From an uncultured cyanobacterium (GTDB lineage: Bacteria; Cyanobacteriota; Cyanobacteriia; PCC-6307; Cyanobiaceae): a stretch of 46,150 nucleotides of DNA. Below are positions 1-46,150 of this stretch, one piece after another. The notes beneath the pieces are model-generated. The model did not search any database. It saw only the letters and a list, made by a program, of their open reading frames with translations, and was not told the DNA's origin. Within the stretch, counting starts at the first letter, position 1. Every line of letters begins with the position of its first letter. Position numbers and translations under genes: made by a program. The DNA is taken from contig CAIOGZ010000027.1 in NCBI GenBank assembly GCA_903858015.1, forward strand, positions 1 through 46,150. Direction: 5' to 3'.

Positions 1-79
1 AGAAGCGCTGACGACGCGTCCGCTTTTTGGCGAAGATCTGCTCGTAGTCCGAAAAGCCCAGCTGGAGGGGGTCAGCCAT
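1..79 (-). CDS. IS5-family transposase, N-terminal 26 residues (cut by window edge)
   Basis: Reading leftward from an ATG at 77-79, the frame stays open to the window edge. It encodes MADPLQLGFSDYEQIFAKK followed by RTRRQRF. The pattern of L-x-F-x-D-Y/F followed by KK-x-TRR-x-(K/R)F is the usual N-terminus of IS5-type DDE transposases, which then continue with an FL-x-EM-x-x-VVPW stretch outside this window. The catalytic DDE residues cannot be seen. The call rests on this N-terminal pattern and on the IS-like end just upstream of the start (see 1-136). Confidence 0.65.
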   Translation of the reverse strand, partial: MADPLQLGFSDYEQIFAKKRTRRQRF

Positions 80-136
80 CCGTTCCAGTCTCAGTCTTGG
101 ATCTGGATTGATTTTAGCGGGTTTTTCAGAGGTTCC
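1..136 (-). mobile_element. Left-over end of an IS5-type insertion sequence, with TTAA target site
   Basis: The transposase start at 79 is followed by a short leader, then GTTTTTCAGAGGTTCC (121-136). Its reverse complement, GGAACCTCTGAAAAAC, resembles the terminal inverted repeat of many IS5-group elements. The next four bases, TTAA (137-140), fit the YTAR target duplicated by that group. The other end lies outside the window, so neither the inverted-repeat partner nor the second target copy can be checked. The element ends 8 bp before the start codon used for the next gene. Confidence 0.55.
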
Positions 137-144
137 TTAAGCCA

Positions 145-1122
145 TTGTCCCGGCCCCTCTCTCGTCGCCAACTGTTGATCAGCGCTGGCACAGGGTTGGG
201 GGTGGTTCTTGGTGTCATTGCTGTAAAAAAGCAGCCAAAACCCGCCAAAGCAATCCCCAATTCCACCACCACCTGGTTGGTGCGGCAGGGGGATCGCTGG
301 GAGAAGAAAACGAAGCCTATCGAGGTGCAGGAGTATCGGGAAGAGCTAGCGCAGGGTGTGGCGCTTACCATGGTGGAAATTTCCGCAGGGAATTTCCTGA
401 TGGGTTCGCCCTCGGGTGAAGAGGGTAGATATGATAATGAGGCACAGCGCCTAGTCACTGTGCCGGCATTTTGGATGGGACGCTTCCCGATCACCCAGGC
501 CCAGTGGAAGGTGGTGGCCGGGTTGGAGAAGGTGGAGCGAGAACTTATTGCCGATCCGTCAAATTTCAAGGGGCCAGATCTCCCGGTGGAGCAGGTAAAC
601 TGGCACGATGCGATCGAATTCTGCCGTCGCCTCAGCATGCATACGAGGCGAAACTACACCCTTCCCAGCGAGGCCCAGTGGGAATACGCCTGCCGGGCGG
701 GCAGCACCACCCCATTCCATTTCGGGGAAACCCTTATCACCGAGCTGGCCAATTACGATGGCAATTACACCTACGGCCAGGGCCCAAGAGGGGCCTACCG
801 CAGGCAGCCCACCGATGTGGGCAACTTCCCCGCCAACGCCTGGGGTTTGCAGGACATGCACGGCAATGTCTGGGAGTGGTGTCTGGATCGTTGGCATCCT
901 TCCTTGGCGAAGGGACCCACAGACGGCAGCGCCTGGCAGGAGCCGGCGCCGGAGTTGGCCAAGGACGATCAAGATAGGCGGCTGCTGCGCGGCGGCTCCT
1001 GGCTCGACTTCCCCGGGGGCTGCCGCTCGGCCTCCCGCTTCCACAATCAGCCCGGCGGTGCCGGCGACGACGTCGGTTTCCGTGTGGTCTGCCTCCCCCA
1101 GGACCCTTCCCTCAACCCTTAA
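145..1122 (+). CDS. Tat-targeted SUMF1/FGE-sulfatase-domain protein; candidate DGR variable protein
   Basis: This 325-residue protein starts with a twin-arginine type signal (SRRQLL at residues 6-11, hydrophobic to about 26), so export or membrane anchoring is likely. Residues about 75-320 form a formylglycine-generating-enzyme fold (PF03781), with an MGS motif, W-x-x-A-x-x-FC, LP-x-E-x-QWEYACR, a DMHGNVWEWC block (about 236-246), LRGGSW (281-286) and GFRV (311-314). The C-terminal region has one Cys (293) where true FGE enzymes carry a catalytic Cys pair, so sulfatase activation is unlikely. The C-terminus is shaped like the variable ligand-binding region of retroelement-diversified proteins (see 982-1086). 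The start is a TTG at 145. An upstream ATG may have been removed by the IS end at 136. The exact function is unknown. Confidence 0.85.
   Translation: MSRPLSRRQLLISAGTGLGVVLGVIAVKKQPKPAKAIPNSTTTWLVRQGDRWEKKTKPIEVQEYREELAQGVALTMVEISAGNFLMGSPSGEEGRYDNEAQRLVTVPAFWMGRFPITQAQWKVVAGLEKVERELIADPSNFKGPDLPVEQVNWHDAIEFCRRLSMHTRRNYTLPSEAQWEYACRAGSTTPFHFGETLITELANYDGNYTYGQGPRGAYRRQPTDVGNFPANAWGLQDMHGNVWEWCLDRWHPSLAKGPTDGSAWQEPAPELAKDDQDRRLLRGGSWLDFPGGCRSASRFHNQPGGAGDDVGFRVVCLPQDPSLNP
982..1086 (+). repeat. Candidate DGR variable region, copy 1 (VR1)
   Basis: This 105-bp segment aligns without gaps to 2623-2727. The first 21 bases, the CRSA codons (1021-1032) and the last 12 bases (1075-1086) are identical. 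Between these anchors 22 bases differ, 20 of them at codon positions 1 or 2. In 13 of the 22, one copy has adenine. In an adjacent 60-bp block of the same two genes (841-900 against 2494-2553), 9 of 14 differences are at position 3. Replacement-only change between fixed anchors is the mark of adenine-directed mutagenic retrohoming. No template repeat is present in the window. Confidence 0.6.
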
Positions 1123-1442
1123 TCCATCAATCCCTTAACACTCGGCTGTTTCTTAACCCTGGCTGTTGGCTTGCGGCTGTTGGCAGTTGGATCGAAGCCG
1201 TTGGCTTTTGGCCGTTGTTGGCTGTTCCCGAATGGCGCCGCAGGCGCCTCGATTTCCTAGCTCTTCATGCCATGCCGGCATCCCCATCCTCCAGCGGCCG
1301 CTGGCCCATCAGGCTGAGGCAGGCCCGCAATCGGGCTCGCTTGGCTGGGGAGGGGTCGAGCTGCCCTCGGGCGGCAAGCAATGCTGCTTGATCATTCGTT
1401 CTCTTCGCTGTCAGCGGCGGCGCCTGGGCACCCCAGGCGCGC
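1123..1442. other. Intergenic region with GCTGTTGGC repeats and a possible minus-strand gene remnant
   Basis: No confident gene is seen. Positions 1147-1225 repeat variants of GCTGTTGGC several times. On the minus strand, 1396 down to 1265 reads as an open stretch rich in Ala, Leu and Arg (containing DPSPAKRARLR and LMGQRPLEDGD) ending in TGA. It looks protein-like but has no start codon and runs into the next gene, so it may be a decayed gene tail. Confidence 0.4.
1420..1440 (-). terminator. Hairpin just downstream of the PEP-CTERM-like gene
   Basis: GCGCCTGGG (1420-1428) and CCCAGGCGC (1432-1440) form a perfect 9-bp stem with a 3-nt loop, directly after the stop of the minus-strand gene ending at 1443. 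No T-tract follows, so this is a hairpin without the usual U-run and its terminator role is uncertain. Confidence 0.4.
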
Positions 1443-2321
1443 TCACAGGCGCAGCCGGCTGCGCAGGCGGCGGCTCCAGGCCAGGGCGGCAGCAGCGCCG
1501 GCGATCGGTAGGGGGCCTGGTGCGGCGGGAACCGAAAGCGTTACCGGCCCAGCAGCGAAGTTGCCGCCTAGGGGCACCTGCACCAGCTCCGGATCTGCTC
1601 CCAGCAAGGCCAGCAGCGGGCCGGAGCTGCCGGCAGAGATCGTTAAGCCGCCGCCAAAACGAAAATCGATCGCCTGGATCACTTGGCGCGATCGGATGTC
1701 GCCAGTGGCATTGGGGCTCCACCAATCCGCAATGAATCCCCCTGGCCATGCCACCGGGGGGCCCGCATGGCTGCCTGTGGCGGTGAACAAGGGCGAGCTG
1801 TCATTGCTCACGTTGTCGCCGTTAAAGAGCAGGGATAGATCGGTATCGAACGTGGCGGGCATCCCAAAGGCGCCCATCGCAGCGGCGATCGCGGCGGAAC
1901 TGGTGGCGAAGTCCAGTTGAAAATTGTCGATTCCGTTGCCGGCAATCGCATCGAAGTCTTCAGCGTCGCGGCGGGCGGTGATCACCCCGATTTGTGAATT
2001 CACCACCGGCCCCAGCGCAATGCCGCCGAGGCTGGCATTGCCACAGGCCACACTGCGGATGATGATCTGGGCTTCGCTAGGGCCTGGCGTCGAACCGAAG
2101 CCACCAAATCCGTAGCGAATCCCATACTCTGCGGGCAGCAACGCCATGACAGCCAACCGCGCAACCGTTGTCACCCCGATCGACTCATGGCATCCCCCCG
2201 AGTATCCGATCTGCAGATCTCCCGCCGCCCTTGCCTGGCGCCCAGCTCCGATCAGGCTGGCGAGGATCAGGCAACCGCCGATCAAGCCCCTAGTTAGCGC
2301 CTTCGTGAAGAGCAGGTTCAT
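1443..2321 (-). CDS. Secreted protein with PEP-CTERM-like cyanobacterial sorting tail
   Basis: The 292-residue protein has a signal peptide (charged MNLLFTKALTR, hydrophobic core to about 27, cleavage near ARA-AG at 31-33). Its body is rich in Gly, Ala, Ser and Asn and carries no catalytic motif I recognise. The C-terminus reads VPAAPGPLPIAGAAAALAWS followed by RRLRSR. This has the order proline-rich motif, transmembrane stretch, SRRLR-type basic end, typical of PEP-CTERM variants processed by exosortases in cyanobacteria. Export, cleavage and surface or EPS-associated display are therefore likely. It sits between the two SUMF1 copies on the opposite strand. The specific role is unknown. Confidence 0.7.
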   Translation of the reverse strand: MNLLFTKALTRGLIGGCLILASLIGAGRQARAAGDLQIGYSGGCHESIGVTTVARLAVMALLPAEYGIRYGFGGFGSTPGPSEAQIIIRSVACGNASLGGIALGPVVNSQIGVITARRDAEDFDAIAGNGIDNFQLDFATSSAAIAAAMGAFGMPATFDTDLSLLFNGDNVSNDSSPLFTATGSHAGPPVAWPGGFIADWWSPNATGDIRSRQVIQAIDFRFGGGLTISAGSSGPLLALLGADPELVQVPLGGNFAAGPVTLSVPAAPGPLPIAGAAAALAWSRRLRSRLRL

Positions 2322-2421
2322 GGCAGGTGATCATCAACATAGGCTCTGATCTGGATCTTTAGCATCTTTTTTCCGATCACGCCGCCCACGCTGCCCTCAG
2401 CCTGGGGCGCGACTGGCCGAG

Positions 2422-2742
2422 TTGACACCGCCTCCCCAGCGGGACCGCCCTGGCAAGAGCCCCACGGAAGTAGGCAGCTTTGCTGCTAGCACCTGGGGGC
2501 TGCACGATATGCATGGCAATGGGTGGGAATGGTGCGGCGATCCTTGGCATCCCAACGATCTTGATGCCCCGGATGATGGCAGATCGTGGCTTGATCCGAA
2601 CGCACATGAGCATAAGAAAAGGCTGCTGCGCGGCGGCTCCTGGAGCGAAGCTGCCAGGGACTGCCGCTCGGCCTACCGCGACCACGCTCGGCCCGTCAAT
2701 GCCGACGACTGCTTCGGTTTCCGTGTGCTCTTCCCCCCCTAG
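2422..2742 (+). pseudogene. 5'-truncated second copy of the SUMF1-domain gene
   Basis: Only about the last third of a SUMF1/FGE domain is present. From about residue 14 it aligns with the end of the gene at 145-1122: PTEVGSF, TWGLHDMHGN, WEWC, LRGGSW, CRSAYR and GFRV. Similarity stops near 2450; the signal peptide and first two thirds of the fold are missing, and the only start is a TTG at 2422. The frame from there to the TAG at 2740-2742 is intact. It could be a remnant left by recombination, or a donor cassette for the complete gene. Its variable-region-like end is at 2623-2727. Confidence 0.65.
2623..2727 (+). repeat. Candidate DGR variable region, copy 2 (VR2)
   Basis: This is the partner of 982-1086: 105 bp, same strand, same reading phase, no gaps, identical at both ends and in the central CRSA codons. 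The differing codons sit where diversified SUMF1 proteins usually carry AAC-type codons in their template. Only the GAA and GCT codons (2647-2652) show third-position differences from copy 1. Confidence 0.6.
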
Positions 2743-3133
2743 GGCCCTACCCTGAAGCCGTAACCCCTCAATCTGCATAGCTATTGTGCCTACTACGGTT
2801 TTGTGACCAACGGTCCTAGATCAAGGCAAAGCCATCCTCCAGCTATGGCTTGGTGTTGGCAACCTAAATCCGAGTACTAGGCGGAGCATGGCATCACGCC
2901 GATCAGGACCTACCCCATTGCGGAGGTGCGCTCACTGCTAGACAGGCACGCTGCCTAGGCGGCCTGGCACCCGATTGAGGCCCGTCCATCACTTCAAGCC
3001 GTCGGTCTCCCCTGCGTCTCGCCTGCACCGCACCTCCGGCTGGCCTGCGCCTGGCCTCCGGCTCGCCTGCGCCTGGCCTCCGGCTGGCCCGCCGCCTAAG
3101 CTCGACGCTTGCAGACCGATACGGAGTAACCCC
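2743..3133. other. Gene-poor stretch with decayed coding traces and a tandem repeat
   Basis: No intact gene is seen. In one plus-strand frame, 2887-2958 reads EHGITPIRTYPIAEVRSLL and DRHAA up to a TAG, with another TAG just before it at 2878-2880; around 2790 a different frame reads YYGFVTNG. These look like fragments of a gene broken by stops and frameshifts, which I cannot name. 3033-3090 is a 22-bp tandem repeat, listed separately. The region leads into the FkbM gene. Confidence 0.4.
3033..3090. repeat. 22-bp tandem repeat, 2.6 copies
   Basis: CCTCCGGCTGGCCTGCGCCT plus GG occupies 3033-3054. It is repeated with one change (3055-3076) and then partially (3077-3090). It is non-coding and lies just upstream of the methyltransferase start. 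Confidence 0.8.
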
Positions 3134-4045
3134 ATGCTGAAGCGATTTCTTGGGGATTTGGCGCAGAGGACTGCCCTTCAAAGGGGCATAAAATGGTATC
3201 AAAAAAAGGTAAACTACGTAAAGAAAGTGCGCATCAATGGCGCTGAGATTCGCATCCCATCAATCCATGGGATCTGCTGCAATCCAACTGAGCCCTGGAT
3301 GATTGACCTGCTCGCCAACGTGCTCCAAAAGCGATCCGGCGCATTTCTTGATGTGGGGGTCAATGTTGGGCAAACCCTAGCCAAAGTCAAGGCCCTTGAC
3401 CCCGACAGAGAGTATATTGGCTTCGAGCCAAATCCCACCTGTGTTTCCTATGCTCAAAATCTCATCAATGCAAATGCATTCAAGAATTGCACCCTAATTC
3501 CCGTAGGCCTGTTCTCAAAGGATTGCGTCTTATCCCTAGATTTCTATTCCGATCATCCCGAAGACTCTTCGGCCTGCATGATTGACAACTTCCGGCCAGA
3601 TAATAAAATCTATTCTCGCGCTTTTGTTCCCGTTTTTCAATTTAATAGCTTGATCAGCATTCTGGGAGAGAAATCTGTTGGCATCGTAAAAATTGATGTT
3701 GAAGGAGCTGAGCTTGAGGTTGTGAAGAGCCTTTTGGACTTAATAAGGCGCGACAAGCCGATCATCCTGATTGAGCTGCTGCCTGTTTATTCAAACGACA
3801 ATACTTTTCGAAAAGATAGGCAAGATGAATTGGAGCGAATTTTTGCGGATATAGACTATGCAATCTTACGGGTTGAGAAGACGCCGTCCAACGCCTACTC
3901 AGGCTTGAACCGTATTGACGAGATAGAAATTCATTCCGATTTAAGCCGGTGCGATTATGTGATTCTCCCCAGCGCCCAGCTCCTTGAGCTGCAACCCAGG
4001 CGCGATACGCCTGCCAACAAGGCGCCGAGCATGCTCGTCAGCTGA
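3134..4045 (+). CDS. FkbM-family methyltransferase
   Basis: The 303-residue protein has a class I SAM-dependent methyltransferase fold of the FkbM type (Methyltransf_21). FLDVGVNVGQT (71-81) is the glycine-rich SAM loop, IGFEPNP (about 95-101) is the acidic end of strand 2, and KIDVEGAE (about 186-193) is the FkbM signature. Relatives O-methylate sugars, lipids or polyketides, and a glycan role would suit the sugar genes nearby, but the substrate is unknown. The ATG at 3134 was chosen because the longer frame back to 2975 runs through the tandem repeat. Codons such as AAA, ATT, TTT and AAT are far more frequent than in the neighbours, suggesting recent acquisition. Confidence 0.85.
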   Translation: MLKRFLGDLAQRTALQRGIKWYQKKVNYVKKVRINGAEIRIPSIHGICCNPTEPWMIDLLANVLQKRSGAFLDVGVNVGQTLAKVKALDPDREYIGFEPNPTCVSYAQNLINANAFKNCTLIPVGLFSKDCVLSLDFYSDHPEDSSACMIDNFRPDNKIYSRAFVPVFQFNSLISILGEKSVGIVKIDVEGAELEVVKSLLDLIRRDKPIILIELLPVYSNDNTFRKDRQDELERIFADIDYAILRVEKTPSNAYSGLNRIDEIEIHSDLSRCDYVILPSAQLLELQPRRDTPANKAPSMLVS

Positions 4046-4167
4046 TCGATGCCAGCGCTTGCCGCCCCTCCCCAAGCACGACAGTGGCCCCAACCTTCCC
4101 GCTTGGGGGCATCGCCACCGGGCCAGCTGCGCCAGATTGGGGCCTCATCCTTGCCGGGTCGCCCGCG

Positions 4168-5022
4168 ATGCCGTTGATTCAACGCCAAACGCCCTATCCC
4201 CACTGGGAGTTCAGCGATCCTGCCAGTGGCGATCTGCTGCGGCTGGTGCCCGAGCGGGGCGGCTTGATCAGTGGCTGGCGCTGCGGCGGCCATGAGGTTG
4301 TTTACCTCGATACGGAGCGTTTCCTCGATCCGGCCCAATCGGTGCGCGGCGGCTTCCCGGTGCTGTTTCCGATCACCGGCGGCCTGCCCGATAACCAGCT
4401 CAGCCTGCCGCAGGGCGTGTTCAAGCTCGGCCAGCACGGCTTTGCCCGCCAGCTGCCCTGGCACATGGATTCCCTCGCCGATGGCCAGGGCGTGCGGCTG
4501 CAGCTGGCGGATTCGGAGGCCACGCTGCAGGTCTACCCGTTTCCGTTCCTGCTGAGCATGGACGTGCGGTTGGCAGCCGGGGCGCTGGAGATCAGCACCA
4601 CGATTGAAAACCGCGGCCCCGACAGCATGCCGTTCAGTTTTGGCTTGCATCCCTATTTCAATCTTTCGGGCCTCGATGCGGTGCGGTTTGAGGGGCTGCC
4701 GGAGCAGTGCCTCAACCACCTCACCATGGACAGCGCCGCCACGGCCGAGCAGATGGCGAAGCTCGCCAGCGGCATCGATTTGCTGGTCGAGCCCGCAGGG
4801 GCCGTGCGGCTGATTGATGCGGGGGCCCAAACCAGCCTCGAACTGCAACTCAGCCACCCCTTCGACCTCGTGGTGCTCTGGACGGAACCACCCCGCAAGA
4901 TGGTCTGCATCGAGCCCTGGACAGCGCCGCGCCAGGCCCTGCTCAGTGGAGATCGCAAAATCGAGCTAGCCGCAGGTCAGAGCACCACGCTCCACACCCG
5001 CTATGCCTTCAAGGCTGGCTGA
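4168..5022 (+). CDS. Aldose 1-epimerase / galactose-mutarotase-like protein
   Basis: The 284-residue product has the galactose-mutarotase beta-sandwich pattern. ERGGLISGW (near 31) is the N-terminal strand, GGFPVLFPITG (about 65-75) follows, LGQHGFAR carries a catalytic-type His, FSFGLHPYFNL holds the second His, and a C-terminal FDLVVLWTEP and CIEPWT supplies the usual Glu. The family interconverts anomers of hexoses or hexose 6-phosphates. In cyanobacteria this type is usually annotated as a galactose mutarotase or D-hexose-6-phosphate epimerase; the substrate cannot be told from sequence. The ATG at 4168 is preferred over the longer frame beginning at 4084, because MPLIQRQTPYPHWEF looks like the native start. 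Confidence 0.85.
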   Translation: MPLIQRQTPYPHWEFSDPASGDLLRLVPERGGLISGWRCGGHEVVYLDTERFLDPAQSVRGGFPVLFPITGGLPDNQLSLPQGVFKLGQHGFARQLPWHMDSLADGQGVRLQLADSEATLQVYPFPFLLSMDVRLAAGALEISTTIENRGPDSMPFSFGLHPYFNLSGLDAVRFEGLPEQCLNHLTMDSAATAEQMAKLASGIDLLVEPAGAVRLIDAGAQTSLELQLSHPFDLVVLWTEPPRKMVCIEPWTAPRQALLSGDRKIELAAGQSTTLHTRYAFKAG

Positions 5023-5099
5023 TACCGGCCGGCGCATCAGCCGCAGCCCCATCCGGGCCCGCCATCGCCCATGGTGGGGTGGACCACTCAGCCCAGGCC

Positions 5100-5471
5100 A
5101 TGACCAGCGCCAGCGAATCCAACCAGCTCAACGGGGCGGTGACTCCAGCCGTGCAACAAGTGCTGGATGCCATGGAGGCCGCCTCGATCAATCCCGTCGA
5201 TGCCCTCGAAATCAGCCTTGTGCTGCTCAACTTTGTCGAGGAATACCACCTCGACAACCTCGAAGAGCTGCTCGCTGATCCCCAGCCCGATGGGGCCAGC
5301 ATCGCCGTTTGGGCTGCCGATACGGCCCGCCTCAAGACAGCGCGGGAGCTGCTGGAAGAGGTGCTCGGCGAGGACGAAGACGGCGACGAAGACGAGGACG
5401 AATACGGCGGCGACACCGGCGAAGACGATGTCGCCGCCGGCGACCAGGACGAGGAAAACCACCTGGCTTGA
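5100..5471 (+). CDS. Conserved cyanobacterial hypothetical protein with acidic tail
   Basis: This gene encodes 123 residues from the ATG at 5100; a GTG at 5079 would add seven. Residues about 15-85 look like a helical domain (VQQVLDAMEAASINPVDALE, VLLNFVEEYHLDNLEELL). The last 35 residues are almost entirely Asp, Glu and Gly. I know no function. The acidic tail could bind basic proteins or cations, but that is speculation. It follows the epimerase on the same strand with a 77-bp gap and ends before the hairpin at 5514. Confidence 0.65.
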   Translation: MTSASESNQLNGAVTPAVQQVLDAMEAASINPVDALEISLVLLNFVEEYHLDNLEELLADPQPDGASIAVWAADTARLKTARELLEEVLGEDEDGDEDEDEYGGDTGEDDVAAGDQDEENHLA

Positions 5472-5513
5472 GTTCGGCAAACCGAAGCCACTGGCAGGCC
5501 TGATCCCTATGTA

Positions 5514-5547
5514 GCTACATCCGGCAGACCACCCTGCCGGATGTAGC
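5514..5547. terminator. Perfect 14-bp hairpin between convergent genes
   Basis: GCTACATCCGGCAG (5514-5527) pairs completely with CTGCCGGATGTAGC (5534-5547) around a 6-nt loop. It lies between the stop of the plus-strand gene at 5471 and the stop of the minus-strand cyAbrB gene at 5615. There is no T-run on either side, so it is a strong structure that may stop transcription or protect 3' ends in both directions. The 5' arm also overlaps a 12-bp palindrome, ATGTAGCTACAT (5509-5520). Confidence 0.6.
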
Positions 5548-5614
5548 AGTACAGCGCCTGTCGCGGCCACCTTGAGGGGGGGGGTGCACCCAGCAGCCGA
5601 CTCAACGGCCCTGA

Positions 5615-6001
5615 TCAATCGTCATCATCAGCGGTCCCAGAGGGAATCAGACGGATCTGCTTTTTACCTAGCTTGATTTCAAACTCATCGCCAGGCGCCA
5701 GGCCTAGCTGGGCCGTGTAGGCCTTGCCCACCAGCAGGTTGCCGTTGAACTGAACCGTGGCCACATAGCTGAGCTTGCGGCCGGGCTTGCCGCCGCCACC
5801 GCCGCCATCGCCCAGACTTACGCCCTTGGCCTCCAGCAGGGCCTCGTAGAAGGCGGTGAAATTGAGTCGCTCGCTGCCGTCCTTTTTGGTGCTGACATAG
5901 CCCGCGGCGCGAACCAAATCAGATTTGGAGGCATCGCCGAGCTCCTTGACCTTGGCGAGCAGATCAGCTCCGGTGAGCATGGCGGGAAAATTTGGATTCA
6001 A
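5615..6001 (-). CDS. cyAbrB-type transcriptional regulator
   Basis: The protein of 128 residues or fewer matches cyanobacterial AbrB-like regulators. It has an N-terminal helical part (LTGADLLAKVKELGDASKSD, GYVSTKKDG, LNFTAFYEALLEAKG), a glycine-rich linker, then a C-terminal swapped-hairpin AbrB DNA-binding domain (RKLSYVATVQFNGNLLVGKA, then GLAPGDEFEIKLGKKQIRLI). In cyanobacteria the AbrB domain sits at the C-terminus, as here. Such proteins tune nitrogen, carbon and redox gene expression. The start at 6001 is a TTG; an ATG at 5980 (MLTGADLL) is a credible alternative. The gene is monocistronic and convergent with the preceding gene. Confidence 0.85.
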   Translation of the reverse strand: MNPNFPAMLTGADLLAKVKELGDASKSDLVRAAGYVSTKKDGSERLNFTAFYEALLEAKGVSLGDGGGGGGKPGRKLSYVATVQFNGNLLVGKAYTAQLGLAPGDEFEIKLGKKQIRLIPSGTADDDD

Positions 6002-6180
6002 GTGTCACTGTATCAAACAACCTGCGGCTTGGTTGTGGTCAGTCGAGGAGGAATCCCGGCGGCTGATCGATGCCAGGAAGTTTCGCTGATTCACCCTGGC
6101 CTTGGGGCTGGGGGCGCCGCAGATCTGCTATCAAGCCAGTGGATCAGCGGTTGTTTGCTGTCGCTGGCGTCCCCTTTCGT

Positions 6181-6869
6181 TCAGCCCTTGGTTGTGGCCG
6201 GATACCAGAGCCGATAGCAGCGCTCCATCTCCTGGATCTCCTCGGCCTGGATCCGCACCATCGCCGCCGCCAACTGGCGTAGCTCGGGGTGCGGGCTGTG
6301 GATCTGGGCGTTGTTCAGGGCCGCCAGGCTGGTGCCCCAGCCACGGCTATTGCCTAGTCCCATCCCCATTCCCCCAGGCCCCCCCATGCCCCCTGGCCGG
6401 GCCAGGCGCGACCGATGCCAAAAACCAGTTGGTCGGCTCAGGGCCATACCACAGCCGATACCTGCGGCGCAGCTGGGCATTGTCTTGCTGCTGGCTGGTT
6501 TTGCTGCTGGCTGGTCTTGCTGCGCTGGGCCAGGGCCTTCAGTTCAAGATGTTGGCTGCGGCTGAGGGCAAGATCCGCCATCGCGATCGCGGCATCCTGG
6601 TGTGGAATCATCATCAAGATGATGTGTTGATCGGCCATTGTTGTGCCAAACCCAGCCACTGGAGCCGGTTTTGGTGTGGGGCCATGGCTACAGCTCGCTG
6701 TCTGTTTGCTTCTCCAGCCTGGCCAGGCGCCAGAGCTGAGTTGGGGGGAAAAGCTGATCGAAGCTGTTGGCATGGGGCAGATTCGTCCCATCCGGCTGGA
6801 GCTTTGCCAACAGGCCCCAGATGGAAGGTCCCGACCAAGCCCGCCAACCAAGCGGCAAAATTTAATCAA
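6181..6869 (-). pseudogene. Decayed DUF305 (metal-associated) gene with frameshifts
   Basis: The DUF305 signature is clear but split across frames. The first part (MADQHIILMMIP, then AIAMADLAL and LELKALAQ) is in the frame opening at 6869. The expected QQQDNAQLRRRYRLWYGPEP continues in a second frame. A third frame carries MGGPGGMGMGLG and a final SPHPELRQLAAAMVRIQAEE with CYRLWYP. One shift follows a near-duplication of CCAGCCAGCAGCAA (near 6497-6530), another the G-run near 6375-6390. The usual IPHH pair reads IPHQ. DUF305 proteins are secreted ferritin-like proteins often found beside metal-resistance genes; here the neighbour is an arsenite exporter. The gene is unlikely to make a working protein. 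Confidence 0.65.
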
Positions 6870-6880
6870 TTAGGGTTGAT
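6865..6880. promoter_or_regulatory. ArsR-type operator ATCAA-N6-TTGAT
   Basis: ATCAA (6865-6869), six bases, then TTGAT (6876-6880) sits 18 bp before the acr3 start codon. This is the inverted pentamer with a 6-bp gap that I recall for the arsenic-responsive ArsR repressor of Synechocystis at its arsenite-exporter operon. The local AT-rich run AAAATTTAATCAATTAG is consistent with a promoter region. No arsR gene is in the window. It also covers the 5' end of the divergent DUF305 remnant. Confidence 0.55.
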
Positions 6881-6898
6881 CAGTACCCGGACGACTGC

Positions 6899-8017
6899 GT
6901 GGCGCCAGCCCCACCCCCGCCCTGCAGCGATCCCAGCTCCGGCGCCGTGCTGGCCCGGCTGTCGCTGCTGGATCGTTTGCTGCCGCTGTGGATCCTGCTG
7001 GCGATGGCCGCAGGCTTGCTGCTGGGCCGTCGGTTCCCCTCGCTGCAGGCGGCGCTCGATGCGGTGAGGATCGGAAGCACCTCCCTACCGATTGCCCTCG
7101 GCCTGCTGCTGATGATGGTGCCGGTGCTGGCCAAGGTCCGCTACGAGCAGCTGGGCAAGGGCTTGGGCCAGCGGCGCCTGCTGGGGCTCTGCCTGCTGTT
7201 GGTGTGGGGATTGGGCCCCTTGCTGATGTTCAGCTTGGCCTGGTTGTTCCTTCCCGATCAGGCCGCCCTGCGCACGGGCGTGATCCTGATCGGCATCGCC
7301 CCCTGCATCGCCATGGTGCTGATCTGGATCGATCTGGCCGACGGCGATCGGGAGTCCGGGGCCCTGCTGGTGGCGATCAACGCCATCCTGCAGGTACTGG
7401 GCTATGCCCTACTGGCCAACGTCTACCTCAAGATCCTGCCGGCCTGGCTCGGCCTCGCCGCCCAGACGGTGCTGTTCTCCGATTGGGAGATCGCCAAGGC
7501 CGTGCTGATCTTTCTGGGGATTCCCCTGCTGGCCGGCTACTTGATCCGCCGCCTCGGTCTGGGGCTGAAGGGAAGGCGCTGGTACGAGCAACGCTTCCTG
7601 CCGCGGCTTGCCCCCTGGTCGCTGATCGGTCTGTTGTTCACCATCGTGGTGATGTTCGCCCTGCAGGGGGAGGTGATCACCTCAGCACCGCTGCTGGTGC
7701 TGCGGGTGGCCCTGCCCTTGCTGCTCTATTTCGCCGTGATGTGGGGGTTGGCCTTTGGGCTGGGACGCCGCCGCGGCCTTGCCTATCCCCAATGCACCAC
7801 CCTCGCCTTCACGGCAGCGGGTAACAACTTCGAGCTGGCTATCGCCGTCAGTGTGAGTGTCTGGGGGGTGAGCTCCGGCCAGGCCCTGGCCGGCGTGATC
7901 GGCCCCTTGATCGAGGTGCCGGTGCTGGTGTCGCTGGTCTACCTATCGCTAGCGCTGCGCGATCGCTGGGCGCTGCACGATCGCCTGGCCGCAAACCGGC
8001 AGCCGCCCAGCCGCTGA
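6899..8017 (+). CDS. acr3: ACR3-family arsenite efflux transporter
   Basis: The 372-residue integral membrane protein has about ten hydrophobic segments. ACR3 hallmarks are present: LLMMVPVLAKVRYEQLG, GIAPCIAMVLIW with the conserved Cys near 141, a C-terminal FTAAGNNFELAIAV and GVSSGQALAGVIGPLIEVPV. ACR3 exports arsenite, and in some cases antimonite, across the plasma membrane using the proton motive force. The start used is a GTG at 6899; a GTG at 6947 would remove a proline-rich stretch and is also possible. An ArsR-like operator lies just upstream. There is no arsC or arsR in the window. Confidence 0.9.
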   Translation: MAPAPPPPCSDPSSGAVLARLSLLDRLLPLWILLAMAAGLLLGRRFPSLQAALDAVRIGSTSLPIALGLLLMMVPVLAKVRYEQLGKGLGQRRLLGLCLLLVWGLGPLLMFSLAWLFLPDQAALRTGVILIGIAPCIAMVLIWIDLADGDRESGALLVAINAILQVLGYALLANVYLKILPAWLGLAAQTVLFSDWEIAKAVLIFLGIPLLAGYLIRRLGLGLKGRRWYEQRFLPRLAPWSLIGLLFTIVVMFALQGEVITSAPLLVLRVALPLLLYFAVMWGLAFGLGRRRGLAYPQCTTLAFTAAGNNFELAIAVSVSVWGVSSGQALAGVIGPLIEVPVLVSLVYLSLALRDRWALHDRLAANRQPPSR

Positions 8018-8039
8018 CAACGCCGAGCTGGCGGGGGGG

Positions 8040-8459
8040 TCATCCCCGCTTCAGCAGCCGCTCGCTGGGCACCACCTCCATGCCGATCGGGGCTAGGGCG
8101 ATCACGGCCAGCTTGAGGTGCTGGATCCCGAAGGGAATGCCCACGATCGAGGCAAAGCAGGCCAGGGCGGAGCTCAGATGGCCGATCGCCAGCCACCAGC
8201 CCGCCACCAGGAACCAGATCACATTGCCGATCAGACCCAGCGGACCGTGGGCCAGGTCGGGGCGGCCGGTGAGATCGCGGCGGTTGATCGCCTCCTGGCC
8301 GAAGGGCCAAAAGGAGAAGTTGGCAATCCGGAAGCAGGCTCGGGCCCAGGGCAAGCCCACGATCGTGATCGCCGCCAGCACCCCCGCCAGCCACCAGCCC
8401 AGCCCCATCACGAAACCACCCAGCACGAACCAGAGCAGGTTGAGCAGGAAGCGCAGCAT
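8040..8459 (-). CDS. YccF-family inner-membrane protein
   Basis: The 139-residue protein has two similar membrane-spanning halves. Each carries the YccF signature of a hydrophobic run followed by a (V)G(L/I)P motif: LLNLLWFVLGGFVMGLGWWL with TIVGLPWARACFRIA, then LIGNVIWFLVAGWWLAIGHL with SIVGIPFGIQHLKLA. The function is not established. The ATG at 8459 (MLRFLLNL) is preferred over the longer frame from 8516. It converges on acr3 with a 22-bp gap. Confidence 0.85.
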   Translation of the reverse strand: MLRFLLNLLWFVLGGFVMGLGWWLAGVLAAITIVGLPWARACFRIANFSFWPFGQEAINRRDLTGRPDLAHGPLGLIGNVIWFLVAGWWLAIGHLSSALACFASIVGIPFGIQHLKLAVIALAPIGMEVVPSERLLKRG

Positions 8460-8660
8460 GGGCAACCCGGCAGCAGGCCGGTGAACAACGCCAGTTGCAC
8501 CGTACGGTGTTCGCAAGCCGCCCTTGCTTGCTCGCAGCTGGGGGAGAACCGAAGCCCGTTGCGGCTACCCGTAGCCGGGGCGGCCAGGACGACTGGCGCA
8601 GTCACGGCCGCCAGTCACGGCCACTATCAAGCCCCGGTCAAGGCCGCAACCCTGGTCGCA

Positions 8661-8735
8661 GCTCTGAAGCCCCAGGATCGGAAGTCTCAGGCTCTGAAAC
8701 TTCAGGATCTGAAACCTCAGGATCTGGGACTTCAG
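8661..8735. repeat. 15-bp tandem repeat, five copies
   Basis: Units 8661-8675, 8676-8690, 8691-8705, 8706-8720 and 8721-8735 are variants of GATCTGAAACCTCAG. The array ends on the stop codon of the small minus-strand gene at 8732. The unit is a whole number of codons, but the array lies outside any gene I support. Confidence 0.8.
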
Positions 8736-8974
8736 GAATGGAACAGCAGCACTAATCCTGATTTCACCTGGTGAAACTCCCGCTCCTCGCGGCTCAGGTC
8801 GAGGCCCACCTGCAATCCCTCCTTGAGGGCCATCTCGTAGGGCGGCGCCGACGGCGGCTCACCGGCCGACCAGACGGCTGCGATGCCCACGGGCGTGGCG
8901 TGCCAGCGGAACCGTTCGGTGGTGCCGATCGTGGGTTCCTTGAGCGCGTCTTCGAGGAGCTCCCGGATTGCCAT
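8732..8974 (-). CDS. Small conserved-looking hypothetical protein
   Basis: The frame gives 80 residues from an ATG at 8974: MAIRELLEDALKEPTIGTTE, then FRWHATPVGIAAVWSAGEPP, then a helical DLSREEREFH end. AGGA lies directly before the ATG on the coding strand. The composition is that of a normal soluble protein, with none of the Arg/Pro excess of shadow frames in this GC-rich DNA. No family is recognised. The frame remains open upstream, so a longer start cannot be excluded. It is divergent from the glycosyltransferase gene. Confidence 0.5.
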   Translation of the reverse strand: MAIRELLEDALKEPTIGTTERFRWHATPVGIAAVWSAGEPPSAPPYEMALKEGLQVGLDLSREEREFHQVKSGLVLLFHS

Positions 8975-9157
8975 TCCTGCCGGCTTCCGCCTGGGCGACT
9001 GGCCACAGTTTCCGTCGCTCGATCGGGGACGAGGGACAGCTGAGAGCATTCGTGATACAAACCAATCCACGGCGGGAGCGAGCCAAGCCGCTGGCAGCTG
9101 GCCTGGCTCTTGGCCTGGTTCGGCGCCTACCCTGCCGCCACGGCACCACGGCCCGCC

Positions 9158-10456
9158 ATGACAGCGCTTCCCGGCCCGATCGCCCTGGTGCATGAATGGT
9201 TCACGCCCCGTTCGGTGGGGGGGGCCGAGTTGGTGGTGCGCGAATTCGATCGGCTGCTGGGCTCCCTGGGCCGGGCCCCAGACCTCTTTGCCCTGGTCGA
9301 TGGCGAGAGCCGCCGTCCGGCCAGCTGGCTGCACGGCCGCCCGGTTACCACCAGCTTCATCCAGCGGCTGCCCTGGGGCCGCAGCCACGTGCAGCAGTAC
9401 CTGCCGTTGCTGCCGCTGGCGATCGAGCAACTCGACCTAGCCGGCTATCCCCTGGTGCTGAGCAGCAGCCACCTGGTGGCCAAGGGGGTGCTCACCAGCC
9501 CCGACCAGCTCCACGTGAGCTACGTCCACACCCCGGTGCGCTACGCCTGGGACCAGATGCATCCCTACCTGGCCCGCTCGGCCCTGGCCCGCGGCCCCCT
9601 CGGCCCGCTGGTGCGCCTCCAGCTCCACCAGCTGCGCCAGTGGGATCTGCTCAGCGCCCAGCGGCCGGATGAGCTGGTGGCTAATTCCAACTTCACGGCC
9701 CGTCGCATCCAGCACTACTGGCGCCGCCGCGCCCATGTGCTGCACCCGCCGGTGGCCGTGGAGCGCTTCCGTTGGCATGCCCCCCGCGACGACATCTATC
9801 TGAGCCTCTGCCGACTGGTTCCCAACAAGCGGGTGGATCTGGTGGTGCAGGCCTTCAACGCCACCGGCCTGCCGCTGGTGGTGATCGGGGATGGACCCGA
9901 GCGGCGGCGGCTTGAGGCGATGGCGGGTGCCTCGATTCGCTTTCTGGGCCGCTGCAGCGATGCGGAGTCCAGCGCCTGGCTGGAGCGCTGTCGCGCCTAT
10001 GTCTATGCCGGCCTCGAGGATTTCGGCATTGCCCCGCTGGAGGCGATGGCGGCGGGGGCGCCGGTGATCGCCTACGGCGCCGGTGGCCTGCTCGATAGCG
10101 TGCGCTGCCTGGCCGGCGGGGCGGCCAACCCCACCGGCCTGCTCTTCCCGGAGCAGACCGCCGCCAGCCTGGCGGACGCCCTGCGCCACTTCGAAGCCGC
10201 TGCCCTCTGGCGTCAGCTGCCCGCGGAGGCCCAGCGCCAATGGGCTGAAAACTTCGGCCCCGATCGGTTTCGGCTGCGCCTGGCCAGGCTGCTGGAGCGC
10301 TGCTGGCAGCGCCATGGCGAACGGCTGGGCCGCCAGGCCCCCGCCCCCCCCGCAGCCAGCTCCCCGGCAGGCTGGCTGGACAGCGGCGACATCGGCAGTG
10401 GCGACATGGGCAGTGGCGCCAGCGGCAGCGCCTACGGCCCTGTGCCTCTGGCTTGA
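9158..10456 (+). CDS. Glycosyltransferase family 4 (GT-B)
   Basis: The 432-residue protein starts with IALVHEWFTPRSVGGAELVV, the N-terminal glycine-rich loop of GT-B glycosyltransferases. It continues with HVSYVHTPVRYAWD, a motif seen in mannosyl- and glucosyl-transferases of exopolysaccharide clusters. The C-terminal domain has SLCRLVPNKRVDLVVQAF (the R/K pair binding the donor diphosphate), VVIGDGPERRRLE and the E-x7-E signature in GLEDFGIAPLEAMAAGAPVI. It probably adds a sugar to a lipid-linked repeat unit together with the sugar transferase that follows. The ATG at 9158 was chosen; the frame runs back to 9110. The C-terminus carries a Gly/Ser/Asp repeat. Confidence 0.88.
   Translation: MTALPGPIALVHEWFTPRSVGGAELVVREFDRLLGSLGRAPDLFALVDGESRRPASWLHGRPVTTSFIQRLPWGRSHVQQYLPLLPLAIEQLDLAGYPLVLSSSHLVAKGVLTSPDQLHVSYVHTPVRYAWDQMHPYLARSALARGPLGPLVRLQLHQLRQWDLLSAQRPDELVANSNFTARRIQHYWRRRAHVLHPPVAVERFRWHAPRDDIYLSLCRLVPNKRVDLVVQAFNATGLPLVVIGDGPERRRLEAMAGASIRFLGRCSDAESSAWLERCRAYVYAGLEDFGIAPLEAMAAGAPVIAYGAGGLLDSVRCLAGGAANPTGLLFPEQTAASLADALRHFEAAALWRQLPAEAQRQWAENFGPDRFRLRLARLLERCWQRHGERLGRQAPAPPAASSPAGWLDSGDIGSGDMGSGASGSAYGPVPLA
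10385..10429 (+). repeat. 15-bp coding tandem repeat, three copies
   Basis: GGCGACATCGGCAGT (10385-10399), GGCGACATGGGCAGT (10400-10414) and GGCGCCAGCGGCAGC (10415-10429) encode GDIGS, GDMGS and GASGS. They form the disordered end of the glycosyltransferase and keep the reading frame. Confidence 0.8.
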
Positions 10457-10521
10457 GTGGCCCCGCTGACTGAAGTCTTAGCGCGAGATAGCCCTAGATT
10501 CACGTCTAGCAAAGGCGAGCG

Positions 10522-11304
10522 ATGCTGTCATCCCTAGCTACGGGTACGGTCCAAACTGCCGCCGGTGCAGTCGCTACAAGTACTGGGCCCAGACTAGCGG
10601 CGTCCTATGCCAGCCTGCTGCCGGCTCCGCCGGCCCTGGCACCGGAACTACTTAGCGCTGAACAGCTTATCCAGCTGCAATCCAAGCGCTCCAGGGTGAT
10701 CAAGCGCAGCGGTGATATTGTCTTTTCTCTACTTGTTTTGGGGCTTGGTTCACCGCTTTTGCTCGCTCTTGCCCTGTTGGTGAAGCTCACCTCCCGCGGG
10801 CCTGTTTTTTACGTTCAGCAGCGGGTCGGTCGGGATTATCGCAGTTTCGGTTGCATCAAATTCCGCACCATGCGTCGCGATGCCGATCGGATTCTTTCCC
10901 GCTTGCTTTCCGAATCCCCCGATCTTCAGGAAGAGTTCCGCAACGACTTCAAGCTCAAGAACGATCCCCGCATCACCCGGCTGGGCAAATTTCTGCGGCG
11001 CTCCAGCCTCGATGAACTCCCCCAATTCGTCAATGTGCTGCGCGGCGAGATGAGTGTCGTCGGCCCCCGTCCGATCGTGCGCCAAGAGCTGCCCCGCTAC
11101 GGAGATCGGATGGAGGAAGTGCTGGCGGTGCGCCCCGGCCTGACGGGCCTGTGGCAGGTTTCAGGCCGCAACAACCTCAGCTACGACCAGCGAGTTTCCC
11201 TCGACCTTCGCTACGCCAGCCGCCGCAGTTTCGGCATGGATCTGGCGATCATTTTCCGCACCTTCGGTGTCATGCTCGACCCCCGCGACCGCGGCGCCTA
11301 TTGA
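10522..11304 (+). CDS. Polyprenyl-phosphate sugar-1-phosphate transferase (initiating EPS sugar transferase)
   Basis: The 260-residue protein belongs to the bacterial sugar transferase family (PF02397). One membrane segment (about residues 64-90, starting [20 protein letters not shown]) precedes the catalytic domain. Signature motifs are [50 protein letters not shown] (the Asp-Glu pair), the VGPRPI motif and [13 protein letters not shown]. These enzymes move a sugar 1-phosphate from UDP-sugar to undecaprenyl phosphate, the first step of exopolysaccharide or O-antigen unit assembly. A plausible ribosome site, AAAGGCGAG, precedes the ATG at 10522. It follows the GT4 gene by 65 bp and probably works with it. 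Confidence 0.92.
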
Positions 11305-11319
11305 CGTCAACGTCCACCC

Positions 11320-11400
11320 AAAAAATTAAGTCCGAGCCGAAAAATTAAGTCTAAGTTCTGCCATCGGCCCTAGCCGCCAGCATCGGCCCTAGCCGCCAGC
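11320..11400. repeat. Two adjacent direct repeats after the sugar transferase
   Basis: AAAAATTAAGTC occurs at 11321-11332 and 11341-11352, the only AT-rich patches here. Directly after them CATCGGCCCTAGCCGCCAG occurs twice, head to tail (11363-11381 and 11382-11400). The second copy overlaps the end of the minus-strand cobD gene. These look like small slippage duplications at the convergent gene junction. Confidence 0.7.
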
Positions 11401-12588
11401 ACCCGCCCAGCGGCCCAGGCCCTGCAGCAGCGCCATCAACGGCAACGCCCCTAGCAGCCATGCCAACGCCAGCCGCCGGCTCAGCGCCAGCATCGCAGTC
11501 ACGCCGCCCCGGTCGGCCGCTCGATACTCCACCGCCAGCAGCGGCTTGGCTCGCTCCCTGCCGCCGTAGCGGTTCACGCCCCCCAGCCGCACCCCCGCCG
11601 CCAGCCCATAGGCCGCCTGGGACACCCCCGCATTCGGGGATGGATCCGGCGCTCCCTCCCGCAGCGCCCGCCGAAACTGCCCCCAGCTGCCCAGGCCGGC
11701 GCCCGCCAGCAGCGGCAGGCTGAAGGCCACCAGCCGGCAGGGCAGCCAAGTGAGAATGTCGTCGAGGCGGGCGCCGGCGCTGCCCAGCCAGCGCAGCTTC
11801 CCCCGGCGGTAGCCCAGCATCGAATCGAGCGTGCTCGCCGCCTTAAACATCCACACCAACGCCAAAGGCCCAGGGGGCCAAGACCAAGGGGACCAAGTCC
11901 CAAGGGACCAAGTCCCAAGGGGCCAAGACCCAGGGGGCCAAGAGCTCAACTCCAGCCGCCCGCCCGTTTCCACACCGAGCCACCACGACCACAGCGCCGC
12001 CCCCACCAGCATCCAAAACAACGGCGCAAACAAGCCATCCACCCCATTCTCACCAGCCGTTTCGGCGCAAGCCCGCAGGATCTCGCCAGCGTCTAGCTCG
12101 GCGACATCACGGCCCACGATCCAGGCCAGCCGCTGCCGGGCCGGCTCCAATTCGCTGCCCCCGGCATAACTGCCCCCGGCCGAGCTGGCAGCGGCGCTGG
12201 GCTGGGCAGCCCCGCCAGGCAAGGCAGCCAGCACCGCTTGCACCGCCTGCTCAAGGCTGCGGCCAGCCAAACCACTGGCCAGGCCGGCCAACAACAGGGG
12301 CAAGCCCAGCAGCGGCAGCCCCAGCGCTAACCGCTCGATCCCCCAGCCCACCAGGCCACTGCCCCCCACCACCACCAGGGTGATCAGGCCACCGGCAAGG
12401 CGCAAGGCCGGCGGGCTGGAGCCGCAGATCCGTTCCGCCAGGCCCCTCAGGGCCGTAATCGCCGCCCCCATCAGCTGCACCGGATGGCGCCAGGCCGGCG
12501 GATCACCGATCAGCCGGTCCAGACCACAAGCCAGCAGCACCAACCCCCAGGGCAACAGCACCATCCCCCAGGGCAACAGCCATGCCAT
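11389..12588 (-). CDS. cobD: Adenosylcobinamide-phosphate synthase CobD/CbiB, with repeat insertions
   Basis: The 399-residue membrane protein belongs to the CobD/CbiB family, which attaches aminopropanol or its phosphate to adenosylcobyric acid in cobalamin or pseudocobalamin synthesis. Family motifs are DRLIGDPPAWRHPVQLMG near the start, RLAWIVGRDVAELD, AETAGENGVDGLFAPLFW, FKAASTLDSMLGYR, GARLDDILTWLPCRL and GVNRYGGR. It is longer than the usual 310-330 residues because of an Ala/Gly/Ser segment before RQRLAWIVGRD and a five-unit WPLGTWS-type repeat inserted just before LALVWMFKAAS. Even the first 21 residues contain a heptad repeat (LLPWGMV, LLPWGLV). It is 58 bp downstream of ilvC on the same strand. 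No cobalamin riboswitch is visible. Confidence 0.88.
   Translation of the reverse strand: MAWLLPWGMVLLPWGLVLLACGLDRLIGDPPAWRHPVQLMGAAITALRGLAERICGSSPPALRLAGGLITLVVVGGSGLVGWGIERLALGLPLLGLPLLLAGLASGLAGRSLEQAVQAVLAALPGGAAQPSAAASSAGGSYAGGSELEPARQRLAWIVGRDVAELDAGEILRACAETAGENGVDGLFAPLFWMLVGAALWSWWLGVETGGRLELSSWPPGSWPLGTWSLGTWSPWSWPPGPLALVWMFKAASTLDSMLGYRRGKLRWLGSAGARLDDILTWLPCRLVAFSLPLLAGAGLGSWGQFRRALREGAPDPSPNAGVSQAAYGLAAGVRLGGVNRYGGRERAKPLLAVEYRAADRGGVTAMLALSRRLALAWLLGALPLMALLQGLGRWAGAGG
11870..11944 (-). repeat. 15-bp coding tandem repeat, five copies, inside cobD
   Basis: Five 15-bp units (11870-11884, 11885-11899, 11900-11914, 11915-11929, 11930-11944) are variants of CCAAGGGACCAAGTC. They add 25 residues of Trp/Pro/Gly/Ser to CobD without breaking the frame. 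The insertion falls between the ENGVDG and STLDSMLGY motifs, a position that is a short loop in ordinary family members. Confidence 0.85.
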
Positions 12589-12646
12589 CGCAAGCGCCAG
12601 CCACCTGGCCAGCCCTTCGGGAGCCGCCAGGTGGGCTTGCTACGGA

Positions 12647-13750
<1,104 letters not shown>

Positions 13751-13770
13751 TCAACAACGGATTGGCGGGC

Positions 13771-14373
13771 TCAGGCCTCGCTGGGATGGGCGATCACCCG
13801 GTCGATCAGGCCGTACTCCTTGGCCTCGGCGGCGCTGAGGAAATAGTCGCGGTCGGTGTCCTTGGCGATCTTGTCGAGCGGCTGGCCGGTCATGTCGGCC
13901 ATCCGTTGGTTGAGCATGTCCTTGATGCGCAGGATTTCGCGCGCCTCGATTTCGATGTCGCTGGCCTGGCGCTGGCTGGTGCCGCCCAGGGGCTGGTGGA
14001 TCATGATCCGGCTGTGGGGCAGGGCCAGCCGTTTGCCCTTGCTGCCTGCCGCCAGCAGGAAGGCCCCCATCGAGGCCGCCAGGCCCACACAGATCGTGAC
14101 GACATCCGATTTCACGTATTGCATCGTGTCGTAGATCGCCAGCCCGGCGGTGACCGATCCACCGGGGGAATTGATGTAGAGGTAGATCGGTTTGCTGTTG
14201 TCTTCCGAATCGAGGTACAGCATCTGGGCCACCAGGGCGTTGGCCACGCCGTCGTTCACCTCCGAGCCGAGGAAGAGGATCCGCTCCACGGCCAGGCGGC
14301 TGTAGATGCTGATCCAGCGTTCGTACTGGCTGCCGGGCAGGCGGTAGGGAACGCTGGGAACGCCGATGGGCAT
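13771..14373 (-). CDS. clpP: ATP-dependent Clp protease proteolytic subunit (ClpP3-type)
   Basis: This 200-residue serine protease subunit has the complete catalytic triad: Ser in [11 protein letters not shown], His in [10 protein letters not shown], and the Asp in the [10 protein letters not shown] region. ClpP family blocks [26 protein letters not shown] and [14 protein letters not shown] are present. It forms the proteolytic ring used with ClpC or ClpX. It follows clpR on the same strand by 88 bp; in cyanobacteria ClpP3 and ClpR make a mixed ring, so this is probably the ClpP3 partner. The ATG at 14373 ([11 protein letters not shown]) was chosen. Confidence 0.95.
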
Positions 14374-14461
14374 GGCTTGGAGGGTTGGGTGGGGCCCCGG
14401 GGGGCCTGGTGGTGGGACCCCGAGCAAACGGGGCGAGGGACGGGGGGGTGGAGCGGCGGGC

Positions 14462-15145
14462 TCAGCCGATGCCGGCCGCCGCAGGCAGCGGTGTGGGCAG
14501 TTCCTTCTGGCTGGTGAGCACCCGGTCGATCAGCCCGTACTCCTTGGCTTGCTCGGCGGTGAGGTAGGTCATGCGGTCGGAATCGTGGGCCAATTCGGCC
14601 ACGCTCTTGCCCGTGTTCGCCGCCAGCATCTCCAGCATCGTCTGCTTGTTGTACAGCACCTCCTTGGCCCGGATCTGGATATCGCTGGCCTGGCCGCGGG
14701 CGCCGCTGCGGGGCTGGTGCAAGACGATCGAAGCATGGGGCAGGGAAGCCCGCTGTCCCTTGGTACCGGAGGCAAGGATCATGGCGGCGGTGCCCATGGC
14801 CTGGCCAATGCAGATCGTATGCACCGGTGGCTTGATATAGCTGATCGTGTCGCAAATGGCGAAGGCTTCGGTTTCGAAGCCGATCGCATCGCCGGAATAC
14901 CAGCTGGTGCCGGTGGAGTTGATATAGAAAAAGATCGGCTTATCGGGGTTGTCGAACTCCAGGTACAGCAGCTGGGCGATGATCAGTTCGGTCACGTCCA
15001 CGCCCATCTGCCGCTTGGCCTCGTCGTCGGAGAAGAGGGGAAGCCCGAGGTACACGATCCGCTCCTTGAGCAGCAGCGACTCCAGGTCCGGCGGTGGCGT
15101 ACGCATCACGGCGGAATCGCCGTAGTAGGGAGCTGACACCGTCAT
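14462..15145 (-). CDS. clpR: ClpR, catalytically inactive ClpP-like subunit
   Basis: The 227-residue ClpP fold lacks the catalytic serine. The usual AASMGA block reads [17 protein letters not shown], with Gly in place of Ser. The His block ([20 protein letters not shown]) is retained and an N-terminal extension [14 protein letters not shown] is present. This is the hallmark of ClpR, which mixes with ClpP3 in the essential cyanobacterial and plastid Clp core. The ATG at 15145 is preferred over a GTG two codons upstream. It is the first gene of the clpR-clpP pair. Confidence 0.95.
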
Positions 15146-15186
15146 CCGCACAGTCTCCGCAGGTCAGCAGGGTGATCCAAGGGAGC

Positions 15187-16314
15187 CTAGCCGGGGCTGG
15201 TGGGCTCCGGTCCGCGCAAGGGCATGGGTTTGCCGCCCTGCTTGCCCGTGGGCCGGTCGCAGCGGGCAAACACCATCCGGCCCGTGGGGGTCTGCAGCGC
15301 CCCGGTGACGGTGACGGCCAGGCGCTCACCGATCCGCTGGCGGGCATCCTCGACCACCACCATCGTGCCGTCCTCCAGGTAGCCCACCCCCTGGTCGGCC
15401 TCCTTGCCCTCCCGCACGATCTTGAGCTGGAGGCCATCCCCCGGCTGCACCTCCGGCCGCAGGGCGATCACCAGGGCACTGAGGTTGAGCACCTTGAGCT
15501 CCTGCAGCAGGGCCACCTGGGCCAGGTTGTAATCGGCGGTCAGCAGGGTGCCGCCGGTGTCGGCGGTGAGCTTGAGCAGCTTGTCGTCGGCGCCGTTGCC
15601 CTCGTAGCGGGTGCTGTTCAGCACCAACCGCCGGCCGTAGGTCTCGCGCAGCTCCGAGAGCAGCTTCAGGCCGCGGCGCCCCTTGCTGCGCTTCTCGGCA
15701 TTGGCGGAATCGGCCAGGGCCTGCAGTTCATCGATCACCGCCTGGGCCACGATCACCTGCCCTTCCACCAGACCCGACTCCAGCAGACCGCGGATGCGGC
15801 CATCGATGATCACGCTGGTGTCGAGGATCTTGGCGCTGGCGGGCTGCAGCACGCCCTCGGCCACAAGCAGGGCCTCGGTGCTGCCGGGGTTGAACAGGCG
15901 CAGCAGGGTGCGGCCGTGCACCTCGGCCAAGTTGTACCCCAGCACCCCAAAAAACACGTTGCTCAGCACCGCCGCCAGCGGTTTGACGAACACCACCTCC
16001 CAGGGCAGCGGCAGCAGCAGGATCGGGGCCAGCAGCAGGTTGGCCACCAGCAGCCCCAGGATCAGGCCCACGGCCCGGCTGACCAGGAGGTCGGTGGGCA
16101 TGCTGCGCACCTGGGCCATCAGCCGGCGGCGCAGCTGCTGGAAAAAAAAGCCCGCCAGCAGACCGAAAAAGGCCCCGAAGCCGGCCAGCACCCGGCGCAG
16201 CCCCTCCAGGTTGCTCACCTGCTGCAACAGGGATTCCGGCAACAGATCCACCCCCAGCCAGCCGGTGGCGGCGCCGGAGATCAAGAACAGCAGCAGGATG
16301 AGGGAATCCACCAT
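15187..16314 (-). CDS. Membrane-anchored PIN-TRAM domain protein (YacL-like)
   Basis: The 375-residue protein begins with several hydrophobic segments (residues about 1-20, 40-58, 80-105, 110-125). A PIN nuclease domain follows (ILDTSVIIDGRI with first Asp, a VIDEL Glu, DDKLLKLTADTGG and LLTADYNL with later acids), then a TRAM-like RNA-binding domain from about residue 292 (LRPEVQPGDGLQLKIVREGK, with VEDARQRIGERLAVTVTGAL). This architecture matches the YacL/PilT-type proteins conserved in cyanobacteria and Firmicutes, probably membrane-bound ribonucleases of unknown target. It lies upstream of clpR by 41 bp and may share a transcript with it. Confidence 0.9.
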   Translation of the reverse strand: MVDSLILLLFLISGAATGWLGVDLLPESLLQQVSNLEGLRRVLAGFGAFFGLLAGFFFQQLRRRLMAQVRSMPTDLLVSRAVGLILGLLVANLLLAPILLLPLPWEVVFVKPLAAVLSNVFFGVLGYNLAEVHGRTLLRLFNPGSTEALLVAEGVLQPASAKILDTSVIIDGRIRGLLESGLVEGQVIVAQAVIDELQALADSANAEKRSKGRRGLKLLSELRETYGRRLVLNSTRYEGNGADDKLLKLTADTGGTLLTADYNLAQVALLQELKVLNLSALVIALRPEVQPGDGLQLKIVREGKEADQGVGYLEDGTMVVVEDARQRIGERLAVTVTGALQTPTGRMVFARCDRPTGKQGGKPMPLRGPEPTSPG

Positions 16315-16446
16315 GGGTGCAGGGGGCCGGGGTCACCTTGCTGCCGATCACGTCGGCAGGCAGCATGCCGGTCAGTAGAGCAGCAAGCTGCACAGCAAGG
16401 CAGCATGCCGGATCCAGGCCCTTTCGGCTGCAGGGGGTTACCGCCC

Positions 16447-17790
16447 GTGAACCAGAAGCTCCGGCCGCAGCCTTGGCTCGAATCGCCGCAGCTGTGCCCC
16501 GAATCACGCCAGCCTTGCCCCGAATCGCCGCAGCAACCGCCGCCCCGCAGCGCCTATCTGCACATCCCCTTCTGCCACCGCCGCTGCTACTACTGCGATT
16601 TCCCGGTGGTGCCGTTGGGAGATCGGGCCGATGGCGCCGCCGGTCCGGGGGCCGCTTCGATCGCCGCCTACCTGGAGCTGCTGGATTGGGAGATTGGCCG
16701 CTCGCCTGCCGGTCCACCCCTCTCCACGGTCTACTTCGGTGGCGGCACCCCGTCGATGCTCAGCCCCGACCAGGTGGAGGGGCTACTCGATGCCCTGCGA
16801 CGGCGCTTCGGCCTGGCCCCGGCGGCGGAGATCAGCCTCGAAATGGATCCCGCCAGTTTCGATCGGCCGCGGCTGGCGGGGTATCTGGCCGCCGGCATCA
16901 ACCGGGTCAGCCTGGGCGGCCAGAGCTTCGACGATGCCGTGCTCGCCCGGTTGGGCCGGCGGCACCGCTCCGCGGAGCTGCGCCAGGCCGCCAGCTGGCT
17001 GGGGGCGGCCCAGCGGGCCGGGGATCTGGTGAGCTGGAGCCTCGATCTGATCCAGGGGCTGCCGGGGGCAGCGCCTGACAAGGGAACGGAGAAGGATGCG
17101 GGGGCCGCACCTGATCCGGGGGCCGTGCTGCTGCAGTGGCGCTGGGAGCTGGAGCAGGCCCTAGCCCTGGCCCCACCCCACCTCTCGCTCTACGACCTGA
17201 TCGTGGAGCCCGGCACGGTGTTCGAGCGGCTGCAGCAACGGGGTGCCCTGGCCCTGCCGGATGGGGACACCTCGGCGGATCTGATGGATCTCAGCCAGCG
17301 GCTACTGGTCAGCGCCGGCTACGGCCACTACGAGGTGTCGAACTACGCCCTGCCGGGCCATGCTTCCCGCCACAACCGCGTCTACTGGAGCGGCGCCGGC
17401 TGGTGGGGCTTCGGCCTGGGGGCGACCGCAGCGCCCTGGGGGGAGCGCCAAGCCCGGCCCCGCACCCGCCAGGCCTATGCCGCCTGGTTGGGGGCCAGCG
17501 CCGGGGATCCGGCCCCGCCGCCGCCAGCCAGCGGCGGCATGCCCTTCGATGAGCTGCTGCTGGTGGGCCTACGCCGCCGGGAGGGGGTGCACCTCGATGG
17601 CCTCGCCGCCAGGGCGGGGCTGGATCCTGCCGCCCTGGCTGAGCTGCGGCGCCAGCTGCAGCCCTTCGAACGGGCCGGACTGCTGCGGATTGAAGGCCCC
17701 CGCTGGCGGCTCAGTGATCCCCAGGGTCTCGCCTTGAGCAATGCGGTGCTGCGGCAGCTTCTCCTCTGGTGGGAGCAGCTTGGTTGCTGA
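16447..17790 (+). CDS. hemW: HemW-like radical SAM protein (coproporphyrinogen oxidase relative)
   Basis: The 447-residue protein carries the HemW motif [14 protein letters not shown] with Cys43, Cys47 and Cys50, the CxxxCxxC cluster. The next residue of the motif is Asp, not the extra Cys typical of true HemN. It continues with [54 protein letters not shown] and the C-terminal HemN_C-like helix region. HemW is a heme chaperone rather than an oxidase. The GTG at 16447 is the most reasonable start, since the long open frame upstream is the antisense of the PIN-TRAM gene. Residues 10-30 hold a 7-residue repeat. The 3' end overlaps panB tail to tail by 80 bp. Confidence 0.88.
16474..16536 (+). 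repeat. 21-bp coding tandem repeat, three copies, at the hemW 5' end
   Basis: Units 16474-16494, 16495-16515 and 16516-16536 encode [14 protein letters not shown] and CPESPQQ. They lie ahead of the conserved radical SAM domain and extend the N-terminus in frame. Confidence 0.75.
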
Positions 17791-18568
17791 TCCAGCCCCG
17801 CAGCGCCTCGACCGCCAGACCCCGCCCATCGATCAGCGGCGGACTGAAGGGCGGCTGGCGGGATGTCAGCCCCAGCAGGTCGGCGGTGACCCGCACCTGG
17901 CCATCGCAACCCTCGCCGGCGCCGATGCCGATCACCGGGATGCTGAGCTGGCCGCTGAGACTGGTGGCCAAGCTGGCGGGGACGTGCTCCAGCACCAGGG
18001 CAAAACAGCCGGCCGCCTCCAGGGCGCGGGCCTGGCGTTGCAGCCGCTCTTGGGCCACCGGATCCTGGGCCTGGCGGCGGTAGCCCAGCCGATGCACCGA
18101 TTGGGGCGTCAGGCCCAGATGGCCCATGACGGGAATGCCGCTGCGCACCATGCGATCGATCACCGCCACGGTTTCGGGCTCAGCCCCCTCCAGCTTGACG
18201 GCCGCCGCCGGGGTTTCCTTCAGCACCCGCCCGGCCGCCGCCACGGCGTCGTCGGCGCTGCACTGGTAGCTGAGGAAGGGCAGGTCGGCGATCAGCAGCG
18301 GCCGCTGGCTGCCGGACCGCTCCAGGCCCCGGCCCGCGGCCCGGCAGTGGTGCAGCATCTCGTCGAGGCTGACCGGCAGGGTGGTGGCGTGGCCGAGCAC
18401 CACCATCGCCAGGGAGTCGCCCACCAGCACCGCATCGGCCCCCGCCTCCGCCACGATCGCCGCCGAAAGGGCATCCCAGGCGGTGAGGATGGTGATCGGC
18501 AGGCCCGCCTGCTTGCGCTGCTGCAGATCGTGCGGGCGCTGGGGCAACGGAACCACCTCGCTGAACAA
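17711..18568 (-). CDS. panB: 3-methyl-2-oxobutanoate hydroxymethyltransferase
   Basis: The 285-residue TIM-barrel enzyme makes ketopantoate from ketoisovalerate and methylene-tetrahydrofolate, the first step of pantothenate (CoA) synthesis. Motifs are [32 protein letters not shown] with the metal-binding Asp, [33 protein letters not shown]-like and [14 protein letters not shown]. An in-frame TAG lies two codons upstream of the TTG at 18568, so the start is that TTG or a nearby GTG (18556). Its 3' end runs 80 bp into the end of hemW on the other strand. The substrate ketoisovalerate comes from the branched-chain pathway that includes ilvC. Confidence 0.93.
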
Positions 18569-18642
18569 TCCCTATGCTGGCAGCTGGCTCCCCCGCCCCG
18601 ACCGGGCCGGCCGGGGGGGGCCAAGCCTTGCTAAGTTGCACG

Positions 18643-18738
18643 CGACTCGGACCCACGCGGCCAGGACGCCCAAATCTGGTCAGGACCGGAAGGGAGCAGC
18701 CACACGGGATGCTCCGGGCAGGCGTGGACTCCGGGTCA
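18643..18738 (+). ncRNA. ffs: Signal recognition particle RNA (small bacterial SRP RNA)
   Basis: The invariant core GGTCAGGACCGGAAGGGAGC, followed by AGCC, lies at 18678-18701 and contains the GGAA tetraloop and the asymmetric loop bound by Ffh. Outer pairing supports the boundaries: GACTCGG (18644-18650) pairs with CCGGGTC (18731-18737), and CCCACGC (18652-18658) with GCGTGG (18722-18727). This gives an RNA of about 96 nt, normal for bacterial 4.5S-type SRP RNA. The ends are uncertain by a few bases. It lies alone between panB and ftsZ, transcribed against both. Confidence 0.93.
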
Positions 18739-18746
18739 CCCCCTTT

Positions 18747-18767
18747 GGCCCAGCCCCTGGCTGGGCC
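18747..18767. terminator. Hairpin between ffs and the ftsZ stop
   Basis: GGCCCAGCC (18747-18755) and GGCTGGGCC (18759-18767) form a perfect 9-bp stem with a 3-nt loop. It lies 8 bp after the inferred SRP RNA end and 10 bp beyond the ftsZ stop. No T-tract follows on either strand, so a role as a shared terminator is a guess from position. Confidence 0.4.
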
Positions 18768-18777
18768 CGATGCCGGC

Positions 18778-20016
18778 CTAATCGGCCTGGGATTGGCGGT
18801 TGAGCAGGAAGGGGGGGATCTTGGCTCCCCGCTCTTCGCTCGCGCTCGGGAAAGGGGCGCTGAAGCTGGTGCTGCGCTCCGGCCGGTAGCTACCGCCGCT
18901 TTCGAAGCCCGTGGCAATCACGGTGACGTGGATTTCCCCCTCCAGGCTTTCATCCACGACGGCACCGACGATGATGTTGGCGTCGGGATCGACCACGTCG
19001 TAGATCACCTCGGAGGCGGTGGTCATGTCTTCGAGGGTCATGTCGCGACCGCCGCTGATGTTGATCACACAGCCCTTGGCTCCGTCGATGCGGGCCGATT
19101 CGAGCAGCGGGCTGGTCATCGCGGCCTGGGCCGCCTCGATCGCCCTGGAGCGGCCCGAGCCGACGCCGATGCCGAGCAGGGCAGTGCCGGCTTGGGCCAT
19201 CACCGAGCGCACGTCGGCAAAGTCAACGTTGACCAAGCCCGGCTTGGTGATGATGTCGGTAATGCCCTTGACGCCCATCCGCAACACGTCATCGGCGCTG
19301 CGGAAAGCCTCCTGGAGGGGCGCACCGGCGATCGCCTCCCGCAGCCGGTCGTTGGGGATCACGATCAAGGTATCGACGTGCTCGGCGAGGCGGGCGATGC
19401 CCTCCTCGGCTTGGCGCATCCGTTTGCGGCCTTCAAAACTAAACGGCTTGGTCACGATGCCCACGGTGAGGGCGCCGCACTCCTTGGCCACCTCCGCCAA
19501 AATTGGCGCCGCACCGGTGCCCGTGCCGCCGCCCATGCCAGCAGCGATGAACACCAAGTCGGCCCCTTCCAGGGATTGCTGCAATTCGTTGCGCGATTCC
19601 TCCGCAGCTTTCTGGCCGATCACGGGGTTGCCGCCGGCCCCTAGGCCCCGGGTGAGCTTCTGACCGAGCTGGATGCGTTGCTGCGCCGCTGATTGGAGCA
19701 GGGCTTGGGCATCGGTGTTCAGCACCCGGTAACCCACCCCCTTGAGATCCGATTCGATCATGCGGTTTACGGCATTGCTGCCGCCACCCCCAACGCCGAT
19801 CACCTCGATCCGGGCCGTTTGGCTAGGAACGATGCCGTTGCTACTCGGCATGGGCTGGCTCATCTCGGGGAACTCCTGGGGGTGCACCTGCGGGGGCATG
19901 GGATCAGCGGCTCCGTTGCGGGCCTGGTCCAGCCCCCAAGGGCGGTCAGGTGGGTGCGCGGTGGCGGCCTGGGGGTTGGCGGCGTGGTTGCTGGTGCCGT
20001 TGATCTGCGGCTGCAT
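18778..20016 (-). CDS. ftsZ: Cell division protein FtsZ
   Basis: This tubulin-like GTPase builds the division ring. It has 412 residues from the ATG at 20016. Motifs are [14 protein letters not shown] (about 73-86), the tubulin signature GGGTGTG (162-168), [10 protein letters not shown], the [11 protein letters not shown] catalytic T7 loop and the C-terminal core end GFESG. A short linker leads to the conserved tail [12 protein letters not shown], which binds partner proteins. The first 60 residues are an Ala/Pro/Gln/Asn-rich extension; an internal ATG at residue 52 ([14 protein letters not shown]) would give a more standard length. It is downstream of ftsQ by 96 bp in the same orientation. 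Confidence 0.97.
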
Positions 20017-20112
20017 TATGTCGTTGGTCGGAACCAGCCATGGTGGTGGTTCAGCCTGACCCGGAAGTGCTCGCAACGCAACATCTTGTGTGAGTTGGCT
20101 TTCCGGCCGCTG

Positions 20113-20970
20113 TCACTGGCCGCCGCGGGGCCGCGCCGCGGTGGCTGGGCTGCTGTCCTGATCCGGCCGCAGGCCTGGGATGCTGAGTTCGGGTTGGTCG
20201 GGATCGCTCAGGTCCACAGCCTGGGGACGATGACCCTTGAGCTGGGCCGGCAAGGTGGTGCTCAGGTGGGCTGCTACCCGCAGGCGCCGCCCTAGTTGGG
20301 CATCCGGCGGTCCCAGCCGCATCGGACCGAGCCCCGTGGTGCCCAGCCAGAGGCTGCCCCCAGGATCGAAGCGAATTTCCCGCAAGGAGCCGCCAAATGC
20401 CTGGCGCTGGCTCAGCACTTCGGCCAGGCTGGCGCGGTGGCGCTCGTTCCAGCCGATCACCCGCAGATTTTGGGTGTCCTGCAGCTGCAGGCCCAGATTT
20501 TGGCGCACGCTAATCCAGTTGCCGAGCCGATCCACGTAGCCCTGTTCGAGGCCGGTGGCTCCGCGGCGCTCGGCCCGGCCCACCGCGGAGCGGTCGACCA
20601 GCTCGAAGCGGAGCCGGGGCGGCAGCATCAACCGGCTCACCTGCACGGTTTCCACCGGTAAAGCCACCGAGAGGATCTGCGCCAGTTGGCGCGGTTGGAG
20701 ATCCAGCAGCGGCTGGGGGAAGCGGATGCCTGCCGCCTGGATCACCTGCTCCCGGCTGACCAGTTTGCTGCCGCTCACCTCCACCTGGCTCGGGGAGCCG
20801 AGGGTCCAACCCTGGCGCAACAGCCCATAGCCGAGGCCGCTGGCCATGGCGCTGAACATCACCAGCCTCCAGAGGTTGCGCAGCTGATCCGCCCGGCGTT
20901 CCTGGCGTAACTGGCGGCGGCGTTCCGAGCCGGGCCGCAGCGAGACCTCGCCCACCGTTGGCACGCTCAC
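20113..20970 (-). CDS. ftsQ: Cell division protein FtsQ (POTRA domain)
   Basis: The 285-residue bitopic protein has a basic cytoplasmic segment (RPGSERRRQLRQERRADQLR), one membrane helix (about 33-52) and a POTRA domain (SQVEVSGSKLVSREQVIQAA). The FtsQ beta domain follows (VETVQVSRLMLPPRLRFELV with DRSAVGRAE, and GYVDRLGNWIS). FtsQ links early and late divisome proteins. The tail after about residue 250 is Pro/Ala-rich. The GTG start at 20968-20970 overlaps the stop of the preceding gene by 4 bp, implying translational coupling in a ddl - small membrane protein - ftsQ - ftsZ run. Confidence 0.92.
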   Translation of the reverse strand: MSVPTVGEVSLRPGSERRRQLRQERRADQLRNLWRLVMFSAMASGLGYGLLRQGWTLGSPSQVEVSGSKLVSREQVIQAAGIRFPQPLLDLQPRQLAQILSVALPVETVQVSRLMLPPRLRFELVDRSAVGRAERRGATGLEQGYVDRLGNWISVRQNLGLQLQDTQNLRVIGWNERHRASLAEVLSQRQAFGGSLREIRFDPGGSLWLGTTGLGPMRLGPPDAQLGRRLRVAAHLSTTLPAQLKGHRPQAVDLSDPDQPELSIPGLRPDQDSSPATAARPRGGQ

Positions 20971-21377
20971 AGTTCGCAGCGCGAGCGGGCCATCAGTTCA
21001 TCGATCCAGCGCCTGGCCCGCTCCGCATCCGAAAACGGCAGATCCATTTGGCTACCGCCTCCGACCAGCCGCAGCCGGCAGGCCCCTTGGCTCTCGGCCG
21101 TGAGCGGCGCCTCCCCGGAGCCGAGCGAGAGCAGCTCGACCAGTTCGAGTTGCTTGATCGCAAAGCTGCCGGAGGGCTGGAACTGGCCCGCTTCAAAGGT
21201 GCTCCAGCTCAGTTCGCCATCGATCAGGCGGGCGGCGCCGCAACCATCCAGTTTCGCGAGTTCAGCTCCCGCCGCCCAGTCGCGGAACAGGCGTTGGCGG
21301 CGGCGCTCCAGCCAGCCCAGGCCGGTGAGCAGCACAAAGACCAGCAACAGGGGCAACCAGAGCAGGCCTTGGGTCAT
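20967..21377 (-). CDS. Conserved single-pass membrane protein between ddl and ftsQ
   Basis: The 136-residue protein starts with one hydrophobic helix ([20 protein letters not shown], residues 4-23), then a basic [11 protein letters not shown] stop-transfer. A soluble domain follows that looks beta-rich, with [35 protein letters not shown] and [10 protein letters not shown]. No named family is recognised. It overlaps ddl by 4 bp at its start and ftsQ by 4 bp at its end, so the three genes are probably co-translated. A role near the septum or in peptidoglycan synthesis is inferred from position only. Confidence 0.8.
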
Positions 21378-22507
21378 GGCAATGGGGGCGGGGTGGACGA
21401 TTTCGGAAACGATTCTCGCGCCCCTTGCACGAGGGCGTGCACCAAGTCCACAAGCGGCAATCCACTGGCTTCCCAGAGCATGGGATACATGCTCTGGCTG
21501 GTAAAGCCCGGCAGGGTGTTGATCTCGTTGAGATAGAGCGCGCCAGCGATTTCGTCATAGAAGAAATCCACCCGGGCCAGGCCGCTGGCGCCCACCGCCT
21601 GGCAGGCGGCGATCGCCATGGCCCGGGCCCGCTCGGCCAACGCGGCGGGCACCTGGGCGGGAATCACGGTGTGGCTGAGGCCTTCGCTGTACTTGGTTTC
21701 GTAGTCGTACCAGTCGGCGTCGAAGCAGATCTCGCCCAGGACCGAGGCCTGGAGGTTGCTGGTACCCAGCACGGCGCATTCCAGCTCCCGGGCGCGCACG
21801 CCCTGCTCCACCACCAGGCGGGAATCGTGGGCGGCGGCGCCCCGCAGGCCTTGCAGCAGGCTGGTGCGGTCGGTGGCCTTGCTGATGCCCACCGAGGAAC
21901 CCATGTTGGCGGGCTTGACAAAGCAGGGGTAACCCAGCTGGCGCTCCAGGCGCTCCAGCAGGGCCGTGGGCTCGCCGCCGGCTTCGCGCCCCGCCGCTGG
22001 GAGCACCAGCTCCGCCGCTTCCAGACAGACATAGGGCACCTGGGGCAGCGCGGCGGCGGCGAAGGCGGCCTTCATCGCTTGCTTATCCATGCCCACGGCC
22101 GAGCCCAACACACCCGAGCCCACATAGGGTCGCTGCATCAGGCTGAACAATCCCTGGATGGTGCCGTCTTCGCCGTTGGGGCCGTGCAGCACCGGAAACC
22201 ACACCTCCACCGCCAGGGCCCCGGCCGGGAGCCCCCGGAAGCCGCCAGGGGAGCCCGGATCAGGCAGGTCGGCCGGTTCGGCTGGCAGGCCCTTGGCGAG
22301 CACCGCGTCGGCCACCTGCGGCGGCCACCAGCGGCCCTGCTGGTCGATGTAGAAGCAGCTGAGCCGGTAGCGCTCGGCATTGCCCCCCCGGCGTAGGGCG
22401 GCCACCACCGTGGCGGCCGAGCGAATCGATACCGCGTGCTCGCCGGAGGCTCCGCCGAACACCACCCCCAGGTGGCAGATCGATGGCGAGGCGGGATCGC
22501 TGGGCAT
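21374..22507 (-). CDS. ddl: D-alanine--D-alanine ligase
   Basis: The 377-residue ATP-grasp enzyme joins two D-alanines for peptidoglycan precursors. Visible motifs are [17 protein letters not shown] (residues 15-31), [34 protein letters not shown], the ATP-grasp [24 protein letters not shown] and the C-terminal [17 protein letters not shown] that binds magnesium and the second substrate. The SMYP ending (Tyr, not Phe) is normal for D-Ala-D-Ala ligases. It starts the ddl-ftsQ-ftsZ group, and its stop overlaps the next start (21374-21377). Confidence 0.97.
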
Positions 22508-22565
22508 GGCGGTATCGGCGCGGCGCCAAACGTATCAGCTCCCGATCAGCTCCCTACCGGCAGGC

Positions 22566-24026
22566 TCAGGCGAGGCTGCCGCTGAGCGAAAAGGGGCGCA
22601 CGGTGTCGATCCGCACGCCCACGAGGTCACCGGGTTGGTGGCGACGCCGATCGGGGCGCTCGGCGGGGAAGTCAGCTGGGAGATCGGCCGGGAGGTCGGC
22701 GGGGAAGAAGGTCAGACGGTTGGTGCGGGTGCGGCCCATCAACTGGGAGGGATCCTTGGGGTTGATCGCTTCGGCCAGCACCACTTCGGTGCGGCCGAGG
22801 TAGCGGGCGTTGCGCTGGCGGGCGCTGCGCTCCACCAGGGCATTGAGCTCCTGGAGCCGCTCCACCTTCAGCGCTTCCGGCAGCTGGTTGGGCCAGTCGG
22901 CGGCGGGGGTGTTGGGCCGCGGTGAGTAGGCGGCGGTGTTGACCAGGTCAAAGCCGATCGCCTCAACCAGCTCCAGGGTGCGGCGGTACTGGGCGTCGGT
23001 TTCGCCGGGGAAGGCCACGATCACATCGGCGCTGATCGCCGCATCGGGCATGCGGTCGCGGATGCGATCGATGATGCGGCGATAGCGGTCCACCGTGTAG
23101 CCGCGCCCCATCGCCCGCAGCACGTCGTCATCGCCGCTCTGGAAAGGGATGTGAAAGTGCTCGCAGACCTTGGGCAGGTCGGCGCAGGCGGCGATCAGGC
23201 GTTCGGTGAAATAGCGCGGATGGCTGGTGGCGAAGCGGATCCGCTCGATGCCGGGCACGTCGTGCACGTAGGCGAGCAGGTCGGTGAGGGTGTGGGCGCG
23301 GCGACCCTCCGGGCTGATGCCGGGCAGGTCACGGCCGTAGGCATCGATGTTCTGGCCCAACAGGGTGATCTCCCGGTAGCCCTGGGCTGCCAGCCCTTCG
23401 ATCTCCAGTTTGATCGCCTCCGGCAACCGAGATTGCTCCTGGCCGCGCACCGAGGGCACGACGCAGTAGGTGCAGCGCTCGTTGCAGCCGTAGATCACAT
23501 TCACCCAGGCGCACACCTGGCTGTCGCGCCGGGCTGTGGTGATGTCTTCGAGGATGGTGTGGGCTTCGGTGGCCACCACCTGTTGGCCGCTGGCCACCCG
23601 CTCCAACAAGCTGGCCAGGCGGTTGGCGTGCTGGGGCCCCATCACCAGGTCCAGCTCCGGCACCCGCCGCAGCAGGGCCTCCCCCTCCTGCTGGGCGACG
23701 CAACCGGCCACCACCAAGGTGAGGTTGGGGTTGAGGCGTTTGCGCTGGGCCTGGCGGCCGAGATAGCTGTAGACCTTCTGCTCGGCGTTGTCGCGGATGC
23801 TGCAGGTGTTGTAGAGCACCAGGTCGGCGGAGTGTTCGTCGAGGCCGGGGGAGTAGCCCATGCTTTCCAGGATTCCGGCCATCCGCTCGGAATCCGCCTT
23901 GTTCATCTGGCAACCGAAGGTGGTGATCCAGTAGCTGCCGCGGCCAGGGCCCTGGCCGCCTGCAGCGATGGCAGCGGTAGGCGAACTGGCCGGCGACATT
24001 GGATGGGGCAAGGCAGGGATGGGCAT
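22566..24026 (-). CDS. miaB: tRNA-2-methylthio-N6-dimethylallyladenosine synthase MiaB
   Basis: The 486-residue radical SAM methylthiotransferase modifies A37 of tRNAs reading UNN codons. The N-terminal UPF0004 domain binds one cluster through Cys39 (TTFGCQMN), Cys75 (LYNTCSIRD) and Cys109 ([10 protein letters not shown]). The radical SAM cluster uses Cys181, Cys185 and Cys188 ([10 protein letters not shown]), followed by [18 protein letters not shown] and the C-terminal TRAM domain complete it. The TRAM region contains a fourfold PAD repeat. The ATG at 24026 was chosen; the ATG at 23999 (MSPASSP) is also possible. Confidence 0.96.
22661..22708 (-). repeat. 12-bp coding tandem repeat, four copies, in the miaB TRAM region
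   Basis: Units 22661-22672, 22673-22684, 22685-22696 and 22697-22708 are variants of CGGCCGGGAGGT and encode [12 protein letters not shown] and FPAE. They extend a loop of the TRAM domain in frame. Confidence 0.75.
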
Positions 24027-24055
24027 GGCCCCATCGTCCGATAGCAGCTTCAAGA

Positions 24056-25048
24056 TCAATGGCCCCGGGGTCGCCGCTGCCCCGCGGCCTGGGCTTGCTG
24101 GGCCTCGGCGTAATTGTGATCCGCCTCGGCGTAAACAGACTGCGGTACCGGCCGCAGCTCCCAGACCAGACCTAGCCGGGCCAGCAGCTGCAGAACCAAA
24201 TAAGTAATATCGATTTCCCACCAGTAGATGCCTTGGCGGCAACTCGATTGATAGCGGTGGTGGTTGTTGTGCCAGCCCTCTCCCAGGGTGATCATGGCGA
24301 GCAAGGGATTGTTGCGACTGTCATCACCGGTGTAGAAGCGCTGAGAGCCGAACACATGCGAGAGCGAATTAATCGTGTAGGTGCCGTGGTATAGCAAAAC
24401 GGTGGCAATAACAAAGCCCCAGACCAGCATCTGGGCTCCCGAGGTGGGCCGGCCGGCCGATTGCAGGGCGACGCCGAGGCCATAGGTGGCGAGGCCTAGC
24501 AGGGCGGGGGTGATCAAACACCAGCGATCGATCCAAACCAACTCGGGATACTTGGCGTAATCGCGGATCGCAGTGTGGCTGTCGTGGCGATTTCCAGGGT
24601 GCAGAAACCAGCCCATATGGGCCCAGAGAAAGCCGTAGTGGCGGGGCGAGTGGGGATCAGCCTGGGTATCGGACGTGGCGTGGTGATGGCGGTGGGTGGA
24701 TGCCCACCAGAGCGGGCCGAGCTGGGCGCTAGACGTGGCGAGCAGGGCAAGCAGGAACTGGAAAACGCGGCTTGTTTTGTAGCTGCGGTGCGAAAAATAA
24801 CGGTGGTAGGCAGCCGTCACGCCAAACATGCGCACCGCATAGGAAGCGAAGCAAACCAGCAGCGCATCAGCACTGACGCCGGTCCAGAACACCGCCAAGC
24901 AGGCCAGGTGCATGAAGCCGTAGGGAACACTGGCCAGGAGGAAGCCGCTGCTGATTTCCGGTTTCACGGCTGGTCTGGGCCCAGAATCCTGGCTTGGGGT
25001 GGCGAAGCGGGCCGGCTTGGAGGCCCCCGCATCAAGGGCTGGGGCCAT
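24056..25048 (-). CDS. desC: Acyl-lipid delta-9 fatty acid desaturase
   Basis: The 330-residue membrane di-iron desaturase has the three histidine boxes of the class: HRYFSH (82-87), HRHHH (119-123) and EGWHNNHH with His260, His263 and His264. Hydrophobic segments lie between them. In cyanobacteria this family inserts the first double bond at position 9 of fatty acids already bound to membrane lipids, keeping membranes fluid in the cold. The ATG at 25048 is preferred; the long upstream frame is basic and Pro/Ser-rich. The first 30 residues are variable. It is divergent from the epimerase gene, with a 178-bp gap. Confidence 0.93.
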
Positions 25049-25226
25049 GGTGCGCTGGGTTGCCCCGGGGGCCCCGCTGCTTCGTTGTTGCTGGGGAAGG
25101 GGCTCCAACAGCACACCTGCTTTTAATTTGATGCAATCTAGGTCAGCGCCTTGACACAGATCAGGCTTGGGGCAAGCCCGCCTTGGCTTGTTTCCGATTG
25201 GACTGCCCCCATTCCAGGTTGATCTT

Positions 25227-26348
25227 ATGCATCTACGCCTGCGCCGCTTCAGCCTCACCAAAACTGTGCCCCTGGCCATCAGCCGCGGCACCACCGCGGT
25301 TGTGGAGCACCTTTGGCTGGAGCTGGAGCAGGATGGTTTGATCGGGATCGGCGAGACGGGGGGCTTCGACACCGGCCATCGCCGCTACGAAACCGCCGCC
25401 ATCGCCCGGGAGTTGGAAGCCCTGGCGCCCCGCCTGGAGCCCCTCGCTGCCGAACCCCTGCAGGCGCTGGATTCGCTGCTGGCCAGCCTCTCCCCACCGG
25501 CCCGCTGCGGCCTCGACCTGGCCCTGCACGACTGGTGGGGAAAACGCCTGGGCGTTCCCCTGCATCGGCTCTGGGGCCTGGATCTGGCGGCGGTGAACCC
25601 CACCAGCGTGACCCTGGGCCTGGGGTCGGTGCAGGCCGTGCTGGCTCGCTTAGAGCGCTGGTGGACCCAACTGCCGGCCAGCCGCGTCAAGCTCAAACTG
25701 GGCAGCCCCGAGGGCTTGGAGCACGATCGCGCCCTGGTGACAGCGGTGGCTGAGTCCCTGGAGCGGCGCCGCCAGGCCAGCGGCGCCGCCGTGGAGCTGC
25801 AGGTGGATGCCAATGGTGGCTGGGATCTGGAGGGGGCCCGCGCCATGCTGGGCTGGCTGGCCGAGCGGCAGGTGGTGTTAGTGGAGCAGCCCCTGCCACC
25901 GCTGGAGGATCCCGAGGCCGATGCCGCTGGCTTCGCGGCCCTGGAATTGGATTGCCCGATCGCCTTGGTGGCGGATGAGAGTTGCTGGAATCTGGCCGAC
26001 CTGGTGCGGCTGGCCCCCTACGTCGATGGGGTGAACATCAAGTTGCTCAAGAGTGGCGGCCTGGCCGAGGCCCTGCTGATGGCCCAGGCGGCGCGGCGGC
26101 TGGGCCTGGGGGTGATGCTCGGCTGCTATTCCGATAGCGCCCTCCTGAATGGGGCCGCAGCCCAGCTGCTGCCGCTGGTGGATTGGCCCGATCTCGACAG
26201 CCACCTCAACCTGGTGGATGATCCCTTCGCTGGGCCGGCGCTCTGGGGGGATCGGTTACGGCCCGGTGCCAGTGCGGGTTTGGGCGTAGTACCTGGTGCT
26301 GGGGGAGCCCCAGCCGCCGCCCTGGGGCCAGCCAACCCGTTGTCCTAA
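25227..26348 (+). CDS. dgcA: Enolase-superfamily epimerase (dipeptide epimerase / N-acetyl-D-glutamate racemase type)
   Basis: The 373-residue protein has the muconate-lactonizing subgroup layout: a capping domain to about residue 125, then the barrel with the base pair KxK (Lys155, Lys157), metal ligands Asp194 (VDANGG), Glu220 (LVEQP) and Asp250 (ADES), and the opposite base Lys272 (NIKLLKSGG). A DxD (322-324) recalls L-Ala-D/L-Glu epimerases. The next gene is a DUF1611 protein; as I recall, that pair was shown elsewhere to be N-acetyl-D-glutamate racemase (DgcA) with a D-glutamate N-acetyltransferase (DgcN). D-glutamate salvage is therefore the favoured reading, and murein dipeptide epimerase the alternative. 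The ATG at 25227 fits the conserved start. Confidence 0.82.
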   Translation: MHLRLRRFSLTKTVPLAISRGTTAVVEHLWLELEQDGLIGIGETGGFDTGHRRYETAAIARELEALAPRLEPLAAEPLQALDSLLASLSPPARCGLDLALHDWWGKRLGVPLHRLWGLDLAAVNPTSVTLGLGSVQAVLARLERWWTQLPASRVKLKLGSPEGLEHDRALVTAVAESLERRRQASGAAVELQVDANGGWDLEGARAMLGWLAERQVVLVEQPLPPLEDPEADAAGFAALELDCPIALVADESCWNLADLVRLAPYVDGVNIKLLKSGGLAEALLMAQAARRLGLGVMLGCYSDSALLNGAAAQLLPLVDWPDLDSHLNLVDDPFAGPALWGDRLRPGASAGLGVVPGAGGAPAAALGPANPLS

Positions 26349-26367
26349 CCCCTTGCCCGCCAGAACA

Positions 26368-27480
26368 ATGCTTGCTCCCGATGCACCGCTGGTGCTGCTC
26401 CAGCACGGTGGCCTCGACAACCTCAGCGGCAAGACTGGTCTGGCAATGCTGCGCTACCGCCCGGGCCCGATCGCGGCGGTGATCGATCCGGACCATGCCG
26501 GCAACGACCTCGAGCAGGTCAGCGGCATCCGTCGGGCCGTGCCGGTGGTGGCTTCGATGCGACAGGCCCTCGCCCTGCTGCCGCCCGATGCCCTCAGCGG
26601 CCAGGGGCCTGGGGCTGTGGCCGTGGTGGGGCTGGCCCCCTCCGGGGGCCGGCTGCCGCCCGCCCTGCGCGGCGATCTGGAGGCGGGGCTGCGGGCCGGG
26701 CTTTCGCTGGCCAGCGGGCTGCACAGCCGCTTGGGGGAGGATCCCAGCCTGGCGGCCCTGCTGCTGCCTGGTCGCTGGATCTGGGACCTGCGCCGCGAGC
26801 CCGAGGATTTGGTTGTGGCAGCCGCCAGGGCTAGCGACCTGCCCGGCCGGCGCCTCCTGGCCGTGGGTTCCGACATGGCGGTGGGCAAGATGAGCGCCTG
26901 CCTCGAGCTCCAGGCCGCCGCGCTCCGGGCCGGCCTCGATGCCCGCTTCGTGGCCACGGGCCAGGCAGGCATCTTGATCACCGGCAGCGGCCTGGCCCTC
27001 GATGCGGTGCGGGTCGATTACGCCGCCGGGGCCGTGGAGCAGGCGGTACTGCAGGCAGCGGCGGGGGCGGGCCCCGCCAGCCTGGTGCTGGTGGAGGGGC
27101 AGGGTTCCATCTGCCATCCAGGATCCAGCGCCACCCTGCCGCTGCTGCGGGGCAGCCAACCCACCGACCTCCTGTTGGTGCATCGAGCCGGCCAAACCAC
27201 GATCGCAAAACAGCCCCATATCCCCTTGCCCCCCCTGGGCCAGCTGATCACCACCCTGGAGGCGATGGCGGCCCTGGCCCGCCCCTTCGATGCGCCGCTG
27301 CCGCCAGCGAGGGTCGCAGCCATCGCCCTGAATACGGGCCACCTCGATCCGGAGGCCGCCGCCGCCGCCCTGGCGGAAACCGCCCGTCTCACCAACCTGC
27401 CCTGCCACGACCCGGTGCGGGGCGGGGGGGAAGCGCTGCTGGCAACGCTGCTGGCGGCTTGGAATGCGACTGCTGCTTGA
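26368..27480 (+). CDS. dgcN: DUF1611 protein, probable D-glutamate N-acetyltransferase (DgcN-type)
   Basis: The 370-residue protein has the DUF1611 two-domain form. An N-terminal Rossmann-like part starts LVLLQHGGLDNLSGKTGLAM, with ID-x-DHAG near 40. The C-terminal P-loop domain carries VGSDMAVGKMS (166-176), then GQAGILITGSG and VEGQGSICHPGSSAT. Characterised DgcN proteins of this family acetylate D-glutamate so that the partner racemase can convert it to N-acetyl-L-glutamate. The gene begins 19 bp after the epimerase on the same strand, so they are surely co-transcribed. The start is the ATG at 26368. The enzymatic role is inferred from family and pairing. Confidence 0.82.
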   Translation: MLAPDAPLVLLQHGGLDNLSGKTGLAMLRYRPGPIAAVIDPDHAGNDLEQVSGIRRAVPVVASMRQALALLPPDALSGQGPGAVAVVGLAPSGGRLPPALRGDLEAGLRAGLSLASGLHSRLGEDPSLAALLLPGRWIWDLRREPEDLVVAAARASDLPGRRLLAVGSDMAVGKMSACLELQAAALRAGLDARFVATGQAGILITGSGLALDAVRVDYAAGAVEQAVLQAAAGAGPASLVLVEGQGSICHPGSSATLPLLRGSQPTDLLLVHRAGQTTIAKQPHIPLPPLGQLITTLEAMAALARPFDAPLPPARVAAIALNTGHLDPEAAAAALAETARLTNLPCHDPVRGGGEALLATLLAAWNATAA

Positions 27481-27885
27481 GTGACTGAGTCAGCGGTGGC
27501 TTGGTTGCTGTGGGTTGGGTGCTAGGGAAACCCTGAAAACCGCCATTTTGGCGATCCTGTGCACCGAAACCCCTTCGCCGCATCAGGGCTCGAGGGGCCG
27601 TGGGCGACCCGCCGAGAACCTCCCTAGCTAGTTGGACGCCGACCAGCCCCGAATCCCACCGGTCGCAGAACGCACATAGAGTTGCAGAAGCCTGCTTGCC
27701 GCCAACCTGGAAGGGTGAGTTGATAATTTTTTAATATGTCGATCAGCTGGTTTTGATTGTATGTTAGCTATTTTGGCTGCAAACCTGGCCGCAAACTCGG
27801 CTGCCAATTTGGCCGCAAACTTGACCGCCAATTTGAGTTAGCTATTTTGGGACCTAGATCGGCGCGTTCGGCGGCTGATCGCCAA
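27481..27885. other. Intergenic region with AT-rich patch and a repeat-built micro-ORF
   Basis: No normal gene is supported in these 405 bp. 27721-27765 is distinctly AT-rich for this genome. TTAGCTATTTTGG occurs at 27764-27776 and 27838-27850, bracketing a 12-bp tandem repeat (27775-27834). A short open frame at 27761-27841 is built from that repeat. The first 230 bp show no recognisable feature beyond a TGACTGAGTCA palindrome right after the dgcN stop (27482-27492). Confidence 0.5.
27775..27834 (+). repeat. 12-bp tandem repeat, five copies, reading as AANL tetrapeptides
   Basis: Units 27775-27786, 27787-27798, 27799-27810, 27811-27822 and 27823-27834 are variants of GGCCGCAAACTT. In the plus frame from the ATG at 27761 to the TAG at 27839-27841 they encode a 26-residue peptide made of (A)ANL/AANS/TANL tetrads. 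The minus strand also stays open, reading KFAAK-type repeats. There is no clear ribosome site, so translation is not claimed. Confidence 0.6.
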
Positions 27886-27921
27886 TAAAAAACCACCCCC
27901 TGGCCTTGGACCTGGAGGTGG
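27886..27921 (-). terminator. Rho-independent terminator of tRNA-His
   Basis: Read on the minus strand after the tRNA, CCACCTCC and GGGGGTGG can pair around a 12-nt loop, followed by TTTTTT. Hairpin plus T-run lies 16 bp past the tRNA 3' end. This is the clearest intrinsic terminator in the window. Confidence 0.75.
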
Positions 27922-27936
27922 CTGGGGTGGTAACAG

Positions 27937-28010
27937 GGCGAGCGAGGGGACTTGAACCCCCGAATGGCGGCGCCACAAGCCGCTGCCTTAACCACTTGGC
28001 TACGCCCGCC
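27937..28010 (-). tRNA. trnH: tRNA-His (GTG)
   Basis: On the minus strand the cloverleaf is complete. The encoded G at position -1 (28010) faces discriminator C73 (27937), the mark of tRNA-His. The 7-bp acceptor is GCGGGCG with CGCTCGC, the anticodon arm GCGGC-TTGTGGC-GCCGC gives anticodon GTG, and the T-arm carries GTTCAAGTC. The CCA end is not encoded. Confidence 0.97.
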
Positions 28011-28261
28011 GCGTTGCCGCACCCTATCACCGGGGCTTTCCACTGCTGCCGCTGGCCTCCCATGGCCACTGGTCTGCCATGGCAGCGGGCGCACCGTGGC
28101 GGCGGGCGGAGATCGATACGATTGCCAGGACCCTCTGCAGCGATCACCCGGGGCTGGGCCCGATCCCCCTAGGCCCGATCCCACCGCGTCCAGCCCACCA
28201 GCTCCGACGGCCCAAGCGTCCAATCCGGCCGGCCTTGCTTGCTTGCATCCCCCTTGGAGTC

Positions 28262-28684
28262 ATGGCCTCCCGATCCTTGATCGGCCTTGCGTTAGCGGCC
28301 GCCACCGGCCTCGGTTTATCGCTCACCAACCCGGACAGGGCCGAGTTCGAGCGCTTCGCCGCCGATCAACTCACCCTTGTGGCCCAAGAGGAGTTGTGCC
28401 GCGACGGCGGTCTGCCGATGCTGGCGCGGCTGGTGATCCGCGATTGCTTCCGCCTGGTCGCTTCCCAGCACGACAGCCTCGGCAAGCTCGCCGTGGTGGC
28501 CACGCAGCGCCGCAATCTTGGCGTGTTGAGTCTTTATCGCACCGAGCTGGGGGGGCAGCAGCTCCTGCCCGATTGGGCCATTCCCCGCTACCGCGCCCTC
28601 ACCCTGGCGATTGCTGGTCGCTTCCTGATCCTGCACACCGACCAGAGCCCAAGCGAAAGTTTCGCGGCCTCGGGGGCCCCTTGA
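28262..28684 (+). CDS. DUF4359 protein
   Basis: The 140-residue exported or membrane-anchored protein has a short hydrophobic start (LIGLALAAATGLGLSL, residues 6-21) followed by TNPDRAEFERFAADQL, a pair of Cys (46 and 62 by rough count) and the typical RRNLGVLSLYRTEL block. These match DUF4359, a family nearly confined to cyanobacteria and of unknown function. The ATG at 28262 follows GGAG at a good distance (28256-28259). Its stop overlaps the TTG start of the next gene (TTGA, 28681-28684). Confidence 0.8.
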   Translation: MASRSLIGLALAAATGLGLSLTNPDRAEFERFAADQLTLVAQEELCRDGGLPMLARLVIRDCFRLVASQHDSLGKLAVVATQRRNLGVLSLYRTELGGQQLLPDWAIPRYRALTLAIAGRFLILHTDQSPSESFAASGAP

Positions 28685-29961
28685 GCAGCCTGGCACCGCT
28701 GCGGATCCCCCGCTGCTTGTTGGATCCCCTGGCGCGCTTGCCCCCGGCCGATGCCGAGGGTTTGGTCAGGGTGGAGTTGGAGCATCGCGGCGGTCGGATT
28801 ACGGCCCTGCGCAGCGCCCCGGATCGGGGCGCCACTCCCCTGGCCCTGACGCCGCCGGTCGATCCCCATGTCCATCTCGATAAGGCTTTCACCGCCTCCG
28901 CCTACCCCAACCCCTCCGGCACCATGGCCGGGGCCCTGGCGGCCAACCTGCGGGAGTTGGAACAGCGCCAGCCAAGCCAAGTGCTGGCGCGGGCCGAGTT
29001 GGCCCTCGATCGGGCCTGGCGCCACGGCCTGAGGGGCCTGCGCAGCCATGTCGACAGCCTGGGCCCGCCCGTGGGCTGGGATGGGCTCCAGGATCTGCGC
29101 CGCCGCTGGGCGGGCAGGCTGGATCTGCAGCTGGTGGCGCTGGCGCCGCTGCCGCACTGGGGCACGGCCGCAGGCGAAGCCCTAGCCCGGCAGGTGGCGG
29201 CCGATGGGGGCTTGTTGGGCAGTGTGGTCGGTCCGCCCTATGCGGCGACTGGCGCCGATGCCGCCAGGTTGGAGGGGCTGCTAGCCCTGGCCGAACGGGT
29301 GGGTTGTGGCATCGATCTCCATATCGATGAGAGCGATGGCCCGCCGGCCCCGGGGCTGGCGGCCCTGGTGGCGTTGGTGGAGCGGCGGGGCTGCGCTGTA
29401 CCGATCACCTGCAGCCATGCCAGCAGCCTGGCCTTGCTGCCGCCACGCCGCCTGGCCCGGCTGGCCGAACGGCTGGCGGCGGCCTCGATCAACGTGGTGG
29501 CCCTGCCGCTCACCAACCTCTGGCTGCTGGGTAAGCGGCCGGGCCAGACCCCCCTGATCCGCCCCCAGGCCCCCGTGCAGCAGTTGCAGGCTGCCGGCGT
29601 GCGGGTGGCCCTCGGCAGCGACAATGTCCAGGATCCCTGGTACCCCGGCGGCGATTTCGACCCGGTGGAACTGCTGCGCCAGGCTCCCCTACTCAGCCAC
29701 CAGCTGCCCTGGCGCCGGCAGGGTCTGGCCCCGTTCACCTGCGAAGCCGCCAGGCTGCTGGGGCTGCCCTGGGATGGGGTGCTGCGGGAAGGATCGCCGG
29801 CCGATCTGGTGGTGTTGGGGGCCACCGGCTGGGGGGAGCTGCTGGCCCGGCCGCCGCGCCGGCGCGTTTTGCGCTGCGGCCAGTGGCTGCCCCCGCCGCC
29901 GCAGGAGGAACCCTCGCCGCTGTTGATGGCGCTGGAGCAGCAGCAGCTGGCCCCCGGTTGA
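28681..29961 (+). CDS. Cytosine-deaminase-like amidohydrolase
   Basis: The 426-residue metal-dependent hydrolase has the cytosine deaminase/atrazine-hydrolase pattern. DPHVHLDKAF supplies His63 and His65, DLHIDES His214, CSHASSL His246 and LGSDNVQDPWYP Asp314. These are the metal ligands and catalytic Asp, here with the HxH-L-D-K and SDNVxDPW forms typical of CodA relatives. The substrate is uncertain: cytosine, creatinine-like rings or other cyclic amidines are possible. The TTG at 28681, overlapping the previous stop, is the best start; the long open frame upstream crosses the tRNA-His region and is not coding. The C-terminus ends PPPPQEEPSPLL. Confidence 0.82.
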   Translation: MSSLAPLRIPRCLLDPLARLPPADAEGLVRVELEHRGGRITALRSAPDRGATPLALTPPVDPHVHLDKAFTASAYPNPSGTMAGALAANLRELEQRQPSQVLARAELALDRAWRHGLRGLRSHVDSLGPPVGWDGLQDLRRRWAGRLDLQLVALAPLPHWGTAAGEALARQVAADGGLLGSVVGPPYAATGADAARLEGLLALAERVGCGIDLHIDESDGPPAPGLAALVALVERRGCAVPITCSHASSLALLPPRRLARLAERLAAASINVVALPLTNLWLLGKRPGQTPLIRPQAPVQQLQAAGVRVALGSDNVQDPWYPGGDFDPVELLRQAPLLSHQLPWRRQGLAPFTCEAARLLGLPWDGVLREGSPADLVVLGATGWGELLARPPRRRVLRCGQWLPPPPQEEPSPLLMALEQQQLAPG

Positions 29962-30046
29962 AGCGGCCCCATGCCGCCAGGGGCGCCCCTGGCCCGGCTT
30001 GCAGATCCCCTTTGTAAGGCCCTGTCCCTTTTCTCGCTACCGCCCT

Positions 30047-31438
30047 ATGCCCGCCCTTGAGTTGCCCCCCCTGCCGCCCCCGCCAGCGGCGGCCAGCATC
30101 GACGCCCTCGCCGCCGAGCTCGAGGCCAGCGCTGCGGCGCCGCTGCTGTTGCGGGCTGCCAATGATCTCGCCCGCCTCTCCACCGACTACCACCACGACT
30201 CGCCGGTGCTCACGCCGCTGCTGCGGGGCCGCAGCGCCCAACTGGCCGTGGTCGCCAGCACGGTGGAGCAGGTGATCGCGGTGGCGGCCGCCTGCGCCCG
30301 CCACCGGGTGCCGCTCACCGTGCGGGGCGCGGGCACCGGTAACTACGGCCAATGCGTTCCCCTGGCCGGTGGGCTGGTGCTCGATCTCACCGGCTTGAAC
30401 CGGCTGCGGCGGCTTGATCCGGCCAGCGGCGTGGTGGAGGCGGAGGCGGGCTGCCGCCTGGCCGACCTCGATGGCGCCCTGGCCCCTAACGGGCGGGCCC
30501 TGCGCTTGGCCCCCAGCAGCTGGCGCACCGCCACCCTGGGGGGCTTCATCGCCGGCGGCTCCGGCGGCATCGGCTCGCTGCGGTGGGGCTTCCTGCGGGA
30601 TCCGGGCAACCTGCTGGCCCTGGAGGTGGTGACCCTGGAACCCCAGCCGCGGTTGCTACGGCTGGAGGGCAGCGCCGCCCAGCCGCTCAACCACGCCTAT
30701 GGCAGCAACGGCATCCTGACGGCGCTCACCCTGGCCACCGCCGCCGCCGTGGCCTGGCAACAGCTGGTGGTGGGCTTCTCCGATTGGGGCGCCGCCCTAG
30801 CGGCAGCCCGCGAGCTGCCGACCACCGCCCTTGACCTCAATGCCCTGGCCCTGCTGCAGGCTCCGGTGGCGGCCGCCCTGCCCTGGCCCCAGGGCTGTCC
30901 CCCCCCGGAAGCCGGCGAGCAGCGGCTGCTGCTGCTCGCCGCCCCCGACAGCCTGCCCCTGCTGCCCGCCTGGCTGGCGGAGCGGGGCGGTCGCCTGCGT
31001 TGGCAGCAGCCGGAGGGGGCCAGCCGCGGCGTACCGCTGCGGGAACTGTGCTGGAACCACACGACGCTGCACTGGCGGGCCCGCAACCCGGGCTGGACCT
31101 ATCTCCAGATGCTCCTGCCCCAGCCGGAAGCCCCCCTGCTGGAGGCGGTGGGCCAGCGCTGGGGCCCCCGGGTGCTGTGGCACCTGGAGGCGGTGCGGCA
31201 GGCGGGCTGTGGGCGGCTGGCGGCCCTGCCTTTGGTGCAGTTGCAGGAGGCCGCAGCCCTGGCCGAACTGATCGACTTCTGCCGCGGGCACGGCGCCGTG
31301 ATCTTCGATCCCCATGTGCTCACGGTGGAGGAGGGGGGGCTCGGCGTGGTGGATGCCAACCAAGTAGCCGCCAAGGCCGCCCATGACCCTGCCGGCCTGC
31401 TCAACCCGGGCAAACTGCGGGGCTGGAGCGAGCGCTGA
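30047..31438 (+). CDS. FAD-binding oxidoreductase (FAD_binding_4, GlcD-like)
   Basis: The 463-residue protein is of the PCMH/vanillyl-alcohol-oxidase type. It has RSAQLAVVASTVEQVIAVAA, VRGAGTGNYGQCVPLAGGLV (the FAD pyrophosphate loop, about residues 98-117), VEAEAGCRLADLD and TLGGFIAGGSGGIGSLRWG. The C-terminus ends HDPAGLLNPGKL, the usual GlcD/D-lactate-dehydrogenase-type end. Such enzymes oxidise 2-hydroxy acids or related alcohols; the substrate is not apparent. It is 85 bp after the amidohydrolase on the same strand. The ATG at 30047 is the first good start. Confidence 0.85.
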   Translation: MPALELPPLPPPPAAASIDALAAELEASAAAPLLLRAANDLARLSTDYHHDSPVLTPLLRGRSAQLAVVASTVEQVIAVAAACARHRVPLTVRGAGTGNYGQCVPLAGGLVLDLTGLNRLRRLDPASGVVEAEAGCRLADLDGALAPNGRALRLAPSSWRTATLGGFIAGGSGGIGSLRWGFLRDPGNLLALEVVTLEPQPRLLRLEGSAAQPLNHAYGSNGILTALTLATAAAVAWQQLVVGFSDWGAALAAARELPTTALDLNALALLQAPVAAALPWPQGCPPPEAGEQRLLLLAAPDSLPLLPAWLAERGGRLRWQQPEGASRGVPLRELCWNHTTLHWRARNPGWTYLQMLLPQPEAPLLEAVGQRWGPRVLWHLEAVRQAGCGRLAALPLVQLQEAAALAELIDFCRGHGAVIFDPHVLTVEEGGLGVVDANQVAAKAAHDPAGLLNPGKLRGWSER

Positions 31439-31487
31439 GCGGCCAACTCAAGCCCGGCCCGGCACGGCCCAGCCCAGCCGAGCCGGC

Positions 31488-32003
31488 TCAGGCGCAATCG
31501 AGGCTGAGGCGCGTCTCCACGCCGGTGGTGGGGTTGATGCCGCTGGCCTCGCGGCAGAGGGCGCGTTGGTCGGCCCGGTCGAGCAGCGCCTCGCTGAAAT
31601 CGGCCCCGGTCACGGTGGCTCCCTGGAAGCTGCTGCCGGCGGCGATCACGCCCCGCAAGACGGCATTGCTGAAGTCGGCGCCGGAGAAGTCCACCTTGTC
31701 CATCAGCACGTCGCTGAGGTCGGCGCCGCGGAAATCGGCGTTCGGGAAGGCGGCCTGGGTGAGGATGGCGCCGTGCAGATCGGCCCCGGCGAAGTGGGCG
31801 CCGCGGCCCTGGGCGCCGGCGAAGGAGGTTTGGCTGAGGTTCTGGCCGCTGAAGTCCTGGCCGTTCTGGTTGGTGAGGGTGTAGTCAACCCCCTGGAATT
31901 CAGCCCGCAGCGGGGCCACGTCCAGGCCGAGCAGGCCGGCCAACGCCAGCACCAGGCTGAGCAGCAGGGCCAGCGATGGGGAGAAGGCAGCGCGGCTGGG
32001 CAT
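31488..32003 (-). CDS. Secreted (lumen-type) pentapeptide-repeat protein
   Basis: The 171-residue protein has a signal peptide (hydrophobic about 10-30, cleavage near LRA-EF at 34-35), then pentapeptide repeats of the A(D/N)LxX type from about residue 48 to 145 (QDFSGQNLSQTSFAGAQGRG, FAGADLHGAILTQ, ADFRGADLSDVLMDK and so on). These form a right-handed quadrilateral helix. A C-terminal LCREASGINPTTGVETR-SLDC closes it with paired cysteines. The layout matches thylakoid-lumen pentapeptide proteins of cyanobacteria, whose function is not known. Confidence 0.88.
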   Translation of the reverse strand: MPSRAAFSPSLALLLSLVLALAGLLGLDVAPLRAEFQGVDYTLTNQNGQDFSGQNLSQTSFAGAQGRGAHFAGADLHGAILTQAAFPNADFRGADLSDVLMDKVDFSGADFSNAVLRGVIAAGSSFQGATVTGADFSEALLDRADQRALCREASGINPTTGVETRLSLDCA

Positions 32004-32170
32004 GGGGGTCTCCGCAGATCGAAAGGGGAAAGGGGCCGGCTGATCCGGGTTGGGATCGGCTCGGGCCCCTGGACTGACGGCATCCCTCAGGGATCCCTGC
32101 GGGAATCAGCAGACTCCGCTGTCCTTCGATCGTGGCGCAACCGGGCGCTGGGCGTGGGGCGCCATCAGCC

Positions 32171-32713
32171 TCAGAGCGTGGTGGTGACGCCGAGATGCTG
32201 GCTGATCTTGGTGAGGGCAGCCTTTTCGGCGGCGGTCACCTTGTCACCGGAGCCGAACAGGCCATCGCCGGCGGCCTTGGCCACGGCCTCACAGCCGGCC
32301 ACGATCAACTCGCAGTACTGCTTGGCGGAGGCTTCATCACCTTTGGCGCGGGCCAGGGCTACGGCCCCGTCCACCTCGGCCAGCGCCCGATCGAGCACCT
32401 TGCCATCGCGCACGTCTTCGGCGGTGACGCTGAGTTTCTCGGGCCGCAGGCCCTGCTTGAGGGCTTCGGGATCGAACAGGCTGGCGATCAGCGGGTTGGA
32501 GGCATAGCGGCTTGCGGCGCTGGCCAGTTCACGGCCGAGGGCGATCGCTTCCTGGGCGCTGGAAAAGATGCCCATGTCCACGGCCATGACGGCCATGGCG
32601 GCGGCCAGCGGGCCGCCCATGAGTTTGTTGCGTTCCTCGGTGGTCAGTTCAACAGTCACGGCAGGGAGGTTCCACGGCCCCTTCAGCCTGGCCTGTTTGC
32701 TGCCGAACGTCAT
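32171..32713 (-). CDS. TerB-like helical protein, conserved in picocyanobacteria
   Basis: This is up to 180 residues, nearly all alpha-helical. Characteristic parts are ELTTEERNKLMGGPLAAAMA with VMAVDMGIFSSAQEAIALG, then DRALAEVDGAVALARAKGD and CEAVAKAAGDGLFGSGDKVT with AAEKAALTKISQ. The acidic-helix pairs recall TerB/TerB-like proteins, but similarity to proven metal-binding TerB is weak and the function is unknown. The ATG at 32713 gives the long form; a GTG at 32659 starting V-TVELTTEE may be the native start because conserved sequence begins there. Confidence 0.7.
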   Translation of the reverse strand: MTFGSKQARLKGPWNLPAVTVELTTEERNKLMGGPLAAAMAVMAVDMGIFSSAQEAIALGRELASAASRYASNPLIASLFDPEALKQGLRPEKLSVTAEDVRDGKVLDRALAEVDGAVALARAKGDEASAKQYCELIVAGCEAVAKAAGDGLFGSGDKVTAAEKAALTKISQHLGVTTTL

Positions 32714-32734
32714 CGGCTTGGCCTGACCGCTTCC

Positions 32735-34048
32735 TTACCGGGGATCGAGCAGCGGGATCACGGCGCCGAGCAGATACAGCGAACCGGCCACCACCGGCAG
32801 CGGCGGCGCCGTGCCAGCTCCTGCAGCCGCCAGTTCGGAGGGGCCCGCCAACTGGGTGAGGCGCACCAGTTGGGTTAGGCCCGCCAGCGGCTCGCTGCTG
32901 CTTTGCAGTTGGCCCGCCAGCTGGGGACAGGCGGCGGCCAATTCATCGAGGCTCCAGCTGGGGTGCTCGGGGATCGGCACGATCAGGGCCCGGTCAGCGG
33001 GGGCCAACAGCTCCTGCAGCACGGCGGCGCCATCCTTGTAGCGCTGAATGCCGATCAACCAGCAGCGGGGGCCTGGCCCCAACAGGTCGAGCTCCCGGCG
33101 CAGCACGCTGGCCGCCGCTGGGTTGTGGGCCCCATCAAGCAGCAGCGGCACCCCGCGGAACCGGCGTTGTTCGAGCCGACCTGGCCAGCGGGCCGCCGCC
33201 AGGCCGGCCCTGATCGCGGCCCCCAGGGGCGGGCTCGGCGGCCGCGGCCAGGCCCGCTCGGCCAGGGCCTCGGCCATGGCCACCGCCACAGCGGCATTGC
33301 TGCGTTGCACATCGCCGGCGAGGCCGAGCTGCGGCCCCCCCGCGGCCGGCCGCGGCAAGGGGGAAACCCACCGCAACTCGGCCCCCAGCCGCCGGGCGGC
33401 GGCGGCTAAGACCTGGCCGGCGGCGGGGCTCTGGGGCCCGCTGATCGCCACGCAGCCCGGCGTCAGCACCCCGGCCTTCTCGCTGGCAATCGAAGCCAGG
33501 TCGCCGCCGAGCTGCTCGCAATGGTCGAGGCCGATGGCACCAAACCCCACCACGGGCCGATCGGGATGGGCCGTGGTGGCATCGAGCCGTCCCCCCAGGC
33601 CCACCTCCAACACGACAACGTCGAGGCCTGCGGCGGCGAAGCGATCGAAGGCTGCGGCGGTGAACAGCTCGAACGACGTGAGGTTGTGGGCTAAGCCGAT
33701 CGCTGCCCAGCGCGTCAGGTCGGTGCGGAGGCTGGCCGGATCGATCCAAGCGTCGTTGAGCAGGATGCGCTCGCACCAGCTCACCAGGTGCGGCGAGCTG
33801 TACAGACCGCAGCGCAGCCCAGCCGCCCGCAGGATCGCGTGCAGGAAGGTGGCGATCGATCCCTTGCCATTGGTGCCGGCCACCTGCACCGCGGCGAAGC
33901 GGCGTTGCGGATCGCCGCCGGCGGCCAGGGCGCGTTGCAAACGATCCAAACCCAGGTCGATGCCCCGCGGGGTGAAGGGCGCCAGCAGGTCGTCGAGGTC
34001 CACGGCGGCGGGCAGCTCGGCCGGCTCGGGCTGGGCCGGCTCGGGCAT
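32735..34048 (-). CDS. folC: Bifunctional folylpolyglutamate synthase / dihydrofolate synthase
   Basis: The 437-residue Mur-ligase-family enzyme adds glutamate to dihydropteroate and to folates. The P-loop VAGTNGKGS lies at residues 56-64. It is followed by GLYSSPHLVSWCERILLN, the VLEVGLGGRLDATTAHP magnesium site, GLDHCEQLGGDLASIASEKA and the C-terminal LLLDGAHNPAAA. The ATG at 34048 (MPEPAQPEPAELPAA) was chosen; the longer frame lies antisense within argD. The region near the C-terminus (LAGLTQLVRLTQLAGPSEL) is repetitive. It follows argD on the same strand by 35 bp. Confidence 0.95.
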   Translation of the reverse strand: MPEPAQPEPAELPAAVDLDDLLAPFTPRGIDLGLDRLQRALAAGGDPQRRFAAVQVAGTNGKGSIATFLHAILRAAGLRCGLYSSPHLVSWCERILLNDAWIDPASLRTDLTRWAAIGLAHNLTSFELFTAAAFDRFAAAGLDVVVLEVGLGGRLDATTAHPDRPVVGFGAIGLDHCEQLGGDLASIASEKAGVLTPGCVAISGPQSPAAGQVLAAAARRLGAELRWVSPLPRPAAGGPQLGLAGDVQRSNAAVAVAMAEALAERAWPRPPSPPLGAAIRAGLAAARWPGRLEQRRFRGVPLLLDGAHNPAAASVLRRELDLLGPGPRCWLIGIQRYKDGAAVLQELLAPADRALIVPIPEHPSWSLDELAAACPQLAGQLQSSSEPLAGLTQLVRLTQLAGPSELAAAGAGTAPPLPVVAGSLYLLGAVIPLLDPR

Positions 34049-34083
34049 GGGCGGCTGGGCAGGAAGGCTGGGCACGGGGGGGC

Positions 34084-35262
34084 TCAGACCAAACTCAGCA
34101 GGGCCCGTTCGAGCCGGTTGACCGCCTTGCGCAGATGGCGTGGCCGGATCACAAGCGGCGGCACGAAGCGCACCACCCGCGGGCCGGCCGGCACCAGCAG
34201 CAGGCCTGCGGCCAGCGCCGCCTTGACCAGCTCCGGTGCGCTCGGAGCGGCTTCGCGCAGCACCAGGCCCTGGAGCAGCCCCCAGCCCCGATGGCCCTCG
34301 AGCAGGGTGGGATGGCGTTCCACCAACTCCTGCAGCAGGCTGGCCAGCCGTTCGGCCATCGCCTCCACATGGGTGAGCAGGTCGCGGCGCTCGATCTCCT
34401 GGATCACGGTGAGGCCGGCCCGGCAGGCGAAGGGGTTGCCGCCGAAGGTGCTGGCATGCTCGCCGGGCCGTAGTAGGTCGGCGCCGGCCGTCACCGCCAG
34501 GGCACCGATGGGGATGCCACCGCCGAGGCCCTTGGCCATGGTGAAGGCATCGGGCTCGATGCCCAGCCGTTCGTAGCCCCACCAGCGCCCGCTGCGCCCC
34601 ACCCCGATCTGCACCTCATCGAGGATCAGCAGGATGCCGAGCTCGTTGCAGAGCTGGCGCACTCGCTGGAAAAAGGCCGGATCACCGGGGTTGACGCCCC
34701 CCTCTCCCTGCAGCGGCTCCAGCAGCACCGCCGCCACCCGGGGCCCCTCGGCTTCAGAGGCGGCCAGCAGGGTTTCGAAGGCGGCGATGTCGTTGTAGGG
34801 GAAGTAGCGGAAGCCTTCGACCAGCGGTTCGAATCCCTGGTGGTACTTGGGTTGGCCGGTGGCGGTCACCGCCGCCAGGGTGCGGCCGTGGAAGCTCGCT
34901 TCGGCCGTGAGGATCAGGGGCCGCTCAATGCCCCGGACGACGTGGCCGTATTTACGGGCCAACTTGATGGCGGCCTCATTGGCCTCGGCGCCGGAGTTGC
35001 AGAAGAACACCCGCTCGGCGCAGCTGCGCTGGCAGATGGCCCGGGCCAGGGCCTCCTGCTCGGGAATGCGGTAGAGGTTGGAGACATGCTGGAGGCTGCC
35101 CAGCTGGTGGCAGAGGTTGCGGCGCAGCACCGGATCGCTGTGGCCGAGGGTGCAAACGGCGATGCCCGCCACGCAGTCGAGGTAGCGGTGGCCTTCGCTG
35201 TCCCACAGCCACACCCCCTTGCCGCGCACCAGGGTGAGCGGAAGGCGGGCATAGGTGTCCAT
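34084..35262 (-). CDS. argD: Acetylornithine aminotransferase
   Basis: The 392-residue class III PLP aminotransferase forms N-acetylornithine in arginine synthesis. Motifs are VAGIAVCTLGHSDPVL, FFCNSGAEANEAAIKLARKY, the LLILDEVQIGVGRSG block with Asp215, the PLP lysine Lys244 in FTMAKGLGGGIPIGA, and STFGGNPFACRAGL. The ATG at 35262 (MDTYARLPLTLVRGKG) is the conserved start; the frame further upstream runs into the tRNA-Leu gene and is not coding. The gene lies 56 bp after that tRNA and 35 bp before folC. Confidence 0.95.
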   Translation of the reverse strand: MDTYARLPLTLVRGKGVWLWDSEGHRYLDCVAGIAVCTLGHSDPVLRRNLCHQLGSLQHVSNLYRIPEQEALARAICQRSCAERVFFCNSGAEANEAAIKLARKYGHVVRGIERPLILTAEASFHGRTLAAVTATGQPKYHQGFEPLVEGFRYFPYNDIAAFETLLAASEAEGPRVAAVLLEPLQGEGGVNPGDPAFFQRVRQLCNELGILLILDEVQIGVGRSGRWWGYERLGIEPDAFTMAKGLGGGIPIGALAVTAGADLLRPGEHASTFGGNPFACRAGLTVIQEIERRDLLTHVEAMAERLASLLQELVERHPTLLEGHRGWGLLQGLVLREAAPSAPELVKAALAAGLLLVPAGPRVVRFVPPLVIRPRHLRKAVNRLERALLSLV

Positions 35263-35318
35263 CACCGCCGAAGACGGCGGCACTGGGCAGGGGGTGGTTT
35301 CCGGCGGGGCCGGATCGA

Positions 35319-35400
35319 TGGGAGCGGTGGGACTCGAACCCACATGCCCGAAGGCGCTCGATTTTGAGTCGAGTCCGTCTACCAATTCCGGCACGCTCCC
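35319..35400 (-). tRNA. trnL: tRNA-Leu (CAA)
   Basis: Class II tRNA on the minus strand: acceptor GGGAGCG with CGCTCCC, discriminator A, anticodon arm CTCGA-CTCAAAA-TCGAG giving anticodon CAA, a variable arm CGCCTTCGGGC and T-arm GTTCGAGTC. The length is 82 nt. CCA is not encoded. Confidence 0.96.
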
Positions 35401-35443
35401 ATGGCGGTGAGTCTAGGGCTCAGCCAGGCCGGCCCTGGCCAGC

Positions 35444-36748
35444 TCAGGCCGCGTCGCTGAGCCGGCGGATGCGGGCGCCTACGGCATTGAGCTTGTCCTC
35501 GAGGTTGGCGTAGCCGCGGTCGAGGAACTCCAGGCCCCGCACGGTGGTGACCCCATCGGCGCACAGACCGGCCAGCACCATCGCGGCCGAGGCGCGCAGA
35601 TCGGTGCCGTGCACCGGGGCGCCACTCAAGCGCGCCACACCCTCAATACAGGCCGTATTGCCCTGCAGCCGGATCGAGGCCCCCATCCGCTGCAACTCGG
35701 CCACGTGCTGGAGCCGATTTTCGAAGATGTTTTCAACCACCACGCTGGTGCCCTTGGCGGTGGCCAACAGGCTCATGAATGGGGCCTGCAGGTCGGTGGG
35801 GAAGCCGGGGAAGGGCATGGTGCGCAGGTCTACGGCCGTGATCGCCTTGGCGCTGATCACCAGGTTGGAACCATCGGCCACCAATCGGCAGCCGGCTTCT
35901 TCAAGCTTGGTGATCACGGCGCCAAGGTGCTCAGGCAGCACGGGCCCGATGCTCAGTTCGGAGCGGGTGATCGCCGCCGCCAATAGAAAAGTGCCGGCTT
36001 CGATGCGATCGGGAATGACGGCGTAATCGGCTTCATGCAATGCATCGACGCCCACGATCGTGATCGAGGGGGTGCCTGCCCCCCGCACCTTGGCGCCCAT
36101 GGCATTGAGCAGATCGGCGAGGTCGATCACCTCCGGTTCGAGGGCGGCGTTATCGATCACGGTCTCGCCATCGGCGAGGGCTGCCGCCATCATCAAGGTC
36201 TCGGTGGCGCCGACGCTGGGACAATCCAGGTGAATGTGGCCGCCCTTAAGGCGTCGGTTGCGGCCCTGCACCGAGGCGGTGACCACCCCGTGCTCAATGG
36301 TGACCTGGGCGCCGAGGGCCTTGAGTCCCTTGACATGCTCGACCACGGGCCGGCTGCCGATCTGACAGCCGCCGGGGAGGGGCACCTGGGCGGTGCCCAT
36401 GCGGGCCAGCAGGGGTCCGATGCAAAAAAAACTGGCCCGCAGGCTGTTCACCAGTTCATAGGGGGGCGCCGCCCGGCTGATGTGTTCGCCGTCGAGGTCG
36501 ATCGTTTCGCCATGGCGGGTGACCCGCACGCCGAGGGCCGCCAGGATCTCGCCCATAGCGGTGATATCGGTGAGCGGCGGCACATTGCGGAGGCGCAGGG
36601 TGTCGCGGCTGAGCAGGCAGGCCGCCATCAGCACCAGGGCTGAATTCTTGGCCCCGTTCACCCTCAAATGCCCGGAAAGCCTGGAGCCGCCGGTGACTTC
36701 AAGGCGGCTATCGAGCAGTTGAACAGGAGGGGCCGCAGAAATTGTCAT
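35444..36748 (-). CDS. murA: UDP-N-acetylglucosamine 1-carboxyvinyltransferase
   Basis: The 434-residue enzyme transfers enolpyruvate to UDP-GlcNAc, the first committed step of peptidoglycan synthesis. VNGAKNSALVLMAA (30-43) holds the substrate-binding Lys34-Asn35. The loop PLPGGCQIGSRP contains catalytic Cys128, so the enzyme should be fosfomycin-sensitive. DYAVIPDRIEAGTFL, the PFPGFPTDLQAPFM motif and a final FLDRGYANLEDKL are all standard. The ATG at 36748 (MTISAAPPVQLLDS) was chosen over the longer frame. An AGGCAAGGCGC stretch precedes it. It lies upstream of tRNA-Leu(CAA) and argD on the same strand. Confidence 0.97.
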   Translation of the reverse strand: MTISAAPPVQLLDSRLEVTGGSRLSGHLRVNGAKNSALVLMAACLLSRDTLRLRNVPPLTDITAMGEILAALGVRVTRHGETIDLDGEHISRAAPPYELVNSLRASFFCIGPLLARMGTAQVPLPGGCQIGSRPVVEHVKGLKALGAQVTIEHGVVTASVQGRNRRLKGGHIHLDCPSVGATETLMMAAALADGETVIDNAALEPEVIDLADLLNAMGAKVRGAGTPSITIVGVDALHEADYAVIPDRIEAGTFLLAAAITRSELSIGPVLPEHLGAVITKLEEAGCRLVADGSNLVISAKAITAVDLRTMPFPGFPTDLQAPFMSLLATAKGTSVVVENIFENRLQHVAELQRMGASIRLQGNTACIEGVARLSGAPVHGTDLRASAAMVLAGLCADGVTTVRGLEFLDRGYANLEDKLNAVGARIRRLSDAA

Positions 36749-36932
36749 GGGCGCCTTGCCTGAGATTAAACCCGAGCGCATCTTGACAAGCTTTCTGCAA
36801 ATCGTCTACGGGGCCGCCGCTCGAACTGGCTCGGAGTGGCTGGAACGGCTGCCCTGGCCGCCGCCATCAGCAGCGGTCGGCCGATGCCCTAAGGTTTGGG
36901 AGTCGCTGCCACTCGGGCAGAGGCCTACGCCC

Positions 36933-37016
36933 GCGGATGTGGCGGAATTGGTAGACGCGCTAGTTTCAGGTACTAGTGGCAGCAATGTCGTGGGAGTTCA
37001 AGTCTCCCCATCCGCA
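36933..37016 (+). tRNA. trnL: tRNA-Leu (CAG)
   Basis: Class II tRNA: acceptor GCGGATG with CATCCGC, discriminator A (37016), anticodon arm CTAGT-TTCAGGT-ACTAG giving anticodon CAG, a long variable arm (GGCAGCAATGTCG) and T-arm GTTCAAGTC. 84 nt, CCA not encoded. Confidence 0.96.
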
Positions 37017-37027
37017 TCAACCTAGTC

Positions 37028-37276
37028 ATGATTGTTCTCCAGATTTCCAATTCCTCCGAACTTCTCGCCGCGAAGGTCGGAAAGTTTATTGAAAGCCTGA
37101 CGCCGGATGGCTTCGACCAGACCACGGTTGAAGACATTGTAATTCGCAAGCTGATCGAGAATTTGGCTGCCGAGGGTCTGCACGGCGAAGTGGCCGCCGT
37201 GAATGGGGTGGATCTTCAGGGTCAGGAGCTGGTTTTTCATCGGCAGGTCCATGTGCGCAGCAACCGGCCCTTCTGA
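37028..37276 (+). CDS. Conserved cyanobacterial small protein, unknown function
   Basis: The 82-residue soluble protein begins 12 bp after the tRNA-Leu: MIVLQISNSSELLAAKVGKF, then IESLTPDGFDQTTVEDIVIR and KLIENLAAEGLHGEVAAVNG, ending VDLQGQELVFHRQVHVRSN. It reads as a compact alpha/beta domain with normal amino-acid use and is not a shadow frame. I associate the type with small hypothetical proteins shared by picocyanobacteria but know no function. The ATG at 37028 is the only reasonable start. Confidence 0.75.
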   Translation: MIVLQISNSSELLAAKVGKFIESLTPDGFDQTTVEDIVIRKLIENLAAEGLHGEVAAVNGVDLQGQELVFHRQVHVRSNRPF

Positions 37277-37330
37277 GGCTGGGCCTGCCGCGGAGGCAGT
37301 GATCGCGCCATTGATGACGGCCGTAAGCCC

Positions 37331-38194
37331 TTGATAGCGCCCTTGATTACGAGTCGGCGTAATCCTCTGGTGGCCCAGGTGCGGCAGTTGCATGGCGGTC
37401 AGGGCCGCCGCAGCCAGGAGAGGTTGCTGCTCGAAGGCACCCATCTGCTGCAGGAAGCGCTGCGGCTCGGCCTGCAGCCCGAGCTGGTCTTGGCCACGCC
37501 CGCCTGGCTCGAACGCCACGGCGACCTGGTGGCGGCCCTGCCGGCGGCCAGCCAGCTGCGGCCTGTGGCGCCCCAGGTGCTGGCGGCGGCCGCCACCACC
37601 CTCCATCCCGATGGGGTGCTGCTCACCGTGGCACTTCCCGCCCCCCGCCCCCCCGCCGGCGGCGCCCGCTTCGTGCTCGCCCTCGATCGCCTCCAGGACC
37701 CCGGCAACCTCGGCACCCTGCTGCGCACGGCGTTGGCGGCCGGGGTGGAGCTGGTCTGGCTGGCGGATGGGGCCGACCCCTACCAGCCCAAGGTGCTGCG
37801 CGCTTCCAGTGGGGCCGCCCTGGCCCTACCGCTGCAGCGGTGGCCCGCGGCGGAGCTGGCGGGGCGGCTGGCCCAGGCGCGGCAGGGGGGGCTGCAGGTG
37901 CTGGCCGCCGTGCTGGCCTCGCCGCAGTGGCCCGATCCGCGCCCCTATTGGCAGTGCGACTGGACCCGCCCCACCCTGCTGCTGCTGGGCAACGAGGGCG
38001 CCGGGCTGGATCCGGCCCTGCGGGAGATGGTGGATAGCAGCGTCACGATCCCGCACAGTTTGGAGTTGGAGTCGCTCAATGTGGCCGTGGCGGCGGCGCC
38101 CCTGCTGCTGGAGCGCTGGCGCCAACAGGGCGGCGGCGGCGCCCCCGGGGCGGTGGCAGGGGAGAATGGCTTAACCCGTGAACCCGTTCGGTGA
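37331..38194 (+). CDS. TrmH/SpoU-family RNA 2'-O-methyltransferase
   Basis: The 287-residue protein starts with a substrate-binding domain typical of the group (LITSRRNPLVAQVRQLHGG, RLLLEGTHLLQEAL). The SPOUT knot domain follows, with motif 1 ALDRLQDPGNLGTLLRTALA (Asn and Arg conserved), motif 2 LLLLGNEGAGLDP and motif 3 SVTIPHSLELESLNVAVAAA. It should 2'-O-methylate ribose in rRNA or tRNA using S-adenosylmethionine; which nucleotide is unknown. The start at 37331 is a TTG; a second TTG at 37343 is possible. Its last four bases (GTGA) are the start of lpd, so the two are translationally coupled. Confidence 0.9.
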   Translation: MIAPLITSRRNPLVAQVRQLHGGQGRRSQERLLLEGTHLLQEALRLGLQPELVLATPAWLERHGDLVAALPAASQLRPVAPQVLAAAATTLHPDGVLLTVALPAPRPPAGGARFVLALDRLQDPGNLGTLLRTALAAGVELVWLADGADPYQPKVLRASSGAALALPLQRWPAAELAGRLAQARQGGLQVLAAVLASPQWPDPRPYWQCDWTRPTLLLLGNEGAGLDPALREMVDSSVTIPHSLELESLNVAVAAAPLLLERWRQQGGGGAPGAVAGENGLTREPVR

Positions 38195-39696
38195 GCGCAA
38201 CCCCCTCCGCCAGCCCCGCCCCGCTTGGATCGGCCCAGCCGGATGGGGATGGCTTTGATTTCGATCTGATCGTGATCGGCGCCGGCTATGGCGGTTTTGA
38301 TGCGGCCAAGCATGCTGCTGAGCATGGTCTGCGGGTCGCCATTGTCGAATCGCGGGACATGGGCGGCACCTGCGTGAACCGCGGTTGTGTGCCGTCGAAG
38401 GCGCTGCTGGCGGCGAGCGGCCGGGTGCGGGAGCTGGCCGATGCGGAGCACCTCAAGGGCTTCGGCATCCATGCGGCGCCGGTGCGCTTCGAGCGCCAGA
38501 AGATCGCCGACCACGCCCGCCAACTGGTGGAAACGATCCGCGCCAATCTCACCAAAAGCCTGGAGCGCGCCGGCGCCACGATCCTGCGGGGCAAGGGCCG
38601 CCTCGATGGTCCGCAGCGGGTGGTGGTGCGCGCCAGCGGCGGCGGCGTCGAGCGCCCCTACCGCGCCCGCGACGTGATCATCGCCACCGGCTCCGATCCG
38701 TTCGTGCCACCGGGGATCGAAACCGACGGCCGCACCGTGTTCACCAGTGATGAGGCGGTGGATCTGGAGTGGCTGCCGCGCTGGATCGCGATCGTGGGCA
38801 GCGGCTACATCGGCCTGGAGTTCGCCGATGTTTACACCGCCCTTGGTTGTGAGGTCACGATGATCGAGGCGCTGGATCGGGTGATGCCCACCTTCGATCC
38901 CGATATCGCCAAGATCGCTGCCCGCCATTTAATCGACGGCCGCGACATCGACGCCCGCGCCGGCGTGCTGGCCAAATCGATCAAACCCGGCTGCCCGGTG
39001 CAGATCGAGCTGGTGGACATGAAGAGCCGCGAGCCGATCGAAACCCTGGAGGTGGATGCGGTGCTGGTGGCCACCGGCCGGGTGCCGGTGAGCAAGGATC
39101 TCAATCTCGCCTCGGTGGGGGTAGCCACCAACCGCGGCTTCATCCCGGTGGACGACAGCCTGCAGGTGCTCGCCTCGAGTGAAGCCGGCGCTGCCGCCAT
39201 TCCGCATTTGTGGGCCGTGGGCGATGTAACCGGCAAGATGATGCTGGCCCATACCGCCGCCGCCCAGGGCACCGTGGCGGTGGATAACATCCTCGGCCAT
39301 GCGCGCCGCATCGATTACCGCTCGATTCCGGCCGCCACCTTCACCCATCCCGAGATCAGTTCGGTGGGCCTCACGGAGGCCGATGCCAAGGCGCTGGCGG
39401 TGCAGGAGGGTTTTGAGCTGGGTACGGTGCGCAGCTATTTCAAGGCCAATTCCAAGGCCCTGGCCGAGCTGGAAAGCGATGGGGTGATGAAGTTGCTGTT
39501 CAACAAGGCCAGCGGCGAAGTGCTGGGCGCGCACATCTACGGGCTCCATGCCGCCGACCTGATCCAGGAGATCGCCAACGCCGTGGCCCGGCGCCAGGGG
39601 GTGGTGCAGCTGGCCCGGGAGGTGCACACCCACCCCACCCTGAGCGAAGTGGTGGAGGTGGCCTACAAGCAGGCGGCGATGGCTGTCGCCGGCTGA
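38191..39696 (+). CDS. lpd: Dihydrolipoyl dehydrogenase (E3)
   Basis: The 501-residue flavoprotein re-oxidises lipoamide in 2-oxoacid dehydrogenase (and glycine cleavage) complexes. After a variable N-terminal stretch come the FAD loop VIGAGYGGFDAAKHAAEHG (28-46), the redox disulfide Cys61/Cys66 (GGTCVNRGCVPSKALL), the NAD loop IVGSGYIGLEFADVY, the second FAD motif LWAVGDVTGKMMLAH and the C-terminal catalytic HTHPTLSEVVE. It starts with GTG at 38191, overlapping the stop of the SpoU gene. Pyruvate dehydrogenase partners are not in the window. Confidence 0.96.
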   Translation: MSATPSASPAPLGSAQPDGDGFDFDLIVIGAGYGGFDAAKHAAEHGLRVAIVESRDMGGTCVNRGCVPSKALLAASGRVRELADAEHLKGFGIHAAPVRFERQKIADHARQLVETIRANLTKSLERAGATILRGKGRLDGPQRVVVRASGGGVERPYRARDVIIATGSDPFVPPGIETDGRTVFTSDEAVDLEWLPRWIAIVGSGYIGLEFADVYTALGCEVTMIEALDRVMPTFDPDIAKIAARHLIDGRDIDARAGVLAKSIKPGCPVQIELVDMKSREPIETLEVDAVLVATGRVPVSKDLNLASVGVATNRGFIPVDDSLQVLASSEAGAAAIPHLWAVGDVTGKMMLAHTAAAQGTVAVDNILGHARRIDYRSIPAATFTHPEISSVGLTEADAKALAVQEGFELGTVRSYFKANSKALAELESDGVMKLLFNKASGEVLGAHIYGLHAADLIQEIANAVARRQGVVQLAREVHTHPTLSEVVEVAYKQAAMAVAG

Positions 39697-39759
39697 GGCA
39701 GCATCGCGCCCTTCGTTTCCTGCCGCTTCCAAGCTCTAGCTGTCCGCCACCGAGACCCC

Positions 39760-40644
39760 ATGGAGATCCGCCGCCGGCCCCCCAACCCTTCGGTGCGGGT
39801 GGCCCACCTCGAATTCGGCACCCCCCACTCCGAGGAGAAGCCGCGCCACATCCTCGAGCAGATTGTGTGGGAGAAGGACCGGGAGGTGGCCGCCGCCCGG
39901 GAGCGACTCAGCCTCGCGCAGCTCAAGAGCCAGGTGGCGAAGCTGCCGCCCAGCCGCGATTTCGTGGCGGCCCTGCGGGCCAGCTGCCTTAAGCCGGCCG
40001 TTATCGCTGAGGTGAAGAAGGCCAGTCCCAGCAAGGGGGTGATCCGTGAAGACTTCGATCCAGTGGCGATCGCCCAGGGTTACGCGGCCGGCGGCGCCAG
40101 TTGCCTGTCGGTGCTCACCGATAAAAAGTTCTTCCAGGGCGGCTTTGAGGTGCTGGTGGCGGTGCGCGGCGCCGTGGAGCTGCCGCTACTTTGCAAGGAC
40201 TTCATCCTCACGCCTTATCAGCTTTATCAGGCCCGGGCCGCCGGCGCCGATGCCGCCCTGCTGATCGCGGCGATCCTCACCGACCAGGACCTGGCCTACC
40301 TGCTCAAGGTGGCCCAGGCCCTGGGCCTGGCTGTGCTGGTGGAGGTGCACGACGCCCCGGAACTGGAGCGGGTGCTGGCCCTGGAGGGGGTGAATCTGAT
40401 CGGCATCAACAACCGCGATCTGGCCAGCTTCACCGTGGATCTAGCCACCACCGAGGCGTTGATGGCCAGCTACGGCGCTCGGGTGCGGGCCAAGGGGGCC
40501 CTGTTGGTGAGCGAATCGGGCCTGTTCAACCGCGACGACCTCGACCGGGTGCTGGGCGCCGGCGCCGATGCGGTGCTGGTGGGTGAGGCGTTGATGCGCC
40601 AGGCCGATGTGACTGCGGCGCTGGAAACGTTGATTGGAGGCTGA
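39760..40644 (+). CDS. trpC: Indole-3-glycerol phosphate synthase
   Basis: The 294-residue TIM-barrel enzyme closes the indole ring in tryptophan synthesis. It has [40 protein letters not shown], the [20 protein letters not shown] block, [35 protein letters not shown] and the phosphate-binding [15 protein letters not shown] with [10 protein letters not shown]. The N-terminal extension of about 30 residues is usual in cyanobacteria. It is monofunctional, with no trpF domain. It follows lpd by 63 bp on the same strand. Confidence 0.96.
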
Positions 40645-40670
40645 GGGGTAAGGGCGCGCAGGATCTGCCC

Positions 40671-40690
40671 ACCATGGTCAAGACCATGGT
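40671..40690. promoter_or_regulatory. 20-bp palindrome upstream of the toxin gene
   Basis: ACCATGGTCAAGACCATGGT has perfect 9-bp arms separated by 2 bp. It lies 26 bp after the trpC stop and ahead of the antitoxin remnant and PIN gene. Toxin-antitoxin operons are often autoregulated at such palindromes. A trpC terminator is less likely because there is no T-run. Confidence 0.45.
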
Positions 40691-40717
40691 CGCCAACGCC
40701 ATAGGCTGGCTGCGGAG

Positions 40718-40831
40718 CTCCATGCCTGCGCGCCGGCCCGTCGCGCCAGCCCCTTCGGACTCCATCCGGGCGTGGTGATCCACGGCGATCTGCTCGCGCC
40801 GATCGACAGCGCCTGGGCTGCCCTGGAGTGA
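40718..40831 (+). pseudogene. Remnant of a Phd/YefM-type antitoxin C-terminus
   Basis: The frame ending at TGA 40829-40831 reads RRASPFGLHPGVVIHGDLLA and PIDSAWAALE, which looks like the C-terminal toxin-binding tail of small antitoxins paired with PIN toxins. Its stop overlaps the toxin start by the GTGA arrangement usual for such pairs. Upstream, the expected RGRPVARL-type region seems to shift into another frame (RRPVAPAP near 40730), and no start codon with a full N-terminal DNA-binding domain is found. The antitoxin therefore appears broken. Confidence 0.4.
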
Positions 40832-41229
40832 TCGTGCTCGACACCCATGGGCTGCTTTGGCTAGATCGTGAGGATCCAGCCCTCGGGCCCAGCAGCCGTG
40901 AGCGCATCGGCAAAGCCTGGGGGCAAGGTTCGGTGGCTGTGGGCGCCATTTCGTTCTGGGAGGTGGCCATGCTTGCCGCCCGGGGCAGGATTGAGCTGCG
41001 TCAATCTCCTGAGAGCTGGCGAGTGGATTGGCTGCGCGCGGGTCTGGAAGAGATCGCCCTGGATGGGGCCCTGGCGGTGGCGGCTGCAGAGTTAGCGGAG
41101 TTTCACGCCGATCCGGCGGATCGCTTCATCGCCGCCACCGCCATGGCGCGGGCGGCCACCTTGATCACGGCCGATCAAGCGATGCTGGGCTGGTCGGGGC
41201 CGCTGCTGTGTAGTGATGCGGGGAAGTGA
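40828..41229 (+). CDS. VapC-type PIN-domain toxin (ribonuclease)
   Basis: The 133-residue PIN domain has IVLDTHGLLWL with the first Asp (residue 5), ISFWEVAMLAARG with the conserved Glu, HADPADRFIAATAMARAATL with Asp and Arg, and LITADQAML with the last acidic residue. This is the subgroup annotated as type II toxin-antitoxin PIN proteins. VapC toxins cleave tRNA or rRNA when not held by antitoxin. The GTG start at 40828 overlaps the stop of the antitoxin remnant. It sits at the edge of the restriction-modification island. Confidence 0.88.
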   Translation: MIVLDTHGLLWLDREDPALGPSSRERIGKAWGQGSVAVGAISFWEVAMLAARGRIELRQSPESWRVDWLRAGLEEIALDGALAVAAAELAEFHADPADRFIAATAMARAATLITADQAMLGWSGPLLCSDAGK

Positions 41230-41385
41230 CAGTCTTCATTTGCCGAGAGGATGTAAGTCCCGAGCCAGGGGAGCGTGACTTGAGAAGAAGGCGCAGCGAA
41301 CGATGGAAGTTGGGGTAGGGAGCCAAGACACCAGATCAGAAGTGGGTTAAGATGTCGGCATTTTGGAGGGCTTGCTTTCCCGTCT

Positions 41386-41991
41386 TTAGTGCGCAGACTC
41401 TATTCGCTCGACCCATGAATTCCCAAGCCTCATAAGGCCTTTGAGCCAGCTCCGGCATAGTTCAACTTTGGTGTAGTCAAGGACAAGAGATTGTCCGAGT
41501 GCCCAAGGACAAGCCTCATTAGCCGATTTGAATCTGTCAATCGATAATTGTCCAACCATACGCGAACCGTGCGCAACGAAGTTTCGAGCTGCCGCAACTT
41601 CGATCAAACCTGCACGGCCGCCAATGACGTCAGACCAGTTGTTACCCGTTCGCTTTAACAGGTCGGCGCCCCATGTTTCGATGCCACCGCTTAGTCGTCC
41701 ACTTTCTCCGAGCCCGATTTTTGAGCGAGAGCAACACTCGAAAAGTGAGTAGTTGTATGCTAGGACAATCCAGCACAGAAGCTCCTCATCCCACAATGTG
41801 TCAACATGTTCATTCGCGTTTGGCTTAAACGAGCTATCGCCATTCGCGGTAATGATGCAAACTGTATACAGGGATGCGACTTCCAGGCCGGTCCAAATGC
41901 TTAGTTCTCGCTTAAATGCGATCTTGGAACATTGAAGGAATCGAGTGAGTCTTCCCCACTTCTGCCATGTATCAAAAATGGCTCGCGCCAT
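41386..41991 (-). CDS. Uncharacterised protein with HEPN-like RxxxxH motif, attached to the type III system
   Basis: The 201-residue protein starts from the ATG at 41991, 20 bp inside the end of the res gene. It is largely helical, with runs such as FKRELSIWTGLEVASLYTVC and ELLCWIVLAYNYSLFECCSR. AAARNFVAHGSRMV contains Arg136-Asn-Phe-Val-Ala-His141, the R-x4-H catalytic motif of HEPN ribonucleases, on a helix after a long helical stretch. HEPN proteins are common toxins and effectors in defence islands. Base and codon use is clearly more A/T-rich than the rest of the window. The family call rests on the motif and the fold prediction by eye. Confidence 0.55.
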   Translation of the reverse strand: MARAIFDTWQKWGRLTRFLQCSKIAFKRELSIWTGLEVASLYTVCIITANGDSSFKPNANEHVDTLWDEELLCWIVLAYNYSLFECCSRSKIGLGESGRLSGGIETWGADLLKRTGNNWSDVIGGRAGLIEVAAARNFVAHGSRMVGQLSIDRFKSANEACPWALGQSLVLDYTKVELCRSWLKGLMRLGNSWVERIESAH

Positions 41992-44677
41992 GTGAACCCA
42001 TTTTGTATTGTGTGAAGCTCTGCAGTAGCTGCTCAAATGATTTCGGCCGATACTTGAGGAACCCGTCTTCATCCACAAATGCAAAGTCATAGATCACATC
42101 GGTTTGCAGGCGATTTAGATCGACGATCCACTGTGCTAGCCGTTGAATTTTGTGGGGTACATCCACATCCACCAGACCCTTGGTTTCGACGATCACGACG
42201 CTGCCGTTGCTTAGCTTGACGATGAAATCGGGGTAGTAGTTAGAGAGATCACCATTGGCTTTGGCGTAATCGAGCTTGAAACCCAGGGCCTGATAGTTTT
42301 TGGCAAAGCTTGCCACATCGGGGCAATAGTCCAGGAATTCGGCGAAGGTCAGTTCAAAGCCTTGATCCCCCACGATGCGGTTGAACACGCTGCGTGTTGG
42401 AACCAGATAGGCCTGCGGCTTCACCATGAAAGGCCGGGTAGCCAGGAGGCTGAGTTGTCCGATGATCTCCGCACCCCCACGGTCCATGACCGTGACGGTA
42501 TTGATGGCTTTGGTGAAGGTATCAATGATCGTGCGCGTGGCAGGCGGCTCAGCGAGATTACGCAGGGTGTTGGAATCCTCCAGATCAATTGTTTTGCCGA
42601 AAAGATCATGTTGGATGAAGCGCTTGAGCTGGCCGTAGAGGGTGGCTTGGCTGCTGAACAGTTTGGTGTGCTGGCAGAGCGTTTGGGCGAAATAACCCAC
42701 CACGTTTCGGTAATCTCCCACGCTGGCCGCATCCAGCACGGTGGTGTGGCTGATCTCACCGGTGCTTATGTCGCGGAAGATGATCTCGCGCAGTTGATCC
42801 TCACCAAAGATTTGATAGGTGAGCGGTTGGAATGGAATGCTGCGGGGATCGAGATGGGCGAGGGCATTGGGCTGGCGCACCACTCGGGCGCTGAGGATCG
42901 GCAGGGGGATGTCGAGGGCGTCGAGGTTTTTGCTGGTGTTCTCACGATCCACTTCGATCGCCAGCAGGGTGTTGCCGCCGCCGCCTGGGCCCATGGGAGA
43001 GCGTTCCAGGGTGACGCCTTCCGCCTGGATGGATTCCACGAACTGCATGAAGGCGTCGGTGCCGATCACACTGAGGCCCTCCTCCAGCCCTCCCGCATAC
43101 ATCTTGCGCAGACCACGGCCGAGGGTTTGCTCCGGGAGGATGTTGCTCTTGGCGGAATAGGAACGCAGCCCCACGATAGTGGTCACATTGCGTACATCCC
43201 AGCCCTCTTTAAGCATCAAGACGGAGACGATCGCTTTGTAGGGGCTGTCGTCGTGGTCGATGGTATTGGCGAGACTCCGCAGGCGATCGAGCTCTTCTTT
43301 CGCCTTTCCTGAGGCTGCTTCGGAGATGTCGCCATTTTGTTTGGTATGAATCACCAGCACGGCGCCTTTAAGATCTGGATAGTTCTCGCTGAGGTAGGTG
43401 GCCACCTCGTCGCAGTTGCGGGTGTCATCGGTCATCACAAACAGGATGGCCTTCTTGCCGAGCTTGCGATGCTCCTCGTGGGCTTTGCGCCACTCGATCA
43501 CGCCAAGATTCAGGTAATCAGCATATTCTTCGCTGTAGATCGCGCTTTGACGCCTCACCAGCCGGTCACGACTGGCTTGATCGGGAAGGCGGGGATGCTT
43601 CACCACATTTTGGGCGATGGCTTCCACGAGGGGATAATCCGCCACTGTCTGCACGAATACAGCGCCATTGTTGTGACGAGGGGTGGCGCTTACATCCAAT
43701 TGCAGGCTCAGGGCAGCGCCTTTTTGCAGGAGGCGGTTGTGGATGTCGGCGATGGATTGAAACCAAGCGAGGCTGGCATCGTGAATGTGATGGGCTTCAT
43801 CGTTCAGCACCACGAGTTCATCGATTTCGCGCACGATCTGGCCGAGATCGATCTTGGAATCGAGCGAAGAGCCCGTGGGGCGCCTGCCGAGGAAATAATC
43901 GCGGCTGTCCTCATCGTCAGGGGAGAAGATGGTGTCGTCACCCGCATAAACGCGGTGAATGTTGGAAAGAAACAGGTTGCCCGTTGGCTGGCTGACGTGT
44001 ACATCATCCTGGAGATGGACCGTGAGCTGGAAGTCATCCCGCCAGGCTTGGCCTTCGAAGTCATTACGGGGCAGCACCGGATCGCTGAAGAAGATGCGCA
44101 ATCCGTCGAAATCGCGCGCTAGGCGGTCCAACACAATGATGTTGGGGGCAATCAACAGAAAGTTGCGGGCCAGAGGGGAATCGGGCTCATAGAGCTTGTG
44201 AAAAAAGCTCCAGGCAATTACCAAGCTGAGAACTTTGGTTTTGCCACTGCCTGTGGCCATCTTGATCACTAAACGCAGCCAAGATTCATCAAAGAAGTTG
44301 GCGGAAAGCTCCCCACTGGAGTCAAAACGGATCAAGTCAAACTTATCTTTCACCCCTACCACATCCACCAGGTAGATGATGGTTTCTAAGGCCTCGCGCT
44401 GGGCAAAGAAGTAGGCGAAGGGCTCCAGTACACCATCGCCATTGGGCAACAGCTGCGGTTCAAGAAACCACCAGTGCAGAAGTGCTCGGCTGGTGGCGGT
44501 TGCCCCCTCATAGGCGTGATCTCGAAAGTCTTTCACCTTGCGGCGCAAGGGCTCCACCAGTGGTGGCAGCAGCAGTTCGTTGGCCGAGCCATCGGGTCGG
44601 CGTGGATCCGGAAGCCAGCGCTGGGCCGGGTCTAAGACGACGTGGGGTGAGCTGGGGAAATCGGGGGGGAGGGCCAT
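41972..44677 (-). CDS. res: Type III restriction enzyme, Res subunit
   Basis: The 901-residue superfamily 2 helicase-nuclease has Walker A KMATGSGKT (139-147), Walker B LVVLNDEAHH with Asp293-Glu294-Ala-His, an SVTATPRH-like LDVSATPRHN, and helicase motifs VLMLKEGWDVRNVTTIVGLR and LPEQTLGRGLRKMY. A C-terminal PD-ExK nuclease site follows (YYPDF Asp817, then VETKG Glu831 and Lys833). Res cleaves DNA only together with Mod after ATP-driven translocation or diffusion. The ATG at 44677 starts 10 bp past the mod stop at 44688, the usual mod-res order. Length and motifs appear complete. The sequence is less GC-rich than the housekeeping genes. Confidence 0.92.
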   Translation of the reverse strand: MALPPDFPSSPHVVLDPAQRWLPDPRRPDGSANELLLPPLVEPLRRKVKDFRDHAYEGATATSRALLHWWFLEPQLLPNGDGVLEPFAYFFAQREALETIIYLVDVVGVKDKFDLIRFDSSGELSANFFDESWLRLVIKMATGSGKTKVLSLVIAWSFFHKLYEPDSPLARNFLLIAPNIIVLDRLARDFDGLRIFFSDPVLPRNDFEGQAWRDDFQLTVHLQDDVHVSQPTGNLFLSNIHRVYAGDDTIFSPDDEDSRDYFLGRRPTGSSLDSKIDLGQIVREIDELVVLNDEAHHIHDASLAWFQSIADIHNRLLQKGAALSLQLDVSATPRHNNGAVFVQTVADYPLVEAIAQNVVKHPRLPDQASRDRLVRRQSAIYSEEYADYLNLGVIEWRKAHEEHRKLGKKAILFVMTDDTRNCDEVATYLSENYPDLKGAVLVIHTKQNGDISEAASGKAKEELDRLRSLANTIDHDDSPYKAIVSVLMLKEGWDVRNVTTIVGLRSYSAKSNILPEQTLGRGLRKMYAGGLEEGLSVIGTDAFMQFVESIQAEGVTLERSPMGPGGGGNTLLAIEVDRENTSKNLDALDIPLPILSARVVRQPNALAHLDPRSIPFQPLTYQIFGEDQLREIIFRDISTGEISHTTVLDAASVGDYRNVVGYFAQTLCQHTKLFSSQATLYGQLKRFIQHDLFGKTIDLEDSNTLRNLAEPPATRTIIDTFTKAINTVTVMDRGGAEIIGQLSLLATRPFMVKPQAYLVPTRSVFNRIVGDQGFELTFAEFLDYCPDVASFAKNYQALGFKLDYAKANGDLSNYYPDFIVKLSNGSVVIVETKGLVDVDVPHKIQRLAQWIVDLNRLQTDVIYDFAFVDEDGFLKYRPKSFEQLLQSFTQYKMGSHGASHF

Positions 44678-44687
44678 GGGATTCGGC

Positions 44688-46037
44688 TCAGATCGCCACG
44701 TCGAGGATGGTCATCGTGTCGTTGCCAAAGATATCCACCACTTTCACGGCGATTTTGCGGCGGCCGGGGGATAGGTCATGGGCCACGGTGGTGAGTTCTA
44801 GGGAGCGATCGCGGCGGGTGCGAAAGCTTTGCCATTCGTTCTCAAAGATGTAATCGCCGGTCCAGCGTTCTTCGTAAGTAGCGAGGGGCAGTTGGCCGGA
44901 TTCAAGCCCTTCGAGGGTCCCTTGGGAGGTGGGTTCAATCGGCACGCGAATGAGCTCACGTTTGCTTTCGTAATTGAAGTCCACGGCCCAGTAATCGATC
45001 CAATCGGTCCAGTGTTGGGTGAGGATTTCTTGGCTGATCTGGCCGCGATTATTTTTGTTGAGTTTTACGATCTGGCCGTTGTCAACGACGATGCGACTGC
45101 CGGCCTTTTTGCTGGCGGTGAGATTGGCTTCGGCGAAGGTGATGGAGTCTTGCGAATAGAAGACGGAGAAATCGGTAAGCTGGATCGAGACGCTGGTGCC
45201 CTGGAGGATGGCTGTGGCTTCGATGTAGGCCACGTCGTGGAAAACCACCTGGTGTTTGTCCACAGCCCGTTTGTCGAACACATCAGCAGGGATGTATTTG
45301 GGGGCGATGTCGATACCTTTGGCGCGGGCATCATCGAGCACGTTGGGGAAAAGGCCCATTTCAAATTCAAACCCGAGCAGATCAACGCGGCTGAGGCGCT
45401 GCTTGCGGCATTCGAGGACGATTTCCTCCACAAATAGGCGGGAGATGGGCAGGTTCACGGGGCCGATGGCCACGAGCCGACCGGCCCGTTTGCCTTGAAA
45501 GCAGGCGAAGCCTGAAACGGGTTCGGCTTGGTAGGCCTTGAGGATCAGGGCCAAGAAATCGGCTTCTTTCTGGCGCAGCTGTTCCTGCTGTTGTTCCTCG
45601 CGCAGGTTGGGGTTGACACCGATGTAGTGGGAGCGCTCGTAGCGGCCAAGGTTGAGGATTTCAAAGGCGCGGTAGTTTTTGCCTTCAGCCTTGAGTTGGC
45701 GCTGCACACCGATCACGCGCTTGCGGGTGGTGTGGATGGCGAATTTGCCCAGATCAGTAGCAATCCACTTGCGGCCCAGCTTTTCGGCGACAGCGGCGGT
45801 GGTGCCGGAGCCACAGAAGAAGTCGGCGATGAGGTCGCCTTCATTGCTTGAGGCACTGATAATTCGCTCAAGCAATGATTCTGGCTTTTGGGTCGGATAA
45901 TTCAAAAGCTCGGCGTTGCTACCTTTGAGGAGTTTGATATCTACCCAAAGATTGTTAATTGGCTGCCCTTCGTACTCGTCGAGAAATATCTTCTTGTAAA
46001 TCTGTTTGTCTTTAGGGAACCTCTGATCAAGACGGCT
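44688..46037 (-). CDS. mod: Type III DNA methyltransferase (Mod), C-terminal part; frame broken by a stop
   Basis: The visible part is a beta-class N6-adenine methyltransferase. LNYPTQKPESLLERII, then DLIADFFCGSGTTAAVAEKL (motif I, the SAM loop) and GRKWIATDLGKFAIHTTRKR are followed by about 350 residues including a target-recognition-like part. In this class the catalytic DPPY lies N-terminal to motif I, so it must lie above this segment. The frame remains Mod-like upward (YKKIFLDEYEGQPINNLWVD) until an in-frame TAA at 46038-46040. Beyond it the same frame is open to the window end (LTEENEIRFFG next to the stop). No ATG exists between the stop and motif I. The gene is therefore broken or misread here. 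Confidence 0.75.
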   Translation of the reverse strand, partial: SRLDQRFPKDKQIYKKIFLDEYEGQPINNLWVDIKLLKGSNAELLNYPTQKPESLLERIISASSNEGDLIADFFCGSGTTAAVAEKLGRKWIATDLGKFAIHTTRKRVIGVQRQLKAEGKNYRAFEILNLGRYERSHYIGVNPNLREEQQQEQLRQKEADFLALILKAYQAEPVSGFACFQGKRAGRLVAIGPVNLPISRLFVEEIVLECRKQRLSRVDLLGFEFEMGLFPNVLDDARAKGIDIAPKYIPADVFDKRAVDKHQVVFHDVAYIEATAILQGTSVSIQLTDFSVFYSQDSITFAEANLTASKKAGSRIVVDNGQIVKLNKNNRGQISQEILTQHWTDWIDYWAVDFNYESKRELIRVPIEPTSQGTLEGLESGQLPLATYEERWTGDYIFENEWQSFRTRRDRSLELTTVAHDLSPGRRKIAVKVVDIFGNDTMTILDVAI

Positions 46038-46150
46038 TTATCCAAAGAATCTAATCTCATTCTCCTCAGTGAGACGACAATGAGCAGATTTTCCACGGAT
46101 TTCGCTCACAGCAGTCCCTGCAAAGAGGTTCAGGCAGTTTCCACCACGCG

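Follow-up and report, generated by a model that had tools for sequence, protein, structure and literature searches.

The window analysed here is the entire contig C27 (46,150 nucleotides) of a 3.84-Mb genome assembled in 100 contigs, with an estimated completeness of 99.93%. Other contigs of the same genome are given below as C1, C18, C20, C26, C71, C95 and so on, and a contig of a relative genome as, for example, G007:C74. Near its left end, the window carries a plus-strand gene at positions 145 to 1122 in the open reading frame list, a frame of 325 aa with a putative start codon. An FGE-sulfatase/SUMF1-type domain spans residues 75 to 315 of the 325 (Pfam PF03781, E=2.7e-52), and a segment at the 3' end of the gene (positions 982 to 1101; core 985 to 1086) has its core inside this domain. 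The protein also matched TvpA of Treponema denticola (2y3c), a solved variable protein of a diversity-generating retroelement (DGR) and likewise of the FGE/C-type-lectin type, at E=6.4e-20, although TvpA is only a distant relative and PvdO and other FGE-like proteins outside DGRs match equally well or better. A search of PADLOC gave no match at E<=0.01. Further along the plus strand, positions 2422 to 2742 encode a second, truncated copy of 106 aa, which keeps only the end of PF03781 (profile positions 163 to 253 of 255) and includes a counterpart of the 3' segment at positions 2623 to 2727.

The surroundings of the two copies include repeats. Positions 1 to 140, which reach the contig end and adjoin the target gene, form a dispersed repeat with copies 88 to 95% identical in G015 (C34, C5 and C15) and G039:C8. 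This repeat and the 26-aa frame at the left end may be transposase-like, and the frame had no Pfam match. Downstream of the target gene, positions 1280 to 1394 match many congener contigs, such as G024:C6, G039:C42 and G007:C14, and therefore also represent a dispersed repeat. A 292-aa frame lies between both copies on the minus strand (1443 to 2321), without a Pfam match at E<=1; its end has what we take to be a resemblance to a sorting tail. An FkbM methyltransferase follows at positions 2975 to 4045 (PF05050, E=8.4e-11).

In a preliminary description of the window, both copies had been read as DGR variable regions (VRs) from their mutual comparison, and recomputation reproduced the underlying counts exactly. 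As seen in the alignment, 982 to 1086 and 2623 to 2727 match over 105 bp without gaps, with the same anchors and CRSA codons in both; the 22 differences fall 9, 11 and 2 times at codon positions 1, 2 and 3, and one copy has adenine at 13 of them. In an upstream block (841 to 900 against 2494 to 2553), position 3 accounts for 9 of the 14 differences. The description had also placed the reverse transcriptase (RT) and the template outside the window, and this agrees with our searches, since RT matches in the genome are limited to C26, C18 and C1, and the two copies are the sole template-plus-handle matches on C27. When the genome was searched at the DNA level with the window segment, related segments at E<1e-7 appeared on C1, C20, C95, C18, C6, C48 and C88, as well as on C27. 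The template itself, of the right length, was located at C1:31321-31422, a non-coding, asparagine-codon stretch that translates to 34 letters and is followed by an RNA handle. Of the 102 bases of the window core, 19 deviate from this template, and each of the 19 lies at a template adenine (hypergeometric p=3.3e-15, for sites taken to be independent and after choosing, for each VR, the best among 15 templates). The relic behaves differently, with 15 of its 19 core differences at template adenines and 4 elsewhere, and its 3' boundary has diverged. Judged by its sequence, the second copy is thus a truncated, decaying relic and not an equal partner of the first, so the DGR reading is supported for the first copy, and the second appears to be a former VR.

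Five sister genes on contigs C1, C20 and C95 carry segments that match the same C1 template, and their differences from it likewise fall at adenines (C95c, 16/16; C1a, 14/14; C1b, 16/16; C20a, 17/17; C20b, 16/16). Pooled over the six VRs, 98 of 98 differences lie at template adenines, and no mismatch was found in 6 x 76 (456) non-adenine cells. The template has 26 adenine sites, of which 25 occupy the first or second codon position, and a stop codon cannot arise from any change of an adenine. Two of these sites are fixed in the six VRs, with G in all at core site 70 and T in all at core site 92. Summed over the adenine sites, the six VRs hold A 58 times, T 48, G 46 and C only 4, a strong skew against A-to-C changes. 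The gene bodies are far more divergent than the VRs at non-adenine sites: protein identity is 59 to 67% in 14 of the 15 pairs (90% for C1a and C1b), and fourfold sites differ at 18/78 to 34/58 (23 to 59%). The presence of clean VRs on such diverged bodies indicates that a single source rewrote the VRs well after the genes themselves had separated.

As a control, we used an FGE gene on C71 that is not DGR-like. It differs from the template at 42 positions, 23 of them not adenines, and it is also enriched at template-adenine sites (19/42, p=1.6e-4). Enrichment at adenines alone is therefore weak evidence, and the weight rests on the absence of other differences. The full comparison covered 35 VRs and 15 templates from 8 genomes; measured against the best template of its own genome, a VR had no non-adenine difference in 16 cases, one in 4 and two or more in 15, counts that refer to these 35 and not to every FGE gene. 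C6, C71, C95:3483, C48, G009:C139 and the FGE genes on C14, C17, C34 and C92 were left out for their other length, for want of a motif match or for their use as a control. Overall, these comparisons indicate that 982 to 1101 is almost certainly the VR of a remote DGR target gene, apparently rewritten from the C1 template (source interval C1:31318-31440). Among the C1 sister targets, one encodes a 1279-aa protein with WD40 repeats ahead of the FGE domain (L059, 7214 to 11053), which suggests that the variable domain has been joined to diverse functional partners.

The 3' side of the window VR was compared with the template and with the other targets. Identity with the template extends across positions 1087 to 1101, and the GC-rich stretch 1077 to 1101 on the plus strand equals the template except at one fixed site, A in the template and T in the VR. 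By analogy, this stretch is probably an initiation-of-homing (IMH)-like boundary, and the T at core site 92, present in six of six VRs where the template has A, probably marks the homing boundary. Immediately beyond it, positions 1102 to 1169 on the plus strand are common to the six target genes, as seen in an alignment of their downstream flanks, and are absent from the template; this flank is a possible cis element for homing, or it may mark the spread of a module. Further 3', a short GC-rich, hairpin-like sequence (GGCGCC-GCA-GGCGCC, 1225 to 1245) was seen by eye in the alignment downstream of five or six target genes, at a distance that varies.

DGR-type RT genes are indeed present elsewhere in the genome, in different states of preservation. 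On C26, an avd gene is accompanied by an RT with the motifs IGNLTSQ and YVDD, by its own different template and by a 1191-aa target that combines NACHT/NB-ARC-like and FGE domains; all 13 differences between this target and the C26 template are at adenines. Aligned with BPP-1 brt, the C26 RT shows 34% identity across 92% of its length (E=1e-35); no other intact DGR RT was found in the genome. C18 has a whole avd (NF033474, E=1.3e-25, above the cut-off, as is PF22296), and its Avd is 59% identical to that of C26; the C18 RT, in contrast, is cut off at YLRYV, beyond which come the final bases of its own template, so that both the RT core and the template are lost. On C1, the template and handle are whole, Avd is truncated, and the RT consists of N- and C-terminal remnants from which the catalytic core is gone, so that no intact RT was found in the cassette of the matching template. 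Relative to G007:C74, whose avd may itself be shortened, the C1 avd-RT region has deletions of ~120 bp, 7 bp and ~640 bp. Over 92 aa, the C1 remnant still shares 88% identity with G007:C74, a level also seen in its functional relatives (87 to 88%), and its private changes fall 3, 2 and 8 times at codon positions 1, 2 and 3 in 276 bases; both features suggest that the RT was lost recently. The earlier view that the machinery acts from elsewhere thus stands for the location of the parts and has to be amended for the RT, since the one adjoining the matching template is broken and the writer is either a different intact RT or one since lost.

The sequence that follows the template appears to be a conserved structured RNA. 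Sixteen template-following sequences of the genus share one structure of 22 pairs, 6 of them with changes on both sides, and 99.1% of cells are paired, compared with 31 to 48% in slid controls. None of 500 shuffles reached as high a covariation score, a test favored by the derivation of the structure from the same alignment. Rfam gave no match at gathering thresholds in the two loci searched (L070 and L056). Handles of the C1 and C26 types are 79 to 89% identical, while their RTs share 64 to 68%. These raw identities hinted at an exchange of handles between RT lineages, an idea that the trees do not support, since the two B subtypes fall together in the RT tree and in the handle tree alike. 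A published analogue of the handle is the spacer of BPP-1, which, in the part of the paper available, folds and recruits RT-Avd (PMC12875486).

DGR components of this kind also occur among the relatives. In the genus, an RT match at E<=1e-10 occurs in 8 of 42 genomes and a handle match at E<=0.001 in 10 of 42; of 300 genomes sampled across the family, 8 match the handle model and 6 have an RT at E<=1e-30. Intact avd-RT-template-handle cassettes with near-identical templates exist in congeners (e.g., G001:C34, G018:C58 and G015:C9). We also observed template-handle segments with no RT match on their contig in G000:C95, G009:C85, G018:C13, G034:C75 and G088:C14, for the last by the search at E<=1e-30 alone, and cassettes that lie 4 to 5 kb away from an RT in G007:C111 and G024:C83. 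The VRs of such RT-less or RT-distant cassettes give a mixed picture, with adenine shares of 12/12 (G034:C75), 5/6 (G024:C83) and 19/21 (G007:C111), but of 9/16 (G018:C13), 11/20 (G009:C85) and 14/23 (G000:C95, against its own template). Compared across species with its G024 orthologue, the window gene agrees at 675 of 752 body bases and at 69 of 102 VR bases. The orthologue's VR (L208, 4414 to 4515) fits best to another template type, that of G034:C157, with 14 adenine and 7 other differences; the orthologous body thus carries the VR and 3' end of another type, as if targets can change template.

As described above, the broken C1 RT leaves the identity of the writer to be weighed. We see an even chance that the six targets were written by the C1 RT before its recent deletion, and that nothing writes them now. 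The likeness of its remnant to functional relatives and a pattern of private changes unlike that of a long-dead gene agree with such a recent loss, as does the observation that RT-less cassettes elsewhere, including that of G018, often have VRs that are not clean. What speaks against it is that at least three separate avd-RT deletions have built up on C1, yet none of the 456 non-adenine VR cells has changed.

That same cleanliness is accommodated if the intact RT-Avd of C26, a sister DGR type, recognizes the similar C1 handle and still writes the six dispersed targets, a reading to which we give slightly less than an even chance. It would account for VRs that stayed clean despite the C1 deletions by the only intact DGR RT found, acting on a handle better conserved between the two types than the RTs are. 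Three C18 VRs, whose template is lost, carry a few non-adenine differences, unlike the six clean VRs, and the RT-less cassette of G034 has a clean VR. On the other hand, G018 has only the other RT type and its RT-less cassette is not clean, nor are those of G009:C85 and G000:C95, and the concordant RT and handle trees give no sign of handle exchange.

It is very improbable that the organism has an intact C1-type RT that is missing or collapsed in the 100-contig assembly; draft status and repeated DGR sequences on several contigs would allow for it, but the estimated completeness is high and a C1-type query found no further RT fragment in the genome. Ordinary divergence of two FGE-family paralogues with loops variable in every member, although the LRGGSW...CRSA...GFRV frame is also found in non-DGR FGE proteins such as PvdO and the C71 control is partly enriched at the same sites, is hardly credible and is ruled out by that control and by the non-coding template with its handle and RT remnant, given VRs without a single non-adenine change on bodies of 59 to 67% identity.

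Returning to the reading of the window segment as a remote VR, the process may be envisaged as follows. The C1 template repeat and the structured RNA handle that follows it on the 3' side would be transcribed jointly. An RT-Avd complex, whether of the C26 type or one since lost, would copy the template RNA with errors at adenines, and the mutated cDNA would replace the 3' end of the target genes, including that of the window gene.

Several elements of this arrangement are already known from cyanobacteria and other bacteria, at least in the available parts of the sources: remote targets in the former (PMC7517822), and diversification in trans together with degenerate loci (PMC10907252). The cyanobacterial remote-target DGRs of Vallota-Eastman et al. 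2020 (PMC7517822) resemble the present one, as far as that text is available, in their C-type-lectin-fold (FGE-like) targets with the VR at the 3' end and in having several remote targets per genome, tied to the DGR by template homology; unlike those systems, the cassette with the matching template here has no working RT. In Thiohalocapsa PB-PSB1 (Dore et al. 2024, PMC10907252), the accessible sections likewise describe several DGR types per genome, degenerate loci without RT or template, a NACHT-type target, and targets that match a distant template at all non-adenine sites. There, however, both variation within the population and an intact locus belonging to that class support action in trans, whereas the matching class in the present genome lacks an intact RT. 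Bordetella phage BPP-1 (PMC12875486, in part) shares the homologous RT, Avd, a template followed by a structured spacer, and adenine-directed changes; it differs in that the order here is avd-RT-template-handle and the targets are dispersed, and no stem-loop is established just after the VR.

A large DGR survey looked for repeats around the RT, according to the part available (PMC8144416), so that RT-less template cassettes such as those described above would go unseen. A literature search for 'diversity-generating retroelement' with 'Cyanobium' returned nothing beyond PMC7517822, and the term 'nonautonomous' had 0 occurrences in the portion of the literature searched, with reports elsewhere possible in both cases. 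The cyanobacterial RT clade is described as almost exclusively multicellular (63 of 64 characterized species) in the accessible part of PMC10907252, and the survey in PMC7517822, in its available text, reports an enrichment of DGRs in filamentous taxa and their absence in the unicellular genera Synechococcus and Prochlorococcus. The window, in contrast, belongs to a DGR network with several targets in a unicellular, Cyanobium-like picocyanobacterium. Since the template is naturally set apart from a working RT, cross-recognition through the RNA handle is directly testable in this case. We tentatively suggest, as a possibility that we favor less than its converse, that the RT-less template-target cassettes of these picocyanobacteria could be non-autonomous elements, whose conserved handle would allow a single RT, if need be from a different DGR lineage, to diversify many dispersed genes in trans.
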